The notes under the pieces were generated by a model. The model did not search any database. It was not told the origin of the DNA and saw only the letters and a program-made list of their open reading frames with translations. 64,000 nt of DNA. It comes from a bacterium (lineage in GTDB: Bacteria; Elusimicrobiota; Elusimicrobia; Elusimicrobiales; UBA9959). This document shows positions 1-64,000 of the stretch, one piece after another. The stretch's first letter is position 1. Each line of letters begins with the position of its first letter. The position numbers were made by a program, and so were the translations under genes. The stretch spans positions 1-64,000 of the forward strand of contig JAJYJH010000012.1 of the NCBI GenBank assembly GCA_021789695.1. The letters are read 5' to 3'.

Positions 1-1648
<1,648 letters not shown>

Positions 1649-1660
1649 TGCCGTCGAATA

Positions 1661-1703
1661 AAAAAGGACCGCCGGCCTTCCAGTGGCCGGCGGCCCTTTT
1701 TTT
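1661..1703. terminator. Intrinsic terminator between guaB and the convergent PLD-like gene
   Basis: A GC-rich stem (1666-1677 pairing with 1685-1696, one mismatch) is preceded by A5 and followed by T7, so it can work in both directions. It serves guaB on the plus strand and the gene ending at 1717 on the minus strand. Confidence 0.9.
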
Positions 1704-1716
1704 GCGCTCTTGCTCC

Positions 1717-3369
1717 TTACTTCAGCGCGCCGGCCTGGGTCGTCTCCGGAGTGAGCAGGCCGTGGAAGATGTCGGCCGCGTGGTCTTCTATGCCCGGAGA
1801 GTAGCTGGTTATATGGTCGCTGTTCTCTATGTCCTTGTCGAACAGGCTGGCCTCGATGTACGACGCCAGGTTCGGATCGGTAGCTGCGACGTTGAGCTCG
1901 TCGTTGTACCACAGGCTGCGTGCATCCAGGTTGGAGGAGCCGAAGGTGGACCAGTAGGTGTCCAGCACGGCCACCTTCTCATGGGCCATGCGGCCACGGT
2001 ACTCGTAGATCTCGACTCCGGCCTTCAGCAGCTTCGGGTAGTAGCCCCTTGCCGCGTGCTGCACTATGGCTATGTCGTTGTCCTTCGGCATCACTATCTG
2101 CACCTTCACGCCGCGGCGGGCGGCCGCGCAGAGCGTGTCCACCACGTCCGGGTCGGTTAAATAGGGATCCGCTATGCGGATGGACCTCTGCGCCGTGGCG
2201 AAGGCGCGCAGGAAAACGGCCTTAAGGTCGCGGTCCTTCTGGCCCCAGTGCGTCATCACCCGGGTGGGGACGCCGTCGGCAGGCTCGCTCAGCGGCGGGA
2301 ACAACTCGGCGTATGAGGAGGGCGCCTTGCCTCCGGCCGCCGCCCAGTTGGCCAGGAAGGCCTCCTGCAGTTTGGCCACTGCGGGGCCCTCTATCAGCGA
2401 CTGCTGGTCGTGCCAGTTGTATTGGTAGTCGCGGCCCACGTTCATGCCTCCGGTGAAGCCTGTCCTGCCGTCTATCACCATCACCTTGCGGTGGTCGCGG
2501 CGGCCGGTCAGGCTGGCCTTGTTCGGGATGGCCTCGCCCCCGTTCTGGTTGAGATAGGCGAGCATCTTGCCTACCTCCTGCACGTTCTTCATGTTGGAAC
2601 CGTACTTGTCGATAACCAATCGCACCTGCACACCCTCCTTCGCCTTCAGGGCCAGAAGTTTCGTAAAGGCCCAGCCTACGTCGTCGCCCTCGAGCTGGTA
2701 GACCTCCACGTTAATGGAACTCTTGGCTCCCTTGATAGCGGCAATGGCTTTTGGCATCACTTTGGCGCCATCCACCAGGAATTCGATATGGTTCCTGCCG
2801 GAGCTGGTGGTCCCGTCGACTACGTCGATGTAGCTGTCCAGGCCCTTCCAGTCCCCTGGCGTCGTCGCAGCCAGGAATTTCTTGCGCAGGTCCGTTATGT
2901 CGCCTGACCAGGAGACGGAATTGAGCAGTGTGTCTTCGTCCACGTTGTAGTAAAGCCTGTCGAAGGACGCCGCGTCCGGGGAGGAGCGCAGTAAATTCAG
3001 AATGGCGTCCTCGTAGTTCTTCTGGTCGGAGGTGTAGCTGTCCTGGTTGTCCTGGCTGTTCTGGCTGGGATGGGACCATTTTATCAGGGTCCGCAGCATC
3101 GCCAGCCTCTGTTCGGGGGTGGCGGCCGCAAGCTGCCCCTCGTCGAGGGAGGCTATCGCCCGCGGGTCCCCCGTATCGACCTTCGGCGGTGGGACCCTGG
3201 ACGGGAGGCCCGGGACCGGCGCCGCCATGGCCGGGATGGAAATAGCAAGGGCCCTGGCCCTTGCCGTCAGATCCCCGTATGCGGACGGCTGAGCCGCCGC
3301 AGGGAGTGAAGCCGATATTATAAGGAAGGCCGCTGGATAGAGTCTCCGGCCTAGGATCTTTTGGTTCAT
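1717..3369 (-). CDS. Secreted phospholipase D / cardiolipin synthase-like protein
   Basis: The protein has 550 residues with an N-terminal signal peptide ending near AAAQ. It carries two HKD motifs of the PLD superfamily, H293-x-K295-x4-D300 (DHRKVMVIDG) and H463-x-K465-x4-D470 (AHEKVAVLD), each followed by GG/GSSN motifs. Residues 30-200 form a Pro- and Gln-rich region without a recognised domain. The PLD fold acts through a phospho-His intermediate on phosphodiesters; here the likely substrates are phospholipids outside the cytoplasmic membrane, but polar head-group choice cannot be read from the sequence. Unlike typical cardiolipin synthases it has a cleavable signal peptide and no paired N-terminal membrane helices. 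It is monocistronic and apparently translated from a leaderless mRNA. Confidence 0.85.
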   Translation of the reverse strand: MNQKILGRRLYPAAFLIISASLPAAAQPSAYGDLTARARALAISIPAMAAPVPGLPSRVPPPKVDTGDPRAIASLDEGQLAAATPEQRLAMLRTLIKWSHPSQNSQDNQDSYTSDQKNYEDAILNLLRSSPDAASFDRLYYNVDEDTLLNSVSWSGDITDLRKKFLAATTPGDWKGLDSYIDVVDGTTSSGRNHIEFLVDGAKVMPKAIAAIKGAKSSINVEVYQLEGDDVGWAFTKLLALKAKEGVQVRLVIDKYGSNMKNVQEVGKMLAYLNQNGGEAIPNKASLTGRRDHRKVMVIDGRTGFTGGMNVGRDYQYNWHDQQSLIEGPAVAKLQEAFLANWAAAGGKAPSSYAELFPPLSEPADGVPTRVMTHWGQKDRDLKAVFLRAFATAQRSIRIADPYLTDPDVVDTLCAAARRGVKVQIVMPKDNDIAIVQHAARGYYPKLLKAGVEIYEYRGRMAHEKVAVLDTYWSTFGSSNLDARSLWYNDELNVAATDPNLASYIEASLFDKDIENSDHITSYSPGIEDHAADIFHGLLTPETTQAGALK

Positions 3370-3375
3370 GATAAG

Positions 3376-3381
3376 AGTATA
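3376..3381 (-). promoter_or_regulatory. -10 element for a leaderless PLD-like mRNA
   Basis: On the minus strand TATACT ends six bases before the ATG at 3369. A start site about seven bases after the -10 would fall on the start codon. No ribosome binding site is present. Confidence 0.6.
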
Positions 3382-3477
3382 TGAACCTGAAAGGCCGTCT
3401 TTAAGAGGCCAAAGGCCTAAAAAGAGGAAAAATTATGTCCCTGCCGCGCCTGGGACCAATGGTCCCGGCGCGGAGGC

Positions 3478-4260
3478 TCAATGGCCTTTAAACTCGGGCC
3501 TGCGTTTCTCCAGGAAGGCCTTTATACCCTCGGCGTAGTCAGAACTGTTGTAGACCTTGCGGCGCAGCGCCTGTAGGCGTTCGAAAGACTCAGGGGTTAT
3601 CTGGTAGGATTCGGAGAGTATCCGGAACTGCTCCTTCACCACCGAAACGGCCAGCGGGGAGTTGGCGGCTATCGTCCTGGCCAGCTCCATGGTAAAATCC
3701 TCTATCTCCCGGGAGCTTATCAGGTGGTTCAGGATGCCGACATGGTAGGCGCGCTCGGCCTTCACCGGCTCGGCAGTGTAGAACATCTCGCGCGCGACGT
3801 TGATGCCGACGCGGTTGATGAAGTGCATGATGCCGGAGGCGTTATAGGGCAGTCCCATCTTCACCGGTGTAATCGCGAAGGAAGAGGTCTCGTCGCCTAC
3901 CGCGATGTCGCAGGTGACGGCCAGGTCGGTGGCACCGCCCCAGACGCTGCCCTGTATCATCGCTATGACCGGGCCGGGATAATTCTGGATCGAACGGAAG
4001 GCCGCTTCCATCGGGCTGTCGTAGGAAAGAGGTTCGTTGTGAACCTTCGGCAGCTGCGTGATGTCGTGTCCGGAGGACCAGACCTTGGCGCCCGCCTCGG
4101 CGCGCAGCACGGCCACTGGGAGCTTCTGCCTGCCGAAGTCCTCCAGCGCGGCGGAGAGCTGCCTGCAGAGCTCCATGCTCAGTGCGTTGTGCCGGGCGGG
4201 ATTGTTGAGGGTCAGTATTCCTATCCCTTCTTTGACATCCTTCAGTATCAGTTGTTCCAT
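3478..4260 (-). CDS. scpB: Methylmalonyl-CoA decarboxylase-like enoyl-CoA hydratase family protein
   Basis: This is a 260-residue crotonase-fold protein. From memory it follows E. coli ScpB (YgfG) closely along its whole length: NALS near the start, SSGHDITQLP, PLSYDSP, GSVWGGATDLAVTCD, ITPVKMGLPYNASGI, VGILNHL and a C-terminal FLEKRRPEFKGH. ScpB converts (R)-methylmalonyl-CoA to propionyl-CoA and CO2. The SVWGGA and PYN motifs favour this activity over a plain enoyl-CoA hydratase. No methylmalonyl-CoA mutase is seen in the window; succinyl-CoA synthetase is encoded at 58-60 kb. An SD-like GGAGG lies upstream of the ATG. It is divergent from the gene at 4317. Confidence 0.85.
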   Translation of the reverse strand: MEQLILKDVKEGIGILTLNNPARHNALSMELCRQLSAALEDFGRQKLPVAVLRAEAGAKVWSSGHDITQLPKVHNEPLSYDSPMEAAFRSIQNYPGPVIAMIQGSVWGGATDLAVTCDIAVGDETSSFAITPVKMGLPYNASGIMHFINRVGINVAREMFYTAEPVKAERAYHVGILNHLISSREIEDFTMELARTIAANSPLAVSVVKEQFRILSESYQITPESFERLQALRRKVYNSSDYAEGIKAFLEKRRPEFKGH

Positions 4261-4304
4261 AGTCCCCTGCCTCCGTACGAGCGTTGGGTCGCGGTCCTTA
4301 ATTG

Positions 4305-4310
4305 TATAAT
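4305..4310 (+). promoter_or_regulatory. -10 element for a leaderless mRNA (lactamase-like gene)
   Basis: A consensus TATAAT preceded by TG (extended -10) ends six bases before the ATG at 4317. This ATG matches the natural start of a signal peptide. There is no Shine-Dalgarno sequence between them, and no clear -35 box 16-18 bases upstream. Confidence 0.65.
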
Positions 4311-4316
4311 TTTATC

Positions 4317-5552
4317 ATGAAATTATTGCTGGTCCCGGCCCTGCTGGCGCTGTTTCCCGCCGCGTCCTTCGCGGGGGTGGAGCAGGCCGCGGGCAAAGCG
4401 GCCGCGCTCGTGGCGGCGGAGCCGGCCGGAACGGAGCGGCTTTTTTCCGCGTCCTTCTTCAGACAGATCTCCCGCAAGCAGTTGAATGCCGTCTTCAGCG
4501 GCCTCTACGCGGCGCACGGCGCCGTGTCGGACACGGTGCTGATGAGCTCCGGTCCCTTCACCGGACATTTTTTCTTCGACACCGTCTCCGGCTGGCGCAT
4601 TCCGGTGGCCCTGTCGCTGGACCAGAACAGCGGCCTGATAGACGGCATCTTCTTCAGCCCTGCCTACCGGCTGGACCCGGTCCTGGCGGAGGTGAAGGAG
4701 CGGTTTTCGGCCCTGCCGGGGCGCAAGGCCCTGCTGATCATGCGGCTTGGCAAGGCCCCAGAACCGCTGGAAGCGTTGAATCCGGACGAGGAACTGGCCG
4801 CCGGGCCGGCTTACAGGCTTTATCTGCTGGGCGCGATCCTGAAAGAGAGGCTGTCCTGGGAAAAGATCGTGAAGCTGCGCGACTCGGACAGGTCCGCGCC
4901 CCCAGGCCCGCTGAACCGCTGGCCGGAAGGCTCGCCGCTGACCGTGCATACCCTGGCCGCGCTGACGCTGGCGGAGGGGGACGACACCGCCTCGGACGCG
5001 CTGCTGCGCGCGCTGGGCAGGCGCTCGGTGGAATACGACCTGACCGCCCTCGGCCATTCCGTTCCGGGTCTCCTTGAGCCCTTTTTGAAAACTTCGGAGG
5101 CGCTGAGACTGCAGGCTTCCACCGGGGAGGCGCTGAAATACCTCAACCTGCCGCGGGACGAGCGCTATGGCTTCCTGGACGGCCTGGCCGGAGAACCGCT
5201 GACGGCGACGGCTTTTACGCGCGGCGCGCTGGGGCTCGATAAAATAGGCTGGGACGCCTCCCCGGCCGATCTCTGCAGGCTGATGGCCTTTTTTTCCGGC
5301 CGGGACGACAAACCGGCGCTGGAGCTGCTGGAACTGGGGCGTCCGCCCGTCCGGGCCCCGGAAGGCTATCTCTACGCCGGCGGCGGTGGCGGGGCTTACC
5401 CTGGGCTTTACTCCGCGGTCTGGCTGCTCAGGAACGCCGGGGCGAAGCAGTTCTGCCTCGCCGCCGTCTGGAACGACGAGGAGCGCGACCTGCGGGCAGC
5501 CTCCTTCCTCGGACCGCTCCGCTCGGCGCTCGAAGCCCTTTCCGCCGACTGA
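4317..5552 (+). CDS. Secreted class A beta-lactamase-fold protein lacking the catalytic motifs
   Basis: The product has 411 residues with a signal peptide (LLALFPAASFAG). Residues about 40-120 resemble the cystatin-like N-terminal domain found before lactamase domains in proteins such as clavulanate-cluster ORF12. The rest follows the serine beta-lactamase/ORF12 layout: GPAYRLYLLGAI stands where GSxFKLYVLGAL is usual, EGDDTASDALLRALG where SDNTATDxLLxxLG is usual, and GYLYAGGGGGAYPG where the KTG/KGG segment is usual. The active Ser and Lys, the SDN serine and the KTG lysine all appear replaced. It is therefore probably a binding or scaffold protein and not a hydrolase. I chose the ATG at 4317, not the in-frame TTG at 4302, because the TTG lies across the promoter. 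Confidence 0.7.
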   Translation: MKLLLVPALLALFPAASFAGVEQAAGKAAALVAAEPAGTERLFSASFFRQISRKQLNAVFSGLYAAHGAVSDTVLMSSGPFTGHFFFDTVSGWRIPVALSLDQNSGLIDGIFFSPAYRLDPVLAEVKERFSALPGRKALLIMRLGKAPEPLEALNPDEELAAGPAYRLYLLGAILKERLSWEKIVKLRDSDRSAPPGPLNRWPEGSPLTVHTLAALTLAEGDDTASDALLRALGRRSVEYDLTALGHSVPGLLEPFLKTSEALRLQASTGEALKYLNLPRDERYGFLDGLAGEPLTATAFTRGALGLDKIGWDASPADLCRLMAFFSGRDDKPALELLELGRPPVRAPEGYLYAGGGGGAYPGLYSAVWLLRNAGAKQFCLAAVWNDEERDLRAASFLGPLRSALEALSAD

Positions 5553-5580
5553 TCGTCCCGGCTTGCGAGCCGGTGTTTTG

Positions 5581-5586
5581 TATAAT
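5581..5586 (+). promoter_or_regulatory. -10 element for the kinase-RapZ operon
   Basis: TATAAT with a preceding TG ends seven bases before the ATG at 5594. No SD motif separates them, so a leaderless transcript is predicted. Confidence 0.6.
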
Positions 5587-5593
5587 CCATTTT

Positions 5594-7054
5594 ATGCGCT
5601 TAAGGAACAGGGAGAAGGAAGCCGGGGAACTCCGCTCCGGTCACGAGCCCGCCCTCAAAGACCTTTACCGCAGGACCTTCGGGCGCGGGCCGGAGACCTT
5701 CGAGCCGCTCAAGGCTGACGGCTCGGCCCGCCGGCTTTTCCGCCTCCGCGGCGGGGATCGCTCCGTCATAGGCGCCTTCGGCCCTGACAAGGAGGAGAAC
5801 CGCGCCTTCCTGTCCTTCTCGCGGCAGTTCCGCGCCGCAGGCCTGCCCGTGCCGGAGATCTGCGCGGAGGACCAGCCTCAGGGCATATACCTCGAGGAAG
5901 ACCTGGGTCCGGTCACGCTTTTCGAGTACCTCGTCTCCGAGCGCAAGGGGCCGGAGCTGCCTCCGCAGGTCCTTGCCGCCTATAAAAAGACACTGGACTG
6001 GTTGCCGCGCTTCCAGGCGCGCGTACGCGAGGGGATGGACCTGAAGTACTGCTACCCGAGAGCGGCCTTCGACCGGCAGTCCATAACGTGGGACCTGAAC
6101 TATTTCAAGTACTACTTCCTCAAGCTGGCAAAGATTCCGTTCAACGAGGCCAAACTGGAGGAGGACTTCTCCCGCTTCGCCGATTTCCTGACGGAAGCCC
6201 CTTCCGGCTATTTTCTCTACCGCGACTTCCAGAGCCGCAACGTGATGCTGCGCGGCGGCGAGCCTTGGTTCATAGACTACCAGGGCGGCAGGCGCGGCGC
6301 GGCGCAGTACGACCTGGCCTCTCTGCTCTACGACGCCAAGGCCGACCTGCAGCCGGAGGAGAGGACCGGGCTGCGGGACTATTATCTCTCGGTCTCCGGC
6401 CAGGACCGCGCCTCCTTCCTGCGTTATTATCCCGCCTTCGTCTACATCCGCATCATGCAGGCGATGGGCGCCTACGGCCTGCGCGGCTTCTACGAAGGCA
6501 AGACCCATTTCCTCAACAGCGTGCCCTACGCCGTGCGAAACATAGAGTGGCTGCTGCGCGGGGCCGAGCTGGAGGTGAAGGTGCCGGAGTTGACCGCCTG
6601 CTTCAAGCGCATAGCGGCATCCTCCTACCTGCGCCAGTTCGGTAAGACCAGGCTTGGGCTGACCGTGCGCATAACCAGTTTTTCGTTCAAGAACGGCCTG
6701 CCGCTCGACGATAAGGGGCACGGCGGCGGCTTTGTCTTTGATTGCCGGGCCCTGCCAAACCCCGGCCGCCACCCGGAGTACGCACGCCTCTCCGGCAGGG
6801 ACAGACCGGTCGCCGAGTTCCTGAAGAACGAGCCGGAGGTCGAAAAGTTCCTTGCGAACGTCTTCGCGGTGGTCGAGATGAGCGTCGAGAACTACCTGTC
6901 GCGCAACTTCACCTCGCTGATGGTCAATTTCGGCTGTACCGGGGGGCTGCACCGCTCGGTCTACTGCGCCGAGGCCCTGGCGGCCAGGCTCAGGAAAAGA
7001 TACGGCGTGCGCGTGGAGCTCTCCCACCGGGAGCTGCCGGAGCCAGGGAGATGA
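5594..7054 (+). CDS. Fusion of an AmgK-like sugar kinase with a RapZ C-terminal domain
   Basis: The product has 486 residues. Residues about 20-330 are an aminoglycoside-phosphotransferase-type kinase with the catalytic loop FLYRDFQSRNVM (Asp211, Asn216) and the metal-binding IDYQGGRRGAAQYDLASLL (Asp228), the pattern of AmgK, which phosphorylates MurNAc/GlcNAc at C1. Residues about 355-480 match the RapZ C-terminal domain: VFDCRALPNP, SGRDRPVAEFL, FGCTGGLHRSVYCAEALA and a final HR. In E. coli this RapZ part binds GlcN6P and RNA; the N-terminal RapZ ATPase is absent here. The next gene is a MurU-like nucleotidyltransferase overlapping by ATGA, which supports amino-sugar recycling. Whether the RapZ part senses a metabolite is inference. 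Confidence 0.85.
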   Translation: MRLRNREKEAGELRSGHEPALKDLYRRTFGRGPETFEPLKADGSARRLFRLRGGDRSVIGAFGPDKEENRAFLSFSRQFRAAGLPVPEICAEDQPQGIYLEEDLGPVTLFEYLVSERKGPELPPQVLAAYKKTLDWLPRFQARVREGMDLKYCYPRAAFDRQSITWDLNYFKYYFLKLAKIPFNEAKLEEDFSRFADFLTEAPSGYFLYRDFQSRNVMLRGGEPWFIDYQGGRRGAAQYDLASLLYDAKADLQPEERTGLRDYYLSVSGQDRASFLRYYPAFVYIRIMQAMGAYGLRGFYEGKTHFLNSVPYAVRNIEWLLRGAELEVKVPELTACFKRIAASSYLRQFGKTRLGLTVRITSFSFKNGLPLDDKGHGGGFVFDCRALPNPGRHPEYARLSGRDRPVAEFLKNEPEVEKFLANVFAVVEMSVENYLSRNFTSLMVNFGCTGGLHRSVYCAEALAARLRKRYGVRVELSHRELPEPGR

Positions 7055-7758
7055 AGGCGATGGTCTTCGCCGCGGGGCTGGGCACGCGCCTGCGCCCGCT
7101 CACCGACCGCGCGCCCAAGGCGTTAATCGAGGTCGGGGGCGTGCCGATGCTGGGCCTCGTGCTGCGCCGCCTGGCCGCGGCCGGAGTCACCGAAGCCGTG
7201 GTCAACGCGCACCATTTTCACGAAAAGATAGCCGATTACCTTTCCGCCGGGGGCTTCGGCCTGAAGACGCGCCTGTCGCTGGAGGAGGAACGTCCGCTTG
7301 AGACCGGCGGAGGGCTCAAGAAGGCCGCGCCCTTCTTCTCCTGCGGGGAGCCGTTCTTCGCGTACAACTCCGACGTCTGGTCCGAAACGAACCTGAAGGC
7401 GCTCTACTCCGCCCATCTGTCCTCGGGCGCGCTGGCCACGCTGGTCGTGCGCGACCGCCCTTCGCGCCGCAGGCTGCTTTTCGACGGGAAATTGCGGCTC
7501 GTGGGGCGCGAAGGGGACGCGGTCGCCTCCGGGGGGAGGGCGCTGGCCTTCAGCGGCGTGCAGGTGATCTCGCCGGAGATCTTCGCCGAGATGACGGAGG
7601 AGGGGGTTTTCTCCGTCACCGACGTCTATCTGCGGCTGGCCGCCTCGGGCCGGAAGATAAATGGCTTTATCGACGAGTCCCCGTTCTGGAGCGACGTGGG
7701 CGACCTGGAGCGCCTGGAGGCCGTCAGGCTGCGCGCGGCGGCCGGGGAGGGCCGGTGA
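7051..7758 (+). CDS. MurU-like sugar-1-phosphate nucleotidyltransferase
   Basis: A 235-residue single-domain NTP-transferase. The nucleotide-binding signature FAAGLGTRLRPLTDRAPKAL is at residues 6-25, the metal-binding Asp is in YNSDVW near residue 109, and the second is in SDVGD near the C-terminus. MurU (uridylylates MurNAc-1-phosphate) and similar enzymes share this length without a left-handed helix domain. Its ATG overlaps the stop of the kinase-RapZ gene (ATGA), and kinase plus MurU is the known AmgK-MurU recycling pair. The exact sugar cannot be told from the sequence, and mannose-1-phosphate guanylyltransferase activity is an alternative. Confidence 0.75.
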   Translation: MKAMVFAAGLGTRLRPLTDRAPKALIEVGGVPMLGLVLRRLAAAGVTEAVVNAHHFHEKIADYLSAGGFGLKTRLSLEEERPLETGGGLKKAAPFFSCGEPFFAYNSDVWSETNLKALYSAHLSSGALATLVVRDRPSRRRLLFDGKLRLVGREGDAVASGGRALAFSGVQVISPEIFAEMTEEGVFSVTDVYLRLAASGRKINGFIDESPFWSDVGDLERLEAVRLRAAAGEGR

Positions 7759-8207
7759 TAGCGGCCTCCCTCCATGACGCCGCGGCCCGCCTGCCGGGCC
7801 AGCCGGGCCTGGTCAGGGCGCTGGAGTTCCTGCGCGGGCCGGGCCTGGCCGGGCTCTCCGACGGAGAGTACGAGCTCGACGGCAGGCTCGTCTACGCCAT
7901 AGTCCAGCGTTACGTCACCGCGCCGGCGGCGGAGCCGCGCTTCGAGGTGCACAGGAGATACGCCGACGTGCAGTTCGTGGCCGCCGGAGCCGAGGTTATA
8001 GGCTGGGCGCCGGCGGGACGCTTCCGCGAGCTGGAGGCGTACGACGAAAAGAAGGACATAGCTTTCGGGCGCGCGGCGGACTGGACCCCGGTGCTGCTGC
8101 GGGCCGGCGAACTGGCCGTGCTGTTCCCCGAGGACGCGCACGCGCCGCGCTTGGCGGCCGGGAACCCCGGCCCGGTGCTGAAAATAGTGATAAAGGTGGC
8201 CGTATGA
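7755..8207 (+). CDS. YhcH/YjgK/YiaL family protein
   Basis: A 150-residue protein of the cupin-like YhcH family (DUF386), some members of which act as sugar anomerases or isomerases in sialic acid and N-acetyl sugar catabolism. Typical features are EYELDGRLVYAIVQRYVT, FEVHRRYADVQFV, the acidic AYDEKKDIAF block and LFPEDAHAP, whose His and acidic residues bind a metal. It starts with GTG, which overlaps the upstream TGA. Its place after a sugar kinase and a nucleotidyltransferase suggests it prepares the right anomer of an amino sugar for the kinase. That role is inference. Confidence 0.8.
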   Translation: MIAASLHDAAARLPGQPGLVRALEFLRGPGLAGLSDGEYELDGRLVYAIVQRYVTAPAAEPRFEVHRRYADVQFVAAGAEVIGWAPAGRFRELEAYDEKKDIAFGRAADWTPVLLRAGELAVLFPEDAHAPRLAAGNPGPVLKIVIKVAV

Positions 8208-8605
8208 CCTTCAAAGAACTGGTACGCTCCGCGCTCACCGGAGAGATGGAGGATATCTCCGCCTGCGGAGACGACGCCGGGCTTTTCACGGCCGCGCCCG
8301 GCGGCGGGGAGATGGGAGAATTCTTCGGGAAGCTGGCCGAGGAGAAACGCGAACGGCTGAAGGAACTGGGCAGGATCTTCAGGGAAGGCACCGGCTTCCG
8401 CCAGCGGAAGAGCGCCCCTTCGCGCTCCGTGGAGGCCGCGCTGCGCGCCCGCGCGGCCCGCGCCGGAGAGGCGGCCTCGGTCTACGCCGCGCTGGCCCGC
8501 CAGCTGAACAAGCCGGAATACAAGGAATCGGTGAAGGCGATGGCCGAGCGGGAGCTAGAGATACGGGCCGCTGTCAAGAAGTTTCAGGCCGGCCTGCGCC
8601 GCTGA
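8204..8605 (+). CDS. Small helical protein, possibly ferritin/rubrerythrin-like
   Basis: The 133 residues are mainly amphipathic helix (EEKRERLKELGRIF; REAELEIR-type segments), reminiscent of a rubrerythrin-like four-helix protein, but I cannot identify a full set of di-iron ligands. It overlaps the preceding stop by ATGA and is the last gene of the sugar operon. Its 3' end overlaps the convergent gene ending at 8574 by 32 bases. Function unknown. Confidence 0.6.
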   Translation: MTFKELVRSALTGEMEDISACGDDAGLFTAAPGGGEMGEFFGKLAEEKRERLKELGRIFREGTGFRQRKSAPSRSVEAALRARAARAGEAASVYAALARQLNKPEYKESVKAMAERELEIRAAVKKFQAGLRR

Positions 8606-10337
8606 CCTTGCGCCGCACTGCGGGAACATCCTTCGCCCTGATTCCCTCCAGCCTGCGCAGGTTTTCTGCCGCGCTGGGCAGCCCCGGCGCTATCCCCAGC
8701 GCCTTCCTGAAAAGTTTCTCCGCCCCGTCCAGGTCCCCGCGCCGGGCCAGCAGTATCCCGTAATCGTTTAGCGCCTCCAGGTTAACGGGGTCCTCCGCCA
8801 GGACTTTTTTGTAGATACCCTCCGCCTGTCCGTCCCCGCCGGCCGCGGCGGCCGAGCGCGCCAGCACCAGCTGAGCGGGGATGTAGCCTGGGTCCGAGCG
8901 CAGTATTCCCGCTATCGTCCCTGCCGCCTCTAAGTCCCTGCCCGCGCCGCGCAGCACTGAGTAGCGGTTGAAGAGCGTGTCCGAGTCGCCGGGCCGCAGG
9001 GCCAGCGCCGCGTCCAGAGCCTTAAGCGCGCCGGACACGTCGCCGGTCTTCCAGCGCGCCAGGGCCAGGCCGTTGAGATAAAGCGGGTTGTCCGGCGCCA
9101 GGGAGCAGATGCGTTCGAGCATCACCTCGCTCTTGAGGAAGGCCCCGCGCGAGTAGTATTCCCGCGCCAGGTTGTAGAGCATCGGCTTGGAGGAGGAATA
9201 AAGGGCGGAGTATTCGTAGTTCTTCAGGTCGCCGTTCCGCTTGGGGATGTTAAGGGCCGAGGCCAGGACCAGAGCCGCCGCCGCCGCCGGCAACAGGGGA
9301 CGCAGGCGCGGGCGGGGGTACAGGGCCGCCGCGGCCCAGACGAAGAGTCCGGCGTTGGCCAGATACGTCCAATGGTCCAGCATCAGGTCGTTGGCGGCCA
9401 GCAGCGGCATCTTTGGCGAGAGGTTCAGCAGATACCAGCCCGCGCAGAAGAGCGCCATCCTGGAGCCGCGCCTGAGCAGCAGGTAGGCCGCCGCGGCCAG
9501 GACCGGCAGGGCCGCCCAGTTCAGCAGGGCTAACTGCGGTTCCATGCGGTGGGAATGCATATCGAAAGGCAGCAGGGCCTCCTTCAGGTAGATCAGCACG
9601 GTCTGCGGCACTTTAAGGAAGAGGCCGGAGAGCACCGGCGGGAAGCCCCTGGAGAAAATGCCCATGCCCAGCGCGGCGTGCCGGGCCAGCAGGTAGAGCG
9701 GAACGGCGGCGAAGAATGGGATCAGCCTGCGATATTCCGTCTTCGGGCGCTTCAGGTACCAGAGACAGAGCGCCGCCAGCGCCGGCGTGACCACGCCGTT
9801 TTCCTTGAAACCCATCGCCGCCAGGAAGAGGACGAAAGAGAGCGCGGCGCTCCCGCGCAGGAACAGCAGGAGCGAGGCCAGCAGGCAGGCGGACGAGGCC
9901 AGTTCCGCCCGTCCGGCCACCACCAGCAGCTGCTCCACGGCTGCCGGGTGCGCGGCCAGCAGAACGGCGGCCCAGAAGGCCGCAGGCCGCGGGAAGCCAA
10001 GTTCCAGAGCGAGGTAAAAGAACAGGAGGGCCGCGGCGGCGTGGAAGAGGAAGTTGGTGAGGTGGTAACCGGCCGGGCGCAGGCCCCAGACTGCGAAATC
10101 GGCCATGTCGCTGACCGTCTGCAGGGGCCGGTAGTAGTTCAGGCCCTCGTCGAAAGGGTCGCCTTTAAAGGCGCGCTCCAGGTTGGCGGCGCTCAGCGCT
10201 ATGTGCGGGTTCTGCTCTATTATGCGGTGGTCGTCCCACATGAAGCCCACCCGCAGCGTCTGCCCGAAGGCCAGGAAGGCCGCCAGCAGTATCCCGGCCG
10301 GCGCCGCCAACTTCCGCCATTCCATATTCACGGTCAC
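8574..10337 (-). CDS. Membrane protein with C-terminal TPR repeats (TMTC/GT-C-like)
   Basis: A 587-residue protein with about ten membrane helices in residues 10-370, then TPR repeats at about 385-570. The first periplasmic loop holds GFMWDDHRIIEQN (Asp35, Asp36) and YYRPL, hallmarks of TMTC-like GT-C glycosyltransferases, which use the Asp pair in catalysis with a lipid-linked sugar. The translation start is a GTG, supported by a TATAAT only six bases upstream (10344-10349), so a leaderless GTG start is predicted. It is divergent from the methyltransferase with just 65 bases between start codons. The acceptor is unknown. Confidence 0.75.
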   Translation of the reverse strand: MTVNMEWRKLAAPAGILLAAFLAFGQTLRVGFMWDDHRIIEQNPHIALSAANLERAFKGDPFDEGLNYYRPLQTVSDMADFAVWGLRPAGYHLTNFLFHAAAALLFFYLALELGFPRPAAFWAAVLLAAHPAAVEQLLVVAGRAELASSACLLASLLLFLRGSAALSFVLFLAAMGFKENGVVTPALAALCLWYLKRPKTEYRRLIPFFAAVPLYLLARHAALGMGIFSRGFPPVLSGLFLKVPQTVLIYLKEALLPFDMHSHRMEPQLALLNWAALPVLAAAAYLLLRRGSRMALFCAGWYLLNLSPKMPLLAANDLMLDHWTYLANAGLFVWAAAALYPRPRLRPLLPAAAAALVLASALNIPKRNGDLKNYEYSALYSSSKPMLYNLAREYYSRGAFLKSEVMLERICSLAPDNPLYLNGLALARWKTGDVSGALKALDAALALRPGDSDTLFNRYSVLRGAGRDLEAAGTIAGILRSDPGYIPAQLVLARSAAAAGGDGQAEGIYKKVLAEDPVNLEALNDYGILLARRGDLDGAEKLFRKALGIAPGLPSAAENLRRLEGIRAKDVPAVRRKVSGAGRPETS

Positions 10338-10343
10338 GCAGAG

Positions 10344-10349
10344 ATTATA
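10344..10349 (-). promoter_or_regulatory. -10 element for leaderless GTG start of the TPR membrane protein
   Basis: Minus-strand TATAAT ends six bases before the GTG at 10337. The other half of this compact divergent promoter is at 10392. Confidence 0.6.
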
Positions 10350-10391
10350 TCAAGTCCATGTCCGCGCTCTCCCGCCGCGGCCGCAAAAAGG

Positions 10392-10397
10392 TAGAAT
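10392..10397 (+). promoter_or_regulatory. -10 element for leaderless methyltransferase mRNA
   Basis: TAGAAT ends five bases before the ATG at 10403. No SD motif is present. It lies 42 bases from the divergent -10 at 10344-10349. Confidence 0.5.
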
Positions 10398-10402
10398 ATG
10401 GT

Positions 10403-11200
10403 ATGACCAGGCTCTCGGACGGCTCCGACGTCTATTGGGACGGGGCGCAGTACGACGCTTTCAACGCGCCATACGAAGACGATTACGGATTCTATCTTTC
10501 GGAATGCCGGCGGGCCGGCGGGCCGGCGCTGGAGCTGGCTTGCGGCACCGGCCGGCTCACAATAGCGTTGAAAAAAGCGGGGGTAGACGTAACTGGGCTG
10601 GATTTATCCGGCCCGATGCTGGCCCGGGCCGGGGAAAAGGCGCGGAAGGCCGGGGTGGAGTTGGCTCTGGTCAGGGGCGATGCCCGGCGGTTCTCGTTAG
10701 GGCGCAGATTCAACCTGGTCTTCATGGCCTTCAATTCCCTGCAGCACCTGGGGCGCAGGGAGGACCTCGAGGGGCTTTTTCACTCCGTCAGGAGGGCCCT
10801 GGCCCCTGGCGGGCGCTTTGTTTTCGACGTCTTCAATCCGGATCCTCGCTACCTGAGCCGCGATCCGGAGGAGCTGCTGCCGGTGGCTTATTACGACGAC
10901 CCGGAGGGCGGCGGAAAGGTTCTGGTCAACGAGAGTTACAGCTACGACAAGCGGGCACAGGTGTCCAGAATAACCTGGTATTACAGGCGCGAAAAGGACG
11001 GTAGGACCCTGAAAAAATCCCTGAATCTTCGGTGTTTTTTCCCTGAGGAACTGCTGGCACTGGTCCGTTACAACGGGTTCGGGACGATGCGGCGCTACGG
11101 CGACTTCAGCCACAGCCCCTTCGGGCCGGACTCGCCCAGGCAGGTCTTTGTTTGTTCGCCGCGTGCCGTTGTAAACCGGTCCGGTATTTGCTATCATTAG
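10403..11200 (+). CDS. SAM-dependent methyltransferase (class I)
   Basis: The 265-residue protein begins with WDGAQYDAFNAPYEDDYGFY, common in small-molecule methyltransferases. Motif I is LELACGTGRLTIALKKAG at about residues 43-60, followed by VTGLDLSGPMLARA (acidic residue for the SAM ribose), GDARRF, and the motif IV region FNLVFMAFNSLQHL. The C-terminal part is a beta-rich segment (SYSYDKRAQVSRITWYYRR) typical of this subfamily. Substrate unknown. The chosen ATG at 10403 follows a -10 element; an earlier in-frame ATG at 10358 lies upstream of the promoter and is unlikely. It is followed within seven bases by rpsF, which has its own promoter inside this gene's 3' end. Confidence 0.85.
   Translation: MTRLSDGSDVYWDGAQYDAFNAPYEDDYGFYLSECRRAGGPALELACGTGRLTIALKKAGVDVTGLDLSGPMLARAGEKARKAGVELALVRGDARRFSLGRRFNLVFMAFNSLQHLGRREDLEGLFHSVRRALAPGGRFVFDVFNPDPRYLSRDPEELLPVAYYDDPEGGGKVLVNESYSYDKRAQVSRITWYYRREKDGRTLKKSLNLRCFFPEELLALVRYNGFGTMRRYGDFSHSPFGPDSPRQVFVCSPRAVVNRSGICYH
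11169..11197 (+). promoter_or_regulatory. Promoter of the rpsF-ssb-rpsR-rplI operon
   Basis: TTGTAA (11169-11174), a 17-base spacer and TATCAT (11192-11197). The rpsF ATG follows nine bases after the -10, leaving a leader of only a few bases. It overlaps the end of the methyltransferase gene. Confidence 0.5.
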
Positions 11201-11206
11201 CCTACT

Positions 11207-11512
11207 ATGAATACCTATGAGTTAATGCTGATAATCAACCCCCAGCTCACCGACACGGAGATCGGCGAGGCCGTGGAGAAGGCCAAGAAGGCTCTCACCG
11301 ACGAGAAGGGCGAGGTGCTGGCCGAGGACAGGATCGGCAGGAAGAAGTTCTCCCACTCCGTCGGCAAGAACCGTGACGGCTATTACGTCTACATGAAGGT
11401 CAAGGCCCTGCCCGAGAGCGTGAAGCCCCTGCTGCACAATCTGAAGTTGCAGGAGACCGTGCTGCGCGCCCTGATGATGAAGGCCGCGGTCGAACCGGTC
11501 AAGAAGGCCTGA
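11207..11512 (+). CDS. rpsF: 30S ribosomal protein S6
   Basis: A 101-residue S6 protein: NTYELMLIINPQLTDTEI at the start, the KKFSHSVGKNRDGYYVYMKVKA core and a C-terminal strand/helix. It binds the central domain of 16S rRNA with S18. It is first in the classical order rpsF-ssb-rpsR-rplI, with ssb starting eight bases after its stop. Confidence 0.95.
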   Translation: MNTYELMLIINPQLTDTEIGEAVEKAKKALTDEKGEVLAEDRIGRKKFSHSVGKNRDGYYVYMKVKALPESVKPLLHNLKLQETVLRALMMKAAVEPVKKA

Positions 11513-11520
11513 GCGGACCC

Positions 11521-11955
11521 ATGGAATTAAGGATCCCGGAAATAAACTCGGTGATGCTGGCGGGGCGCCTTACCCGCGATCCCGAGGTGCGCTACACCCA
11601 GTCGCAGATGGCGGTGGCCACGCTGGGTCTGGCGGTCAACCGCCGCATGCAGGATAAATCCTCCGGGGAATGGAAGGACGACACCATTTTCGTGTCCGTT
11701 ACCGTATGGGGACAGGCGGCCGAGCGTTGCAAGGAAAAGATGCGCAAGGGCTCGCCGGTGCTGGTGGAGGGCCGTCTGACGATGTCCGAGTACACCGACA
11801 AGGCCGGCCAGAAGCGCAAGGAGATGAAGGTCACGGCCAACCGCGTGCAACTGATGTCCTTTGACAGCGTGGAAGGCGCCGCCCGCCCGGCCAAGGAAGA
11901 GGCCGAGGCCGAGCCGAAAGGCGATTCCTCGGGGATAGAGGAAGTGCCCTTCTGA
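11521..11955 (+). CDS. ssb: Single-stranded DNA-binding protein
   Basis: The 144-residue protein has an OB fold at about residues 7-110 (INSVMLAGRLTRDPEVRYT; VSVTVWGQAAE; GSPVLVEGRLTMSEYTDKAGQKR), then an acidic linker and the conserved tip EEVPF that recruits replication and repair partners. It coats ssDNA during replication. The linker is short compared with E. coli SSB. Its position between rpsF and rpsR is the usual bacterial arrangement. Confidence 0.95.
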   Translation: MELRIPEINSVMLAGRLTRDPEVRYTQSQMAVATLGLAVNRRMQDKSSGEWKDDTIFVSVTVWGQAAERCKEKMRKGSPVLVEGRLTMSEYTDKAGQKRKEMKVTANRVQLMSFDSVEGAARPAKEEAEAEPKGDSSGIEEVPF

Positions 11956-11985
11956 GAATTTAACGTCTAGCAGGAGCGAATACTT

Positions 11986-12285
11986 ATGGAGAACAAAGAG
12001 AACACCCCCAAGCCGGCGGAAGCCGCGCAGCCTCAGCCCCAGCGTCCGCAGATGGCGCCCCGCCGGCCGCGCAGGTTCGCGCCGCGCCGGAAGGTCTGCA
12101 GGCTCTGCGCCGAAAAGATTGACCACGTGGACTATAAGCAGGTGCAGATAGTCAAGAGTTTCTGCACCGACACCGGCAAGATACTCTCCCGCCGCATCAC
12201 CGGCGCGTGCGCCAAGCACCAGCGCCAGATTATGCGCGCGGTGAAGATTAACCGCAATCTTTCTGTGCTGCCCTATAACGGCTGA
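11986..12285 (+). CDS. rpsR: 30S ribosomal protein S18
   Basis: The 99-residue product has a Pro/Arg/Gln-rich extension of about 35 residues, then the S18 core (KVCRLCAEKIDHVDYK, ILSRRITGACAKHQRQIMRAVKINR). S18 pairs with S6 on 16S rRNA. The CRLC and CAKH cysteines suggest the zinc-ribbon (C+) form of S18. An SD (GGAGCG) precedes the ATG. Confidence 0.95.
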   Translation: MENKENTPKPAEAAQPQPQRPQMAPRRPRRFAPRRKVCRLCAEKIDHVDYKQVQIVKSFCTDTGKILSRRITGACAKHQRQIMRAVKINRNLSVLPYNG

Positions 12286-12297
12286 CGGAGCGATACC

Positions 12298-12747
12298 ATG
12301 AAAGTAATACTTAAAAAAGATATCAATAAGCTGGGCCGCTCCGGAGAGGTTAAGACCGTGAAGGACGGCTATGCCCGCAATTTCTTGATGCCGCGCGGCC
12401 TGGCCGAGCAGGCCACGGACGGCGCGCTGCGCGCCTGGAAGAACTCCGCGGAGAAGCGCGCCAAACGCGTGGCCGCAGAGGATACCGCGCTCGCCGAGCA
12501 GGCCAAGCGCCTGGACGCAATCACGCTCTCGTTCTCCCGCCCGGTCTCGGAGGACGGCGTGATGTACGGCTCCGTGGCCAAGAGCGACATAATCAAGAAC
12601 CTGGCCGCCGCCGACATAGAGATACATAAGGACATGATACGGCTGCCGGCATCGCTGAAGGCCGTAGGGACGTTCGAAGTGGAGATAGTTCTCAAGCCGC
12701 ACATCGCCGCCAAGGTGAAAGTGGCCATTTCGGCCCAGAGCAAGTAA
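12298..12747 (+). CDS. rplI: 50S ribosomal protein L9
   Basis: The 149-residue protein has the N-terminal RNA-binding domain (MKVILKKDINKLGRSGEVKTVKDGYARNF, split here only by reading) with the PRGLAEQAT segment, a long connecting helix, and the C-terminal domain (GSVAKSDIIKNLA, VGTFEVEIVLKPHIAAKVKVA). It binds domain V of 23S rRNA. It is the last gene of the ribosomal operon and is followed by a terminator. Confidence 0.95.
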   Translation: MKVILKKDINKLGRSGEVKTVKDGYARNFLMPRGLAEQATDGALRAWKNSAEKRAKRVAAEDTALAEQAKRLDAITLSFSRPVSEDGVMYGSVAKSDIIKNLAAADIEIHKDMIRLPASLKAVGTFEVEIVLKPHIAAKVKVAISAQSK

Positions 12748-12753
12748 CCGACC

Positions 12754-12806
12754 GCCCGCCGGGCCGCAGCGCTTCCTCATTCGCACGGGTCCGGCGGGCC
12801 GTTTTT
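12754..12806 (+). terminator. Intrinsic terminator after rplI
   Basis: GCCCGCCGG (12754-12762) pairs perfectly with CCGGCGGGC (12791-12799), with a loop of 28 bases, followed by CGTTTTT. It separates the ribosomal operon from dnaB. Confidence 0.7.
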
Positions 12807-12860
12807 CCGGCGCAGGGCAGTGCCGGGCCCCCATCTTAATCTCAAGGCAGGGTTAGGGTT

Positions 12861-14240
12861 ATGACCTATAACAAGGTTCCTCCGCATTCCAACGAGGCGG
12901 AAATGGCCGTGCTCGGGGCCATGCTGATAGATAAGGAAGTAATAGACGGCATAACCGAGATCCTGCAGCCCAAGCATTTCTACAGCGACATCCACCGCAG
13001 GATCTACGAGGCCGTCCTGGACATGCGCCAGCGCGGCATGCCGGTGGACGTGGTGACCCTCTCCGAGGAACTGAGGAAGACCGGACGTCTGGACGAGCTG
13101 GGGGGGCAGAAATATCTGGCGGACCTGATGGAAAAGGTCTCCACCGCCGCCCACACTCAGGCTTACGCCAACATTGTCCGGGAGCGCGCCCTGATGCGCG
13201 AGTTGATCCGCGTCTCCACCTCCATAGTGGAGAAAACGCAGGAAGGCTCCGAGAGCGTGGATAAAATCATGGATTTCGCCGAGGAGCAGATCCTCTCCGT
13301 GGCCCAGAAGAACACCGACCACGGCTTCACTTCGGCCTCCACGCTGGCGGCCCAGACGCTGGGCCGCATGGAGAAAGTTTTCTCGCAGCATTCGCCGGTC
13401 ACCGGAGTCCCGACGGGCTTCGCCAGGCTGGACGACATGACCGGCGGCTTCCAGAAGTCGGACCTGATAATCATCGCGGCCCGCCCTTCGATGGGCAAGA
13501 CCGCGCTGGCGCTGAATATCGCCTACAACGCCTGCGTCGAGAAGAAGATTCCGACCGCGATCTTCTCGATGGAGATGGACGACACTTCCATCATGCAGCG
13601 CCTGATCTGCTCTGCCGCGCGCGCCAATCTCAGCGGCGTGCGCAACGGCAAGCTTTCGCGCGAGGTCTGGCCTCAGTTGACCCGCTACACCAGCGTAGTC
13701 TCCGAGGCGCCGCTCTATATAGACGACACGCCCGGCCTCACCATACTGGACATCCGCAACCGCACCCGCAAACTGATGATGCAGCTCAAAAACGAGAACA
13801 AGGAACTGGGGCTGGTCGTGATAGACTACCTGCAGTTGATCCGCGGAGCCGGCAGGACCGAGAGCCGCCAGCAGGAGGTGGCCGAGATTTCGCGTCTGCT
13901 GAAGGACCTGGCCCGCAGCCTGCAACTGCCGGTGGTGGCGCTGTCGCAGCTCAACCGCCGCAGCGAGGACAAGGGGCGCGCCGACAACAGGCCGCAGCTT
14001 TCCGACCTGCGCGACTCCGGCTCGATAGAGCAGGACGCCGATTTTGTCGCGATGATACACCGCGAGGAATATTACAAGCGCGAGGATCCCACGGTAAGGA
14101 ACCAGGCCACGCTGATAGTGGCCAAGCACCGCAACGGCCCCGTGGGCGACGTGCCGCTGGCCTTCTTCCACGAGTACACCCGCTTCGACAACCCCGCCGT
14201 ATCCCCGATCGAGCCGATGGCGGAAGAAGCGGTCTTCTAG
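12861..14240 (+). CDS. dnaB: Replicative DNA helicase
   Basis: The 459-residue DnaB has the N-terminal primase-interaction domain (PHSNEAEMAVLGAMLID, about residues 5-105), a linker, and a RecA-like motor. Walker A is AARPSMGKTALAL near residue 207, Walker B is LGLVVIDYLQLI, and the arginine finger region is DLRDSGSIEQDADFV. It unwinds DNA ahead of the replication fork as a hexamer. No intein or fusion is present. alr follows after seven bases, so the pair is likely co-transcribed. Confidence 0.96.
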   Translation: MTYNKVPPHSNEAEMAVLGAMLIDKEVIDGITEILQPKHFYSDIHRRIYEAVLDMRQRGMPVDVVTLSEELRKTGRLDELGGQKYLADLMEKVSTAAHTQAYANIVRERALMRELIRVSTSIVEKTQEGSESVDKIMDFAEEQILSVAQKNTDHGFTSASTLAAQTLGRMEKVFSQHSPVTGVPTGFARLDDMTGGFQKSDLIIIAARPSMGKTALALNIAYNACVEKKIPTAIFSMEMDDTSIMQRLICSAARANLSGVRNGKLSREVWPQLTRYTSVVSEAPLYIDDTPGLTILDIRNRTRKLMMQLKNENKELGLVVIDYLQLIRGAGRTESRQQEVAEISRLLKDLARSLQLPVVALSQLNRRSEDKGRADNRPQLSDLRDSGSIEQDADFVAMIHREEYYKREDPTVRNQATLIVAKHRNGPVGDVPLAFFHEYTRFDNPAVSPIEPMAEEAVF

Positions 14241-14247
14241 GGGCGGC

Positions 14248-15345
14248 ATGGCCCGGACCCTGCGCCCGACTCGCGCCGAGATACGGCTCTCAGCTGTAAG
14301 GAACAACCTTAACAAGCTCGGGAAGGCAGCCGCGCCTGCGCGGCTGTTGTTCGTCGTCAAGGCCAACGCTTACGGCCACGGCGCCGTAGAACTGGCGCGT
14401 CTGGCCGAGAGCGAGAGGCTGGCCTGGGGCTTCGGCGTATCCTGCGTGGAGGAGGGGTTGGCGCTGCGGGAGGCCGGCATAAAGAGCCCGGTGCTGGTGC
14501 TCGGCAGCCTTTACCCCTTCGAAAGCTTCGTCGAGGCCATCAACGCCGGCATGATAGTGACGATAGCCAGCCTCGACGCCGCGCGCCAGGTGATAGAGGC
14601 TTCGCGCCGTCTCGGCAAAAAGGCAGAGTGCCATATAAAGCTGGAGACCGGCATGGGGCGCATAGGCGCCCGCAAGCCTGCCGTGTTGAGAATCTACGAA
14701 GAACTTTCCGCCTCCGGCGCGGTCTTGGCCTCCGGGCTGTACACCCACTTCTCCAGCGCGGACACTGACCCGGAGTATACGCGCCGCCAGCTGGCCATCT
14801 TCCGCGAGACCGCGGCGGAGCTGAGACAGCGTGGCGCCGGCCTTCTGCTGCACGCCGCCAATTCCTGCGCGACGATGAACTACCAGGATGCCCGCCTGGA
14901 CCTGGTGCGCTGCGGTATAGCGGCCTACGGCCTGGCGGATGGCTTCGAGCCGGCGATGGAACTCAAGACCCGCGTCGTGTTCGTCAAAAACGTGCGCGAG
15001 GGGGCCTTCATCAGTTATAACAAGACCTTCAGGGTGGACCGGCCGATGACCGTGGCCACGTTGCCGGCCGGATACGGGGACGGTTATATGCGGCGCTTCT
15101 CCGGCAGGGCAGACGTGCTGATAGGCGGCCGGCGCTGCCGCGTGCTCGGCAACGTGACGATGGACATGACGATGGTCGACGTGACCGCCGTCAGGGACGC
15201 CGCCGTCGGCTCCGAGGCCGTGCTGCTGGGCAGGCAGGGCGGAGAGGAGATAACCGCGACCGAGCTGGCCGATATCGCCGGGACTATAACCTACGAGATA
15301 GTCACCCTTGTTACCGCGCGCGTGCCGCGCGTCTACACGCCATGA
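14248..15345 (+). CDS. alr: Alanine racemase
   Basis: The 365-residue PLP enzyme makes D-alanine for peptidoglycan. The PLP lysine is Lys38 in VVKANAYGHGAVE, and the second catalytic base is the Tyr of ISYNKTF at about residue 257. The barrel motifs HIKLETGMGRIGAR and LHAANSCATMN and the C-terminal PAGYGDGYMRRFSGRADVL are present. Its stop overlaps the start of mlaE by four bases (ATGA), tying cell-wall and outer-membrane genes into one transcript. Confidence 0.95.
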   Translation: MARTLRPTRAEIRLSAVRNNLNKLGKAAAPARLLFVVKANAYGHGAVELARLAESERLAWGFGVSCVEEGLALREAGIKSPVLVLGSLYPFESFVEAINAGMIVTIASLDAARQVIEASRRLGKKAECHIKLETGMGRIGARKPAVLRIYEELSASGAVLASGLYTHFSSADTDPEYTRRQLAIFRETAAELRQRGAGLLLHAANSCATMNYQDARLDLVRCGIAAYGLADGFEPAMELKTRVVFVKNVREGAFISYNKTFRVDRPMTVATLPAGYGDGYMRRFSGRADVLIGGRRCRVLGNVTMDMTMVDVTAVRDAAVGSEAVLLGRQGGEEITATELADIAGTITYEIVTLVTARVPRVYTP

Positions 15346-16130
15346 AAAGCCTTGGTCTGGAAACCCTGGGACGCAGGTTCATGGACCTGGCCGAAATGCT
15401 GGGGGCGGCGGCGCTGATGCTGAAGTCCGTGGTTTTCTGGCTGTTCCGGTCCGGGCTGGAGACCGGGGAGGTCGTCAAACAGGCGGTCAAGATAGGCGTG
15501 GACTCCATCACGGTGACCGCGCTGACCAGCTTCTTCACCGGTATGGTGTTGGCCCTGCAGATGGGTCACTCGATGAAGAACCTCTTTAACGAGCCGATGT
15601 ACGTCGGGACAATGGTCGCGTTCTCGATGCTGAAGGAACTGGGGCCGGTGCTGACGTCCATAGTGGTGGCGGGCCGGGCCGGGGCGGTCGTCACCGCAGA
15701 AATCGGCACGATGAAGGTGACCGAACAGATCGACGCGCTCTACACGCTGGGCACCAATCCCACGCGCTACCTGCTGGTGCCGCGCTACATCGCCTTCATG
15801 GTGATGCTGCCGTTGCTCACCGTCTTCGCCGACTTCATCGGCGTACTGGGCGGTTGCCTGGTGGCGGTGATGAAACTGGGGGTGCCGGTGACGGTGTATA
15901 AATCCGACATCCTGACCTACCTTACCATCTCCGATTTTATGCACGGCGTCCTGAAGACCTATTTCTTCGCCTTCATGATCGCCACGGTCTCCTGCTACAA
16001 GGGCATGGCGACCAAGGGGGGGGCCGAAGGCGTGGGTAAGTCCACCACGGAGGCCGTGGTGATAAGCATGGTGCTGGTGATGGTGCTGGATTATTTCATC
16101 AGCGCCGCGCTCGTGGCGGTGGGGATATGA
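15342..16130 (+). CDS. mlaE: MlaE-family ABC transporter permease
   Basis: The 262-residue inner-membrane permease has five or six helices. Family marks are the N-terminal amphipathic segment, LTSFFTGMVLALQMG, ELGPVLTSIVVAGRAGAVVTAEIGTMKVTEQIDAL and a C-terminal TTEAVVISMVLVMVLDYF. MlaE-type permeases work with an MlaF ATPase and MCE protein to move phospholipids between the inner and outer membranes. The ATPase and MCE genes follow, although a 151-base segment intervenes before mlaF. Confidence 0.9.
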   Translation: MKSLGLETLGRRFMDLAEMLGAAALMLKSVVFWLFRSGLETGEVVKQAVKIGVDSITVTALTSFFTGMVLALQMGHSMKNLFNEPMYVGTMVAFSMLKELGPVLTSIVVAGRAGAVVTAEIGTMKVTEQIDALYTLGTNPTRYLLVPRYIAFMVMLPLLTVFADFIGVLGGCLVAVMKLGVPVTVYKSDILTYLTISDFMHGVLKTYFFAFMIATVSCYKGMATKGGAEGVGKSTTEAVVISMVLVMVLDYFISAALVAVGI

Positions 16131-16281
16131 GGCGGCAACGAGATGGAATCGGCTTCGTCGGACACGGGGTCTCGCACACCGCGCTCGCCCCTCGTTCCTC
16201 CCTCGCCGCGCTACGCAAGCGGCTTCAGTCCGGGACGGTCCTCCAAAACCGCTCACATCTCGTTGTCTGGGTGTCGGAAGC
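16131..16281. other. Gene-poor 151-base insert between mlaE and mlaF
   Basis: In an otherwise tight gene run, this segment is bounded by a perfect 10-base inverted pair, CAACGAGATG (16136-16145) and CATCTCGTTG (16256-16265). The interior is C/T-rich and carries no clear promoter. A 48-codon reading frame (ATG 16143) has a low-complexity Ser/Pro/Arg composition and is probably not coding. It may be a folded RNA element or an intergenic repeat insertion. Confidence 0.4.
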
Positions 16282-17037
16282 ATGATTGAGATAAGTAAAC
16301 TGAACATGGCGTTCGGGGAGAAGATCGTCCTCAAGGACATCTCCGTGGGTATAAAGGAGGGGGAGCTCTTCAGCGTTATTGGCCCGTCCGGCATCGGCAA
16401 GAGCACGTTCATTAAGTGCGTCATCCGCCTGCTGACCCCGGACAGCGGCAGCATCGTAGTGGACGGCCAGGACATCGCCTCCACGAAGAGCGAGTTTACC
16501 CTGGCCCGCGTGCGCCGCAGCTTCGGCTACCTGTTCCAGGAGGGCGCGCTGTTCGACTCGCTCTCCGTTTTAGAGAACGTCTCCTTCGGCCTCAGGTACC
16601 TTACCGACATCCCGAGGAGCGAGTATCCGCGCATAGTGAAGGAGAAACTGGCCCTCGTCGGTCTCAAGGGCGTGGAACAGCTGAAGCCAGCCGAGCTGTC
16701 CGTAGGAATGAAGAAGCGCGTGTCGCTCGCGCGCTCGATAGCAGCCGAGCCGAAGTACATTCTTTACGACGAGCCCACCACGGGCCTCGACCCAGTGACC
16801 ACCGGCATGGTCAAAGACCTGATAACCGACATGCGCGCCAAGCTGGGAGTGACCTCGATTGTGGTCACGCACGACATGAAGCTCGCGCTGGACATCTCCA
16901 GCCGCGTGGCCATGCTCTACGGAGGCGCGTTCGTGGAGGTCTCGGAGCCGGCCGCGTTCCGTAATTCCGAGAACAAGGCCGTGCGCGAGTTCATGGAGAT
17001 CTCGCACCTCTCGCGTGACGGACGCCGGCATATCTGA
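16282..17037 (+). CDS. mlaF: MlaF-family ABC transporter ATPase
   Basis: The 251-residue ATPase powers MCE-linked lipid transport with the mlaE product. Walker A is GPSGIGKST (residues 34-42), the Q-loop is in GYLFQEGALFDSLSV, the signature is ELSVGMKKRVSLARSI (the family's LSGGM-type variant), Walker B is ILYDEPTTGLDP and the switch His is in VVTHDM. Length is typical. The following MCE gene has its own promoter, so expression of the ATPase and the MCE protein can be uncoupled. Confidence 0.93.
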   Translation: MIEISKLNMAFGEKIVLKDISVGIKEGELFSVIGPSGIGKSTFIKCVIRLLTPDSGSIVVDGQDIASTKSEFTLARVRRSFGYLFQEGALFDSLSVLENVSFGLRYLTDIPRSEYPRIVKEKLALVGLKGVEQLKPAELSVGMKKRVSLARSIAAEPKYILYDEPTTGLDPVTTGMVKDLITDMRAKLGVTSIVVTHDMKLALDISSRVAMLYGGAFVEVSEPAAFRNSENKAVREFMEISHLSRDGRRHI

Positions 17038-17085
17038 GCCGGTCCTTCCGGGCGCCTTTTTCGCCAAACCGGCCTTCATCTTTTA

Positions 17086-17113
17086 TATAATTGATATCGA
17101 ATATAGATATCAA
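17086..17113 (+). promoter_or_regulatory. Promoter with palindromic operator-like site before the MCE gene
   Basis: TATAAT at 17086-17091 runs directly into a perfect inverted repeat TTGATATC (17091-17098) - 7 bases - GATATCAA (17106-17113). The palindrome covers the expected transcription start, the classical place for a repressor site. No convincing -35 is present. Confidence 0.55.
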
Positions 17114-17139
17114 CAGGTGCGGCCGCGAAAAAGGATTTC

Positions 17140-18432
17140 ATGAGCAGTGAGATGAAGGTCGGGGTGTTCGTGATGATCGGCGCCATACTCATCGGTGTGG
17201 CGTTGTTCCTGCTCGGAGACTATTCGTTCAAGAGCTATTACCCGGTCAAAGCGGAGTTTTCGGACGTGTCGGGCCTGCCGGACAAGGCGGCCGTCAAGCT
17301 CTCCGGAGTCGAAGTCGGCAAGATACACCGGATTTATCTCAAGCGCGACAAGGTGATAGTCCAGATGGACATCCAGACCGGCGTCAAGATTTACCGCGAC
17401 GCCAAGTTTTCCGTCGGTTCCACCAGCGTGATCGGTTCCAAGTTCCTGGAAATAGACCAAGGCAATCCCGCCCTCGGCCTTATAACGGCCGGGGATACCG
17501 TGCAGGGCGAAGAGCCGGTCTCCCTGGAGAAGGCCGTGACCAAGGCCCTTGACAGCATCCAGGGTCTGGCCAGCGATATGCGCGCCAACGGCAGGACTGC
17601 CGACAGCCTGCAGCAGATCCTGGACAATCTGCGCGGAATAACGGCCAACCTCAACGAGATTATATCTAACGGCCAGCCTCACGCAGAGAACCTGATGGCC
17701 AAGCTGGACTCCGTCAGCACCAAGATGGACGACATAGCCTCCAAACTCGACAGCGGCCAGGGCGTGGCCGGCGCGCTGCTGACCGACTCCAAGATGAAGG
17801 ACGACGTGCACGCGGCCGTTTCCAACCTTAAGGATGCCAGCGCCTCGGTCAAGGACGTGCTCGGCAGGATCAACGGCTTCCGTACTTACTGGGACTGGAA
17901 CTATAACTACGAGCCTCTTTCCGGCGCGTCCAAGAACAACTTCGGCCTGCGCATCTACCCGCGCAAGAATCGCTACTACTATCTCGGGGCAGACAATATC
18001 ATAAACACCAACAATAAAATAGGCGGGACGGACTACGAGGTCAATAACAGCGTGGACGCGCTGCTCGGCTGGGACGTCGGGGCTTTCAACCTCTACGCCG
18101 GCATCCTGCGGGGCAGCGGGGGCGGCGGCCTGCGCTGGCGCCCGTTCTACAACTCCTCCTGGGACAGGATAGAACTGCTGGCGGAGGGCTCTGATTTCAG
18201 CAGGAACCGGTATATAAAGGGCCGTCATTTCGGCAGCCCGCGCTTCGACGCCGGCGCCTATTACTGGATCAACAAGTACGCCTCGGTCGGGATGCGTCTC
18301 AACGATGTTACCGAGACCAAGATGGTAGACTATACCGCCCGCGTGGCCTTCGAGGACAAGGACATCTCCTACCTGTTCGGGTTGATCAGTTTCGGGTCGG
18401 CCGGCGCCAGGGGAAGGAGTTCCTCCAACTAG
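17140..18432 (+). CDS. mlaD: MCE-domain (MlaD-like) protein with an extra C-terminal domain
   Basis: The 430-residue protein has one N-terminal membrane anchor (residues about 6-26) and an MCE domain at about 36-115 (AEFSDVSGLPDKAAVKLSGVEVGKI; FSVGSTSVIGSKFLEI). A helical, coiled-coil-prone stretch at about 125-250 is followed by a C-terminal region rich in alternating aromatic and polar residues (FGLRIYPRKNRYYYLGADNI; DAGAYYWINKYASVGMRLND), which looks like beta-hairpins of an outer-membrane-type barrel. MCE proteins form rings that carry lipids across the periplasm. An AAAGGA site precedes the ATG. Confidence 0.85.
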   Translation: MSSEMKVGVFVMIGAILIGVALFLLGDYSFKSYYPVKAEFSDVSGLPDKAAVKLSGVEVGKIHRIYLKRDKVIVQMDIQTGVKIYRDAKFSVGSTSVIGSKFLEIDQGNPALGLITAGDTVQGEEPVSLEKAVTKALDSIQGLASDMRANGRTADSLQQILDNLRGITANLNEIISNGQPHAENLMAKLDSVSTKMDDIASKLDSGQGVAGALLTDSKMKDDVHAAVSNLKDASASVKDVLGRINGFRTYWDWNYNYEPLSGASKNNFGLRIYPRKNRYYYLGADNIINTNNKIGGTDYEVNNSVDALLGWDVGAFNLYAGILRGSGGGGLRWRPFYNSSWDRIELLAEGSDFSRNRYIKGRHFGSPRFDAGAYYWINKYASVGMRLNDVTETKMVDYTARVAFEDKDISYLFGLISFGSAGARGRSSSN

Positions 18433-18433
18433 C

Positions 18434-19852
18434 ATGAAGCTCAGGACCGTCTATCGCTGTCAGGAGTGCGGCCAGGCCTATCCCAAGTGGGCCGGCAAGT
18501 GCGCGTCCTGCGGCGGCTGGAACACGCTGGTAGAAGAGGCCGAGGAGGTCATGGCCAAGGCCGCCGCCAGGAGCCGCGGCCTTACGGATTTCTCCGAGCC
18601 GCCGGTGAAGCTCTCCGAAGCCAGGGCCATGAAGGCCGAGCACGCCACTACCGGCATAAACGAGCTGGACCGCGCGCTGGGCGGGGGCTTGGTGAAAGGC
18701 CAGGTGGTGCTGCTCGCCGGCCCGCCCGGCATCGGCAAGAGCACGCTGACGCTGGAGAGCTGTGCCGCGCTGGCCGCCGGGGCCTACCGGGCCGGCAAGG
18801 TGCTCTACGTTTCCGGAGAAGAATCCCTCGCGCAGGTGGGCTCGCGCGCCGAGCGCCTCGGCGCCAGGCCCGACAACGTATACCTGATGGCCGAAACCAA
18901 CCTAGCGCGCATCGTAGAGGAGTTCAGGAAGATAAAACCGGCCTTCCTCGTAATAGATTCTATCCAGACCGTCTACCATCCAGAGTTCGTCGGCTCTCCG
19001 GGTTCCGTCGGGCAGATCCGCGAGTGCGCCTCCGAGCTGCTCAAGGTCTCCAAGGCCGCGGGTGCCCCGCTGTTCCTGCTGGGCCACGTCACCAAGGAAG
19101 GGTCGCTTGCCGGCCCAAAGGTGCTCGAGCACATCGTCGACACTGTCCTCTATTTCGACGCGGAGAAGAACAACGCCTTCCGCGTGCTGCGCCCGCACAA
19201 GAACCGCTTCGGCCCCGTGGACGAGACCGGCATCTTCGAGATGACCTCTAAGGGCCTGCGCTCGGTGGACGACGCCGGGCTGCTGCTGGCCGAGAGCGAC
19301 CGTGACCGCGCGCTGGCCGGGCGCGCCTTCGCCGTGGCCTTTGAGGGCGCCCGGCCCGTGCTGGCCGAGATCCAGGCGCTGGCCGCGCGTTCCTACCTGC
19401 CGTACCCGCGGCGCACCGTGACGGGGCTCGACCTCAACCGCGCGCAGATGCTGATCGCAGCGCTCGAGAAGAACGTCGGGCTGCGCTTCGATGAAATGGA
19501 CGTTTTCGCCTCGCTCGCGGGAGGCATCAAACTCAAGGACCCGGCGCTTGACCTGGCCTTCTGCGCCGCGCTTATCAGTTCCGCCAAGGACATCCCGCTG
19601 CCGCCCGACTGCGTCTTCATGGGCGAGGTCGGCATCCTGGCGCAGGCGTCGAGCCCGGGGTTCCTGGACCGGCGCCTGGCCGAGGCCGAAAGGCTCGGCT
19701 TCAAGACGGCTTTCATCCCGAGGCCGCCGAAGAAGGACGAGGGGCGCTTCAAGGGCCTCCGCCTCGAGGTGGTGCGGGATATGGGGGCGCTGTATGCCGC
19801 GCTTTTAAAATTTATCCCCGCGAAGGCGGAAAAAGCGGAACTAAGGAGCTAA
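18434..19852 (+). CDS. radA: DNA repair protein RadA
   Basis: The 472-residue RadA has an N-terminal zinc finger (CQECGQAYPKWAGKCASCGGW; Cys9, 12, 23, 26), a RecA-like ATPase with Walker A GPPGIGKST at about residues 96-104, the RadA-specific KNRFG motif near residue 256, and a Lon-protease-like C-terminal domain. It is a branch-migration helicase in recombination. It begins one base after the MCE gene's stop with AAGGAG 14-20 bases upstream. Confidence 0.95.
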   Translation: MKLRTVYRCQECGQAYPKWAGKCASCGGWNTLVEEAEEVMAKAAARSRGLTDFSEPPVKLSEARAMKAEHATTGINELDRALGGGLVKGQVVLLAGPPGIGKSTLTLESCAALAAGAYRAGKVLYVSGEESLAQVGSRAERLGARPDNVYLMAETNLARIVEEFRKIKPAFLVIDSIQTVYHPEFVGSPGSVGQIRECASELLKVSKAAGAPLFLLGHVTKEGSLAGPKVLEHIVDTVLYFDAEKNNAFRVLRPHKNRFGPVDETGIFEMTSKGLRSVDDAGLLLAESDRDRALAGRAFAVAFEGARPVLAEIQALAARSYLPYPRRTVTGLDLNRAQMLIAALEKNVGLRFDEMDVFASLAGGIKLKDPALDLAFCAALISSAKDIPLPPDCVFMGEVGILAQASSPGFLDRRLAEAERLGFKTAFIPRPPKKDEGRFKGLRLEVVRDMGALYAALLKFIPAKAEKAELRS

Positions 19853-19855
19853 AAC

Positions 19856-20863
19856 ATGATACTATGGATCTTCAGGGCGGTGGCCCTGCTGGGCACCCCG
19901 GTTCTCACCTGGCTCACGGTCTCCAAGGACCTCAAAGGCCTGGCGTTCGGCGTGCTGATAGGCCTGATCATAATCGGCATAGAGTACGTCTTCGAGACGG
20001 TCAGCCTGTTCTCTCTGATCATCGGCATCATCGGCGCGGTGGTCGGCATCATCATCGCCAAGCTGCTGGACTATACCGTGTTCCAAATCGGCAACGACCA
20101 GTTCAGCGACATCTGGTTGCGCTACAATATTATAGTGCGCTACGCGCTGGCGCTGCTGGGTATGGTGATAAGCATCAAGAAGATCCCGGAGCTCGACGAC
20201 CTGGATAAAAACATCCTGTCCGCAGGGCGCAAGGGCGGCAAAAACATGAAGGTGCTGGACCTCTCGGCCATCGTGGACGGGCGCGTGCTGGACATCTGCG
20301 ACACGCATTTTATCACCGGCGGCATCATCACGCCCCGCTTCGTCGTGCAGGAACTGCACACGCTGGCCGGGAGTGAGGATCATATAGACCGCGCCAAGGG
20401 CCGCCGCGGTTTGGACATCCTCGCGCGCCTGCAGGAATCCCGCGATATACCTTTCCGCGTGATAGACCGCGATCTCCGCGACGCGGCCGACGATCAGATG
20501 AAGCTGGTCACGATAGCCAAGGAACTTGGCGCCTCCATCATCACTACCGACTTCAACATCAACAAGCTGGCCGCGCTCGAGAACGTGACCGTGCTCAATA
20601 TCAACGACCTGACTATCGCGCTGAAGCCGGTGGTCCTGCCCGGAGAGGACATGAGCGTCTTCGTCATGAAGGAGGGCAAGGAGAAGGAGCAGGGCGTCGG
20701 CTACCTCGACGACGGCACGATGATCGTCATCGAGGACGGCCGCGAGTACATCGGCAAGAAGGTGGACGCCGTAGTGCAGTCCATTCTGCAGACTTCCCAG
20801 GGCCGTATCATCTTCACCAAGGTCAAGGGTAAGGCGGTTCAGCAGGGGCCAAAGCAGCCGTAG
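19856..20863 (+). CDS. Membrane-anchored PIN-TRAM domain protein (YacL-like)
   Basis: The 335-residue protein has three or four membrane helices in residues 1-115, a PIN nuclease-like domain at about 127-250 (MKVLDLSAIVDGRVLDICD; DDQMKLVTIAKELGASIITTDFN, acidic metal residues) and a TRAM domain at about 262-325 (GVGYLDDGTMIVIEDGREYIGKKVDA), a nucleic-acid binder. This matches the Bacillus YacL family, usually beside radA and ispD, exactly as here. Likely a membrane-tethered RNase, but the substrate is not established. Confidence 0.88.
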   Translation: MILWIFRAVALLGTPVLTWLTVSKDLKGLAFGVLIGLIIIGIEYVFETVSLFSLIIGIIGAVVGIIIAKLLDYTVFQIGNDQFSDIWLRYNIIVRYALALLGMVISIKKIPELDDLDKNILSAGRKGGKNMKVLDLSAIVDGRVLDICDTHFITGGIITPRFVVQELHTLAGSEDHIDRAKGRRGLDILARLQESRDIPFRVIDRDLRDAADDQMKLVTIAKELGASIITTDFNINKLAALENVTVLNINDLTIALKPVVLPGEDMSVFVMKEGKEKEQGVGYLDDGTMIVIEDGREYIGKKVDAVVQSILQTSQGRIIFTKVKGKAVQQGPKQP

Positions 20864-20897
20864 GGGGCCGCGGGAGAGAAAAGGGCCTTCTCCGCTT

Positions 20898-22076
20898 ATG
20901 CCCCAGGGAAACGCTAACAACGAGGCTATAATCCTGGCCGGCGGCTCCGGCGTTCGCATGGGCCGGGAGAAGCAGTATCTGCCGCTTGCCGGCCGGCCGA
21001 TGATAGAGCGGACCGTGGAGGCCTTCGTTTCCAGCGGGCTGTTCTCCGGCGTAATACTGGCGCTGGCCCCTGAGAACCTTAAAAAGCACGGACCCGCCTG
21101 GCAAAGGGCCGGGGTCCGGACGGCCCCCGCGGGGGCCACGCGCATGGAGTCCCTGCGCAGCGCCTTTCGGCTGGTGAGCCCGGGGGCCGGCCTGGTCGCC
21201 GTGCACGACGGCGCGAGGCCGCTGGTCAGTCCCGCCCTGATCGAAACCTGTCTGCTGGCGGCGGCCCGCGCGGGCGCGGCGGTGCCGGCGGTGCCGCTGA
21301 AGGACACGGTCAAGGCCGTTTCTGCCGACGGCAAGTTCTTCGAGAACACGCCGCCGCGCGCCTCGCTGATGGCGGTGCAGACGCCGCAGTGCTACAGACG
21401 CGGGGTGCTGGCGGACCTGCTGGCCGCGGCGGCGGAGAAGGATTACAGCGACGAATCGCAGGTGCTGGAACAGTTGGGGATCAAGGCGGCGGTGGTGCCC
21501 TCGGACTACCGCAACATCAAGGTGACCACTCCCGAGGATATCCTGATAGCGGAGGCGTTCATGAAAGAGACAAAGGCCGTGACTTCCCGCTCCCGCGCGC
21601 CGCTGGCGCGCGCCGGCTTCGGCTACGACATACACCGCCTGGTGGAGGGCCGCCCGCTGGTGCTGGGTGGCGTGAAGATAGACCATCCGAAGGGCCTGTT
21701 GGGACATTCCGACGGGGACGTGGTGCTGCACGCCATCTGCGACGCGCTGCTCGGCGCGATCTCTGCCGGAGAGATAGGCGTCTATTTTCCGCCGACGGAC
21801 TTGACCATCATGGGTATCTCCAGTTCCGCCATCGCCGAGAAGACGCTGGAGGTGCTGGCCTCCCGCAAGGCCCGTATCATCAACGTGGACGCCACGATCG
21901 TCGCCGAGGAACCCAAGCTCAAGCCCCATTACGAGGCCATCCGCGACTCGGTGGCGCGCATCCTGAGACTGGAGAAGGACGAGGTCAGCGTCAAAGCCAA
22001 GAGCCGCGAAGGTCTGGGCGATGTCGGCCACGGCGAGGCCATCATGTGCTTCGCCACCGCGAGCGTCCTGAAATGA
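20898..22076 (+). CDS. ispDF: Bifunctional IspD-IspF (MEP pathway)
   Basis: Residues 1-225 are IspD, 2-C-methyl-D-erythritol 4-phosphate cytidylyltransferase (ILAGGSGVRMGREKQYL; VHDGARPLVS; TPQCYRRGVL; NIKVTTPEDILIA). Residues about 235-392 are IspF, the MEcPP synthase (FGYDIHRLVEGRPL with metal ligands Asp244 and His246; LLGHSDGDVVLHAICDALLGA; KAKSREGLGDVGHGEAI). The fused enzyme catalyses steps 3 and 5 of isoprenoid precursor synthesis. Such fusions are known in some Proteobacteria and other phyla. The two halves are complete and in frame. Confidence 0.95.
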   Translation: MPQGNANNEAIILAGGSGVRMGREKQYLPLAGRPMIERTVEAFVSSGLFSGVILALAPENLKKHGPAWQRAGVRTAPAGATRMESLRSAFRLVSPGAGLVAVHDGARPLVSPALIETCLLAAARAGAAVPAVPLKDTVKAVSADGKFFENTPPRASLMAVQTPQCYRRGVLADLLAAAAEKDYSDESQVLEQLGIKAAVVPSDYRNIKVTTPEDILIAEAFMKETKAVTSRSRAPLARAGFGYDIHRLVEGRPLVLGGVKIDHPKGLLGHSDGDVVLHAICDALLGAISAGEIGVYFPPTDLTIMGISSSAIAEKTLEVLASRKARIINVDATIVAEEPKLKPHYEAIRDSVARILRLEKDEVSVKAKSREGLGDVGHGEAIMCFATASVLK

Positions 22077-22513
22077 CCGGCAGAGGCGCCGCGGCGAGGC
22101 CTCCTGCTGGGCTGCTGGCGCTGCTGCTGCCGCTCTTCGTCGCGTGCGCCGTCCCCCCGGACAGGCCTTCCCCCGTGCCGGCCGCCACCCCTCGCGGCCC
22201 GGCTTCGGCCGACGTGATGGAGAAACGCGTGTTCCGGCTTTCAAAGACTCCGGACCCGGACCTGGAGATGGCGCTGGAAGGGATACTCTCGGCCAGCCAC
22301 GACGACGCGATGGCCGGGTTCCCCGCCAGCGCCAGGGACATCGGTTTCACGTATTCCCTGGCCCCGCGCGGCGCGATCTACCCGTTCTCCGAGATAGAGG
22401 TCTCCTGCATAGTGCAGCGCAGGTACGCGGACCGGCGCGGGCCGGAGCTCTGTGCGGCTTTCTTCGGCGCTCTGGACTCCCGGCTCGGGAAGGCGCTGGC
22501 CGGCAAGCATTGA
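22073..22513 (+). CDS. Small lipoprotein of unknown function
   Basis: The 146-residue product overlaps ispDF by ATGA. Residues 1-26 are a lipoprotein signal with a plausible lipobox (LFVAC), then a Pro-rich linker and a 90-residue domain (DPDLEMALEGILSAS; ISFTYSLAPRG-like segment; EVSCIVQRRYADRR). I recognise no family. cysS starts ten bases downstream. Confidence 0.65.
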   Translation: MTGRGAAARPPAGLLALLLPLFVACAVPPDRPSPVPAATPRGPASADVMEKRVFRLSKTPDPDLEMALEGILSASHDDAMAGFPASARDIGFTYSLAPRGAIYPFSEIEVSCIVQRRYADRRGPELCAAFFGALDSRLGKALAGKH

Positions 22514-22523
22514 CGAGGACGCC

Positions 22524-23939
22524 ATGGACTTCAGACTTTACAACACGATGACCAGGCAGAAGGAACTCTTCAGGCCCCTGAAGGAAGGAGAGGCCGGTAT
22601 CTACACCTGCGGTCCGACGGTCTATCACTACGCGCACATCGGCAACATGCGCAGCTACATAGCCGAGGACGGCCTAGTGCGCGCACTGCGCTTCCTGGGC
22701 TTCAAGGTAAAGCGCGTGATGAATATCACCGACGTCGGCCACCTGGTCTCTGACGCCGACACCGGGGAGGATAAGATGGAGCAGGGCGCCCGCCGCGAGG
22801 GCAAGAGCGCCTGGGATATAGCGAAGTTCTACACCGAGGCCTTCTTCGGCGACTACTATGCCCTCGGCTGCGCCAGACCCGAAGTGATTTGTCCCGCCAC
22901 CGGTTATATCAAAGAGATGATAGACCTGGGCGCCGCGCTGGAGAAGAAAGGCTTCACATACCCGATAGCGGGCGACGGCGTCTATTTTGACACGTCGAAG
23001 CTGCCGGACTACGGCAAGCTGGCGGGTAAGGCCCATATAGATGGCATAAGGGAAGGCGCGCGCGTCGAAGCGGTGGCGGGCAAACGCCACCCGGCCGATT
23101 TCGCCATCTGGAAGTTAGCCTCGCCCGGAGAGAAGCGCCAGATGGAGTGGGATTCTCCGTGGGGCCGCGGCTTCCCCGGCTGGCACATGGAGTGCTCGGC
23201 CATGGCCATGAAGCACCTGGGCGAGACCATAGACATACACTGCGGCGGCGAGGATCACGTGGCCGTCCACCACACCAACGAGATAGCCCAGTCCGAGGGC
23301 GCCACCGGCAAGACCTTTTCCAATTACTGGGTACACGTGCGTTTTCTGGTCACCGGCGACGCCGGCAAGATGTCCAAGAGTTCCGGCGAGTTCCTGACGC
23401 TGGCCTCCGTGACTAAGCGCGGCTACGACCCGCTGGCCTACCGCTACTACTGCCTGCTGACGCATTACCGCAAGCAGCTGGAGTTCAGTTGGGAGGGCGT
23501 GGAGGCGGCCGCCCGCGGCCTGGCCGGCCTGCGGGCTCTCGCGCGCAAGGTGCAGGCGGAGGCGACCGGACCTGTGCCTCCGGTCGAGCGAGAGGAGAAG
23601 TATTTCAAGGACTTCTCCGAGGCGCTGGCCGACGACGTCAATATGCCCGCCGCGCTCGCCGTGCTGTGGGAGACGCTCAGGGACGGCTCCATCCCGGCCG
23701 CGCGCCGGTTTGCCTTCGCTAAGGCGGCCGAGGAGGTCGCCGCGCTGGACCTGTTCAGGTCGCGGGAAGAGGCGGCTGCCCTGCCCGCCGGACTGGAGGC
23801 GCTGATAAAGGAGCGCGAGGCCGCCCGCAAAGCCAGGGATTTCACCAAGTCCGACGAGCTGCGCAAGACGCTCGCGGAAAAAGGCGTGCTCATAGAGGAT
23901 ACACCACAAGGGACCAAATGGAAACTCATCCGCGGCTGA
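22524..23939 (+). CDS. cysS: Cysteinyl-tRNA synthetase
   Basis: The 471-residue class I synthetase charges tRNA-Cys. It shows the zinc/HIGH region (YTCGPTVYHYAHIGNMRSY), the second zinc region (GFPGWHMECSAMAMKHLGETIDIHCGGEDH) and KMSKSSGEFLTL near residue 282. The C-terminal helical domain ends in LAEKGVLIEDTPQGTKW. I chose the ATG at 22524 because the family begins at MDFRLYNT; in-frame codons upstream overlap the lipoprotein. The last 22 bases overlap the next gene. Confidence 0.96.
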   Translation: MDFRLYNTMTRQKELFRPLKEGEAGIYTCGPTVYHYAHIGNMRSYIAEDGLVRALRFLGFKVKRVMNITDVGHLVSDADTGEDKMEQGARREGKSAWDIAKFYTEAFFGDYYALGCARPEVICPATGYIKEMIDLGAALEKKGFTYPIAGDGVYFDTSKLPDYGKLAGKAHIDGIREGARVEAVAGKRHPADFAIWKLASPGEKRQMEWDSPWGRGFPGWHMECSAMAMKHLGETIDIHCGGEDHVAVHHTNEIAQSEGATGKTFSNYWVHVRFLVTGDAGKMSKSSGEFLTLASVTKRGYDPLAYRYYCLLTHYRKQLEFSWEGVEAAARGLAGLRALARKVQAEATGPVPPVEREEKYFKDFSEALADDVNMPAALAVLWETLRDGSIPAARRFAFAKAAEEVAALDLFRSREEAAALPAGLEALIKEREAARKARDFTKSDELRKTLAEKGVLIEDTPQGTKWKLIRG

Positions 23940-24901
23940 CATCGGTGTTCGCTTCGCTGTTTCTCCTCGCCGGCCTCTGCTCAGCGCCGCTGCGCGCGCA
24001 GGAGGCCTCCACCAGGACCTACGCCCTCAGGGACGGCTCCCAACTGGTCTACCAGGAGCCGGGCTTCTGGCGCACGATGGGCTCCATGCCGTCGGACATG
24101 GGCACTTTCGTAAAGGACAGCTTCACGAAGGACAGCCTGCCTTGGCTGGGAGCGATAACCGCGTCCACGCTGATTCTTATGCACTACGACCAGGCCATCT
24201 ACGACGGTGCGCGGAAGACGGGAAGGAAGCTGGGCATCTCCAGCAAGGACAAGACCCGGGCCTACGTCACCGTGGGCGGAGTGGCCCTGTTCCGCGGCCC
24301 CAGCGACCTGGGCTCGGCCCTGTACTTCATAGGCGACGGCTGGGTGACGATAGGCGCGTTCGGCTACCTGAAGATCTACAACCTTTTCAAGCACGACTGG
24401 CGCGCCTCTCAGACCGCCAACCAACTGGGCGAGGGCCTCATCGCCACCGGCTTTGTCACCGAGCTGATGAAGAACATAGCCGGCCGCGAGACGCCCGAGC
24501 GCGAGTCCGGCAAGGGCGGCGTCTGGCGTATGTTCCCGGGTCTGGGCGAGTACATTAAGCACCGTCCCAGCTACGACGCCTTCCCGTCCGGCCACCTGGC
24601 CAGCTACACGATGACTATGACCATTCTGGCCGACAACTACCCTGACAACAGGTATATAAAGCCCATAGGCTACACGCTGATGGCCGGGCTTTGTTTCCAG
24701 ATGATGAACAACGGCGTGCACTGGGCCGGCGACTACCCGCTGGGCTTCGCCGTGGGCTACGGCATAGGCAAGGCGATATCTTCTCACGGCCGCACCGCGG
24801 CCCGCCGCGTGCCAGGGACGCAGGAAAAACAGACGCTCAGCTTCGCGCCCTACCTGTCGCCTTACGGCGGCGTAGGCGCGCAGCTGGCCTATAGATTTTG
24901 A
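23918..24901 (+). CDS. PAP2-superfamily phosphatase, exported
   Basis: The 327-residue protein has a signal peptide (FASLFLLAGLCSAPLRAQ) and the PAP2 core: a basic motif MKNIAGRETPER, PSGHLASYTM (catalytic His) and NGVHWAGDYPLGF (His and Asp of the third motif). Such enzymes dephosphorylate lipid phosphates such as undecaprenyl diphosphate or PA on the outer face of the membrane. The first motif is slightly divergent from KX6RP. It starts inside the end of cysS, preceded by AAGGGA. The C-terminal residues (SFAPYLSPYGGVGAQLAYRF) resemble an outer-membrane strand ending in Phe. Confidence 0.8.
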   Translation: METHPRLTSVFASLFLLAGLCSAPLRAQEASTRTYALRDGSQLVYQEPGFWRTMGSMPSDMGTFVKDSFTKDSLPWLGAITASTLILMHYDQAIYDGARKTGRKLGISSKDKTRAYVTVGGVALFRGPSDLGSALYFIGDGWVTIGAFGYLKIYNLFKHDWRASQTANQLGEGLIATGFVTELMKNIAGRETPERESGKGGVWRMFPGLGEYIKHRPSYDAFPSGHLASYTMTMTILADNYPDNRYIKPIGYTLMAGLCFQMMNNGVHWAGDYPLGFAVGYGIGKAISSHGRTAARRVPGTQEKQTLSFAPYLSPYGGVGAQLAYRF

Positions 24902-24969
24902 CGGCCGCGGCCCCGGCGGAAGCCGGGCTCCGGCGCGGGACGCTAACTTGTCGGGTATCAGGAGAAAAA

Positions 24970-26577
24970 ATGGCGGAGACCAATAAGCCTTTCAAGTACG
25001 AATGGTTCACGATGGGCGACATCAACGGCTTCTTCGGACTGATGTTCGACAACATGACCGTTATCTCTTTCCTGGCCGGCATACTCATCTTTGGCTTCGG
25101 CTTCCCCGCCGACATCGTGTACAAGAAGATGTTCCCCGGCACAGCCTTCGGCGTGCTGTTCGGCGACCTTGTCTATACCTGGATGGCCTTCAGGCTGGCG
25201 AGGAAGACCGGTAATCCCAAGGTGACGGCCATGCCGCTGGGCCTGGACGCGCCCTCAACCATAGGCCTGGCGCTGGCTGTGCTGGGACCGGCGTTCCTGA
25301 GCTTCAAGGCCGCCGGTATGCCGGAGCACGACGCGGCCATGATGACCTGGTACCTCGGCATGGCCACGATGGTGCTGACCGGAATTTTCAAGTTCGCGTT
25401 CTCCTTCGTCGGCGGCTGGCTGCAGAGGCTGGTGCCGCAGGCGGGGCTCCTGGGGTCTCTGGCTGGAATAGGCCTGGCGCTGATAGCCTTCGGGCCGATA
25501 GCCGAGATCTTCGGCATGCCGATAGTGGGCCTCATAGCCTTCGGCCTGATCGTCTACACGTTGGTGGCCGGCATAAAGCTGCCGTACCGGATTCCAGGCG
25601 TGCTGGGCGCCGTGGTCATAGGAACCGTTCTCTACTACCTGCTGGCGCCGCACGGCCTGGCAGGCGGCACCTACCAGGGCCTCACCGCGCAGCTGCAGTT
25701 CGGCCTGCCGGTGCCCACGCTGGACTTCCTGAAGGGGATGCACGAAGCGCTTCGCTACCTGCCTATCTCCATTCCGTTCGCAATCCTCACCGTGGTGGGC
25801 GGCATCAACGTCACCGAGAGCGCCCGCGTCGCCGGTGACGACTTCCGCACGCGCGACATTCTGCTGACCGAAGCCGTAGCCACGCTGATAGCCGGCTTCT
25901 GCGGCGGCGTGGCGCAGAGCACGCCCTACATCGGCCAGCCGGCCTATAAGGCCATGGACGCCCGCGCCGGCTACACGCTGCTGACCGGCATCTTCATCGG
26001 CCTGGGAGGCTTCCTCGGCTACGTAGGGTTCATAGTGCAGCTTATACCGCAGGCGGTCATAGCGCCCATCCTCGTGTTCGTGGGCCTGGACATAACCTGC
26101 CAGGCTTTCCACGCCTGCCCCCGGAAGCACGCGCCAGCAGTGGCGCTGGCCTTCTTCCCGACCGTGGCCAGGCTCATCCAGATAAAGCTCTCGGACCCGA
26201 GCCTCGTGCCGGCCGCTGTCTTCGCCCACAAGCTGGTCGAGACCGGCAAGGCCCTGCCTGATCTGCTGGTGACGGTGGCTCTGGGCAACGGCTTCATTCT
26301 TACCGGCATGCTGTGGGGCGCCTTTCTCGCCAAGCTGATAGACAGGCAGGTACGCTCCGCCGCCGGCTACCTGCTGGCCTGCGCCGCGCTGACCTTCTTC
26401 GGCATCATCCACTCCGCCATGCCGAACGGAGACATGTATTTCCCGTGGACGCTCCCGGCTCCGGCCAACCAGGTGCCGTACCAGTTCACGCTGGGCTACG
26501 TGGCGCTGGCCGCGCTGCTATTCGTCCTCTCGTTCACCAAGGAAGTGCGCGAAGGCCACGCGCCGGCGCATTACTGA
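24970..26577 (+). CDS. NCS2/AzgA-like nucleobase permease
   Basis: The 535-residue protein has about 12-13 membrane helices and follows the xanthine/uracil permease (SulP/NCS2) fold: MFDNMTVISFLAGIL early, KVTAMPLGLDAPSTIGLALAVLGP in the first half repeat, and GGINVTESARVAGDDFRTRDILLTEA plus GGVAQSTPYIGQPAYKAMDAR in the second, where substrate and ion ligands sit. The substrate is not certain (purine is the default guess). The ATG at 24970 follows an AGGAGA site; the earlier in-frame codon at 24898 lacks one. guaB and pyrB in the window are too distant to argue for a substrate. Confidence 0.75.
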   Translation: MAETNKPFKYEWFTMGDINGFFGLMFDNMTVISFLAGILIFGFGFPADIVYKKMFPGTAFGVLFGDLVYTWMAFRLARKTGNPKVTAMPLGLDAPSTIGLALAVLGPAFLSFKAAGMPEHDAAMMTWYLGMATMVLTGIFKFAFSFVGGWLQRLVPQAGLLGSLAGIGLALIAFGPIAEIFGMPIVGLIAFGLIVYTLVAGIKLPYRIPGVLGAVVIGTVLYYLLAPHGLAGGTYQGLTAQLQFGLPVPTLDFLKGMHEALRYLPISIPFAILTVVGGINVTESARVAGDDFRTRDILLTEAVATLIAGFCGGVAQSTPYIGQPAYKAMDARAGYTLLTGIFIGLGGFLGYVGFIVQLIPQAVIAPILVFVGLDITCQAFHACPRKHAPAVALAFFPTVARLIQIKLSDPSLVPAAVFAHKLVETGKALPDLLVTVALGNGFILTGMLWGAFLAKLIDRQVRSAAGYLLACAALTFFGIIHSAMPNGDMYFPWTLPAPANQVPYQFTLGYVALAALLFVLSFTKEVREGHAPAHY

Positions 26578-26588
26578 GGCCGGAAACT

Positions 26589-26617
26589 GCGGCCGGGCTC
26601 GAGTGGCCGGCCGCTTT
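26589..26617 (+). terminator. Hairpin after the permease gene
   Basis: GCGGCCGG (26589-26596) pairs perfectly with CCGGCCGC (26607-26614) and is followed by only TTT. The downstream tRNA promoter starts right at its end. Confidence 0.5.
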
Positions 26618-26644
26618 GTCAAAAAGCCGGTTTTTTGATAGAAT
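26616..26644 (+). promoter_or_regulatory. Promoter of the tRNA-Gly gene
   Basis: TTGTCA (26616-26621), 17-base spacer, TAGAAT (26639-26644). This is the best sigma-70-like match in the window, about 40 bases before the mature tRNA 5' end. Confidence 0.7.
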
Positions 26645-26684
26645 AAGCAGGACGCCATCAGTCAGGGCGCGCAGTACAGGCAAC

Positions 26685-26758
26685 GCGGGCGTGGTTCAAT
26701 GGTAGAACGCGACCTTGCCAAGGTTGAGACGAGGGTTCGATTCCCTTCGCCCGCTCCA
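26685..26758 (+). tRNA. tRNA-Gly (anticodon GCC)
   Basis: A full cloverleaf can be drawn. The acceptor stem is GCGGGCG/CGCCCGC, and the anticodon stem CGACC/GGTTG holds the loop TTGCCAA with anticodon GCC at 26717-26719. The T-arm is GAGGG-TTCGATT-CCCTT. Discriminator T is at 26755 and CCA is encoded at 26756-26758. It decodes GGC and GGT. A terminator hairpin follows 16 bases later. Its 3' end is duplicated 222 bases downstream. Confidence 0.97.
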
Positions 26759-26797
26759 AAAATTTTAGATATTAGGCCATCCTGACGGATGGCCTTT
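26747..26797 (+). repeat. tRNA tail plus terminator, copy 1 of a direct duplication
   Basis: The tRNA 3' end (TCGCCCGCTCC, 26747-26757) with its downstream terminator (ending GGATGGCCTTT at 26797) recurs in order at 26969-27020. The tail and the right terminator arm are identical between copies; the segment between them has diverged. Confidence 0.75.
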
Positions 26798-26799
26798 TT
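26775..26799 (+). terminator. Intrinsic terminator of tRNA-Gly
   Basis: GGCCATCC (26775-26782), loop TGAC, GGATGGCC (26787-26794), then TTTTT. The group II intron remnant begins six bases after the T-run, the location preferred by group IIC introns. Confidence 0.9.
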
Positions 26800-26804
26800 C
26801 TTAT

Positions 26805-26960
26805 GTGTGCCCAGCATGAAACCAAGCTTGGAGGTGAAAGTCCTCCGGGGAGACAGGAGAAGTTCTTTGACAGGGTTAACCACGACATCCTGATGAGCCG
26901 GCTGGCGAAGAGGATACAGGATAAACGGGTGTCGGGTGTTACGAAGAGAGCTCGCTGACG
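26805..26960 (+). mobile_element. Remnant of a group II (IIC-like) intron with a reverse-transcriptase fragment
   Basis: The segment begins GTGTGCCCAGCATG at 26805 and continues with a GGAGGTGAAAGTCCTCC-like hairpin, matching the 5' end of group IIC introns as I recall it for Oceanobacillus (GTGTGCCCGGCATG, GGGTGAGAGTCCC). At 26860-26931 one frame encodes KFFDRVNHDILMSRLAKR and IQDKRV, a conserved stretch of intron reverse transcriptases. Nearly all of the RNA domains and the protein are missing, and the frame ends at a TGA at 26958-26960. It is dead debris, not an active intron. Confidence 0.75.
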
Positions 26961-26968
26961 CTCGCAAG

Positions 26969-27020
26969 TCGCCCGCTCCGGAGATTTGAATGCGTCAGGC
27001 TATCTTCATGGATGGCCTTT
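26969..27020 (+). repeat. tRNA tail plus terminator, copy 2
   Basis: TCGCCCGCTCC (26969-26979) repeats the tRNA-Gly 3' end without the rest of a tRNA. It is followed by AGGCTATC...GGATGGCCTTT (26997-27020), a decayed copy of the tRNA terminator hairpin. Spacing matches copy 1 within one base. Confidence 0.75.
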
Positions 27021-27038
27021 CCCTTAATTATGCCGGAG

Positions 27039-27638
27039 CTATTCGGCGGAATCTCCGGGCAGAAGGCGCTGGGGGAGGTCTCTGAAAGAGGTTATCTTTC
27101 CGTCGGGAGAGAAGTCCAGTATCCAGGTGCGGTCGAAAGCGTTGCCGTCCCAGTTGTCGGGCAGCGCGTCCTGTACTCCGTCGGCGGTGCCGGCCGCGGC
27201 GGCCAGGGCGGCGACGATGTCTGGGATGGCGTTGTGCTCCCAGCAGACAAGGACCATCTTCCCGTCGTAGGCTTTGTTGGAGAGGACGGCGTTCGCGAGG
27301 TCCGAGGCGTCGTCGCGCAGGTAGTCCGAGATGACCGGCAGGCCCAACGCCTCGGCCAGCGGGGTGACGGTCTGTATGGGACGCACGGAGCCGTTGGGGC
27401 CTTTGGGTTTCATGGCGTAGATGGCGACCGGAGTCCCGTAGGCGGTTACGGCGGGGTTGGTCTTGAAATAATTGACCAAAGCCCTGGCCCTGGCGAAGCC
27501 CTGCTCGTCGAGCTGGTTGCCCTGGGCCGGCTTCTCGCCGTGGCGGATCAGGATTATCTGCGCTGGTGCCGCCGCGGCGAGCGAAACGCCGCAGGCCAGC
27601 GCTATGGAGGTCACGACGGGGAGAAAGATTTTCTTCAT
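27039..27638 (-). CDS. Secreted histidine phosphatase superfamily protein
   Basis: The 199-residue protein has a signal peptide (MKKIFLPVVTSIALACGV, cleaved near AAAAPA) and then IILIRHGEKPAQGNQLDEQG, the phosphohistidine motif RHGE of the phosphoglycerate-mutase/phytase superfamily. Later GKMVLVCWEHNAIPDIV supplies the second catalytic His (WEHN). Substrate unknown. The start at 27638 has GAGGT upstream; the reading frame continues much further 5' but without signs of coding. It points away from the secreted protein at 27977. Confidence 0.8.
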   Translation of the reverse strand: MKKIFLPVVTSIALACGVSLAAAAPAQIILIRHGEKPAQGNQLDEQGFARARALVNYFKTNPAVTAYGTPVAIYAMKPKGPNGSVRPIQTVTPLAEALGLPVISDYLRDDASDLANAVLSNKAYDGKMVLVCWEHNAIPDIVAALAAAAGTADGVQDALPDNWDGNAFDRTWILDFSPDGKITSFRDLPQRLLPGDSAE

Positions 27639-27976
27639 GGGAACCTCTTTTCTGGTGTCTTCGCCTTGATGCGGCGTCCCCCTTAACGGGGCCGCCCTGT
27701 TAAAGGTGTTATACATAAATACGGCCTTGTTTTCCAGCCCCTCAATGTCCGCCGCGCTGCGCCGGCCCAGGCCCGGCGCCGCCGATGGAGCCGGCGAGTA
27801 TCCCGCACGGGCGCCGGTCTCGTAACGGACGATGTTCCCGCTGTCCAAAGCCGGTAGCTTCTCCCGGCCCTCTGGGGCTTTTGCCGGCCATGGATCAGGC
27901 CCAAAGACTCTTATTCTCCCCTCCGGCGTTTTGTACAATATAAAAATAATCGCACAGCGGCTTGAAGGAGACATTA
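27639..27976. other. Divergent intergenic region with two promoter-like sites
   Basis: These 338 bases separate two divergent secreted-protein genes. On the minus strand TATAAC lies at 27718-27723 with TGGAAA 17 bases upstream. On the plus strand TACAAT (27934-27939, preceded by TG) lies about 37 bases before the 27977 start. I see no small gene or stable RNA in it. Confidence 0.45.
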
Positions 27977-28678
27977 ATGAAGACCATAGCAGTAATAGCC
28001 ACATTTATTTCCATGGGGCAGTTCGCGTTCGCCGGAGTTAATTTCGACGGTGGAGTGGACGTGAAGGCCGCGGTCAGCGAGGCCAAAGCCTCCGAAGTGA
28101 AGGCCCCGGCCGCCAGGTTCGCCACCCCGGTGGACATAACCCGCGACTGCCAAAAGATAACCTTCGGGGCTTCCGACCCGCTGGCCTCGGCAGTGGTGCC
28201 GCTGCGCAGCCGGGAAGAGGACCAGGACTGTCAGAACATGGGCGCTCCGGTCGGCCAGATCTGCACCCCGTCCTTCCACGACTACAGCGCCGACGCGCAG
28301 ATAGTGGTGACCCAGCCGCGCGAACTGAAGCCCGGCCAGAGCGAGACCTTCGAGGTCTGCCTGTGGGGTTCTTTCCTCAGCATGAAGCCGGTTTCCACGG
28401 TGTACAAGTACACAGTTAACCGCGTGCTGGACGTATTCCGGCTAACTCCTCAGGGGCCTGTCCAGCCGGCCGCCGCCAAGTCGGCCCCGGCGCAGAACGT
28501 CTGCTACCTGGCCATGGACGACGGCCATTTCTGCACCTACCGCTGCAAGGACGGCAGCTACATCACCAACCCTAACCCGTTCCCGACGATACCGTCTCCG
28601 AACCCGTGGGTGGGCCCGATCTCCACGCCGTGCAGCCCCACGGCCACCAACAGCCCGCTGATAGCGGGACAGAAATAA
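27977..28678 (+). CDS. Secreted Cys-rich protein of unknown function
   Basis: The 233-residue product has a signal peptide ending FAFAG, then VNFDGG and SEVKAP, a pattern shared with the protein at 32045. At least eight cysteines follow, including DCQK, DCQN, QICTP, VCLW, VCYLAMDDGHFCTYRC and STPCSP, suggesting disulfides outside the cytoplasm. I recognise no domain. The ATG at 27977 is fixed by AAGGAG at 27965-27970; an upstream TTG in frame is inside the SD region. A terminator follows. Confidence 0.65.
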   Translation: MKTIAVIATFISMGQFAFAGVNFDGGVDVKAAVSEAKASEVKAPAARFATPVDITRDCQKITFGASDPLASAVVPLRSREEDQDCQNMGAPVGQICTPSFHDYSADAQIVVTQPRELKPGQSETFEVCLWGSFLSMKPVSTVYKYTVNRVLDVFRLTPQGPVQPAAAKSAPAQNVCYLAMDDGHFCTYRCKDGSYITNPNPFPTIPSPNPWVGPISTPCSPTATNSPLIAGQK

Positions 28679-28702
28679 TCGCGGCGCTAAGCGCTGGAGA
28701 GG

Positions 28703-28733
28703 GGCCGGCTGGCGAAGCCGGCCTTTTCTTTTT
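28703..28733 (+). terminator. Intrinsic terminator after the Cys-rich protein gene
   Basis: GGCCGGC (28703-28709) pairs with GCCGGCC (28717-28723), followed by TTTTCTTTTT. Confidence 0.88.
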
Positions 28734-28823
28734 GTGCCGGCCAGGCGGGCGGCGGCGCGTTGACCGAGGGGAGGGGGAAGGTATAGAATCTTTTAGCCGG
28801 GCGAGCCCCCGGCAGGAGGCGAT

Positions 28824-29150
28824 ATGAAGAAGATCGTGTTCGCGGCAGGGGTAGCATTGATGGCGGCGGGTTGCGCCACTTTGGGCAGGAATTTCGATTC
28901 CGGCATAACGGCCCGGATACAGAACGGCGTCACCACGCAGGCGGACCTGCGCTCGATGCTGGGCGCGCCGGACCGCGTAGGCGTGGACGACGGAGACGTT
29001 ACCTGGACCTATCTCTATTCCAAGGTGGGCGTGTTCCGCAAGGACCAGGAGGAGAAGGACCTTTACCTGCGCTTCGACGCGACGGGCAAGGTGAAGTCGT
29101 ACTCGTTCAATTCCACCTTCATGGCCGACAAGGCCAGGCTGTCGAAGTAG
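28824..29150 (+). CDS. BamE/SmpA-like lipoprotein
   Basis: The 108-residue product has a lipoprotein signal with lipobox MAAGC (Cys18 or thereabouts), then the short BamE-type fold: ITARIQNGVTTQADLRSMLGAPDRV, DGDVTWTYLYSKV and LYLRFDATGKVKSYSF. BamE members stabilise the outer-membrane protein assembly machine, while other lipoproteins use the same fold for different roles. No bam gene is nearby, so the fold is safer than the function. GGAGG precedes the ATG, and a TAGAAT lies near 28783-28788. Confidence 0.75.
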   Translation: MKKIVFAAGVALMAAGCATLGRNFDSGITARIQNGVTTQADLRSMLGAPDRVGVDDGDVTWTYLYSKVGVFRKDQEEKDLYLRFDATGKVKSYSFNSTFMADKARLSK

Positions 29151-30170
<1,020 letters not shown>

Positions 30171-30182
30171 GACCGGCGGCGG

Positions 30183-30217
30183 AAAAATGCCGGCCCGGGC
30201 GGGCCGGCATTTTTTTT
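30183..30217. terminator. Bidirectional terminator between convergent genes
   Basis: A5 plus TGCCGGCCC pairs with GGGCCGGCA plus T7 around a GGGC loop. It serves the aldo/keto reductase (plus) and the deiminase-fold gene (minus). Confidence 0.93.
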
Positions 30218-30224
30218 GTCCATG

Positions 30225-31208
30225 TCAGAAGACTTCGTTGGTGAGGCAGTGCACGGAGCCGCCGGCGTAGCGGAAACTGGTCAGCGGTGCTACGTAGCGC
30301 TCTATGCCCATTTTTTTCAGCTTTTCCTCCACGCCGGGAGTGGAGAAGCGGCTGCAGTTGACCATGACGCCTGGGGCTATCAGCGCGTTGACGGCGTAAT
30401 CGCCCAGGTTGTCGCCGGTGCCGGAGGAGTCCTGCGCGGTGACCTCGATGACGGGTACTTTGAGCGCGCGGATCTTGGCCATGCTCCTGGGCTTGATGCT
30501 GTCCGAGGCGATGATCAGCGCGGCCAGCCGGTTGTCGGCCGAGACCACCGGCGTGAAGACGGTGTCGAGGTGGTAACCGTCGGACTCCACCAGGATGTAG
30601 TGGTCGGGGCGCACGATGTCGCGCACGAAGTCGTGGCCCTTCTTGGACGAGCGCGAGAGCCCGCCGAAATAGTAGCTGCCTTCCGCGGTCTTGAGGAAGT
30701 TGATGTCGCCGCCCTCCAGGAAGGCGTCCTTCGGCGTGTCGATGACGGTCTTCTTGAGCTTGGAGGAGATCACCTGCGTGTGGAACTCGCCCTCGGTGAT
30801 GCGGTCCTTCACGCTGAAGCGGCCCTTGATCCAGATGCTGCGGAAGATCATGCCGCCGTCGCGGATGAAGACGGCGTCGTGGTAGAGGCTGTCCGGACGG
30901 TTGAGCTGCTCGGGGAAGGGGAAGATGTGCAGGTGGAAGCCCGCCAGCAGCAGCGTGTCCACGAAGTTGAGCCATTCGCGGCGCAGCAGGTCCTGGTCGG
31001 GGACTATGCCGTGCTCCTTGGCGTAGAGCGTGGCGAAATTGGCGCTTGTCTCGGTCTCGCCCTTGTGGACGGGGTAGCCCTTGTGCCACATGCCCTTTAC
31101 CTCGGGCGTGACGGGGGGCAGGCCCAATACGACTATCTCTCGGTCGTGTTTGTGCGCGTTCATGGCTGCGGTCCCTGGAAGCAGGCGCTGCGGGGCGAGA
31201 TTCCTCAT
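30225..31208 (-). CDS. Amidinotransferase/dimethylargininase-like enzyme
   Basis: This 327-residue protein belongs to the guanidine-modifying (arginine deiminase) fold. Conserved pieces are FVDTLLLAGF, FIRDGGMIF, AFLEGGDINFL (substrate acids), GYHLDTVFTPV (catalytic His) and a C-terminal GGSVHCLTNEVF with the nucleophile at Cys321. N,N-dimethylarginine dimethylaminohydrolase or a related arginine/citrulline hydrolase is the best guess. I chose the ATG at 31208; another at 31163 (MNAHKHDREIVVLG) is possible, and an upstream TTG in frame is unlikely. Confidence 0.78.
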   Translation of the reverse strand: MRNLAPQRLLPGTAAMNAHKHDREIVVLGLPPVTPEVKGMWHKGYPVHKGETETSANFATLYAKEHGIVPDQDLLRREWLNFVDTLLLAGFHLHIFPFPEQLNRPDSLYHDAVFIRDGGMIFRSIWIKGRFSVKDRITEGEFHTQVISSKLKKTVIDTPKDAFLEGGDINFLKTAEGSYYFGGLSRSSKKGHDFVRDIVRPDHYILVESDGYHLDTVFTPVVSADNRLAALIIASDSIKPRSMAKIRALKVPVIEVTAQDSSGTGDNLGDYAVNALIAPGVMVNCSRFSTPGVEEKLKKMGIERYVAPLTSFRYAGGSVHCLTNEVF

Positions 31209-31320
31209 GGTCGATCGTTCCGTACGGCCTGTATATTCTGACAATATCGGGCCTGGAAGTCAAAAGAGCGCCACGCCGGAACCGGGGGCGCGGCGGCGCG
31301 GCTGGGAACGGAAGGGCTGG

Positions 31321-31764
31321 TTATTCCGGGAATGCGGAAACGGTGCGCCAGTAGGAAAGGAACCCGCCTAAAATATTCCTGAAGCCTTCGGCGGAGTCCG
31401 GCTTGGTCAGGTATGAAGCGGCGCCGCAGTCATAGCATCTGTTTATGTCCTGAGGGGAGTTGGACGTGGAGAGCATGATGACGGGAATCTTCCTCAGCTC
31501 CGCGTCCGACTTCAGCTCCTTCAGCATGGCGAAGCCGTCCATTCCGGGCATGTTTACGTCCAGCAGCAGCAAGTCCGGCAACTGCGGCCTCTTGCCGGCG
31601 TATTTGCCAGTGCCGCGCAGGCGCTCAAGCGCATCCACCGCGCTAGAGGCCGCTTCCAGCGTGTGCTGGGAGTCCAGCGCGGAAAGCACTGAACGCACCA
31701 TGAAAACGTCGTCCTCGCTGTCGTCAACGATAAGCAGCTTTAGACGGGAAAAAACCGAGTCCAT
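31321..31764 (-). CDS. Stand-alone response regulator receiver
   Basis: The 147-residue single-domain protein has the acidic pair Asp14/Asp15 (LLIVDDSEDD), phospho-acceptor Asp69 (LLLLDVNMPGMDG), the Ser/Thr switch in VIMLSTSN and Lys in LTKPDS. This is the Rcp1-like receiver subfamily with a longer loop between alpha-2 and beta-3 (KYAGKRPQLP). No kinase or output domain is adjacent. AGGGGG precedes the ATG, and a good promoter lies about 80 bases upstream. Confidence 0.9.
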   Translation of the reverse strand: MDSVFSRLKLLIVDDSEDDVFMVRSVLSALDSQHTLEAASSAVDALERLRGTGKYAGKRPQLPDLLLLDVNMPGMDGFAMLKELKSDAELRKIPVIMLSTSNSPQDINRCYDCGAASYLTKPDSAEGFRNILGGFLSYWRTVSAFPE

Positions 31765-31843
31765 ATCCCCCCCTTACTGCCGCCGGCCGCCCCAAACCGG
31801 GGACGGCCGCCTCCTGCCGGCCCGGGCCTGCCCCCCCAAAGAT

Positions 31844-31871
31844 ACTATAGCAGACCAGGCGGATATTTCAA
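31844..31871 (-). promoter_or_regulatory. Promoter of the response regulator gene
   Basis: Minus strand TTGAAA (31871-31866), 16-base spacer, TATAGT (31849-31844). The rest of the 280-base gap to the gene at 32045 is GC-rich, with imperfect hairpins but no gene. Confidence 0.55.
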
Positions 31872-32032
31872 GGTTATCTTTTATACACGGGCAGCGGCCC
31901 GGGAGCGGGGGGGCCCAGGCGCCGGGGCCCAAAGGCCTAGTCCCGCGGACCCGCCAGGGCCTGGGGCGGCGTAGGCAATAAAACCGCGGCGGTATGGGCA
32001 CTCGGCCCCTTATGAAGGGCGGCGCTTTCCCG

Positions 32033-32038
32033 TATACT
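32033..32038 (+). promoter_or_regulatory. -10 element for a leaderless mRNA (large secreted protein)
   Basis: TATACT ends six bases (TTAGGT) before the ATG at 32045, which begins a clear signal peptide. No SD sequence is present. An in-frame ATG at 31994 lies upstream of the promoter and is rejected. Confidence 0.6.
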
Positions 32039-32044
32039 TTAGGT

Positions 32045-34324
32045 ATGAGATCCACCAAAAAACTTGTTTCCGTCCCCGCGGTCATCCTTTCCTTGGCGGT
32101 AATGGCTTCCGGCGCGGCGGCGCTCGACTTCGACGGCGCCTCTGGCTCCGGGTCCTTATCCGACATGGTGGCGTCGATACAGTCGCGTTCCGCCGAGATA
32201 AAGACCCCGACGGTTTCCACCCAGAGCGCGGAGACCAGCCAGATGGAGCACTTCTGGGAGAACCTGAAGGACGGCACGATGGACGGTATCTGCAAGAACG
32301 CCCAGATCAAGCTGAACAAGGACGGCAGGCTGGCCGGCGGCGCCATAGCCGTGGGCGGCAAGTTCCAGCGCTATATGAGGAAGTATCCCGACAACCGGGT
32401 GGCCCTGATAGACGTGGTGGGCGTTAACGTCGGCGGCAGCATCGGCCATTCCGTGGTCAATATCCCCGGTGCCGGCCCCCTCAGCTTCAGCCTCTCCGGC
32501 AGCATGGAGGGCGATTCCTGGGTGGTGCGCCCGTTGGAGAGCGACAAGTATTGCCGCGAGCTGGGTACGCTGGCGAAGCTCTACCAGGTCAAGACAGTCC
32601 TGCCGGTCACCGTCAACCGTCTGCAGAACATGACCATCGGCGAGGTCTGGAAAATGCCTTTCGTCCTCCACATGGGCTTCGGCCTTGGCGCCGGCGCCAT
32701 GGCCGACAATATCCTCAACGTCTCCGTCTCCGCCGGCGAGACCCGCGACGCCAAGCCCTCCGTCACCCTCTACAGGATGGACGCCAACACGCTGCGCCTG
32801 CGTCTGCGCCTGGACCGCGTCGTGGCCCGCAGCGTCGGCGCCTCGGCCGCCACCGTGCAGATCCCGATGACAGACCTCGGCCTGATAAGCGGCACCAATA
32901 TGATAGCCCAGGCGGCCAACAAGCAGCTCAACAGCGCTATCTTCGACCAGATCAACAAGGCTATCTCGTTCCAGCTCTCCTTCGGCCACACGCAGACTTT
33001 CGGCAGGAAGCTGCTGGTGGAGTTCCTGCTGGACCCGAATAACCCCGAGCAGATGCAGAACCTGGTCAGGTTCATGAACGGCGACTTCGGTATACTGAAG
33101 CGCTTCATAGAGATGGGCCTGCACTTCAACCACTTCTCCGAAGAAGACCAGGCCTCCAGCGGCGCGGGCGAGATCTCCGGCGTGGCCGAACAGACCGGCA
33201 ACGCTCTGGACTCGAACCCCAGCTTCGCCGGCAGCGACATCTACCACGGCCATTCCAACAGCTTTCATATCGTGGTCCCGGTGCTGCACTCCCACGACAC
33301 CTCCTGGACCTCCTCCTACAACCGCTACCAGTCGCTCGACAAGGATGGCGAGACGATACACGTGCAGCAGCGCCAGCGCGTCTCCAACGGCAACTCGCTG
33401 AACATCCCGTTCGTCGGCACTGTGGTCAAGTACGATTCGCAGAAGAACGTGTACGTCATCAACAAGGAGAACACCGACGGCAGCGTCACGCAGCCGGCCC
33501 TGCTGTACCAGCAGTACGAGGGCTTCGTGAAGGAGGGCGACGGCACCGCCCGCTATATGATCGACAAGGCCAACGGCGTGCTGAAGTACGTGGGCACGCA
33601 CGGCAACGGCACCGACGACGGCAACACGCTCCCCGCGACCGAGATCTTCCCGCCGCTGCCTCAGCAGGAGGGGAACGGATTCGACGGCGCCGCCGACTCA
33701 CAGTCTTCCAAGACCTATAAGGCCGCCCTGATGAGCTTCAAACTGATGATCAACCAGGCCGGCGTGCAGCAGATCATCTTCGCCCCGGCCGAGGCCATCA
33801 TGAAGGCCTTCATGAACGTGGCCCGCGAGGTCAACGCCGACATAGTGGACAAGGTGATGGACCTGTTCACGATAAACAAGAAGGGCGAGGTGGCCTACGA
33901 CTACGGCGCCGCCGCCAAGCGCCTCGGCTACAACTACGCTGACAGCGACAACGGCGGTACCAACCCGCTGGATATAGTGAGGAACCTGGCTTATTCGGCC
34001 ACCCAGGTGATAAAGGACATTATGTCTGTGCGGAACGCCGGCGGCTGGAAGGCCCAGTCTGACCAGCTTTCCGACGTCGCTGCCGGCAAGTCCAAGAGCC
34101 GCCTCTCCTACGAGGATTTTATGAAGGTCGTGGTGCAGTTGGTGGACCCGAAGGAAGTTTCGGCCGCGGTGTACGTGCACACCGACAAGCGCGTGAAGGG
34201 CGAAGCCGACGTGACGCAGACCTATAACTTCTTCAACGGCCGCGACAACAACTTCGATAAGACGATCTCGGACGTGACCGATATGCAGAACCGCTTCACC
34301 GATCCCGCCGAGTTGACGGACTGA
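32045..34324 (+). CDS. Large secreted protein of unknown function
   Basis: The 759-residue product has a signal peptide (LVSVPAVILSLAVMASGAAA) and a mature N-terminus LDFDGASG followed by AEIKTP, the same pattern as the protein at 27977. The next 250 residues contain beta-rich, membrane-avoiding segments (VALIDVVGVNVGGSIGHSVVNI; SVTLYRMDANTLRLRLRLDR). A His-rich stretch (DIYHGHSNSFHIVVPVLHSHD) lies near residue 410, and the last 200 residues are largely helical. Only two cysteines are visible. I recognise no family and cannot assign a function. It is monocistronic, leaderless and closed by a terminator. Confidence 0.75.
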   Translation: MRSTKKLVSVPAVILSLAVMASGAAALDFDGASGSGSLSDMVASIQSRSAEIKTPTVSTQSAETSQMEHFWENLKDGTMDGICKNAQIKLNKDGRLAGGAIAVGGKFQRYMRKYPDNRVALIDVVGVNVGGSIGHSVVNIPGAGPLSFSLSGSMEGDSWVVRPLESDKYCRELGTLAKLYQVKTVLPVTVNRLQNMTIGEVWKMPFVLHMGFGLGAGAMADNILNVSVSAGETRDAKPSVTLYRMDANTLRLRLRLDRVVARSVGASAATVQIPMTDLGLISGTNMIAQAANKQLNSAIFDQINKAISFQLSFGHTQTFGRKLLVEFLLDPNNPEQMQNLVRFMNGDFGILKRFIEMGLHFNHFSEEDQASSGAGEISGVAEQTGNALDSNPSFAGSDIYHGHSNSFHIVVPVLHSHDTSWTSSYNRYQSLDKDGETIHVQQRQRVSNGNSLNIPFVGTVVKYDSQKNVYVINKENTDGSVTQPALLYQQYEGFVKEGDGTARYMIDKANGVLKYVGTHGNGTDDGNTLPATEIFPPLPQQEGNGFDGAADSQSSKTYKAALMSFKLMINQAGVQQIIFAPAEAIMKAFMNVAREVNADIVDKVMDLFTINKKGEVAYDYGAAAKRLGYNYADSDNGGTNPLDIVRNLAYSATQVIKDIMSVRNAGGWKAQSDQLSDVAAGKSKSRLSYEDFMKVVVQLVDPKEVSAAVYVHTDKRVKGEADVTQTYNFFNGRDNNFDKTISDVTDMQNRFTDPAELTD

Positions 34325-34341
34325 GCCGCGCGGACGCGCAA

Positions 34342-34379
34342 AGAAAAACCCTCCGGTTTCCCCGGAGGGCTTTTCTTTT
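34342..34379. terminator. Bidirectional terminator between the secreted protein gene and pyrB
   Basis: CCCTCCGG (34349-34356) pairs with CCGGAGGG (34362-34369); an A-rich run precedes it and TTTTCTTTT follows. Confidence 0.92.
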
Positions 34380-34393
34380 GTCTCCGGCGGGTC

Positions 34394-35455
34394 TTACCTT
34401 ATCTTTCCGTCGACGCCGAAGATGTATGCGATCAGGGCCGCGCGCGCCCACATTCCGTTGCGCTCCTGGCGCCAGTACATCGCGCGCGGGTCGGCGTCCA
34501 CGGCTACGTCTATCTCGTGGCGGCGCGGCAGCGGGTGCATTATGATGCAGTTCTCCTTGATGTCCTTCAGGTGTTCCCTTTTGAAGTAAAAAGGCGAGTA
34601 GTCCACGGCCTTGCTTTCGCCGGCCTTGTCGTGCTCGTCCTGGATGCGCGTCATGTAGATGGCGTCGGCCGTCCTCATCGCGCCTTTGAAGTCCTCTGTC
34701 TCCTCGTACGGGATGCCGTGCCGCTTCAGGAACTCCAGTATGTCCGGCTCCATCCTGAACTCCTTCGGCGAGACGAAAGAAAGCCTTATCCCTGAATAGT
34801 TCTTCATCAGGTACGACAGCGAGCGCACGGTGCGGCCGCGCTTCAGGTCGCCAACCATCACGACGTGCCTGCCGTCCAGATCCCCGTTGAAGCTGCGGTA
34901 GAGCGTGTAGACGTCCAGCAGCGCCTGCGTCGGGTGCTGGTCCTTGCCGGAGCCGCCGTTGACCACCGGCACCGGACGCCCGGTGCGGTTCATCAGCCAC
35001 GCGGTCTTCTCCACGAAGTTCGGCGCCGGGTGGCGCATTATGATCATATCTACGTAGCTCGAGAACGTGCGCACGGTGTCCTCGGGCGTCTCTCCCTTTA
35101 CCTCGGAGGAGGTGCTGGTGTCGCGGATCTCGCTGGTCTTGACGCCAATGACATGGCAGGCGTTAAGGAACGACATGAACGTGCGGGTGGAGGGCTGGGC
35201 GAAATAGAGCATCGCGCGCTTGTCCGAGAGCAGGCCGGAGACGTAGTCGGCGCCGTCCTTGTGTTGCGTCACCTCGCGCAGCCTGTCGGCGGTACGGAAC
35301 AGCAGCGTCAGCAGGTCGCGGTTGAACTGCTGGGCGAACAGGCAGTCGTAGACGCGGCCGTCCTTGTTGAAGAATGGGACTTTGTCGGAGACGGGACGTG
35401 GGTAAAAATTCTCCCAGTCGGGCTGCACGCTGGTCATTTCCTGCGTTCTCTGCAT
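34394..35455 (-). CDS. pyrB: Aspartate carbamoyltransferase
   Basis: The 353-residue enzyme makes carbamoyl-aspartate in pyrimidine synthesis. The carbamoyl-phosphate loop QPSTRTFMSF is at about residues 87-96. It also has the SSEVKGETPEDTVRTF loop, the RHP motif (MRHPAP), HPTQALLDVYT, VGDLKRGRTVRSL and the C-terminal MHPLPRRHEI. An N-terminal extension of about 45 residues is longer than in E. coli PyrB. No pyrI or dihydroorotase is adjacent. An AAGGAGG site precedes the ATG, and a stable hairpin lies in its leader. Confidence 0.92.
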   Translation of the reverse strand: MQRTQEMTSVQPDWENFYPRPVSDKVPFFNKDGRVYDCLFAQQFNRDLLTLLFRTADRLREVTQHKDGADYVSGLLSDKRAMLYFAQPSTRTFMSFLNACHVIGVKTSEIRDTSTSSEVKGETPEDTVRTFSSYVDMIIMRHPAPNFVEKTAWLMNRTGRPVPVVNGGSGKDQHPTQALLDVYTLYRSFNGDLDGRHVVMVGDLKRGRTVRSLSYLMKNYSGIRLSFVSPKEFRMEPDILEFLKRHGIPYEETEDFKGAMRTADAIYMTRIQDEHDKAGESKAVDYSPFYFKREHLKDIKENCIIMHPLPRRHEIDVAVDADPRAMYWRQERNGMWARAALIAYIFGVDGKIR

Positions 35456-35471
35456 CGTTCCTCCTTGCGGA

Positions 35472-35519
35472 CATAGGCGGACCGCCCGTCGGACGGAGCG
35501 CGCCGGCGGGCGGTCTATG
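35472..35519. promoter_or_regulatory. Stem-loop between the GDYXXLXY gene and pyrB
   Basis: GACCGCCCG (35480-35488) pairs perfectly with CGGGCGGTC (35507-35515), and flanking CATA/TATG can extend it past a bulge. There is no T-run on the minus strand, so it is either a weak terminator for the upstream gene or a pyrB leader structure. Confidence 0.45.
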
Positions 35520-35543
35520 CGGCGCGGACGCGCCGGCCGGCGT

Positions 35544-36062
35544 TCAGTTCTTCCTTATCAGGTCCAGCAGGAACAGGCGGTGGCCGCGCCCCAGCCTGAC
35601 CTTGGCCAGCACGGAGCCGCTGCTGGCGCCCCTGCGGGGGTCGTCCTCGTTGAGATAGAAGCGCTCTATCCCGTACCTTATCCTGGCGCCGAAAGAGAAG
35701 GGGCCGCGCGTCAGTTCGCCGCGCGCCCAGAGCCCGTCCGGGCCCGGGGCCTTCGCGCAATCCGTCGTCCCGTAGACCGGGACCTGTCCCTCCGGAGTGG
35801 CCGCCCTGACTCCGGTGTCCGCGAGGCGCACGTAGAGAGGCCCGGTGTGGGCGGCGCCCTTCAGGAGGGCCGCGCAGACCTCCGGGCGGCCTATGGGGTA
35901 ATTGAGGGCCACAAAGGTCCCCGCCAGCAGGTCCCGCGGGTCCACAGGCTCGGTCTCCAGGTAAAAATCCCCGGCGGAGGTCCCCCTGGAACTGACGAGC
36001 CAGCCGCCCCAGGCGGCGAAGAACAGCAGCTGCGCGGCCAGTACGTATTTCAGGCGGACCAT
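35544..36062 (-). CDS. GDYXXLXY-domain membrane-anchored protein
   Basis: The 172-residue protein has an N-terminal membrane helix (LKYVLAAQLLFFAAWGGWLV) and the motif PRDLLAGTFVALNYPIG, a variant of the GDYXXLXY signature (here GTFVALNY). The family is usually encoded next to DUF2157, as here, where its start overlaps the DUF2157 gene end by 13 bases. Function unknown; the C-terminal RIRYGIERFYLNEDD is also typical of the family. Confidence 0.8.
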   Translation of the reverse strand: MVRLKYVLAAQLLFFAAWGGWLVSSRGTSAGDFYLETEPVDPRDLLAGTFVALNYPIGRPEVCAALLKGAAHTGPLYVRLADTGVRAATPEGQVPVYGTTDCAKAPGPDGLWARGELTRGPFSFGARIRYGIERFYLNEDDPRRGASSGSVLAKVRLGRGHRLFLLDLIRKN

Positions 36063-37402
36063 TTATGGCCTCCGGCCGCTTGTATTATGGCCTTGCGGCC
36101 CTTGTTGAGGAACCAAGCCAGCGCGGCGAAGAGCAGCCCGGTGCCGATGAAACCCAGGCCGCTGCGCAGCATGCTGCCGAAAAGGTCGAGGAAACGCGTC
36201 AGGGCTATCAGCGCTATAAAGAAGACGCCGGTGTTTATACGCTTTTCATTGTTCTCCTGCGCGCCGTTCCAGATAAGTCCGGCGCCGGCGGCCGCTATCA
36301 GCAGGTTGGCCAGTATGGCAATGGTTTTGGCGCCCGAAGTGGTGGCGCCGAAGAGCAGGAAGGCGGCCGGCATCGGGGCTATCAGGGCCGTCCTGAAGGC
36401 CGCCCGCCAGCGCCCGTCCAGTTCGGGAGCCAGCGGCCTGAAGATGGCCGAGAGCAGTGCGGCGGCGAACATGACCCATATCAGGACCGCTCCGGCCGGC
36501 CGCACCGTCCACCGGGACAATCCGGGGTTGAAGTGCCAGAAGAAGGTCATCGCGTACACCGTGAGCAGCCAGGCCAGGTGCGGCAGGCGGCTCTCCAGTC
36601 TCTCCTCGGGCGGGGTCCAGGCTATCCACAGCGCCGCGGCGGAAGAGACGGCCAGCATCATCAGGGCGGGGCTGCCGGCGTGCAGCGGGGTCTCGTACAC
36701 CAAAAGCAGCAGCACCCAGGCGAGGGCGGCGCCCAGCACGCGCATGGTCCCGTGGCAGCGGCGGTAGAGGGCCGTGCCCGCGCCGGCGCCCAGCACGGCC
36801 AGCGCCAGCGCCCAGCGCCACCAGGGCGGTGCCGGGACCGGCGCGGCGGCAATCGCCAGCGGGTTTCCCCCGGAGAGCGACATTATGGCGCCGCCGCCGA
36901 GGGTGCCGGTGAAGAGACAGACGAAAAGCAGTACAGCGGTCAGCCAGGCTGTGAGCCTGCGGGGGGCCAGCAGCGCTACCGGCAGCTCCAAGGCCGCCCA
37001 GACCAGCAGCGGCCTGACCGGGTCTCCGCTCAGTTGGAAGATCTGGGCGTAAAGACCTATACCTGCGGCCGGCAGGAAGAACCAGAGCACCTCGGCCGGC
37101 ACCGCGACGGCGGGCTTCTCCTGGAAACCCAGGGCGGTCATCCCGGCGGCCGCCAGGAGCAGCAGGAAGCCGCCTATCTTGATCATGACGCCCAACTTAT
37201 CCCAGTTGTGCGCGACTATGAGCGTAAGGCCGATGGCTATGAAGAGCCCGGAAAAGGCGGCTATGAGGTAAGAGGCCTTCCAAGCGGAGACGGGGCGTTT
37301 TTCCAAAGCCATGTCGTAGACCTTCCCGGCCTGTTCGGACGTGATTAAGCCCGCGGCCGCGGCTCCAGCCAGGTCGTTCTTCAGTCTCTTGTAATAGGAC
37401 AT
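36050..37402 (-). CDS. DUF2157 membrane protein
   Basis: The 450-residue protein has a cytoplasmic N-terminal region (LAGAAAAGLITSEQAGKVYDMA), then about twelve hydrophobic helices beginning SYLIAAFSGLFIAIGLTLIVAHNWDKLG, a DUF2157 hallmark. Function is unknown in the family. It is paired with the GDYXXLXY gene in one transcript and is divergent from the GT-C-like gene at 37508. A plausible -10 is at 37439-37444. Confidence 0.85.
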   Translation of the reverse strand: MSYYKRLKNDLAGAAAAGLITSEQAGKVYDMALEKRPVSAWKASYLIAAFSGLFIAIGLTLIVAHNWDKLGVMIKIGGFLLLLAAAGMTALGFQEKPAVAVPAEVLWFFLPAAGIGLYAQIFQLSGDPVRPLLVWAALELPVALLAPRRLTAWLTAVLLFVCLFTGTLGGGAIMSLSGGNPLAIAAAPVPAPPWWRWALALAVLGAGAGTALYRRCHGTMRVLGAALAWVLLLLVYETPLHAGSPALMMLAVSSAAALWIAWTPPEERLESRLPHLAWLLTVYAMTFFWHFNPGLSRWTVRPAGAVLIWVMFAAALLSAIFRPLAPELDGRWRAAFRTALIAPMPAAFLLFGATTSGAKTIAILANLLIAAAGAGLIWNGAQENNEKRINTGVFFIALIALTRFLDLFGSMLRSGLGFIGTGLLFAALAWFLNKGRKAIIQAAGGHKWSA

Positions 37403-37438
37403 GTATCCTTAAACCGCTAGAAACTGCCCCTCGCGGAA

Positions 37439-37494
37439 ATTATATTAAAACAGGCGGCTGCAAAGGAAGCGCGCAGCCGCGGATTTTGTATCAT
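37439..37494. promoter_or_regulatory. Divergent promoter region (DUF2157 / GT-C-like genes)
   Basis: Minus strand TATAAT at 37444-37439 faces the DUF2157 start, and plus strand TATCAT at 37489-37494 lies 13 bases before the ATG at 37508, giving a very short leader. No strong -35 boxes. Confidence 0.4.
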
Positions 37495-37507
37495 TGTCGT
37501 TGCGTCT

Positions 37508-39409
37508 ATGATGGAAGAAGGAGCGAAGGCCGGGTCTGCGGAGCGCGGGTTTTTTTTAGCCCGCGTGCCGGCGCGGATTTTCATCGGGGCGCTGCTGGCG
37601 CTCTCGGCCGCCGGCGCGGCCGCGCTGGACAGGATGTATTATGTCGGGTACTTCAACGACGACGCCTCCTTCGTGCTGCTGTCCCGTTCGCTCTGGGAGC
37701 ATCTCCGCGAGCTTTCCGGCCTTGGCTTCGGCGGGGCCTTCTCGCATTTTCTGCCTGGCTACCCGCTTTTCCTGCTGCCTTTTTCCGCGGCCTTCGCTCC
37801 GCACTGGGCCTGGCTGAGCTGGACCAGCGCCGGGCTTTCGCTGCTGAGCGTCTGGGGCCTGTGGCTGCTGCTGGACGGGTGGCTTTCCGAGGAGGACAGG
37901 CGCTGGACCGCGCTGCTCTACGCCGTGCACCCGCTTTTCCTGGTGGATTCGGGGATAGTGATGGCGGACCCGTTCCTGACCTGCCTGTTCGTCTACGGAC
38001 TGCTGGGGCTGCGCCTCGTCCTGGAGGGGGGCGGCGCCTGGGCCTGGTTCCTGTTGACCGGGGCTTCGTTCTGGGCTCCGGCCAGCAAGCCGATAGGAGC
38101 GCTTCTGCCTTGCGCGCTCACGGCCGGACTGGCGGCCGCCGGGCCCTCCGGGCGCCGGCCGCTGCGCCGGCTGTTGCTGTGGTTCTGGCTGCCCTGCGCG
38201 GGGGCGGCGGCGTATTACCTGCTGGCGCGCAGTTCCCCTACCGACTATATCGGCTACCTGTTGCACGGCCTGGCGGCGCTGGGGGGACAGCCGCTGTGGC
38301 CGCGGGTCTACGGGTTGTTCCACGATTTCGTGCTGTATTGCGGGCTGGGCGTGGGCTGGCCGCGCGGCGGTTTCTGGGACCTCTCCGGTTCCGCCGTCAT
38401 AGCCGCGGTGCTGTACTTCCTTTTCAAGGGCATGGGGCGGCTCCTCTCCGGAGAGGGCCCGGGGCGTTCCGCCGCCCTGGCGGCGGCGGCGCTGCTGCTC
38501 GGGCAGGGACTGGTGATGTCCGTCTGGACTGTCTATTCCGACCGCTACGCGCTGCCGATGCTGCCGCTGGCCCTGCTCTTCTTCGCGGCCGGAGTCCGCG
38601 CCTCCTGGGAAGCCAGGCCTGCGGCCGGGCGCGCGCTGCTGGCGCTGCTGGCGGCGGGTTTCGCTGTGCACAGCGTCCAGATAGCGGTCGGCCTCCACAG
38701 GTCGCCGCGCCGTGAGAACATGCTGCCCGCGCGCACGATGGAATGGATACGGCTCAACACCCCGCCCGCCAGCCGCTTCGTCGGGGAGTCCCCGCTGGTG
38801 GCGCTTTACACCGGGCGCAGCGGGGACGGGCTTTTCGGCGCGCGCGACCTGGATATGTACCTGGAGCGCCTGGCGCGCTCGCGCATAGACTACGCGCTGG
38901 TGACCGACCGGAAGATTCTTTCCACCAAGGGCTCGTTCGAGAACGACCAAGGGCTCCAGAAAAGCCTGGAACGCGGCTGGATAGCCGGGCATCCACGCCT
39001 CTTCCGGCTGCTCCATGTCGAGGACGGGGAACGGACCGCCGTGTACAAGGTGGAGCTGCCTGCGGGCTGGGACGGGGCCTTCGTCCTTTACGCCGGGTCC
39101 CTGGCCAGGATAAAGGCCGGGAACATGGCGGTGGCGGAGAAAGACCTGCGCTCGGCCCTGGCGGCGGTGCCGGATTTCCCCTCTGCACTGCTGGCGCTGG
39201 CCGCCGTGGAGCTGGTGCGCGGCGAACCTCCGGCCGGGGCAGAGAAACTGCTGCGCAGGGCGTTGGAACTGGAACCTGACTACCCCGAGGCTTCGCGCGC
39301 GCTGGCGGAACTGCTGGACCACCTGGGCCGCAGAAACGAGGCGGAGGCCGTGCGCGCCCGCGCCAGGGCGGCGCTTTCGCTGACGCCCTTTTCCGCCCCG
39401 GAGCGCTGA
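37508..39409 (+). CDS. GT-C/PMT-like membrane glycosyltransferase with C-terminal TPRs
   Basis: The 633-residue protein has about ten membrane helices in residues 20-400. Its first external loop has YFNDDASFVLLSRS (Asp51, Asp52), where GT-C enzymes of the PMT/ArnT type keep catalytic acids, and HPLFLVDSGIVMADPFLT later. Residues about 405-525 form a soluble domain and about 530-625 a pair of TPR-like repeats (MAVAEKDLRSALAAVPDFPSA; EKLLRRALELEPDYPEASRALAEL). It probably transfers a sugar from a polyprenyl carrier, but donor and acceptor are unknown. First gene of a three-gene membrane set. Confidence 0.75.
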   Translation: MMEEGAKAGSAERGFFLARVPARIFIGALLALSAAGAAALDRMYYVGYFNDDASFVLLSRSLWEHLRELSGLGFGGAFSHFLPGYPLFLLPFSAAFAPHWAWLSWTSAGLSLLSVWGLWLLLDGWLSEEDRRWTALLYAVHPLFLVDSGIVMADPFLTCLFVYGLLGLRLVLEGGGAWAWFLLTGASFWAPASKPIGALLPCALTAGLAAAGPSGRRPLRRLLLWFWLPCAGAAAYYLLARSSPTDYIGYLLHGLAALGGQPLWPRVYGLFHDFVLYCGLGVGWPRGGFWDLSGSAVIAAVLYFLFKGMGRLLSGEGPGRSAALAAAALLLGQGLVMSVWTVYSDRYALPMLPLALLFFAAGVRASWEARPAAGRALLALLAAGFAVHSVQIAVGLHRSPRRENMLPARTMEWIRLNTPPASRFVGESPLVALYTGRSGDGLFGARDLDMYLERLARSRIDYALVTDRKILSTKGSFENDQGLQKSLERGWIAGHPRLFRLLHVEDGERTAVYKVELPAGWDGAFVLYAGSLARIKAGNMAVAEKDLRSALAAVPDFPSALLALAAVELVRGEPPAGAEKLLRRALELEPDYPEASRALAELLDHLGRRNEAEAVRARARAALSLTPFSAPER

Positions 39410-39440
39410 GGCCGGCTTAAGACCCGGCCGTCCCTGTTTT

Positions 39441-41201
39441 ATGGAATTCAGTTTCATGCGCCGCGGCAGGTTCTACGACACGCTCGGCTGGGTCTCTTTC
39501 GCCTTGGCCTGCGCGGTATTCCTGCTGCCGATAGTCAACCCGGACATCTACTGGCACCTAGCGGCGGGCAGGTACGCCGTCTCGCGGCTGACGCTGCCAG
39601 GCCGGGATGTCTTCTCCTGGACCATGGCCGGCAGGCGTTGGACCGACTTCGAATGGCTGTCGCAGGTCGTCTATTACCTGCTCTACCTGGCCGGGGGCTG
39701 GCGCGCGCTGCAGTTCCTCAAGGCCCTGATGCTGGCGCTGACGCTGCTGGTCTTCCGGCGCGCGGCGCTGCTGCACGGCCAGAAGACCGCGCTGCCGCTG
39801 CTGCTGCCGTTCTTCGCGCTGGGGATACTCTCCAACTGCGACCTGAGGCCGGAGAACTTCACGCTGCTGTTCTTCGCGGTTACGTTCTATTTCCTGGAGA
39901 AGCGCAGGCTCGCAGGGGAGGAGTGGAAAGGGCCGGGCGCGGCCGCGGCCTTCGCCTTCTTCGCGCTCTGGGCCAATCTGCACGCCGGCTTTTTTTACGG
40001 CCTGGCCTTGACCGGCCTTTACGCCGCAGGGGAGCTAGCGTCCGCGCCCCGGTTTCCGCGGCTGGGCCTTTCTTCCAGACTGACGCCCGCCGCGACCGGC
40101 TATCTGAAGGTCTTCTTTTCCGGGCTGGCAGCCAGCTTCGTCAATCCTTATGGTTGGCGGGTCTATTCGGTGGTCCTGAATCATGAGCGCTACAGCGCCG
40201 CGCTGCGGGCCCATATACGCGAATGGGCGCCCTTTTCGCCCGGCAATCCCTACCAGTGGCCTTACGCGCTGGCGCTGGCCGGCGCGCTGGCGGCCATCCT
40301 GTTCTTCGCCCTGCGCCGCCGCAGCACGGTCTGGCACCACGCAGGAACGCTGCTGTTCTTCGGCTGGCTCTCCCTTTCCTACAGCCGCAATATACCGTTC
40401 TTTATGATAACGGCCCCGGTCTGCGCGCTGGCGCTCCCGTGGGGCAGGCCCGGCCCGCGCGGCGCCCGCGCGCTGGCCTGGGCCGCGGTACCGGGCGCCG
40501 CCCTGCTGCTGTGTTTCTGGGCGGTCTTCGTCCTGCCGCAGTATTCGGCCGCGCCGCGCCTGGAGAAGTGGGGCTCGCCCGGACTGGCCGCTTTCCTGCG
40601 TTCGGAAAAAAAGGAGCTCTCCGGGCTCAGGCTCTACAATCCCTGGGGCTGGGGCGGCTGGCTGGAGTGGGAACTGTATCCGGATTACAGGACCTTCGTG
40701 GACGGCCGCTATTTGTTCCACGGCAGGATAGACGAGATAGCCGGTCTGGACGTGAGCGCCGCCAACTGGCGCCGGTTTGCGGAGAGATACGGCTTCGGGC
40801 TGATGCTGCTGAAGACTGGCTGGCCCGAAGTGCCGGTGCGGCAGCGGCTGCCGGACGGCAGCGAGAGAGTCTTCCGGCGCCCGGCCTACCTGTTCTATCT
40901 GCCGGCGGCAGACTGGGCCGTAGTTTACTGGGACCGCCGCTCGGCCGTTCTGGCGCGGCGTTCGTCGGTCCCGCCGGCCTGGCTGAAGGCGCACGAACTG
41001 CGCTACCTGCGTCCGGGCGACCTGCCCAGCCTGGAGGCGGCTGCGCTGGCCGGGGCGGTGCCCATCCCCGAACTGCACAGGGAGCTGGGCGTCTTCGAGC
41101 GGAGCCATCCCGGAGACGCGCCCCTGAACGCGGAACTGGCCGGTTTCGTGAGAGGGGTAGGGGAACTTTGCTCGGGGAAGGGGGCGAAATGCGCGGAATA
41201 A
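39441..41201 (+). CDS. Polytopic membrane protein, GT-C-like, function unknown
   Basis: The 586-residue protein has about ten helices in residues 12-370 and a soluble C-terminal part. The early region PDIYWHLAAGRYAVSRLTLPG, DVFSWTMAGRRWTDFEWLSQ is a known pattern of uncharacterised membrane proteins with a glycosyltransferase-like fold. Later NPWGWGGWLEWELYPDYRTFVDGRYLF and FRRFAERYGFGLML recur in the same group. The start is uncertain: ATG 39441 has no SD, and ATG 39456 (MRRGRFYD) is an alternative. Its 3' end overlaps the MFS gene by 13 bases. Confidence 0.7.
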   Translation: MEFSFMRRGRFYDTLGWVSFALACAVFLLPIVNPDIYWHLAAGRYAVSRLTLPGRDVFSWTMAGRRWTDFEWLSQVVYYLLYLAGGWRALQFLKALMLALTLLVFRRAALLHGQKTALPLLLPFFALGILSNCDLRPENFTLLFFAVTFYFLEKRRLAGEEWKGPGAAAAFAFFALWANLHAGFFYGLALTGLYAAGELASAPRFPRLGLSSRLTPAATGYLKVFFSGLAASFVNPYGWRVYSVVLNHERYSAALRAHIREWAPFSPGNPYQWPYALALAGALAAILFFALRRRSTVWHHAGTLLFFGWLSLSYSRNIPFFMITAPVCALALPWGRPGPRGARALAWAAVPGAALLLCFWAVFVLPQYSAAPRLEKWGSPGLAAFLRSEKKELSGLRLYNPWGWGGWLEWELYPDYRTFVDGRYLFHGRIDEIAGLDVSAANWRRFAERYGFGLMLLKTGWPEVPVRQRLPDGSERVFRRPAYLFYLPAADWAVVYWDRRSAVLARRSSVPPAWLKAHELRYLRPGDLPSLEAAALAGAVPIPELHRELGVFERSHPGDAPLNAELAGFVRGVGELCSGKGAKCAE

Positions 41202-42424
41202 TCAGGGGAATGAGGGAGCACCCGCTGGCGCTGTTCCCGGATTTCCGGCGTATGTTCGCCGGGCGTACGATCTCGGCCGTCGGGGACAAGTTCTTCTCGA
41301 TAGCCATAGCCTGGTGGGTGCTCTCGTCCGGAGGCGGCAGGTCCAAATTTCATCTGGGCCTGATTATGGGAATGAACGTGCTGCCGGTGGTGCTGTTCGG
41401 GCCGCTGCTGGGCACACTGGCCGACCGCTCCGACAAGCGCAGGGTAATGCTGACGGCCGACGCGGCGCGCGCGGCCTTGGTGTTTGTCCTGGCCATGCTC
41501 CTGCTGGCGGGGAGGCTGACACTGCCCCTGCTCTACGCGCTCTGCTTCTGCATAGCTGGTTTCGGCCCGCTGTTCGAGTCGGCCGAAGCGGCCTCTATCC
41601 TGCGGCTCACGTCCGAGGAGATGATGCCGCAGGCGGTGGCCGCCGACTCTTCTATCCTGCAGCTCTCCAACGTAATCGGCTCGGCGCTGGGCAGCGTGCT
41701 GATGGCCGCGGCCGGAGTGGCAGGGGCTTTCCTGTTCAACGCCGCCGGCTACGCGGCCTCTTTTCTGGCCATCCTCGGTATTCGCACGCCGCTGGTCCCG
41801 GAGGCCAGGACCGAGAGCTCCTTCGTCGCGGAATTCCGCGAGGGGCTGGCTTATATACTGGGCAACAGGCCGCTGCTGATGCTGATCATAACGTTCACGC
41901 TCTTCAACTTCTTCGTCGGGCCGATCATGCTGATAATCCCCATGATAGTGAAGTTCACTCTGAAGGCGTCCGTAACCTGGCTGGCCGTCTTCGAAGCTTT
42001 CTTCGCGGCCGGCTCGGCGGCGCTGGCGGCGGCGCTGAGCTTTAAGAAATCGTACGGGAACGTCTATGGCTGGTTTTTCGCCGCGCTGCTGGCGGTGGGA
42101 ACGGCTTTCGGCGGGCTTTACTTCGCTTCGGACAAGTACGCCGTATGCGCCCTGCTTTTCGCCGCAGGCGGGGCGCTGGGGGCCGGCAACGTGGTGCTGC
42201 TGACGCTGTTCCAGACAGCGGTGCCGGACGCCGTGAAGGGACGCTTCTTCTCTGTGCTGACCACGCTGGCCTACGCCGGGCTGCCGCTGGCCTTCATGGT
42301 CACCGGGCTCTTGGCGGAGCGCTTTTCGGTGGGCTTCTGTATAGCGCTGGACTCCTCGGCCGTGCTAGTCCTCTCTTTTATGGCGCTGGTCATCCCCAGG
42401 GTAGAATACGGCGACGGGGCGTGA
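41189..42424 (+). CDS. MFS transporter
   Basis: The 411-residue protein has twelve predicted helices. It begins LFPDFRRMFAGRTISAVGDKFFSIAIAWWVL and has the loop 2-3 motif GPLLGTLADRSDKRRVML typical of the DHA3-like/enterobactin-exporter group of the major facilitator superfamily, followed by FGPLFESAEAASILRL and SNVIGSALGSVLMAAAG. Substrate unknown. I placed the start at ATG 41189, within the end of the upstream gene. Its stop codon lies in the left arm of the terminator. Confidence 0.85.
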   Translation: MRGIIRGMREHPLALFPDFRRMFAGRTISAVGDKFFSIAIAWWVLSSGGGRSKFHLGLIMGMNVLPVVLFGPLLGTLADRSDKRRVMLTADAARAALVFVLAMLLLAGRLTLPLLYALCFCIAGFGPLFESAEAASILRLTSEEMMPQAVAADSSILQLSNVIGSALGSVLMAAAGVAGAFLFNAAGYAASFLAILGIRTPLVPEARTESSFVAEFREGLAYILGNRPLLMLIITFTLFNFFVGPIMLIIPMIVKFTLKASVTWLAVFEAFFAAGSAALAAALSFKKSYGNVYGWFFAALLAVGTAFGGLYFASDKYAVCALLFAAGGALGAGNVVLLTLFQTAVPDAVKGRFFSVLTTLAYAGLPLAFMVTGLLAERFSVGFCIALDSSAVLVLSFMALVIPRVEYGDGA

Positions 42425-42458
42425 AAAAGGCCGGCGGACGGCCGCCGGCCTTTTTCAC
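42421..42458. terminator. Bidirectional terminator, 17-base perfect stem
   Basis: The arms at 42421-42437 and 42442-42458 are perfect complements around an ACGG loop, with A5 on the left and T5 on the right. It includes the stop codon of the MFS gene and ends 15 bases before the convergent cyclase gene stop. Confidence 0.94.
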
Positions 42459-42472
42459 GCCCGCCGCGGCGG

Positions 42473-43651
42473 TCAGGTCCGCACTATCCTCGTGCCCGCG
42501 ATCAGGTCGTGCCAGGTGCGGTGGTCCTTCTCCCAGAGCGCCCAGACGTAGCCCAGCAGCATGAACAGCGATACCAGCGAGAACAGCGTGCGCAGGAAGA
42601 CCTTGTCCGCCGGCGCGGCCCCGCCTGTGTGGTAGTCCACCAGCTTCAACTTCGTTATCTTCATACCGGGCGTGGCGCCGAAGCGCCACAGTAGTATCGC
42701 GCCGTAGAGCGCCCAGACCAGCATTTTTACCGGCACCTCGCGGCCCTTCCTGCCGCCCGTGTTGAGCTGCGCGTCGCTATCGGAGGTCCAGACCTCGCCG
42801 TCCGAGCCTACCACGCTGGCGCCGTTCTTGCCGATGCTGATATGCGAGCCGTCCTTGCCCGACACCTCTATGCCGTTGCTGCCGATATGGACGTTCTCCA
42901 CCTTGATGTTAGGCGGCGCGGCTTTGCCGTGCCTGCTCGGGAAGCTGGCGGCGGGGCCGCTGTCGGCCAGGTCGAAGGTGCTCAATATTATCATCACTAT
43001 CACTACGTCCACTAACAGCGACAGCAGCCGGTGGAAGAAGCCGGCCCGCGGCGCCGGGGCGGCGGGTGCGGGCGGCTGCGGCGAAACTTCGGGGGCGGTT
43101 ACCGGCGCCTCGCTGGGCGGCTGAGAGCCCACCGGCACCTCCCGCAGCACGCGAAAAACTTTTATTTTCTCGGGCACGCCCTTGAACTGGCGGTAGCCTA
43201 TCTCGCTGGAGGGCACCTCGCGCTTGTTCATCGCCAGGTAGACGGCCTCGGTGAAGAACACCTCTCCGGCCTCAGCTATGCTTTCCAGCCGCGACGTGAT
43301 GTTGACGGGGTCGCCGTAGACGTCCCCGTCGTCGTGCACGGCCACCTCGCCTGAGTTTATGGCGATGCGTATCTCTATGCGGTCCTGCTGGGCCCGCTCC
43401 GCGTTGTGCGCCCTGAGGACGTCCTGTATCTCCATGCCGCAGAGGACGGCGTCGGTCGGGCTGTCGAATGCCGCCAGGAACGCGTCGCCTATCGTCTTGA
43501 CCAGGCGGCCGCGGAACTTCTCTATTACCGGCAGCACCAGCTCGCGGTGCCGCGAGAGGAGCTCCTGGGTCTGCGCGCGGGAGAAGCCGGCCGTCTTGGA
43601 CGTGAACCCCTTTATATCGGTCAGCATTATGGCCAGATTTCGCGTTTCCAT
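42473..43651 (-). CDS. Class III nucleotide cyclase fused to an RDD membrane domain
   Basis: The 392-residue protein has an N-terminal cyclase domain at about 1-170 with both metal aspartates (Asp12 in LTDIKGFT, Asp56 in VKTIGDAF), base-selecting Lys52 and Asp114 (YGDPVNITSRLES) and transition-state Asn117 and Arg121. This set predicts ATP to cAMP. A Pro/Ala-rich linker leads to a helix near 215-235 and a polar beta-like segment (IKVENVHIGSNGIEVSGKDG). The C-terminal RDD domain (about 300-392) has two further helices (GATPGMKITKLKLVD, RTWHDLIAGTRIV). RDD domains are membrane modules of poorly known role. Confidence 0.88.
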   Translation of the reverse strand: METRNLAIMLTDIKGFTSKTAGFSRAQTQELLSRHRELVLPVIEKFRGRLVKTIGDAFLAAFDSPTDAVLCGMEIQDVLRAHNAERAQQDRIEIRIAINSGEVAVHDDGDVYGDPVNITSRLESIAEAGEVFFTEAVYLAMNKREVPSSEIGYRQFKGVPEKIKVFRVLREVPVGSQPPSEAPVTAPEVSPQPPAPAAPAPRAGFFHRLLSLLVDVVIVMIILSTFDLADSGPAASFPSRHGKAAPPNIKVENVHIGSNGIEVSGKDGSHISIGKNGASVVGSDGEVWTSDSDAQLNTGGRKGREVPVKMLVWALYGAILLWRFGATPGMKITKLKLVDYHTGGAAPADKVFLRTLFSLVSLFMLLGYVWALWEKDHRTWHDLIAGTRIVRT

Positions 43652-43673
43652 GCTCTTTTTCCTTAAGCGCCCG

Positions 43674-44429
43674 TCAGGAAGGGTTGGGGATGTCTATGAA
43701 CTCTGTCTTCACGCGGAACTTCCTCTCCAGCAGTCCGGCCAGCGCCTGCACCCCGGGCTTCTCGGTGTTGTAGTGGCCGGCCGCTATGAAGTTGGAGCGC
43801 GTCTCGCGGGCGTGCTCCTGCACGAACTCGCCGGTTTCGCCGGTGACGTAGAGGTCGAGGCCGGCCGCCGTGGCCTGTTCGAACAGCCGGGCTGCGCCGC
43901 CGCTGACCGCGCCGACGGAGCGGATCCTTTCCGTCCCGAAGCGGAAGCAGAGCGGCTCGGCGTCCAGTTTTATGGCCAACTTCGCGGCTATGTCGCCCAG
44001 CGCGAGGGGCCTTGGCAGCGTCCCTTTGAAACCTATCGTTTGAGCGTCGTGGGAGCCGAACGGCTTCAGGCCTTTCGCGCCCAGCATCGCGAGCAGGCGG
44101 GCGTTGTTGCCGACGACGGGGTGCCTGTCCAGCGGCAGGTGCCAGGCGGCCAGAGACAGGCCGCTGCCGAACAGCGCGGCCAGCTTGCGCCTGAACGGGC
44201 CGGTGAAGGGCTGTGAGCGGCCCCACAGCAGGCCGTGGTGCACTATCAGCATATCCGCCCCGCAGTCCGCCGCGCGCTTTATGCACTCCAGCGACGCTGA
44301 GACCCCGAAAGCTATCTTTCCCACCTCCTGCCGGCCCTCGGCCTGCAGCCCGTTCTGCGAGGCGTCCTTCACGTCCGCCGAACCCAGGTAGGAGTCTACG
44401 AATGAAACGATTTTATCCCTGTCCGCCAT
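43674..44429 (-). CDS. Nif3-like dinuclear metal protein (YbgI family)
   Basis: The 251-residue protein has metal-binding motifs MLIVHHGLLWG, AWHLPLDRHPVVGNN and the C-terminal GHYNTEKPGVQALA of the Nif3/GTP cyclohydrolase I type 2-like family. It is the compact form without the central insertion. Members have been linked to several hydrolase activities and the true function is unsettled. A GGAGGT site precedes the ATG. It is followed after 22 bases by the cyclase gene, so they may be co-transcribed. Confidence 0.88.
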   Translation of the reverse strand: MADRDKIVSFVDSYLGSADVKDASQNGLQAEGRQEVGKIAFGVSASLECIKRAADCGADMLIVHHGLLWGRSQPFTGPFRRKLAALFGSGLSLAAWHLPLDRHPVVGNNARLLAMLGAKGLKPFGSHDAQTIGFKGTLPRPLALGDIAAKLAIKLDAEPLCFRFGTERIRSVGAVSGGAARLFEQATAAGLDLYVTGETGEFVQEHARETRSNFIAAGHYNTEKPGVQALAGLLERKFRVKTEFIDIPNPS

Positions 44430-44469
44430 CGAACCTCCCCCGCGCCCGCCGGAGTCAGGCGGCCGCGCG

Positions 44470-46191
44470 TCAAAATATGCCGTCCTGCAGCAGCGGGGCC
44501 TCCGACTTCGGCTCCGGGCGGAAGGCGTAGATGTAGCCGTCGGCGATTTGGTCGGCGAGGTAGTCGGCTATCGCGTAGCCGCCGTCTTTCGGATACAACA
44601 GCAGCGCCGCGTAGCTCCAGAGCTCGGGCGTGCCGCGTATGTAGGAGTCAGGCACCAGCACGTTTATCCAGCCGTCCTGCACCGAGGGAGGCAACTCGGC
44701 CGTCTTCTTCGGACCGTCGGGCGTTATCTGGTAGAAGGAGGCGCCCCCTGTGGAAACTTCCAGAGCGTATTCCCAGGCGTCGTTCGGGAAGATCCGCAGC
44801 GGCCGTCCGTCCAGGGGCCGCGTGATGCCGGCGTTGACGCGGTGGTTTATGTCTATATAGAGGTCCAGGGTTATGTGGCTGAAGCCGTAGGGGCCGCCGG
44901 GGGTGTTGTCTATGGCTCCCGGCCTGAACCTGAACAGTATGCCGGCATTGGAAGTGGAGATCTGGATCGCCTGCAGTTTCCAGATGCGCGAAGGATCGGC
45001 TCCCGCAGGAAGGCCTGGGGTGGAGTCGGGCAGCTGCGGGCTGCGGCCCGAGTTGGTCAGCTCGAATCCTCCGGGAACGGTGGAGACCGCGACCTTATCC
45101 TCCTGGTCGGAGGCGGAGGCCGCGTCAGCCAGCGTGGTGAACGCCCAGGGCGGGGGCGGCTTGCCCATCAGGCGATAGGCGTTGGCCAGCGTGTTGCGCA
45201 GTTCCAGGTCCGCGTCGGAGGCGGAAGCGCTGGAAGCCAGGACGGAAAGGTTGTCGCCTTCCTCGGCCGCGAAGTACTGGCGGAAGGCGGGCTCGGCCCT
45301 GGGATAATCACCCTGCAGGGAATTTAAATAGAGCATCAGGTCGCCGCGGGTCTGGGCCAGCGCGGCAAGCGCCCCGGCCTGCAGCCGGGCGGCGGCCCAG
45401 GGCGTGTAGTCCCCGCTCCAGGGCGAGGCCGCGGCCGAGACGGCCGCCGGGGCGGTGGACTCGGCGACGGCGCCTTCCAGCGCCTTGGAAACGGTGCTCA
45501 GCCTGTAGGCGGACGGCGCCCTGAGTTCGGCGGCGAGCTGGGCGCGCAGGGCCGCGGGGTCACTGGCGGAGGTCTCGTCGAACAGCGTGAACGAGGGGGC
45601 TTCGTAGTCCGGGACCGAGGTGGAGAACTTCACGAAGGGCACGGCGTAGACGCCGTCCGCCTCCATCGCCGCGGCTGTGGATATCAGCGGGCCGCAGGCT
45701 ATCCATTTCATGCCCAGAGACCTGGCCAGGGGAAAATAATCCGGCGACAGCCCTCCAGGAGGGGAGACCAGGCCGGCCGGCGGGGCGCCGTCCTCCCTGG
45801 CTGCCGCATCCCTGGCCATGGAGAACCTCAACGGCAGGAAATAGGCCGCGTTCTGGGACTCCGGAACGGAAGCGGGCTTGCCGTTCCACTTCACTTCCGG
45901 TCGGTCCGGCGAATAGATCAGCGGGAGCGGCGGGTCGCCTTCCGGCCGGGCGGCCAGCTCCAGGCGCCCTTCCTTCGCCAGCTTCTTTACGCGGGCTTCG
46001 AAGCCTTTCGGAGGTTCAGGGAAAGCGACCGTCAGGCGCAGGTCCTTGCCTTTCTCCAGGATGTCCAGTATCTCCCCTATACCGGCGTCGCGCACCGGCA
46101 CCCAGAGTATGGCCCGGCCCGCGGCCGAGGCGGCTCCCTCCGCCAGCAGTACGGCGGCCAGCGCGGAAAGCAGCGTCTTTTTGAGCTTCAT
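44470..46191 (-). CDS. Secreted GH57-like / glucodextranase-C-like protein
   Basis: The 573-residue protein has a signal peptide (LLSALAAVLLAEGAASA). Residues 30-270 show a reduced GH57-like barrel pattern (AAYFLPLRFSM; LVSPPGGLSPDYFPLARSLGMKWIACG). Residues about 380-560 resemble the C-terminal carbohydrate-binding module seen in glucodextranase and amylopullulanases (NTPGGPYGFSHITLDLYIDIN, DAWEYALEVS, VLVPDSYIRGTPELWSYAALL). I see no certain catalytic nucleophile. Its ATG overlaps the stop of the CBM48-like gene, in a three-gene operon with a radical SAM protein. Confidence 0.65.
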   Translation of the reverse strand: MKLKKTLLSALAAVLLAEGAASAAGRAILWVPVRDAGIGEILDILEKGKDLRLTVAFPEPPKGFEARVKKLAKEGRLELAARPEGDPPLPLIYSPDRPEVKWNGKPASVPESQNAAYFLPLRFSMARDAAAREDGAPPAGLVSPPGGLSPDYFPLARSLGMKWIACGPLISTAAAMEADGVYAVPFVKFSTSVPDYEAPSFTLFDETSASDPAALRAQLAAELRAPSAYRLSTVSKALEGAVAESTAPAAVSAAASPWSGDYTPWAAARLQAGALAALAQTRGDLMLYLNSLQGDYPRAEPAFRQYFAAEEGDNLSVLASSASASDADLELRNTLANAYRLMGKPPPPWAFTTLADAASASDQEDKVAVSTVPGGFELTNSGRSPQLPDSTPGLPAGADPSRIWKLQAIQISTSNAGILFRFRPGAIDNTPGGPYGFSHITLDLYIDINHRVNAGITRPLDGRPLRIFPNDAWEYALEVSTGGASFYQITPDGPKKTAELPPSVQDGWINVLVPDSYIRGTPELWSYAALLLYPKDGGYAIADYLADQIADGYIYAFRPEPKSEAPLLQDGIF

Positions 46192-46649
46192 TTTACCGTC
46201 CGTACCGACACCTTGCGGCCGGCCTCCGTGTCCGTGTCAGGGTTTAGCGGGTCCAGAGTTTCCTGTCCGTCTATCACGCAGACGTACTTGTAGCGGCCCG
46301 GCGGCAGCGGGACTATTGCCTCCCAGGTCTTCTTGCCGGTCTTAACCAGCTCCAGCGAATCCGCGTCCCATTTATTAAAATCTCCGGCTATCTTCACGCT
46401 CTTGGCGCCTTTTATCGTTATGGTAAATCTGACGAAGCGCAGTACGGGCTGCGGCGGTTCCGGAATGCGGTCCGGCCGGGGGCGGAACTGCGGGATTACC
46501 CCCGTGACGGAAGGTTTTATGCCGGCCACGTCCCAGTGTCCGAGGAAATCGAAGTACTTATGTATCGCGTTGTTGAAAATCACGCTGGGGACGCTCACCA
46601 GGACCAGGCCCGCCGCGGCGAGCAGCAGCAGTACCGATTTGCGTTCCAT
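46188..46649 (-). CDS. Membrane-anchored CBM48/AMPK-glycogen-binding-like protein
   Basis: The 153-residue protein has one N-terminal helix (VLLLLAAAGLVLVSVPSVIF) and a C-terminal E-set domain at about 78-150 (RFTITIKGAKSVKIAGDFNKWDADS split over the domain; LVKTGKKTWEAIVPLPPGRYKYVCVIDG). This is the CBM48/AMPK-beta pattern that binds alpha-glucan, with W in FNKW and the YKYVCVIDG strand. It is translationally coupled on both sides (TGATG with the radical SAM gene, ATGA with the GH57-like gene). Confidence 0.8.
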   Translation of the reverse strand: MERKSVLLLLAAAGLVLVSVPSVIFNNAIHKYFDFLGHWDVAGIKPSVTGVIPQFRPRPDRIPEPPQPVLRFVRFTITIKGAKSVKIAGDFNKWDADSLELVKTGKKTWEAIVPLPPGRYKYVCVIDGQETLDPLNPDTDTEAGRKVSVRTVK

Positions 46650-47305
46650 CAGGCGCGCTCCTCCGTCTCCAGGCGCGGTCGCAGCCGCACCTCGGCCCCG
46701 AGGTTCGAGACCAGCTCCCGGAACTTCGCCATGTCCACGGTGTCGTCCTCTACGGCGGTGGCTACGGCCTCCGGCAGCAGCAGCGCCGCTTCCCTGATGA
46801 ATTCCTTGACCTTCTCGAAGCCGTTGGCCTTCCACGGCTCCATCGGGCGCATACGCTCCAGCCACTGGACCGGGTCCGCCGTGTTGAGGCTGACGTGTAC
46901 GGCGTCTATAAACCCCTTCATCTCCGGCACCACGTTGCGGCCCCAGACGGCGTTGGCCAGGCCATTGGTGTTGAGGCGCACGCGCAGTGAGGCGGGGATG
47001 GGGGCGGCGCGTCCCGACTTCACCAGGCGGGCGCAGGTCAGCAGCGCCTCCAGGCGCATTGTGGGTTCGCCGTAGCCGCAGAAGACCAGCTCCCTGAACG
47101 GGGCTGACGCCCATTCCGCCTTCGCGGCGGTTACGACTTCCGACGGGGCCGGCTCGAGGCCTGCCAGGTTCAGGTCGTTGCCGCGGTAGTCCATCTTCCA
47201 GGTGTTCTTGATGCAGAAGACGCAGGACGTGGGACAGCTGTTGGTGAGGTTTACGTAAAGGCCTTCCCCGTAGCGGTAGACTATGGTGGGTTTGTGTGCT
47301 TCCAT
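46649..47305 (-). CDS. Radical SAM protein (TatD-linked-like)
   Basis: The 218-residue protein binds a 4Fe-4S cluster through CPTSCVFC (C-x3-C-x2-C in NLTNSCPTSCVFCIKN), with GYGEPTMRLEAL as the SAM-binding GGE-like motif and RLNTNGLAN later. The pattern resembles the short TatD-associated radical SAM family. The substrate is unknown. It is first in an operon with two carbohydrate-binding-type proteins, a context I have no explanation for. Divergent from the leaderless glycerate kinase gene. Confidence 0.8.
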   Translation of the reverse strand: MEAHKPTIVYRYGEGLYVNLTNSCPTSCVFCIKNTWKMDYRGNDLNLAGLEPAPSEVVTAAKAEWASAPFRELVFCGYGEPTMRLEALLTCARLVKSGRAAPIPASLRVRLNTNGLANAVWGRNVVPEMKGFIDAVHVSLNTADPVQWLERMRPMEPWKANGFEKVKEFIREAALLLPEAVATAVEDDTVDMAKFRELVSNLGAEVRLRPRLETEERA

Positions 47306-47346
47306 AAAAATCCCCGTGCGGTCTTCAGCCGCGCTTCTTATTATTC

Positions 47347-47352
47347 TATCAT
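47347..47352 (+). promoter_or_regulatory. -10 element for leaderless glycerate kinase mRNA
   Basis: TATCAT ends six bases (TTAGGG) before the ATG at 47359. TTAGGG could be read as a weak SD but is too close to the start codon. The -10 differs from consensus at one position. Confidence 0.5.
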
Positions 47353-47358
47353 TTAGGG

Positions 47359-48468
47359 ATGAAGATTTTGATAGCGCCCAATTCCTTCAAGGGAACGCTC
47401 ACCGCGTCCGAGGCCGCTGAGGCCGCCGCCAGGGGCGTTAGAAAAATAGCCCCCTCGGCGCGCGTCGACGTGCTGCCGATCGCTGACGGCGGGGACGGAC
47501 TGCTGGAGGCGCTGCTGCCGGCGCTTGGCGGGAAGCTGATGCGAAGCCTGGTGAGGGGGCCTCTCGGCGGGCCGCTGGAGGCGCGCTGGCTGCTGGCCGG
47601 AAGCACCGCGGTGATAGAGATGGCTGAGGCCGCGGGCCTGCGGCGCCTGGGGGGCGCGAGGCTGCGGCCGCTTGACGCCTCTACCCGGGGCGTGGGGCAG
47701 CTGATGGCTGAGGCCGCGCTGCGCGGAGCCAGGGAGATAGTGGTGGGCCTGGGCGGCAGCGCCTCCAACGATGGAGGCGCGGGCTGCGCCCAAGCCTTCG
47801 GCTTCTCGCTCGTGGACCGCCGCGGCCGTCCGGTGCCGCCCGGCGCCAGGGGGCTGGCCTCGCTCGCGGCCGTGTTCCCGGGCGGCGCGCGCCGGCTGCT
47901 CAGGGGCGTGCGCGTGACCGGGCTGGCCGACGTGCGCAACCCGCTCTGCGGCCCGATGGGGTCCGCGCGGGTCTTCGGGCCGCAGAAAGGCGCCGGGCCG
48001 CGCGAGGTGGCCTTCATCGGCAGGGCTCTGCTGAACTACGCAGGCGTGGTGAGGGAATGCCTGGGCGTGGAAATAGCCCGCCTGCGCGGCGGCGCCGCCG
48101 CCGGCGGGCTAGGCGCGGGTCTGGCCGCTTTCTTCGGAGCGGAACTGGATGACGGGGCCGCCTTCGTGCTGGAACGGACGGGGTTCTACCGGAAACTGGC
48201 CGGCGCGGACCTGCTAGTTACCGGAGAGGGGAGCTTCGACGCGCAGACCTTCTACGGCAAGGCCCCGGGGGCGGCCATCGCCGCCGCAAGACGTGCGGGT
48301 AAGCCCGTCGCCGTGGCGTGCGGCGTTTCCAGGCTTTCAGCGGCTTCACTGCGGCGGCGCGGGGTTTCTCTGGTGATAGAGGCCGGCCGGCTCCCCTATC
48401 CCGCCGCGGCCCTGGAAGCGGCCGTTTCCAGTGGACTAGCTCCGATGCTTGGCCGCGGCCGGAGTTGA
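47359..48468 (+). CDS. glxK: Glycerate kinase (GlxK/GarK type)
   Basis: The 369-residue enzyme phosphorylates D-glycerate to 2-phosphoglycerate with ATP. Family motifs are MKILIAPNSFKGTLTASEAA, VLPIADGGDGLLEAL, ATRGVGQLM-like STRGVGQLMAEA, IVVGLGGSASNDGGAG and LVTGEGSFDAQTFYGKAP. Length is typical. There is no glyoxylate or tartronate gene nearby. Its promoter at 47347 predicts a leaderless mRNA. Confidence 0.92.
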   Translation: MKILIAPNSFKGTLTASEAAEAAARGVRKIAPSARVDVLPIADGGDGLLEALLPALGGKLMRSLVRGPLGGPLEARWLLAGSTAVIEMAEAAGLRRLGGARLRPLDASTRGVGQLMAEAALRGAREIVVGLGGSASNDGGAGCAQAFGFSLVDRRGRPVPPGARGLASLAAVFPGGARRLLRGVRVTGLADVRNPLCGPMGSARVFGPQKGAGPREVAFIGRALLNYAGVVRECLGVEIARLRGGAAAGGLGAGLAAFFGAELDDGAAFVLERTGFYRKLAGADLLVTGEGSFDAQTFYGKAPGAAIAAARRAGKPVAVACGVSRLSAASLRRRGVSLVIEAGRLPYPAAALEAAVSSGLAPMLGRGRS

Positions 48469-48493
48469 GTTCACAGGTTATTTTTATTATTAT
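48465..48493 (+). promoter_or_regulatory. Promoter of the phosphohexomutase gene
   Basis: TTGAGT (48465-48470), 17-base spacer, TATTAT (48488-48493). The leader is about 55 bases with an AAGAGGT ribosome site. The -35 overlaps the glycerate kinase stop codon. Confidence 0.45.
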
Positions 48494-48553
48494 GTATACC
48501 CTGCGGAACACGGCCTTTCCCGCGTCCGCGGATACGAGATTAAGAGGTTTAAA

Positions 48554-49963
48554 ATGAGCTCCCACCAGGCAAACCACATTTCTTTCGGCACCGACGGCTT
48601 TCGCGGCGTCATAGCGCGGGACTTTACGTACGACGTGGTCAGAAAGGCCGCCCAGGGCATGGCCGATTATGTCGCCTACAAGTATATGCGGATGGAAAAG
48701 CCCTCCATCGCCGTGGGCTACGACAGGCGCTTCATGTCGGACCGCTTCGCGCGCGCGCTGGCCGAGATCCTGGCCGCCAACGGCCTGGCCGTCACTCTTT
48801 CCGCAACTCCCATCCCCACCCCGGCCGTAAGCCTGCTCACTACGAAGGGCTACGGCATAGGCGTTGTGATAACCGCCAGCCATAATAAACATTTTTATAA
48901 CGGCATCAAGGTCAAGTTGAACGGGCGCTCCGCCCCTCCGGCGGTGACGGCCGACATAGAGAACTACATCGGCAAGGCCGTGCCGGTAAAGGCCGCCGGG
49001 GTAAACGTGGCGGTGAAGGATTTCAGGAAGATCTACGAGGACTACCTCGATTCCAGGGTGGGCGGCGCCGCGAAGCTGCTGGCGAAGCTGCCAGGCAAGG
49101 TCGTGGTGGACTTCATGCACGGCGCCGGCGCAGAGATGGCCGGGATCTTCAATTCGAAGAACGTCATAAAGATCAGGGAGGCGCACGATCCGCTGTTCGG
49201 CGGCGTAGCCCCCGAGCCGGTGGAGTCCAACCTGCAGCCGCTGGTGGAGGCCGTCAAGAAGAACAAGGCTCTTTTCGGGGTCGCGCTCGACGGCGACGCG
49301 GACCGCTTCGCGCTGGTCTCGGACAAGGGCCAGTACTTCACTCCCTGCCAGACCGCGCCGCTGCTGCTGGACTACCTGCTGGCGGGCGGCAAGTACAAGG
49401 GCAAGGTGGCGCAGGCCGTGTCGATGGGCTACCTGACCAAGCGTATAGCGCGGGCGGCTGGGCTGCCGTTCGAGGAGACGCTGGTCGGCTTCAAGTACAT
49501 AGCCGAGAAGATGCTCTCCGAGGACGTGACGTTTGGCGCGGAGGAATCTGGCGGCTATACCTGGAAAGGCAACCTGCCGGAGCGCGACGGGGCGCTGACC
49601 GCGCTCTTCGTGATGGACATGGCGGTAAAGACCGGCAAACCCGTGTCCGCCCTTTACGCCGAGATAGAGAAGAAGTACGGGAAGTCCGCCTTCATCCGCC
49701 GGGATTTCGAATTGGACAAGCCCATCCCCAACAAGCACTCGTTCGCGGTTAAGATAAAGAAGAAGCTGCCGAAGCTGCTGTTGGGCCGCAAAATAGCCGA
49801 GACCAACACGATAGACGGTCTTAAGATAGTGCTCGACAACGACTGGTGGGTGCTGATGCGGCCGTCCGGCACCGAGCCACTGCTGCGCACGTACGCCGAG
49901 ACGGATACCCCGGAGAACACGAAGAAGTTCCTGGACCTCGCGGGCAAGCTGATCGAGAAGTAA
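48554..49963 (+). CDS. Phosphoglucomutase/phosphomannomutase family protein
   Basis: The 469-residue alpha-D-phosphohexomutase has the four family signatures: FGTDGFRGVIA, the phosphoserine loop ITASHNKHFYNGIK, metal loop ALDGDADRFALV, sugar loop EESGGYTWKGNLPERDG and the phosphate-binding MRPSGTEPLLRTYAET. Interconverts hexose 1- and 6-phosphates; glucose versus mannose or glucosamine preference is not clear, though the GEESGGY-type sugar loop suits glucose/mannose. The ATG at 48554 is chosen over upstream in-frame codons because of AGAGGT. Confidence 0.92.
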   Translation: MSSHQANHISFGTDGFRGVIARDFTYDVVRKAAQGMADYVAYKYMRMEKPSIAVGYDRRFMSDRFARALAEILAANGLAVTLSATPIPTPAVSLLTTKGYGIGVVITASHNKHFYNGIKVKLNGRSAPPAVTADIENYIGKAVPVKAAGVNVAVKDFRKIYEDYLDSRVGGAAKLLAKLPGKVVVDFMHGAGAEMAGIFNSKNVIKIREAHDPLFGGVAPEPVESNLQPLVEAVKKNKALFGVALDGDADRFALVSDKGQYFTPCQTAPLLLDYLLAGGKYKGKVAQAVSMGYLTKRIARAAGLPFEETLVGFKYIAEKMLSEDVTFGAEESGGYTWKGNLPERDGALTALFVMDMAVKTGKPVSALYAEIEKKYGKSAFIRRDFELDKPIPNKHSFAVKIKKKLPKLLLGRKIAETNTIDGLKIVLDNDWWVLMRPSGTEPLLRTYAETDTPENTKKFLDLAGKLIEK

Positions 49964-49979
49964 AACCGGATAAAATTGC

Positions 49980-49985
49980 TATAAT
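49980..49985 (+). promoter_or_regulatory. -10 element of the metK promoter
   Basis: TATAAT, 27 bases before the metK ATG. Unlike the leaderless genes, it is followed by a full AGGAGGG ribosome site at 49999-50005. Confidence 0.6.
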
Positions 49986-50012
49986 TTAAGGATAATTCAG
50001 GAGGGTAAGCGC

Positions 50013-51209
50013 ATGAACTTCAAAGGAAAAAGGTTCGTCAGTTCCGAGTCTGTGACCGAGGGACACCCGGACAAGGTCTGTGATCAGATCTCCGACGCGG
50101 TGCTGGACGAGATAATGAAGAAGGACCCGGCCGGCCGCGTGGCCTGCGAGACCTTCATCACCCGCGGCATGGTCGTCGTGGGCGGCGAGATCACCACGAA
50201 GACCTACGTGGACGTGGACGGGCTCGCCCGCCGCGTGATAAGGGAGATAGGCTATACCGACAATAAGTACGGTTTTAATTACGAGACCTGCGCGGTTATC
50301 AACGTGATCGGCCGCCAGAGCCCCGACATCGCCCAGGGCGTGGACACCGGCGGCGCCGGCGACCAGGGCCTTATGGTCGGCTACGCCTCCGACGAGACCC
50401 CGGAACTCATGCCGCTGCCGCTGCAGCTGGCCCAGCGCCTCTCCATGCGCCTGACCGAGGTCCGCAAGAAGGGCATCCTGCCCTACCTCGGCCCGGACGG
50501 CAAGACCCAGGTGACCGTGGAGTATGACGACGGCGAGCCTACCCGCATAGAGACCATCGTCGTCTCCTCGCAGCACACCGAGGAGATCCTCGACAAGAGC
50601 GGCCACCAGATCACCGAGAAGAGCCGCAGGGAGATCATCGAGGCCGTGATCACGCCCATCATAGACAAGAAGATGATGGACAAGAACACCAAGATCTACA
50701 TCAACCCGACCGGCAAGTTCGTGGTCGGCGGTCCTCAGTCCGACACCGGCGTGACCGGCCGCAAGATCATCGTGGACACCTACGGCGGCGTGGCCCCGCA
50801 CGGCGGCGGCGCGTTCTCCGGCAAGGACCCGACCAAAGTGGACCGCAGCGCCGCCTACATGGCCCGCTACATCGCCAAGAACATCGTGGCGGCCAAGCTC
50901 GCCCGCGAAGTCACCGTGCAGCTGGCCTACGCCATAGGCGTGGCCGAGCCGGTGGGCCTGTACGTGGACAGTCACGGCACCGGGAAGATCGCCGACGAGA
51001 AACTGGCTCAGATAGTCAGGTCGAGTTTTGACCTGACGCCCCGCGGTATCATCCACGCGCTGAAGCTGCGCGCGCCGGTGTTCCGCAAGACCGCGGCCTA
51101 CGGCCATTTCGGCCGCCCCGGCTTCGCGTGGGAGAAGACCGATTCGGCGGCGGCGCTGGCTAAGAAAGCCGCCGGCGCTCCCAGGGTGGAGTGCTCCTGC
51201 TGCTGCTGA
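50013..51209 (+). CDS. metK: S-adenosylmethionine synthetase
   Basis: The 398-residue enzyme makes SAM from methionine and ATP. Signature 1 is [21 protein letters not shown], signature 2 is [19 protein letters not shown], and the N-terminal [23 protein letters not shown] carries ATP-binding His and metal Asp. The C-terminal end is unusual: after AAGAPRVE it closes with CSCCC, a Cys cluster I do not know from other MetK proteins. A consensus SD sits six bases before the ATG. Confidence 0.96.
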
Positions 51210-51271
51210 CCCTGGCCGCGCCGGGAAACGGAGGGGGTCCGTTCCCGGCGCGCTGGACCCAAGGGGGGAAC

Positions 51272-51625
51272 ATGAAGGTATTGCTGGTTGAAGATAATGC
51301 GCTTACGCGCTACACGATAAAGACCCTGCTGGAAAAGCTCGGTCATGAGGTGGTGGCCGAGGCCGAGGACGGCCCGGCGGCGGTGAAATGCTACCGCGAG
51401 CACAGGCCGGACGTGGTTTTCCTGGACCTGATACTTCCGGGGCGCTCCGGGGTGGAGATCCTCGGCGACCTGCGGGCGCTTGACCCGGCCGCGCGCGTGG
51501 TGGTCGTTACGGCGGTGGAGCAGGACGAGATAGACAGGCGCCTTTCCGACAAGGGCGTGAACGCGATACTGCGCAAACCGTTCTCATTCGACGATTTTAA
51601 AACGCTGATGAAGAGCCTTGCCTGA
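51272..51625 (+). CDS. CheY-like single-domain response regulator
   Basis: The 117-residue receiver has acidic Glu7/Asp8 (LLVEDN), phospho-acceptor Asp52 (VVFLDLILPGRSG), the switch Thr in VVVVTAVEQ and Lys in LRKPFSFDDF. It is nearly the whole protein. The start at 51272 follows GGGGGG; the frame is open further upstream into the metK tail but without sense. The next gene, a CheC-like protein, starts one base after its stop. Confidence 0.9.
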   Translation: MKVLLVEDNALTRYTIKTLLEKLGHEVVAEAEDGPAAVKCYREHRPDVVFLDLILPGRSGVEILGDLRALDPAARVVVVTAVEQDEIDRRLSDKGVNAILRKPFSFDDFKTLMKSLA

Positions 51626-51626
51626 T

Positions 51627-52223
51627 ATGGACCCGAAAGCCGGGAAAACTCTGGAAAAAGTAGCCTCGGAGAGTCTGGGAAAATGCGCTTCCAGGCTCTC
51701 GCGCGTTTCAGGCGGGCAATGGACAATCTCCGCTTTTCACGTTTCCCTGCGCACGATGCGGGAACTGATCGGGGACTATTCCGCTTCAGGCAGCGCCTCG
51801 GGAGCGGCCGTGTATTTCACGGTTTCCGGTGAGTATCCGTTCACTTCGATGGTTGTCTTCAGACCGGAGGATATAGGGGTACTGGCGAGGGGCTTCCTCG
51901 GCGGCCCGATCCTCAAGCTGCCGGACCTGAGCCAGGCGCAGGAGCTGCTGTTCTCTGAACTAGGCAACATCATTCTTAACTCTTTGCTGAACGCGCTTTC
52001 CGGGGCCGTCGGACGCCCCTTTATCCCTTCGGCCCCCAAGTGCGTGAAGGGAGGGATCCCTTTCCTGCTCGAGGCCCTCTGGTCCTCCGTGGAGCCTTCG
52101 GCCAGGCGCGGCCTGGTCACGGTGAAGTTGGACCTGCGTTGCGGCGACGCCGTCACGGGGGTGGAAGTGCTGGCTCTTATTCCTCCCGCCATGGAGGCGG
52201 AACTGGCCGCTCTGGAGCCCTGA
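51627..52223 (+). CDS. CheC/CheX-like protein
   Basis: The 198-residue protein contains SELGNIILNSLLNALSG with Glu111 and Asn114, and a proline 23 residues after the Asn, fitting the ExxN-x22-P part of the CheC phosphatase signature; the usual Asp/Ser four residues before the Glu is Leu. CheC-type enzymes dephosphorylate CheY. Being directly behind a CheY-like gene, it probably acts on that receiver. No other chemotaxis gene is in the window. Only one ExxN motif is visible, whereas CheC often has two. Confidence 0.7.
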   Translation: MDPKAGKTLEKVASESLGKCASRLSRVSGGQWTISAFHVSLRTMRELIGDYSASGSASGAAVYFTVSGEYPFTSMVVFRPEDIGVLARGFLGGPILKLPDLSQAQELLFSELGNIILNSLLNALSGAVGRPFIPSAPKCVKGGIPFLLEALWSSVEPSARRGLVTVKLDLRCGDAVTGVEVLALIPPAMEAELAALEP

Positions 52224-52256
52224 GGAGGGCGCGGCCTGGCGAGCTGAGGAGGAGAT

Positions 52257-52784
52257 ATGATTAGAAGAACCATCCCCGTAGCCCTTGCTCTGATGGCGGT
52301 CCTAGCCGCCAGGGCATTCCCGCAGGTCGGCGTGAACGGTATAGACTGGCAGGTTTCCCGGAATGCCGGCAAACAGCGCCTCCCTTTCGAGAAGGTGGAG
52401 AAACTTAAACTTTCCGAAGACGGGAAGTTCACGGACAGGCTGCGCGCGCTTGTAACGCTGCACAATTCCTCCGCGAACCCGGCCGAGGGGCTGGTCATGC
52501 GCTACGCGCTGACGCTGCGCCTGCTGAAGGACGGGGAACCCCTGGACAAGGCCTTCTGGTGCGTTCCGTTTTTCGTCGAAGAGGTTCGCGTCTCCAGGAT
52601 AGCCCCCGACGCGGAGATGCAGGCCAGGGTGATACGGTTCGAACTTCAGAACCAGCTGGCGAGACTGCGGGACAGCGGCTTCAGCCCGGTGGCTATTAAG
52701 CTGCAGGTAATGCTGGGCCCCCGCAGGGGCGACTCCCCCTCCGCCATTATGAACGAGTCCGTTCTTGACATAGTCAGATCATAA
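52257..52784 (+). CDS. Exported protein of unknown function
   Basis: The 175-residue product has a signal peptide (TIPVALALMAVLAARAFPQ) and a mature domain with alternating charged and hydrophobic residues (LRALVTLHNSSANPAEGLVMRYALTLRLLKD; KAFWCVPFFVEEVRVSRI; VAIKLQVMLGPRR) that suggests a beta-sandwich. One cysteine. I recognise no family. GAGGAGG precedes the ATG. It may be co-transcribed with the CheC-like gene 33 bases upstream and serS downstream. Confidence 0.65.
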   Translation: MIRRTIPVALALMAVLAARAFPQVGVNGIDWQVSRNAGKQRLPFEKVEKLKLSEDGKFTDRLRALVTLHNSSANPAEGLVMRYALTLRLLKDGEPLDKAFWCVPFFVEEVRVSRIAPDAEMQARVIRFELQNQLARLRDSGFSPVAIKLQVMLGPRRGDSPSAIMNESVLDIVRS

Positions 52785-52823
52785 GGCCGCGCGCCTTGCG
52801 CGGCATGACGCACGGAGCACAAC

Positions 52824-54092
52824 ATGCTTGATATCAACCTCATCAGGACCGACCCTGGGAAGGTCCGGGCGGCCCTGTTAAAGAAACTGGATTCCGTCGA
52901 CCTCGGGCCCATACTGGAGCTGGACCGCAGGCGGCGCGAACTGCTTACGGAGGGCGACGCGCTGAAAATGAAGAAGAACGCCGCCTCTGCCGGGGTGAAA
53001 AAGCTGCCCAAAGAGGAGCAGCAGGCGGTCTTCGCCGAGATGAAGGAGATAGCGGCCAGGGTCAAGGGCATCGATTCGGAGCTGGTCTCGGTAGAGGAAA
53101 AGCTGAACTCGCTGATGGCCGAGCTCCCGAATATGCCGGCGGATGACGTCGTGGCCGGCGGCAAGGAGAACAACGCGGTCCTGCACGAGTGGGGTAAGAA
53201 GCCGGAGTTCGGTTTCGCCGCGAAGGGCCACCTGGAGCTCTCAAGAGACCTGGGGCTCGTCGATTACGAGCGCGGGGCCAAATTGGGCGGCGCGGGCTTC
53301 TGGATCTACCGCGACCTCGGCGCGCGCCTGGAGTGGGCACTGATCAATTTCTTCGTGGAGACGCACCTGGCGGCCGGCTACTCGTTCACGCTGCCGCCGC
53401 ATATTCTGAACTACGAGTGCGGTTATACCGCCGGGCAGTTCCCCAAGTTCAAGGACGACGTCTTCCATATCTCCGGCCAGGGAGAAAAGACGCAGTTTCT
53501 GCTGCCCACGGCGGAAACCGCGCTGATCAGCCTGCACCGCGACGAGGTGCTGAAAGAGGAGGACCTGCCGAAAAAATATTTCGCCTACACCCCCTGCTAC
53601 CGCAGGGAGGCCGGCGGCTACGGGGCCAACGAGCGCGGCATGATACGCGGCCACCAGTTCAACAAGGTGGAACTGATCCAGTTCACCAGGCCGGAGGATT
53701 CCCCGGCGGCCTTCGATTCGATGGTGGGGGCCGTGGAGGGCGTCATGAGGAAGCTGGGCCTGCATTACCGGCTGGTCAAGCTGGCCGCCGGGGACTGCAG
53801 CGCTTCGATGGCCCGCACCTGCGATATAGAGGTCTGGATTCCGAGTATGAACGCCTACAAGGAAGTAAGCTCGGTCTCCAACGCCTACGACTACCAGGCC
53901 CGCCGCGGGAGCATGCGTTTCAAGCGCGCGGCCACCGGCAAGAACGAGCTCGTGCACACTCTCAACGGCTCCTGTCTCGCCACCAGCAGGCTTTTCCCGG
54001 CGATACTGGAACAGTTTCAGCAGGCGGACGGCTCCGTGCTGGTGCCCGAGGTCCTGCGCAAATATACCGGCACCGACAGGCTCGCGATATGA
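52824..54092 (+). CDS. serS: Seryl-tRNA synthetase
   Basis: The 422-residue class II synthetase has an N-terminal coiled-coil arm (about 30-100, ELDRRRRELLTEGDALKMKKN) that binds the long variable arm of tRNA-Ser, then motif 2 (CYRREAGGYGANERGMIRGHQFNKVE split across the loop) and motif 3 (NGSCLATSRLFPAILEQFQ). Also charges tRNA-Sec. Its stop overlaps the TPR gene start by ATGA. Confidence 0.96.
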   Translation: MLDINLIRTDPGKVRAALLKKLDSVDLGPILELDRRRRELLTEGDALKMKKNAASAGVKKLPKEEQQAVFAEMKEIAARVKGIDSELVSVEEKLNSLMAELPNMPADDVVAGGKENNAVLHEWGKKPEFGFAAKGHLELSRDLGLVDYERGAKLGGAGFWIYRDLGARLEWALINFFVETHLAAGYSFTLPPHILNYECGYTAGQFPKFKDDVFHISGQGEKTQFLLPTAETALISLHRDEVLKEEDLPKKYFAYTPCYRREAGGYGANERGMIRGHQFNKVELIQFTRPEDSPAAFDSMVGAVEGVMRKLGLHYRLVKLAAGDCSASMARTCDIEVWIPSMNAYKEVSSVSNAYDYQARRGSMRFKRAATGKNELVHTLNGSCLATSRLFPAILEQFQQADGSVLVPEVLRKYTGTDRLAI

Positions 54093-55288
54093 AAAAGCTG
54101 GCGATAGCGGCGCTTCTGTTCTCGGTCCTGTCCTCCTCCGTCCCTGTCAGGGCGCTTCCCGCCTACGAGCCTATTCCAGAGGACCTCAAGATCCTCTCCA
54201 AGGAGGGCATGGACTCCATCTACGCGGTGGATATCCCGGCGGCGGAGAAATACTTCAACGAGGCCCTGCAAAAGTACCCGGACCACCCGATTCCGCATTT
54301 CGGGATAGCCATGGCCAAATGGGCGCAGCTGGAATATCTGGAGGACGAGTCGGACCCGAAGCTGGAACAACAGTACGGCGAGCTGACCGACGAGGCGATA
54401 AAGGTCGGAAACGCCTGGATAAAGAAGCATCCCGGCGACGCCACGGCCTACCTGGTGCTGGGCGGCATGTACGGGCTGCGCGCGCGCCTGGCCGTGCTGC
54501 AGCACCGCTGGATAACGGCCTATTTCACCGGCCGGAAGGCGCTGGCGGCCACGCGCAAGTCCCTTGAACTGGACCCGGAGATGTACGACGCCTACCTGGG
54601 GCTCGGCATGTACGAGTATTACGCCGGCACGCTGTCCGGCGTGGTCAAGATACTGGCCCACTTCCTGATGCGCGGTGACGCGAATAAGGGCCTGGAGATG
54701 CTGAACATCTGCAGGGAAAAGGGCTATTTCAACGCCCTGGCGGCCAAGCTGCTGTTGATAGAGATCTATACCACCACCGGCAGCCCGTACGAGAACACGG
54801 CGCTGGCGGTCAAATGGTCCAGGGAGCTGCGCAAGGATTTCCCGGACCATCCGCAGATGCATTTCGTCGAGATAGTCTCGCTGTTCGAGAATAAACAGTA
54901 CGACGAATGCCGCAAGGACTGCCTGGAGTACTTCAATGACGTGGAGGATGGCAAGCCGAATTATCGCAGGCGCTACCTGCCGCGCATCCTGACCGCCATC
55001 GGCACCACCTACCTGGCGCAGAAGGATTACGACAAGGCCGTGGAATATTTCCAGAAGGCGGTCGACACGCTGAAGACGGACCCGGCTAACCCCGCGCGCT
55101 GGGGGGTCTGGGCCATAGTCAGGCTGGGCAACGTAGCCGACCTGCGCGGGGACAGGGCTACTGCCGTAAAATATTACCGGGAGGCGATGTCCTACAAGGA
55201 CGAATGGGGTTTCTCCGAGACGGTAAGGCATTACCTGAAGAGGCCGTTTACCGCGGCCATGTTGCCGGGGCAGATGCCTCCTCCCTGA
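54089..55288 (+). CDS. Exported TPR-repeat protein
   Basis: The 399-residue product has a signal peptide (LAIAALLFSVLSSSVPVRA) and then TPR or TPR-like helices throughout: MDSIYAVDIPAAEKYFNEALQKYPDHP, AYLVLGGMYGLRARLAVLQ, ATRKSLELDPEMYDAYLGLGMYEYY, TAIGTTYLAQKDYDKAVEYFQKAVD, NVADLRGDRATAVKYYREAM. It is a scaffold without a catalytic domain. The start is coupled to serS by a four-base overlap. Partner unknown. Confidence 0.8.
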   Translation: MKKLAIAALLFSVLSSSVPVRALPAYEPIPEDLKILSKEGMDSIYAVDIPAAEKYFNEALQKYPDHPIPHFGIAMAKWAQLEYLEDESDPKLEQQYGELTDEAIKVGNAWIKKHPGDATAYLVLGGMYGLRARLAVLQHRWITAYFTGRKALAATRKSLELDPEMYDAYLGLGMYEYYAGTLSGVVKILAHFLMRGDANKGLEMLNICREKGYFNALAAKLLLIEIYTTTGSPYENTALAVKWSRELRKDFPDHPQMHFVEIVSLFENKQYDECRKDCLEYFNDVEDGKPNYRRRYLPRILTAIGTTYLAQKDYDKAVEYFQKAVDTLKTDPANPARWGVWAIVRLGNVADLRGDRATAVKYYREAMSYKDEWGFSETVRHYLKRPFTAAMLPGQMPPP

Positions 55289-55291
55289 CCT

Positions 55292-55720
55292 ATGTCCGCC
55301 TCCACGATCATTTTCCTGGCGCTGGCCATACTGGGCTGGGGCGTCGGCGCGCTGTTCGACAAGATCTCGCTGAACTACATGGGCCCGTCCGGCGCCTTCT
55401 ATCTGCGCACGCTGGCCAACATGGTTCTTTTCGCGCCGCTGCTGATCTGGAAATATCCGGAGACCAGGAACGCGGTAATGACCGAGAACAAACTGGGCCC
55501 GGTGTTCGTGGTGTCCAGCGTGATCGTGTCGATGGCCGGCGTCTACTTCTACCTTAAGGCCCTTTCCGGGGGCGAGGCGAGCCGCATAGTGCCGCTCAGT
55601 TCCATCTATCCGCTGGTGACGTTCGTGCTGGCGCTGGTCTTTCTGGACGAGAGCTTTACCCTAAACAAGATGATCGGCGCGCTGCTGCTAACCGCCGGTA
55701 TATACTTCATCTCCAAGTAG
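55292..55720 (+). CDS. Single-repeat EamA-like membrane protein
   Basis: The 142-residue protein has four or five membrane helices forming one EamA half (FLALAILGWGVGALFDKISL; FYLKALSGGEASRIVPLSSIYPLVTFVLALVFLDE; NKMIGALLLTAGIYFISK). Drug/metabolite transporters usually have two such halves, so this one would work as a dimer like EmrE. Substrate unknown. Three bases separate it from the TPR gene. Confidence 0.8.
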   Translation: MSASTIIFLALAILGWGVGALFDKISLNYMGPSGAFYLRTLANMVLFAPLLIWKYPETRNAVMTENKLGPVFVVSSVIVSMAGVYFYLKALSGGEASRIVPLSSIYPLVTFVLALVFLDESFTLNKMIGALLLTAGIYFISK

Positions 55721-55738
55721 CCGGCGCGGAACGGCGCT

Positions 55739-56095
55739 ATGACCGACGAAGAGTTCGAAAGGCTGGCGGAGAAGGTTGTCGGCGGCCTGCCGGAGGAGTT
55801 CCGCGCCAGGCTGGAGAACGTCGTGGTCGTGGTCAGGCCGGCCCCGACTGCGGAGCAGGCGCGGCGCTTCGGCGCCGGGCTGTTGGGGCTCTACGAGGGG
55901 GTGCCGCTGACCGAGCGCGGGTCGTTCTACAGCGGAGCCATGCCGGACAAGATAACGCTTTTCAGGGAGAACCTTACTGCCGGCGCCGTCTCGGAAGCCG
56001 CCGTTGAGGGGTGCATAAGGCATACGTTGCTGCATGAGATAGCCCACCACTTCGGCATGGACGACGACGAACTCCGAAAAAAAGGGCTTTACTAG
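55739..56095 (+). CDS. Minimal zincin-type metallopeptidase family protein
   Basis: The 118-residue protein belongs to the short metallopeptidase family (PF06262-like): DEEFERLAEKVVGGLPEEF near the start, PDKITLFRENL, and the zinc motif HTLLHEIAHHFGMDDDEL (HExxHH with a downstream Asp/Glu). Its substrate is unknown. The TAG stop at 56093-56095 is the first three bases of the dispersed repeat TAGGGACGCTGCTTCC, so insertion of the repeat set this C-terminus. Confidence 0.85.
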   Translation: MTDEEFERLAEKVVGGLPEEFRARLENVVVVVRPAPTAEQARRFGAGLLGLYEGVPLTERGSFYSGAMPDKITLFRENLTAGAVSEAAVEGCIRHTLLHEIAHHFGMDDDELRKKGLY

Positions 56096-56185
56096 GGACG
56101 CTGCTTCCTATCTTCCTAACTTTACGAAAGGAACGCGAAGTTTTTGACGAGCCGGGTTTAGGAAGAATAGGAAGCAGCGTCCCTA
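56093..56185. repeat. Palindromic intergenic repeat (REP-like) between convergent genes
   Basis: The left end TAGGGACGCTGCTTCC (56093-56108) and right end GGAAGCAGCGTCCCTA (56170-56185) are perfect complements, and pairing continues almost unbroken through TATCTTCCTAA. The 40-base middle is unrelated. The left TAG ends the metallopeptidase gene, and the right CTA, read on the minus strand, is the TAG of rimO. A third copy lies at 63395. It may also terminate transcription, though no T-run is present. Confidence 0.85.
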
Positions 56186-57481
56186 ACTGAGTTTTGCCTT
56201 GCGCAGGTAGCCGGTGGCGCTCAGTATCCTGGCATTCACGAAATCCCCCGCCTTCAGTTTTCTGCCTGGGGCAGGTTCCACTTCCACCCTGCCGTCTATC
56301 TCCGGGGCATCTCTGTAGGTGCGCCCGAAGCGCGGCGAATCCATCAGCAGTTCCAGCGTACTGCCCCTGAGGCCGGCGTTGATCCGGTCCACCACGGCGC
56401 TCTGCGCCCGTATGAGCGCGTCTGCGCGCTCCGCCTTTACCCCTCCAGGGACCTGGTCAGGGAGGTCGGCGGCCGCGGTTCCTGGCTCGCGCGAATAGCC
56501 GAAGACACCCACGTTGTCGAACCCGGCCTCTTTTACGAAGGCGAGCAGCCTTTTGAAGTCGGCGGCGGTCTCGCCCGGGAAACCGACTATAAAATTGGTG
56601 CGCAGCGCGATGTCCGGCATGGCCCGGCGCAGCTCCGCTATCTTCGCTTTTATGGAGGCGGCGGTGGAGGAGCGGTTCATGCGCCTGAGAACAGGATCGG
56701 ATATATGCTGCAGCGGCATATCCAGGTAGCGGACGACGCTTTTGTTGGTCTTCATTACCCCTAGCAGCTCTTTGGTCACCCGCTCAGGGTAGACGTACAT
56801 AAGCCGCCACCAGCGCACGCCTTGTATCTTTACCAACTCCTTCAGCAGCCCGGCCAGGCGCGGCTTTCCGTAGAGGTCCAGGCCGTAGGAGGTGGTGTCC
56901 TGCGCTATCAGCGAGATCTCCACGGCGCCGCTGGCGGCCAGGCGGGCGGCCTCTTCCAGGACCGACTCGAAGGGCTTGGAGCGGAACGGGCCACGTATGG
57001 ACGGGATCAGGCAGTAGGCGCAGCGGTTGCCGCAACCGTCGGCTATCTTCAGGTAGGCGCTGTGGGGAGCGGTCAGCCTGGCTTTCACGCGCGGGGAGTC
57101 TATGCGGGTATCGGCGGCCAGGATATAGCTCCTGCCGGCCGCTATAGCCTCTGCGGCCCTGGAGAGCGCGTTGACTCCCACCAGCGCGTCTATGCCTGGG
57201 AACTTTTCGAGCAGGGCCTCCTTCTCGCGCTCCACCAGACAACCCGCCACCAGGACCTTAGAGAGCCTGCCGCGGGCCTTCAGGCGCAGCAGGCGGCGTA
57301 TTTCGCCCTCTGATTCCCTGACCGCGGAGCCCAGGAAAGCGCAGGTGTTGAGCAGCGCGGCGTCGGCGCCCTCCTCGGAGGGGACCAGTTCCCAGCCCGC
57401 CGCGGCCAGTTCCCCGGCCATGACCTCGGAATCGGAGAGGTTCTTCGGGCAGCCCAGCGAAACTATGAACAGTTTAGGCAT
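56183..57481 (-). CDS. rimO: Ribosomal protein S12 methylthiotransferase
   Basis: The 432-residue enzyme has the N-terminal UPF0004 domain (FIVSLGCPKNLSDSEVM, with cluster cysteines in NTCAFL and AGCLVERE), radical SAM motif CGNRCAYCLIPSIRGPFRSKP and a C-terminal TRAM domain (about 370-430). The IPxxRGxxRSKP segment separates RimO from MiaB. It methylthiolates Asp88 of S12. The stop codon lies in the repeat at 56093-56185. The CorA-like gene ends four bases upstream. Confidence 0.93.
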   Translation of the reverse strand: MPKLFIVSLGCPKNLSDSEVMAGELAAAGWELVPSEEGADAALLNTCAFLGSAVRESEGEIRRLLRLKARGRLSKVLVAGCLVEREKEALLEKFPGIDALVGVNALSRAAEAIAAGRSYILAADTRIDSPRVKARLTAPHSAYLKIADGCGNRCAYCLIPSIRGPFRSKPFESVLEEAARLAASGAVEISLIAQDTTSYGLDLYGKPRLAGLLKELVKIQGVRWWRLMYVYPERVTKELLGVMKTNKSVVRYLDMPLQHISDPVLRRMNRSSTAASIKAKIAELRRAMPDIALRTNFIVGFPGETAADFKRLLAFVKEAGFDNVGVFGYSREPGTAAADLPDQVPGGVKAERADALIRAQSAVVDRINAGLRGSTLELLMDSPRFGRTYRDAPEIDGRVEVEPAPGRKLKAGDFVNARILSATGYLRKAKLS

Positions 57482-57485
57482 GGCG

Positions 57486-58256
57486 TCAATGCTCCTCCAG
57501 GCGGTTTATGGGTATGAACGCGATCCAGCCCAGCAGCAGCATCGCGAACAGGAAGACCGGATAGGCCACCTCCGGGCCGTGGATGCCGGTTGTCGCGTAC
57601 AACTCGGACATTCCTCCCATCCCGGAGAAAAGGCGCGGGACGGCCGCGGCTATGACGACGACACTGAGGCTCTTCATCAGGATGTCGGGGTTGTTGCTGA
57701 TGACGGAGGACCGCGCGCCCACGAGCGACGCGAAGACGTTGGAGTAGATGGAGGCCTGCCTGTAGCATTGCTGGTTCTTTATCGTGATATCGTCCATGAA
57801 CTCGATGCTGCGCTGCAAAAAACCGGCCTTCCCGGCCGCGTGCCTGAGGCGCTCTATCACGCCCGTGTCGGCGGTAACCGCGTCGACGTAGTAGGCTAGA
57901 CTCTTTTCCGGCGCGAACATGTTGATCAGGTGCTTGTTCTCCAGCGAGTAGGTGATCTTGGTCTCCAGCTCTTCGGAAATCATGCCGATGACCTTCAGGT
58001 GTCCCATAAAATGGAAGATGGAATTGTAAATCAACTTCAGGAACACCTCGCGTATGCCCGAGACCTGCTTGAAGTACTTGTCCGAGCGCATACTGACGTC
58101 CTCAGGCAGTGCCAGCACCAGCCTGTCCCTGAACAGGAACAGGCCCATAGACGTGACCTTGAACAGAAATTTGAAGATCAGCGCGAGGCGGCCCGGCTCC
58201 GTCTCAAGGCGCGCCGGCTCCAGCCGGCGGTCCCTGATGCGGTATTCCGTGATCAT
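57486..58256 (-). CDS. CorA-like membrane protein with altered signature motif
   Basis: The 256-residue product looks like a shortened CorA magnesium channel: a soluble alpha/beta start, a long helical region (YVDAVTADTGVIERLRHAAGKAG), and two terminal helices. The first (ILMKSLSVVVIAAAVPRLFSG) is followed by MGGMSEL where CorA has YGMNF. GMN, the selectivity-filter motif, is thus GMS. The second is YPVFLFAMLLLGWIAFIPI. It may be non-transporting or of altered selectivity. The start is uncertain: ATG 58256 lacks an SD, while a GTG at 58319 would overlap sucD. Confidence 0.65.
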   Translation of the reverse strand: MITEYRIRDRRLEPARLETEPGRLALIFKFLFKVTSMGLFLFRDRLVLALPEDVSMRSDKYFKQVSGIREVFLKLIYNSIFHFMGHLKVIGMISEELETKITYSLENKHLINMFAPEKSLAYYVDAVTADTGVIERLRHAAGKAGFLQRSIEFMDDITIKNQQCYRQASIYSNVFASLVGARSSVISNNPDILMKSLSVVVIAAAVPRLFSGMGGMSELYATTGIHGPEVAYPVFLFAMLLLGWIAFIPINRLEEH

Positions 58257-58289
58257 CAAAAGGGCCCGCCGGCGCTGATTCTCCGGCGG
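58257..58289 (-). terminator. Possible terminator of the sucCD operon
   Basis: On the minus strand CCGCCGG (58289-58283) pairs with CCGGCGG (58272-58266), followed by GCCCTTTT. It lies between sucD and the ATG of the CorA-like gene. If functional, it favours that ATG over the GTG at 58319. Confidence 0.4.
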
Positions 58290-58308
58290 ACTCGTTCCTT
58301 TCCCCCGT

Positions 58309-59217
58309 CTATCTGCCACCCGCTCTCGCCTTCGGTTTGAGCTTCGCGGCCACGGCCTCGCCTATCTGGGAGAGATTGTCCACCACGGTGGCGCCGGCCT
58401 TCCGGAGCGCCTCCACTTTGGAGGCGTGCGTGCCGGCTCCTCCCTCGACGATGGCGCCGGCGTGGCCCATCCGGCGTCCCGGAGGCGCGGTTTTGCCGGC
58501 GACGAAGCAGAAGACCGGTTTGGTCATTTCGCCTTTGATGTAACTGGCCGCGTCCTCTTCCGCGGAACCTCCGATTTCTCCGATCATGATGACGGCCTCG
58601 GTCTGCCTGTCGGCCTCGAAGAGCTTCAACACGTCCACGAAGTTCATGCCCTGCACCGGGTCGCCGCCTATGCCGACGACGGTGCTCTGGCCGAGGTTCT
58701 GGGAGGTAACCTGCCAGACGGCCTCGTAGGTCAGCGTGCCGGAGCGCGAGACTATGCCTACGGAGCCCTTCTTGTGGATGTAGCCGGGCATGATGCCGGC
58801 CTTGCACTCGCCGGGTGTTATCACTCCGGGGCAGTTGGGGCCTACGAGCGTGACGTCTCGGCCGGCGGCGCGCTGGGCATTCAGACGCTTCTTGACGCGC
58901 ACCATATCCATCACCGGGATGCCCTCGGTAATGCAGATGATAACGGAGACGCCGGCGTCGGCGGCCTCGAGTATCGAGTCGGCGGCGTACGGCGGGGGAA
59001 CGAAAATCAGTGACGCGTTGGCGCCTGTGGCTTTGACGGCGTCGCGGGCGGTGTTGAAGACCGGCTTGCCGAGGTGCTCTGCGCCGCCTTTGCCTGGCGT
59101 GACGCCCCCGACTATATCGGAGCCGTACTCGAGGCACTGTTGGGCGTGAAAGGAGCCCTGAGCACCGGTGAAACCGTGTACTATCAGTTTGGTCTTTTTG
59201 TTCAAAAGTATGGACAT
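58309..59217 (-). CDS. sucD: Succinyl-CoA synthetase, alpha subunit
   Basis: The 302-residue subunit has a CoA-binding N-terminal half ([32 protein letters not shown]), and the catalytic phospho-His loop [18 protein letters not shown] near residue 246. With SucC it interconverts succinate and succinyl-CoA with ATP or [21 protein letters not shown] is the conserved ligase loop. AGGAG precedes the ATG; sucC ends four bases upstream. Confidence 0.95.
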
Positions 59218-59221
59218 GTCG

Positions 59222-60382
<1,161 letters not shown>

Positions 60383-60468
60383 CGGTCCTCCAGGTCTGCC
60401 GCGGCGCCAAAGCCCGCCCTTCGTCCGGCGTCGGGCGCGGGTTTGAACCCCGGTAAGTTAATTTGTAG

Positions 60469-60512
60469 TATAATTCATGACGCAAAGTCCAGCCCCGAGG
60501 GGCCTGGATTTT
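60469..60512 (+). promoter_or_regulatory. korAB promoter with leader hairpin
   Basis: TATAAT at 60469-60474 precedes a leader whose TCCAGCCCC (60488-60496) pairs with GGGGCCTGGA (60499-60508, one bulged C) and is followed by TTTT (to 60512), about 30 bases before the korA ATG. Such a placement suits an attenuator-like terminator. Confidence 0.45.
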
Positions 60513-60543
60513 CCCGCTTTTAAGGCCAGAGAGGTTCCTGAAA

Positions 60544-62397
60544 ATGACCAAACCAAAGAGCAGAAACGTGAACGTCAGCGAGCTGAGCTCGGTCACAGTG
60601 CGCTTCGCCGGAGATTCGGGCGACGGCATACAGCTGGTGGGCAGCCGGTTCGCCAACGCCACGGCCGTGGCCGGCAACGAACTCAGCACCCTGCCGGACT
60701 ACCCGGCCGAGATCCGCGCCCCCGCCGGGTCGCTGGCCGGCGTCAGCGGCTTCCAGATAAGCTTCGGCGACGAGTCAGTGCTTACCCCCGGTAACAAACC
60801 GGACGTGCTGGTGGTAATGAACCCGGCGGCCCTGGCAGTCAACCTTAAGAGCCTTGAGAAGGGGTCCATCATAGTAGCCAATTCCGACGCCTTCGTGCCG
60901 GCCGCGCTGGAGAAGGCGGGCTACACCGCCAACCCGCTCGAGGACGGGACGCTGGACAACTACCGCGTGATAGCCGTCCCGGCCAATACGATGACGGAAA
61001 ACACGCTTAAGGACTCCGGTCTGCCCAAGCCGCAGGTCCTTAAGTGCAAGAACTTCTATATGCTCGGCATCCTGTACTGGATGTACGGCCTGCCGCTGGA
61101 GTCCACCAAGGAGTGGATAGAGAACAAGTTCAAGAAGGCGCCGGAGATCGCGGCCGCCAATTCCAAGGTGCTGGAAGCCGGCTACGACTACGCCGAGACC
61201 ACCGAACTCTTTGACGCCCGCTTCCAGGCGAAAAAGAGCGCGGTGACTCCGGGTAAGTACCGCAACCTGACCGGCAACGAGGCCGCCGCATACGCGCTGA
61301 TTACCGCGGCAAAACTGCTAAAGAAGAAGCTCTATTATGGCTCCTACCCGATAACGCCGGCCTCGGAGATCCTGCATACGCTGGCCAAGCACCGCGCCAA
61401 CGACGTGGTGATCTTCCAGGCCGAGGACGAGATAGCCGCGATCTGCTCCACGATAGGAGCCGCTTTCTCCGGCGAGCTGGCCGCTACCGGTACCAGCGGC
61501 CCCGGTCTGTCGCTGAAGGCGGAGGCCTTGGGGCTGGGCGTCATAGCCGAGCTGCCTATGGTGATAGTGGACGTGCAGCGCGGTGGCCCCTCCACCGGCC
61601 TGCCCACGAAGACCGAGCAGTCGGACCTGCTGCAGGCCGTTTACGGCCGCCACGGCGAGAGCCCGCTGGTCGTGCTGGCCGCCTCCAGCCCGGCCGACTG
61701 CTTTCACACGACGCTCGAGGCCGCGCGCATAGCCGTCAAGTATATGACGCCGGTCGTAGTGCTGACCAACTCCTACCTTTCCAACGGCTCCGAGCCGTTC
61801 CGCATCCCGAAGCTCTCCGAGCTGCCGAAGTTCGAGCTGCCGCCGCGCCCTGGGCCGGGGGACTACAAGCCGTTCATGCGCGACCCCGAGACGCTGGCCA
61901 GGCCCTGGGCGTGGCCGGGGCTAAAAGGCTACGAGCACCGCATAGGCGGCCTGGAGAAGCAGGACGTTACCGGCGCCATCAGCTACGACGCCGAGAACCA
62001 CGAGAGGATGACCCAGCTGCGCGCCGAGAAGGTGCGCCGCGTGGTCAAGGAAATACCGCAGACCAGGATATACGGCCAGCCCGAGGGCGAGCTGCTGGTC
62101 GTGGGCTGGGGCTCGACCTATGGCGCTATAACCTCCGCCGTGACCAAGGCCAGACGCGAGGGCATCAGCGTGTCCTCGGTCCACATCCGCAACATCTTCC
62201 CGCTGCCGCCGGACCTGGGCGCTACGATGCGCCGTTTCCGGAAGGTGCTGGTGCCGGAGGAGAACACCGGTCAGCTGCGTATGCTCTTGCGCTCGGAGTA
62301 TATGGTGGAGCCGCTGGGCCTCAACAAAATGCAGGGCCAGCCGTTGAACTCCGACGAGGTGCTGGAGAAAATAAAAGAGGTCCTTAGAGGTAACTGA
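60544..62397 (+). CDS. korA: 2-oxoacid:ferredoxin oxidoreductase, fused gamma-alpha subunit
   Basis: The 617-residue protein has a gamma domain at about 15-200 (TVRFAGDSGDGIQLVGSRFA; PAEIRAPAGSLAGVSGFQI) fused to an alpha domain beginning near residue 240 (YYGSYPITPASEILHTLAKH; GTSGPGLSLKAEALGL; DVQRGGPSTGLPTKTEQSDLLQA). The order and length match 2-oxoglutarate:ferredoxin oxidoreductase (KorA), though 2-oxoisovalerate or pyruvate cannot be excluded. With KorB it interconverts the 2-oxoacid and its acyl-CoA using ferredoxin. Adjacent sucCD supports 2-oxoglutarate. An AGAGG-like SD lies upstream. Confidence 0.92.
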   Translation: MTKPKSRNVNVSELSSVTVRFAGDSGDGIQLVGSRFANATAVAGNELSTLPDYPAEIRAPAGSLAGVSGFQISFGDESVLTPGNKPDVLVVMNPAALAVNLKSLEKGSIIVANSDAFVPAALEKAGYTANPLEDGTLDNYRVIAVPANTMTENTLKDSGLPKPQVLKCKNFYMLGILYWMYGLPLESTKEWIENKFKKAPEIAAANSKVLEAGYDYAETTELFDARFQAKKSAVTPGKYRNLTGNEAAAYALITAAKLLKKKLYYGSYPITPASEILHTLAKHRANDVVIFQAEDEIAAICSTIGAAFSGELAATGTSGPGLSLKAEALGLGVIAELPMVIVDVQRGGPSTGLPTKTEQSDLLQAVYGRHGESPLVVLAASSPADCFHTTLEAARIAVKYMTPVVVLTNSYLSNGSEPFRIPKLSELPKFELPPRPGPGDYKPFMRDPETLARPWAWPGLKGYEHRIGGLEKQDVTGAISYDAENHERMTQLRAEKVRRVVKEIPQTRIYGQPEGELLVVGWGSTYGAITSAVTKARREGISVSSVHIRNIFPLPPDLGATMRRFRKVLVPEENTGQLRMLLRSEYMVEPLGLNKMQGQPLNSDEVLEKIKEVLRGN

Positions 62398-62398
62398 C

Positions 62399-63397
62399 AT
62401 GGAAAACACCAAGCTTACGGCCAAGGATTTCTCCTCCAATCTCCCGGTTAAGTGGTGCCCGGGCTGCGGCAATTTCGCCATCCTTAACATGATGCAGAAG
62501 GTGATGGCGGGTATGAACCTGCCCCACGAGAAGTACACGGTAATCTCGGGCATCGGCTGCTCCAGCCGCTTCCCGTACTACGTCAGCACGTACGGTTTCC
62601 ACTCCATACACGGCCGCGCGGCCGCCGTGGCCACGGGCGTGAAGTTGTCCAACCCCGAGCTCGCGGTCTGGGTCATCACCGGCGACGGAGACGGCCTCAG
62701 CATCGGCGGCAACCACATGCTGCACGCGATACGCCGCAACATCGGTCTGAAGATAGTACTGTTCAACAACCGCATCTACGCGCTGACAAAGGGCCAGGCC
62801 TCGCCGACCACCCAGCCGGGCACCAAGACTAAGACTACCCCGCTGGGTTCGATAGATTATCCCTTCAACCCGGCCAGCTTCGCTGTAGGTCTGGGCTGCA
62901 CGTTCGTCGCGCGCGGCCTGGATAATGACATGGCCGGCACCACCGCGATACTGGAGCGGGCGGCGAAGCACGAGGGCACGGCCTTCGTGGAGATACTGCA
63001 GAAGTGCGTGCCCTTCTCGGACAAGGAGTTCGAGCCGCTGAAGGACCCGGCCCTGCGCGAGGACATGTTACTGCGCGTGGAGCACGGTAAGCCGCTGCTC
63101 TTCGGCAAGGACAAGAACAAGGGCATCGTGATAAAAGACATGAAGCCGGAGGTCGTGACCTTCTCGGGTAAGGTGCCTCCTGAGGTGGCGGTTTACGACG
63201 AGGCTAATCCCGGGCTGGCCTGCCTGGTAAGCGGCCTGACGCAGCCGGAGTTCCCGGTGCCACTAGGTGTGTTGCGCGCCGTACGCAAGCCCTCCTACGA
63301 GGAACTCTACTATGACCACGTTAAGGCTGTCGGAGACACGAGGGAGCACGAACTCGAAACCCTCCTCACCGGCCCCGATGCCTGGGAAATGAAGTAG
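62399..63397 (+). CDS. korB: 2-oxoacid:ferredoxin oxidoreductase, beta subunit
   Basis: The 332-residue subunit binds TPP and a 4Fe-4S cluster. Cluster cysteines start at KWCPGCGNFAIL, with another in GIGCSSRFPYY, and the TPP motif is VITGDGDGLSIGGNHMLHAIRRN with NNRIYALTKGQASPT. It starts one base after the korA stop. Its TAG stop (63395-63397) is the beginning of the dispersed repeat, so the last residues (DAWEMK) border an insertion. Confidence 0.93.
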   Translation: MENTKLTAKDFSSNLPVKWCPGCGNFAILNMMQKVMAGMNLPHEKYTVISGIGCSSRFPYYVSTYGFHSIHGRAAAVATGVKLSNPELAVWVITGDGDGLSIGGNHMLHAIRRNIGLKIVLFNNRIYALTKGQASPTTQPGTKTKTTPLGSIDYPFNPASFAVGLGCTFVARGLDNDMAGTTAILERAAKHEGTAFVEILQKCVPFSDKEFEPLKDPALREDMLLRVEHGKPLLFGKDKNKGIVIKDMKPEVVTFSGKVPPEVAVYDEANPGLACLVSGLTQPEFPVPLGVLRAVRKPSYEELYYDHVKAVGDTREHELETLLTGPDAWEMK

Positions 63398-63424
63398 GGA
63401 CGCTGCTTCCCAACTTCCAAACTT
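63395..63424 (+). repeat. Third copy of the TAGGGACGCTGCTTCC repeat
   Basis: The first 16 bases are identical to the ends of the repeat at 56093-56185, and homology continues as CTTCC and AACTT with four mismatches. It begins with the korB stop codon. It occurs as a single end here, 137 bases before a RAYT-type transposase gene. Confidence 0.8.
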
Positions 63425-63467
63425 GGAGTTGCGGCGTTGTTCCCCCCAGCCATTTATAGTGAACGCG

Positions 63468-63495
63468 GCACCCCGACAGGCAGTTGTCGGGGTGC
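63468..63495. repeat. Perfect inverted repeat upstream of the transposase
   Basis: GCACCCCGAC (63468-63477) pairs with GTCGGGGTGC (63486-63495) over an eight-base loop. There is no T-run. It could terminate korB weakly or be part of the element mobilised by the adjacent protein. A -10-like TATGAT follows at 63501-63506. Confidence 0.6.
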
Positions 63496-63531
63496 TCTGC
63501 TATGATACTCCCGGAGAAAAAGGGGGGGGAT

Positions 63532-64000
63532 ATGCCAAGACACGCCAGGATAGATATGCCCGGTCAGATATACCACGCAATGGCGCGCGGCATCGAGCGG
63601 CGCGACATTTTTGTCGGAGAGAATGACTGTTCCGATCTGCGGGGGAGGGTTTCTGTATGGCTCAAAAACGCCGGAGCCAAATTCCTTGCATGGCGTTCTA
63701 TGCCGAACCATTTTCACCTGCTGGTGCTGCGGGGCGAGCGGCCGCTGTCTGAGATCATGCGCCACATCATGACTGGCTACGCGGTGCGCTTTAATTTGAA
63801 GTGCAAGCGCGCCGGGCATCTGTTCCGGAACAGGTATAAGGCCGTAATCTGTGGCGCGGAAAGCTGTCTGATGGAGGCTGTGTCCTGCGTCCATCTTAAT
63901 CCCCTGCGCGGCGGGCAGGTGGCGACCCCGGAAGAACTTAATGGCTACGGGTGGTGCGGTCACGGCGCGGCGCTCACGGGGGCGTGGGACGGTATTCTGG
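63532..64000 (+). mobile_element. RAYT / Y1-type transposase gene, 3' end beyond the window
   Basis: The frame is open from ATG 63532 to the last base (156 codons seen). MPRHARIDMPGQIYHAMARGIERRDIF, divided by the family's RGxxRxxIF motif, leads to WRSMPNHFHLLVL with the HUH histidines at residues 60 and 62, then MRHIMTGYAVRFN, GHLFRNRYKAVI and VHLNPLRGG. These mark the REP-associated (TnpA_REP) branch of Y1 transposases, which cut single-stranded DNA. A strong G-rich ribosome site precedes the ATG. Its neighbour repeat at 63395 is a likely substrate. Confidence 0.88.

What the first reader, a model, noticed from the sequence alone, without database searches (positions are those of the whole stretch)
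56093..63424. Dispersed repeat that supplies the stop codon of three genes
TAGGGACGCTGCTTCC occurs at 56093, inverted at 56170-56185, and at 63395. In each case its first three bases are the TAG stop of the flanking gene (metallopeptidase, rimO, korB). The paired copies form a near-perfect palindrome between two convergent genes. Either the element targets gene ends, or it is selected as a combined stop codon and RNA hairpin.
Basis: seen in the sequence. Interest (0 to 1): 0.75.

Follow-up and report, generated by a model that had tools for sequence, protein, structure and literature searches.

The report
Transposon ends abutting gene stop codons
The short repeat that seems to end three genes is the end sequence of a small jumping-element family in Elusimicrobia, whose first letters happen to complete the TAG stop of the gene it lies against; it is a new family of a known kind with an unusually tight fit to gene ends.

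Summary
In detail: the 16-mer lies at 56093(+), 56170-56185(-) and 63395(+), and each TAG is the stop of its gene. Its 14-base core occurs 12 times in the 2.45-Mb genome (reversed control 0) and, of 61 related genomes searched, in 18, all of one genus, Elusimicrobia by record titles. It is the outer half of a ~29-nt terminal inverted repeat (TIR). The korB copy is one end of an element carrying a Y1 transposase gene (63532 onward; inverted partner just past the window). The 56094-56184 pair is a gene-less miniature. Closest known: TIRYT/TIRtron elements.

10 of 20 arms here overlap a TAG stop exactly, far above chance. But korB, the zincin gene and argS end at the same codon in relatives without the element, so the stop position is native; the element supplies at most the AG of T|AG. 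My best reading, partly inferred: copies land just 3' of genes and flanking spacer is lost until T meets AG. Direct targeting of stops and selection for a stop-plus-hairpin remain open. Ends of GTAG REPs providing TAG stops is already in print (PMC3733652).

The parts
55739..56095 (+). zincin-like metallopeptidase gene; its TAG stop is 56093-56095 and shares AG with the left arm
   Evidence: same last codon in 19 of 19 orthologue rows
56094..56122 (+). left TIR arm of the miniature element (AGGGACGCTGCTTCC...)
56123..56154 (.). variable centre of the miniature element
   Evidence: centres differ between copies
56155..56184 (-). right TIR arm, inverted
56183..57481 (-). rimO; its TAG stop is 56183-56185 and shares AG with the right arm
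62399..63397 (+). 2-oxoacid:ferredoxin oxidoreductase beta subunit gene (korB-like); TAG stop 63395-63397
   Evidence: same last codon in 29 of 30 orthologue rows
63396..63424 (+). left TIR of the transposase-bearing element; inverted partner at contig position 64477-64491 and inward, beyond the window
63468..63495 (+). 10-bp-stem hairpin GCACCCCGACA..TGTCGGGGTGC in the leader of the transposase gene
63532..64000 (+). 5' part of the Y1/HUH transposase gene (runs on to contig position about 64474); split over two frames, and the Tyr conserved in relatives is Cys

Best explanation
The repeat is the terminal inverted repeat of a TIRYT-type element (Y1/HUH transposase gene between long inverted repeats) and of its gene-less miniatures (two inverted arms about 50-115 nt apart). 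Shown here: the family structure, its restriction to one genus among the genomes searched, the arms framing a transposase gene, the excess of exact T|AG overlaps, and native positions of the korB, zincin and argS ends. Inferred: (1) the transposase moves the miniatures in trans; (2) copies that survive lie mostly just 3' of genes; (3) flanking spacer is then lost; (4) because every stop codon begins with T and the element begins with AG, loss can run until T meets AG without changing the protein, and further loss is selected against, so old copies come to rest as T|AGGG. The place of the stop is native; its last two bases become the element's. In this genome the one transposase gene found looks dead, so the copies are ageing remnants.
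For: Arms frame the transposase gene at korB-spoIID in G000 and G007. 23 of 30 related loci in the genus have inverted repeats containing GGGACG; after 13 further loci were fetched, 31 of 43 had both a full-length frame and such a TIR, 28 with GGGACG and 3 with GGGTCA. korB, zincin and argS end at the same codon with or without the element. Junctions change by small deletions: CATTGAG|AGAGACG in G000 against CATT|AGGGACG in G007; nuoN differs by two codons between G000 and G007, yet both stop at the arm's TAG; rimO of G007 has lost its end and reads into the arm. TAA in the empty site of G028 corresponds to TAG|GGGACG at the same codon in G009. By eye, hairpin-plus-T-run terminators present in relatives are missing at several filled sites. 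Outside G000/G007 stop distances are broader (10 of 113 exact, 42 of 68 stop-facing arms within 20 nt), as expected of younger copies. Transposase of this genome: two frames and Tyr to Cys.
Against: No movement was observed and no pair of genomes close enough to show a single insertion base by base was found. Erosion does not explain well the arms that abut start codons (C1 and C27 loci), the exact fit on both sides at three convergent pairs, or why the arm letters stay exact in old copies. Terminators are not always lost: a hairpin like one lies between the arms at argS-nuoN of G000 and directly after single arms at C16:5237 and G007 C34:1467. G014 has the korB-spoIID slot filled with exact T|AG on both sides although G024 and G028, closer to G000 by rimO identity, lack it there, which suggests repeated exact placement. 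In G000/G007 even arms that are not at stops have T before the A/G in 11 of 23, which would fit a T-containing target.
Confidence: 0.5

Rival explanations
1. Direct targeting: the transposase of the G000/G007 subfamily inserts at TAG, or just after the T of a stop codon, so stop codons are its target sites and the element regenerates the stop.
For: 10 of 20 and 8 of 21 arms in G000 and G007 exactly at TAG stops; exact fit also in G014 at korB-spoIID; T before the arm in 11 of 23 non-stop arms of G000/G007; empty TAA against filled TAG at one codon.
Against: In the other genomes, arms not at stops show no T preference before AG: 19 T of 77. If insertion were into the stop codon, its last two bases should lie beyond the far end; of four two-armed copies with T|AG on one side only, read by eye, one has AA there and three do not. 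Two-sided exact fits need more than one insertion.
Confidence: 0.25
2. Selected module: the arm pair is kept because it gives a stop codon plus a 3' hairpin that ends or protects both convergent mRNAs, replacing the native terminator.
For: Very stable hairpin; terminators present in relatives missing at several filled sites; a different element family in the same slot after the same gene in G024; REPs within 15 nt of a stop are reported to stall ribosomes (stated in passages of PMC12306157).
Against: No terminator-like site at the element in a consensus scan (the scan allows loops of 3-8 only, so it cannot judge the big hairpin); many arms are single and cannot form the long hairpin; most relatives lack the element at these genes.
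Confidence: 0.2
3. Chance coincidence of a repeat with three stop codons.
For: None found, apart from the shared ancestry of several G000 and G007 cases.
Against: P(>=10 of 20) 1.2e-15 or, with a raised TAG share, 2.3e-11; P(>=14 of about 31 distinct arms) 1.5e-20 or 1.3e-14.
Confidence: 0.01

Closest known systems
TIRYT / TIRtron (Di Nocera et al. 2013, PMC3733652; most TIRYTs fall in TnpA-REP subclass 2.1 of Quentin et al. 2018, PMC6006769)
   Same: RAYT-like Y1/HUH transposase framed by long TIRs instead of REP hairpins; TIR repeats dispersed singly and as inverted dimers; many TIRs in print share GGGGWSAS, close to GGGGACG[CT] here.
   Different: Seventh base G instead of A, and one G fewer in this genome (AGGGACGC); phylum not named in the main texts searched; tight T|AG overlap and an 8-nt direct repeat inside the TIR are not mentioned in the passages I read.
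GTAG REP / REPIN with RAYT
   Same: Dispersed, often in inverted pairs, framing a Y1 transposase gene; REP ends are stated to 'often provide' the TAG stop of flanking ORFs.
   Different: The single arm is not a hairpin, and G before TAG is not conserved (G at -3 in 16 of 41 G000/G007 arms).
Bacterial MITEs of DDE elements with TA duplication
   Same: Two inverted ends, no gene, short.
   Different: Partner gene is Y1/HUH; no TA at both ends in the AGGGGACG copies.

Membership tests
TIRYT / TIRtron | Y1 transposase with HUH motif and catalytic Tyr | tested here: met
   PF01797 above cut-off; H-x-H and the YxxLNP Tyr in 31 of 31 aligned relatives, Tyr to Cys in this genome's copy. That this Tyr is the catalytic one is recalled.
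TIRYT / TIRtron | long inverted repeats on both sides of the gene, not REP hairpins | tested here: met
   G000 and G007: 33-37 nt; single arms do not fold
TIRYT / TIRtron | motif GGGGWSAS (shared by some TIRs in print, not all) | tested here: not met
   7 of 8 positions in GGGGACG[CT] of relatives, 6 or fewer in AGGGACGC here; the paper gives it as common, not defining
TIRYT / TIRtron | C-terminal HTH or DnaA-C-like domain (subclass 2.1) | tested here: inconclusive
   only sub-threshold Pfam matches, e.g. HTH_24 E 0.007, Bac_DnaA_C E 0.06-0.22
TIRYT / TIRtron | mobility of the element | not testable with these tools
   no experiment; copy differences between relatives only
GTAG REP | self-complementary unit tagged by GTAG | tested here: not met
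TA-duplicating MITE (DDE type) | TA at both ends | tested here: not met
   AGGGGACG copies have A at -2 in 87 of 98 and an unconserved base before it

The most novel reading that the evidence does not exclude
Several HUH-element families in this genus repeatedly take over the slot just after stop codons, displace the native terminator and become the gene's last two bases plus its 3' hairpin: recurrent capture of gene ends. Their TIRs are two-part, a constant GGGGACG cap for the catalytic domain and two 8-bp repeats read by the variable C-terminal domain, so that each transposase addresses its own family.
Probability: 0.15. Interest if true: 0.6.

Novelty: new member of a known kind. Interest (0 to 1): 0.4.

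Why it matters
It offers a case with filled and empty sites in many relatives for asking how small HUH elements come to lie exactly at stop codons, which is stated but not explained for REPs in the paper sections read. It also shows dozens of transposase/TIR pairs in one genus, in which a recognition code could be worked out.

Tried and rejected
Chance: rejected. The element as the thing that fixes where the protein ends: rejected for korB, zincin and argS; it is true in effect for rimO of G007, which reads into its arm. TAG as plain DNA target: no T preference at non-stop arms of the other genomes, 19 of 77, but 11 of 23 in G000/G007, so not excluded for that subfamily. TA target duplication: not met. 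Arm as REP hairpin: not met. Terminator at the element by consensus scan: none, with the limit on loop size named above. Rfam match in L043:1300-2600: none up to E 1. PDB relatives by sequence: one weak hit to argininosuccinate lyase, taken as chance. Papers: letters of the repeat gave 5 listed papers, none on bacterial repeats by title; Elusimicrob + IS200 + inverted repeat gave 1, an insertion-sequence survey, listing only; TIRYT gave 2; REPIN/RAYT/stop codon and MITE/stop searches seen as listings only, as were those. Link of TIR inner part to the C-terminal domain: weak, r 0.38 against 0.34 for the N domain, partial 0.19 against 0.04; the permutation ignores ancestry. One search used '11 of 20', my miscount; one search has the right 10 of 20. 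Names argS, nuoN, spoIID, MarC are recalled from the sequences, not from a call. The independence of the G014 copy at korB rests on identities, not on a tree.

Full report
What is there. The 16-mer is at the three stated places and its TAG is each gene's stop. Comparison of copies shows a longer arm, about AGGGACGCTGCTTCCTAACTTCC(T/A)AACTT, singly or in inverted pairs. The genome has 12 exact 14-mers, reversed control 0. Of 61 genomes, 18 carry it exactly: all 18 are among the 32 of the same genus, 0 of the 29 from other genera. A 22-mer scan of named genomes gave 27 stretches, 19 titled Elusimicrobia and 8 titled 'bacterium'.

What it belongs to. After the korB copy a Y1/HUH transposase gene begins at 63532, and an inverted arm follows at contig position 64477-64491, outside the window. 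G007 has an intact 334-aa gene at the same place. Here the gene is split over two frames and the Tyr conserved in 31 of 31 aligned relatives is Cys, so it is probably inactive; it was the only match of this genome at E <= 1e-30, in two pieces. Its NCBIfam match, REP_Tyr_transpos, is below cut-off, 46 of 80 bits. Of 30 loci examined, 23 have inverted repeats containing GGGACG, 1 has a GGGGTCAG type and 6 showed none. The inner parts differ between families but carry an 8-nt direct repeat: 62% matches at shift 8 against a shuffle mean of 32% and maximum of 40%, over 23 distinct sequences. The element 56094-56184 is the gene-less form; 44 close inverted pairs were found among 154 arms.

Relation to stop codons. 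With at most one mismatch, 10 of 20 arms in this genome and 8 of 21 in G007 overlap a TAG stop exactly. In the other genomes the arm is AGGGGACG; 10 of 113 overlap TAG, 68 face a stop, 42 of these within 20 nt, and 5 are read into. Neighbour classes of two-armed copies resemble the window's background, so there is no sign of a preference for convergent slots; the precise fit, not the class, is what stands out.

Is the stop supplied? korB ends at the same codon in 29 of 30 rows; in the 27 rows without this element the stop is TAG 14, TAA 12, TGA 1. Zincin: 19 of 19 rows, and in the 17 without it TAG 6, TAA 2, TGA 9. argS: 30 of 30, and in the 29 without it TAG 17, TAA 7, TGA 5. The rimO C-terminus varies too much to tell. 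So the place is native, while the kind of stop can change: TAA in the empty site of G028, TAG|GGGACG in G009, same codon.

How the fit may arise. Small deletions are visible at junctions of close genomes, and native terminators of relatives are missing at several filled sites, though not at all. At one slot G024 holds a different family (GGGGACACAATAC...) where G028 holds this one. In spoIID of G000 the stop stands 9 nt from the arm because GGTAAATA is doubled; in G007 it abuts the arm. Loss of spacer that can proceed until T meets AG would give the pattern, but it does not explain the arms against start codons or two-sided exact fits well. Direct targeting and a selected stop-plus-hairpin module stay open.

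What is known. Di Nocera et al. 2013 (PMC3733652; abstract, sections 15 and 16 and passages seen) describe RAYT-like genes framed by long TIRs, dispersed TIR families, and GTAG REP ends that often provide TAG to flanking ORFs. Nunvar et al. 2010 (PMC2817692; passages) define RAYTs. Quentin et al. 2018 (PMC6006769; passages) put 20 of 26 TIRYTs in one subclass with C-terminal HTH domains. RepRanger 2025 (PMC12306157; passages) discusses REPs near stop codons. None of the three main texts searched for it contains 'Elusimicrob'. I therefore rate it a new member of a known kind.

Noticed in passing
63468-63495; also 20 other loci, e.g. L270:1465-1510, L297:1409-1454: A conserved leader dyad CCGACA-N6-TGTCGG, usually followed by CTGCTAT..CTAT, lies before the transposase start in 21 of 37 loci read, across several TIR families; outer stem pairs vary but pair in 13-19 of 21 for the first six. 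Operator, promoter or RNA hairpin.
   Followed up: partly
TIRs of 31 transposase loci (L268-L310): TIR inner parts carry two copies of an 8-nt unit that differs between families, after a constant GGGACG or GGGTCA cap.
   Followed up: partly
L311 (G024 C42), near 27753: A different palindromic family, GGGGACACAATACTTAATTA..TAATTAAGTATTGTGTCCCC, sits just after the same stop codon where G028 holds the repeat studied here; a similar one follows korB in G015.
   Followed up: no
L113 (G014 C52:26049-27163): The transposase gene of G014 reads on into its own right TIR, so its last residues are encoded by the arm; the G000/G007 copies stop at a TAG inside theirs.
   Followed up: no
L021 and L154 (rimO of G000 and G007): rimO of G007 has lost its usual end and takes its last residues from the arm.
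   Followed up: partly
L017, L030, L099, L156: Arms that abut start codons (CAT|AGGGACG, CAT|GGGGACG), filling the whole space between a stop and the next start.
   Followed up: no
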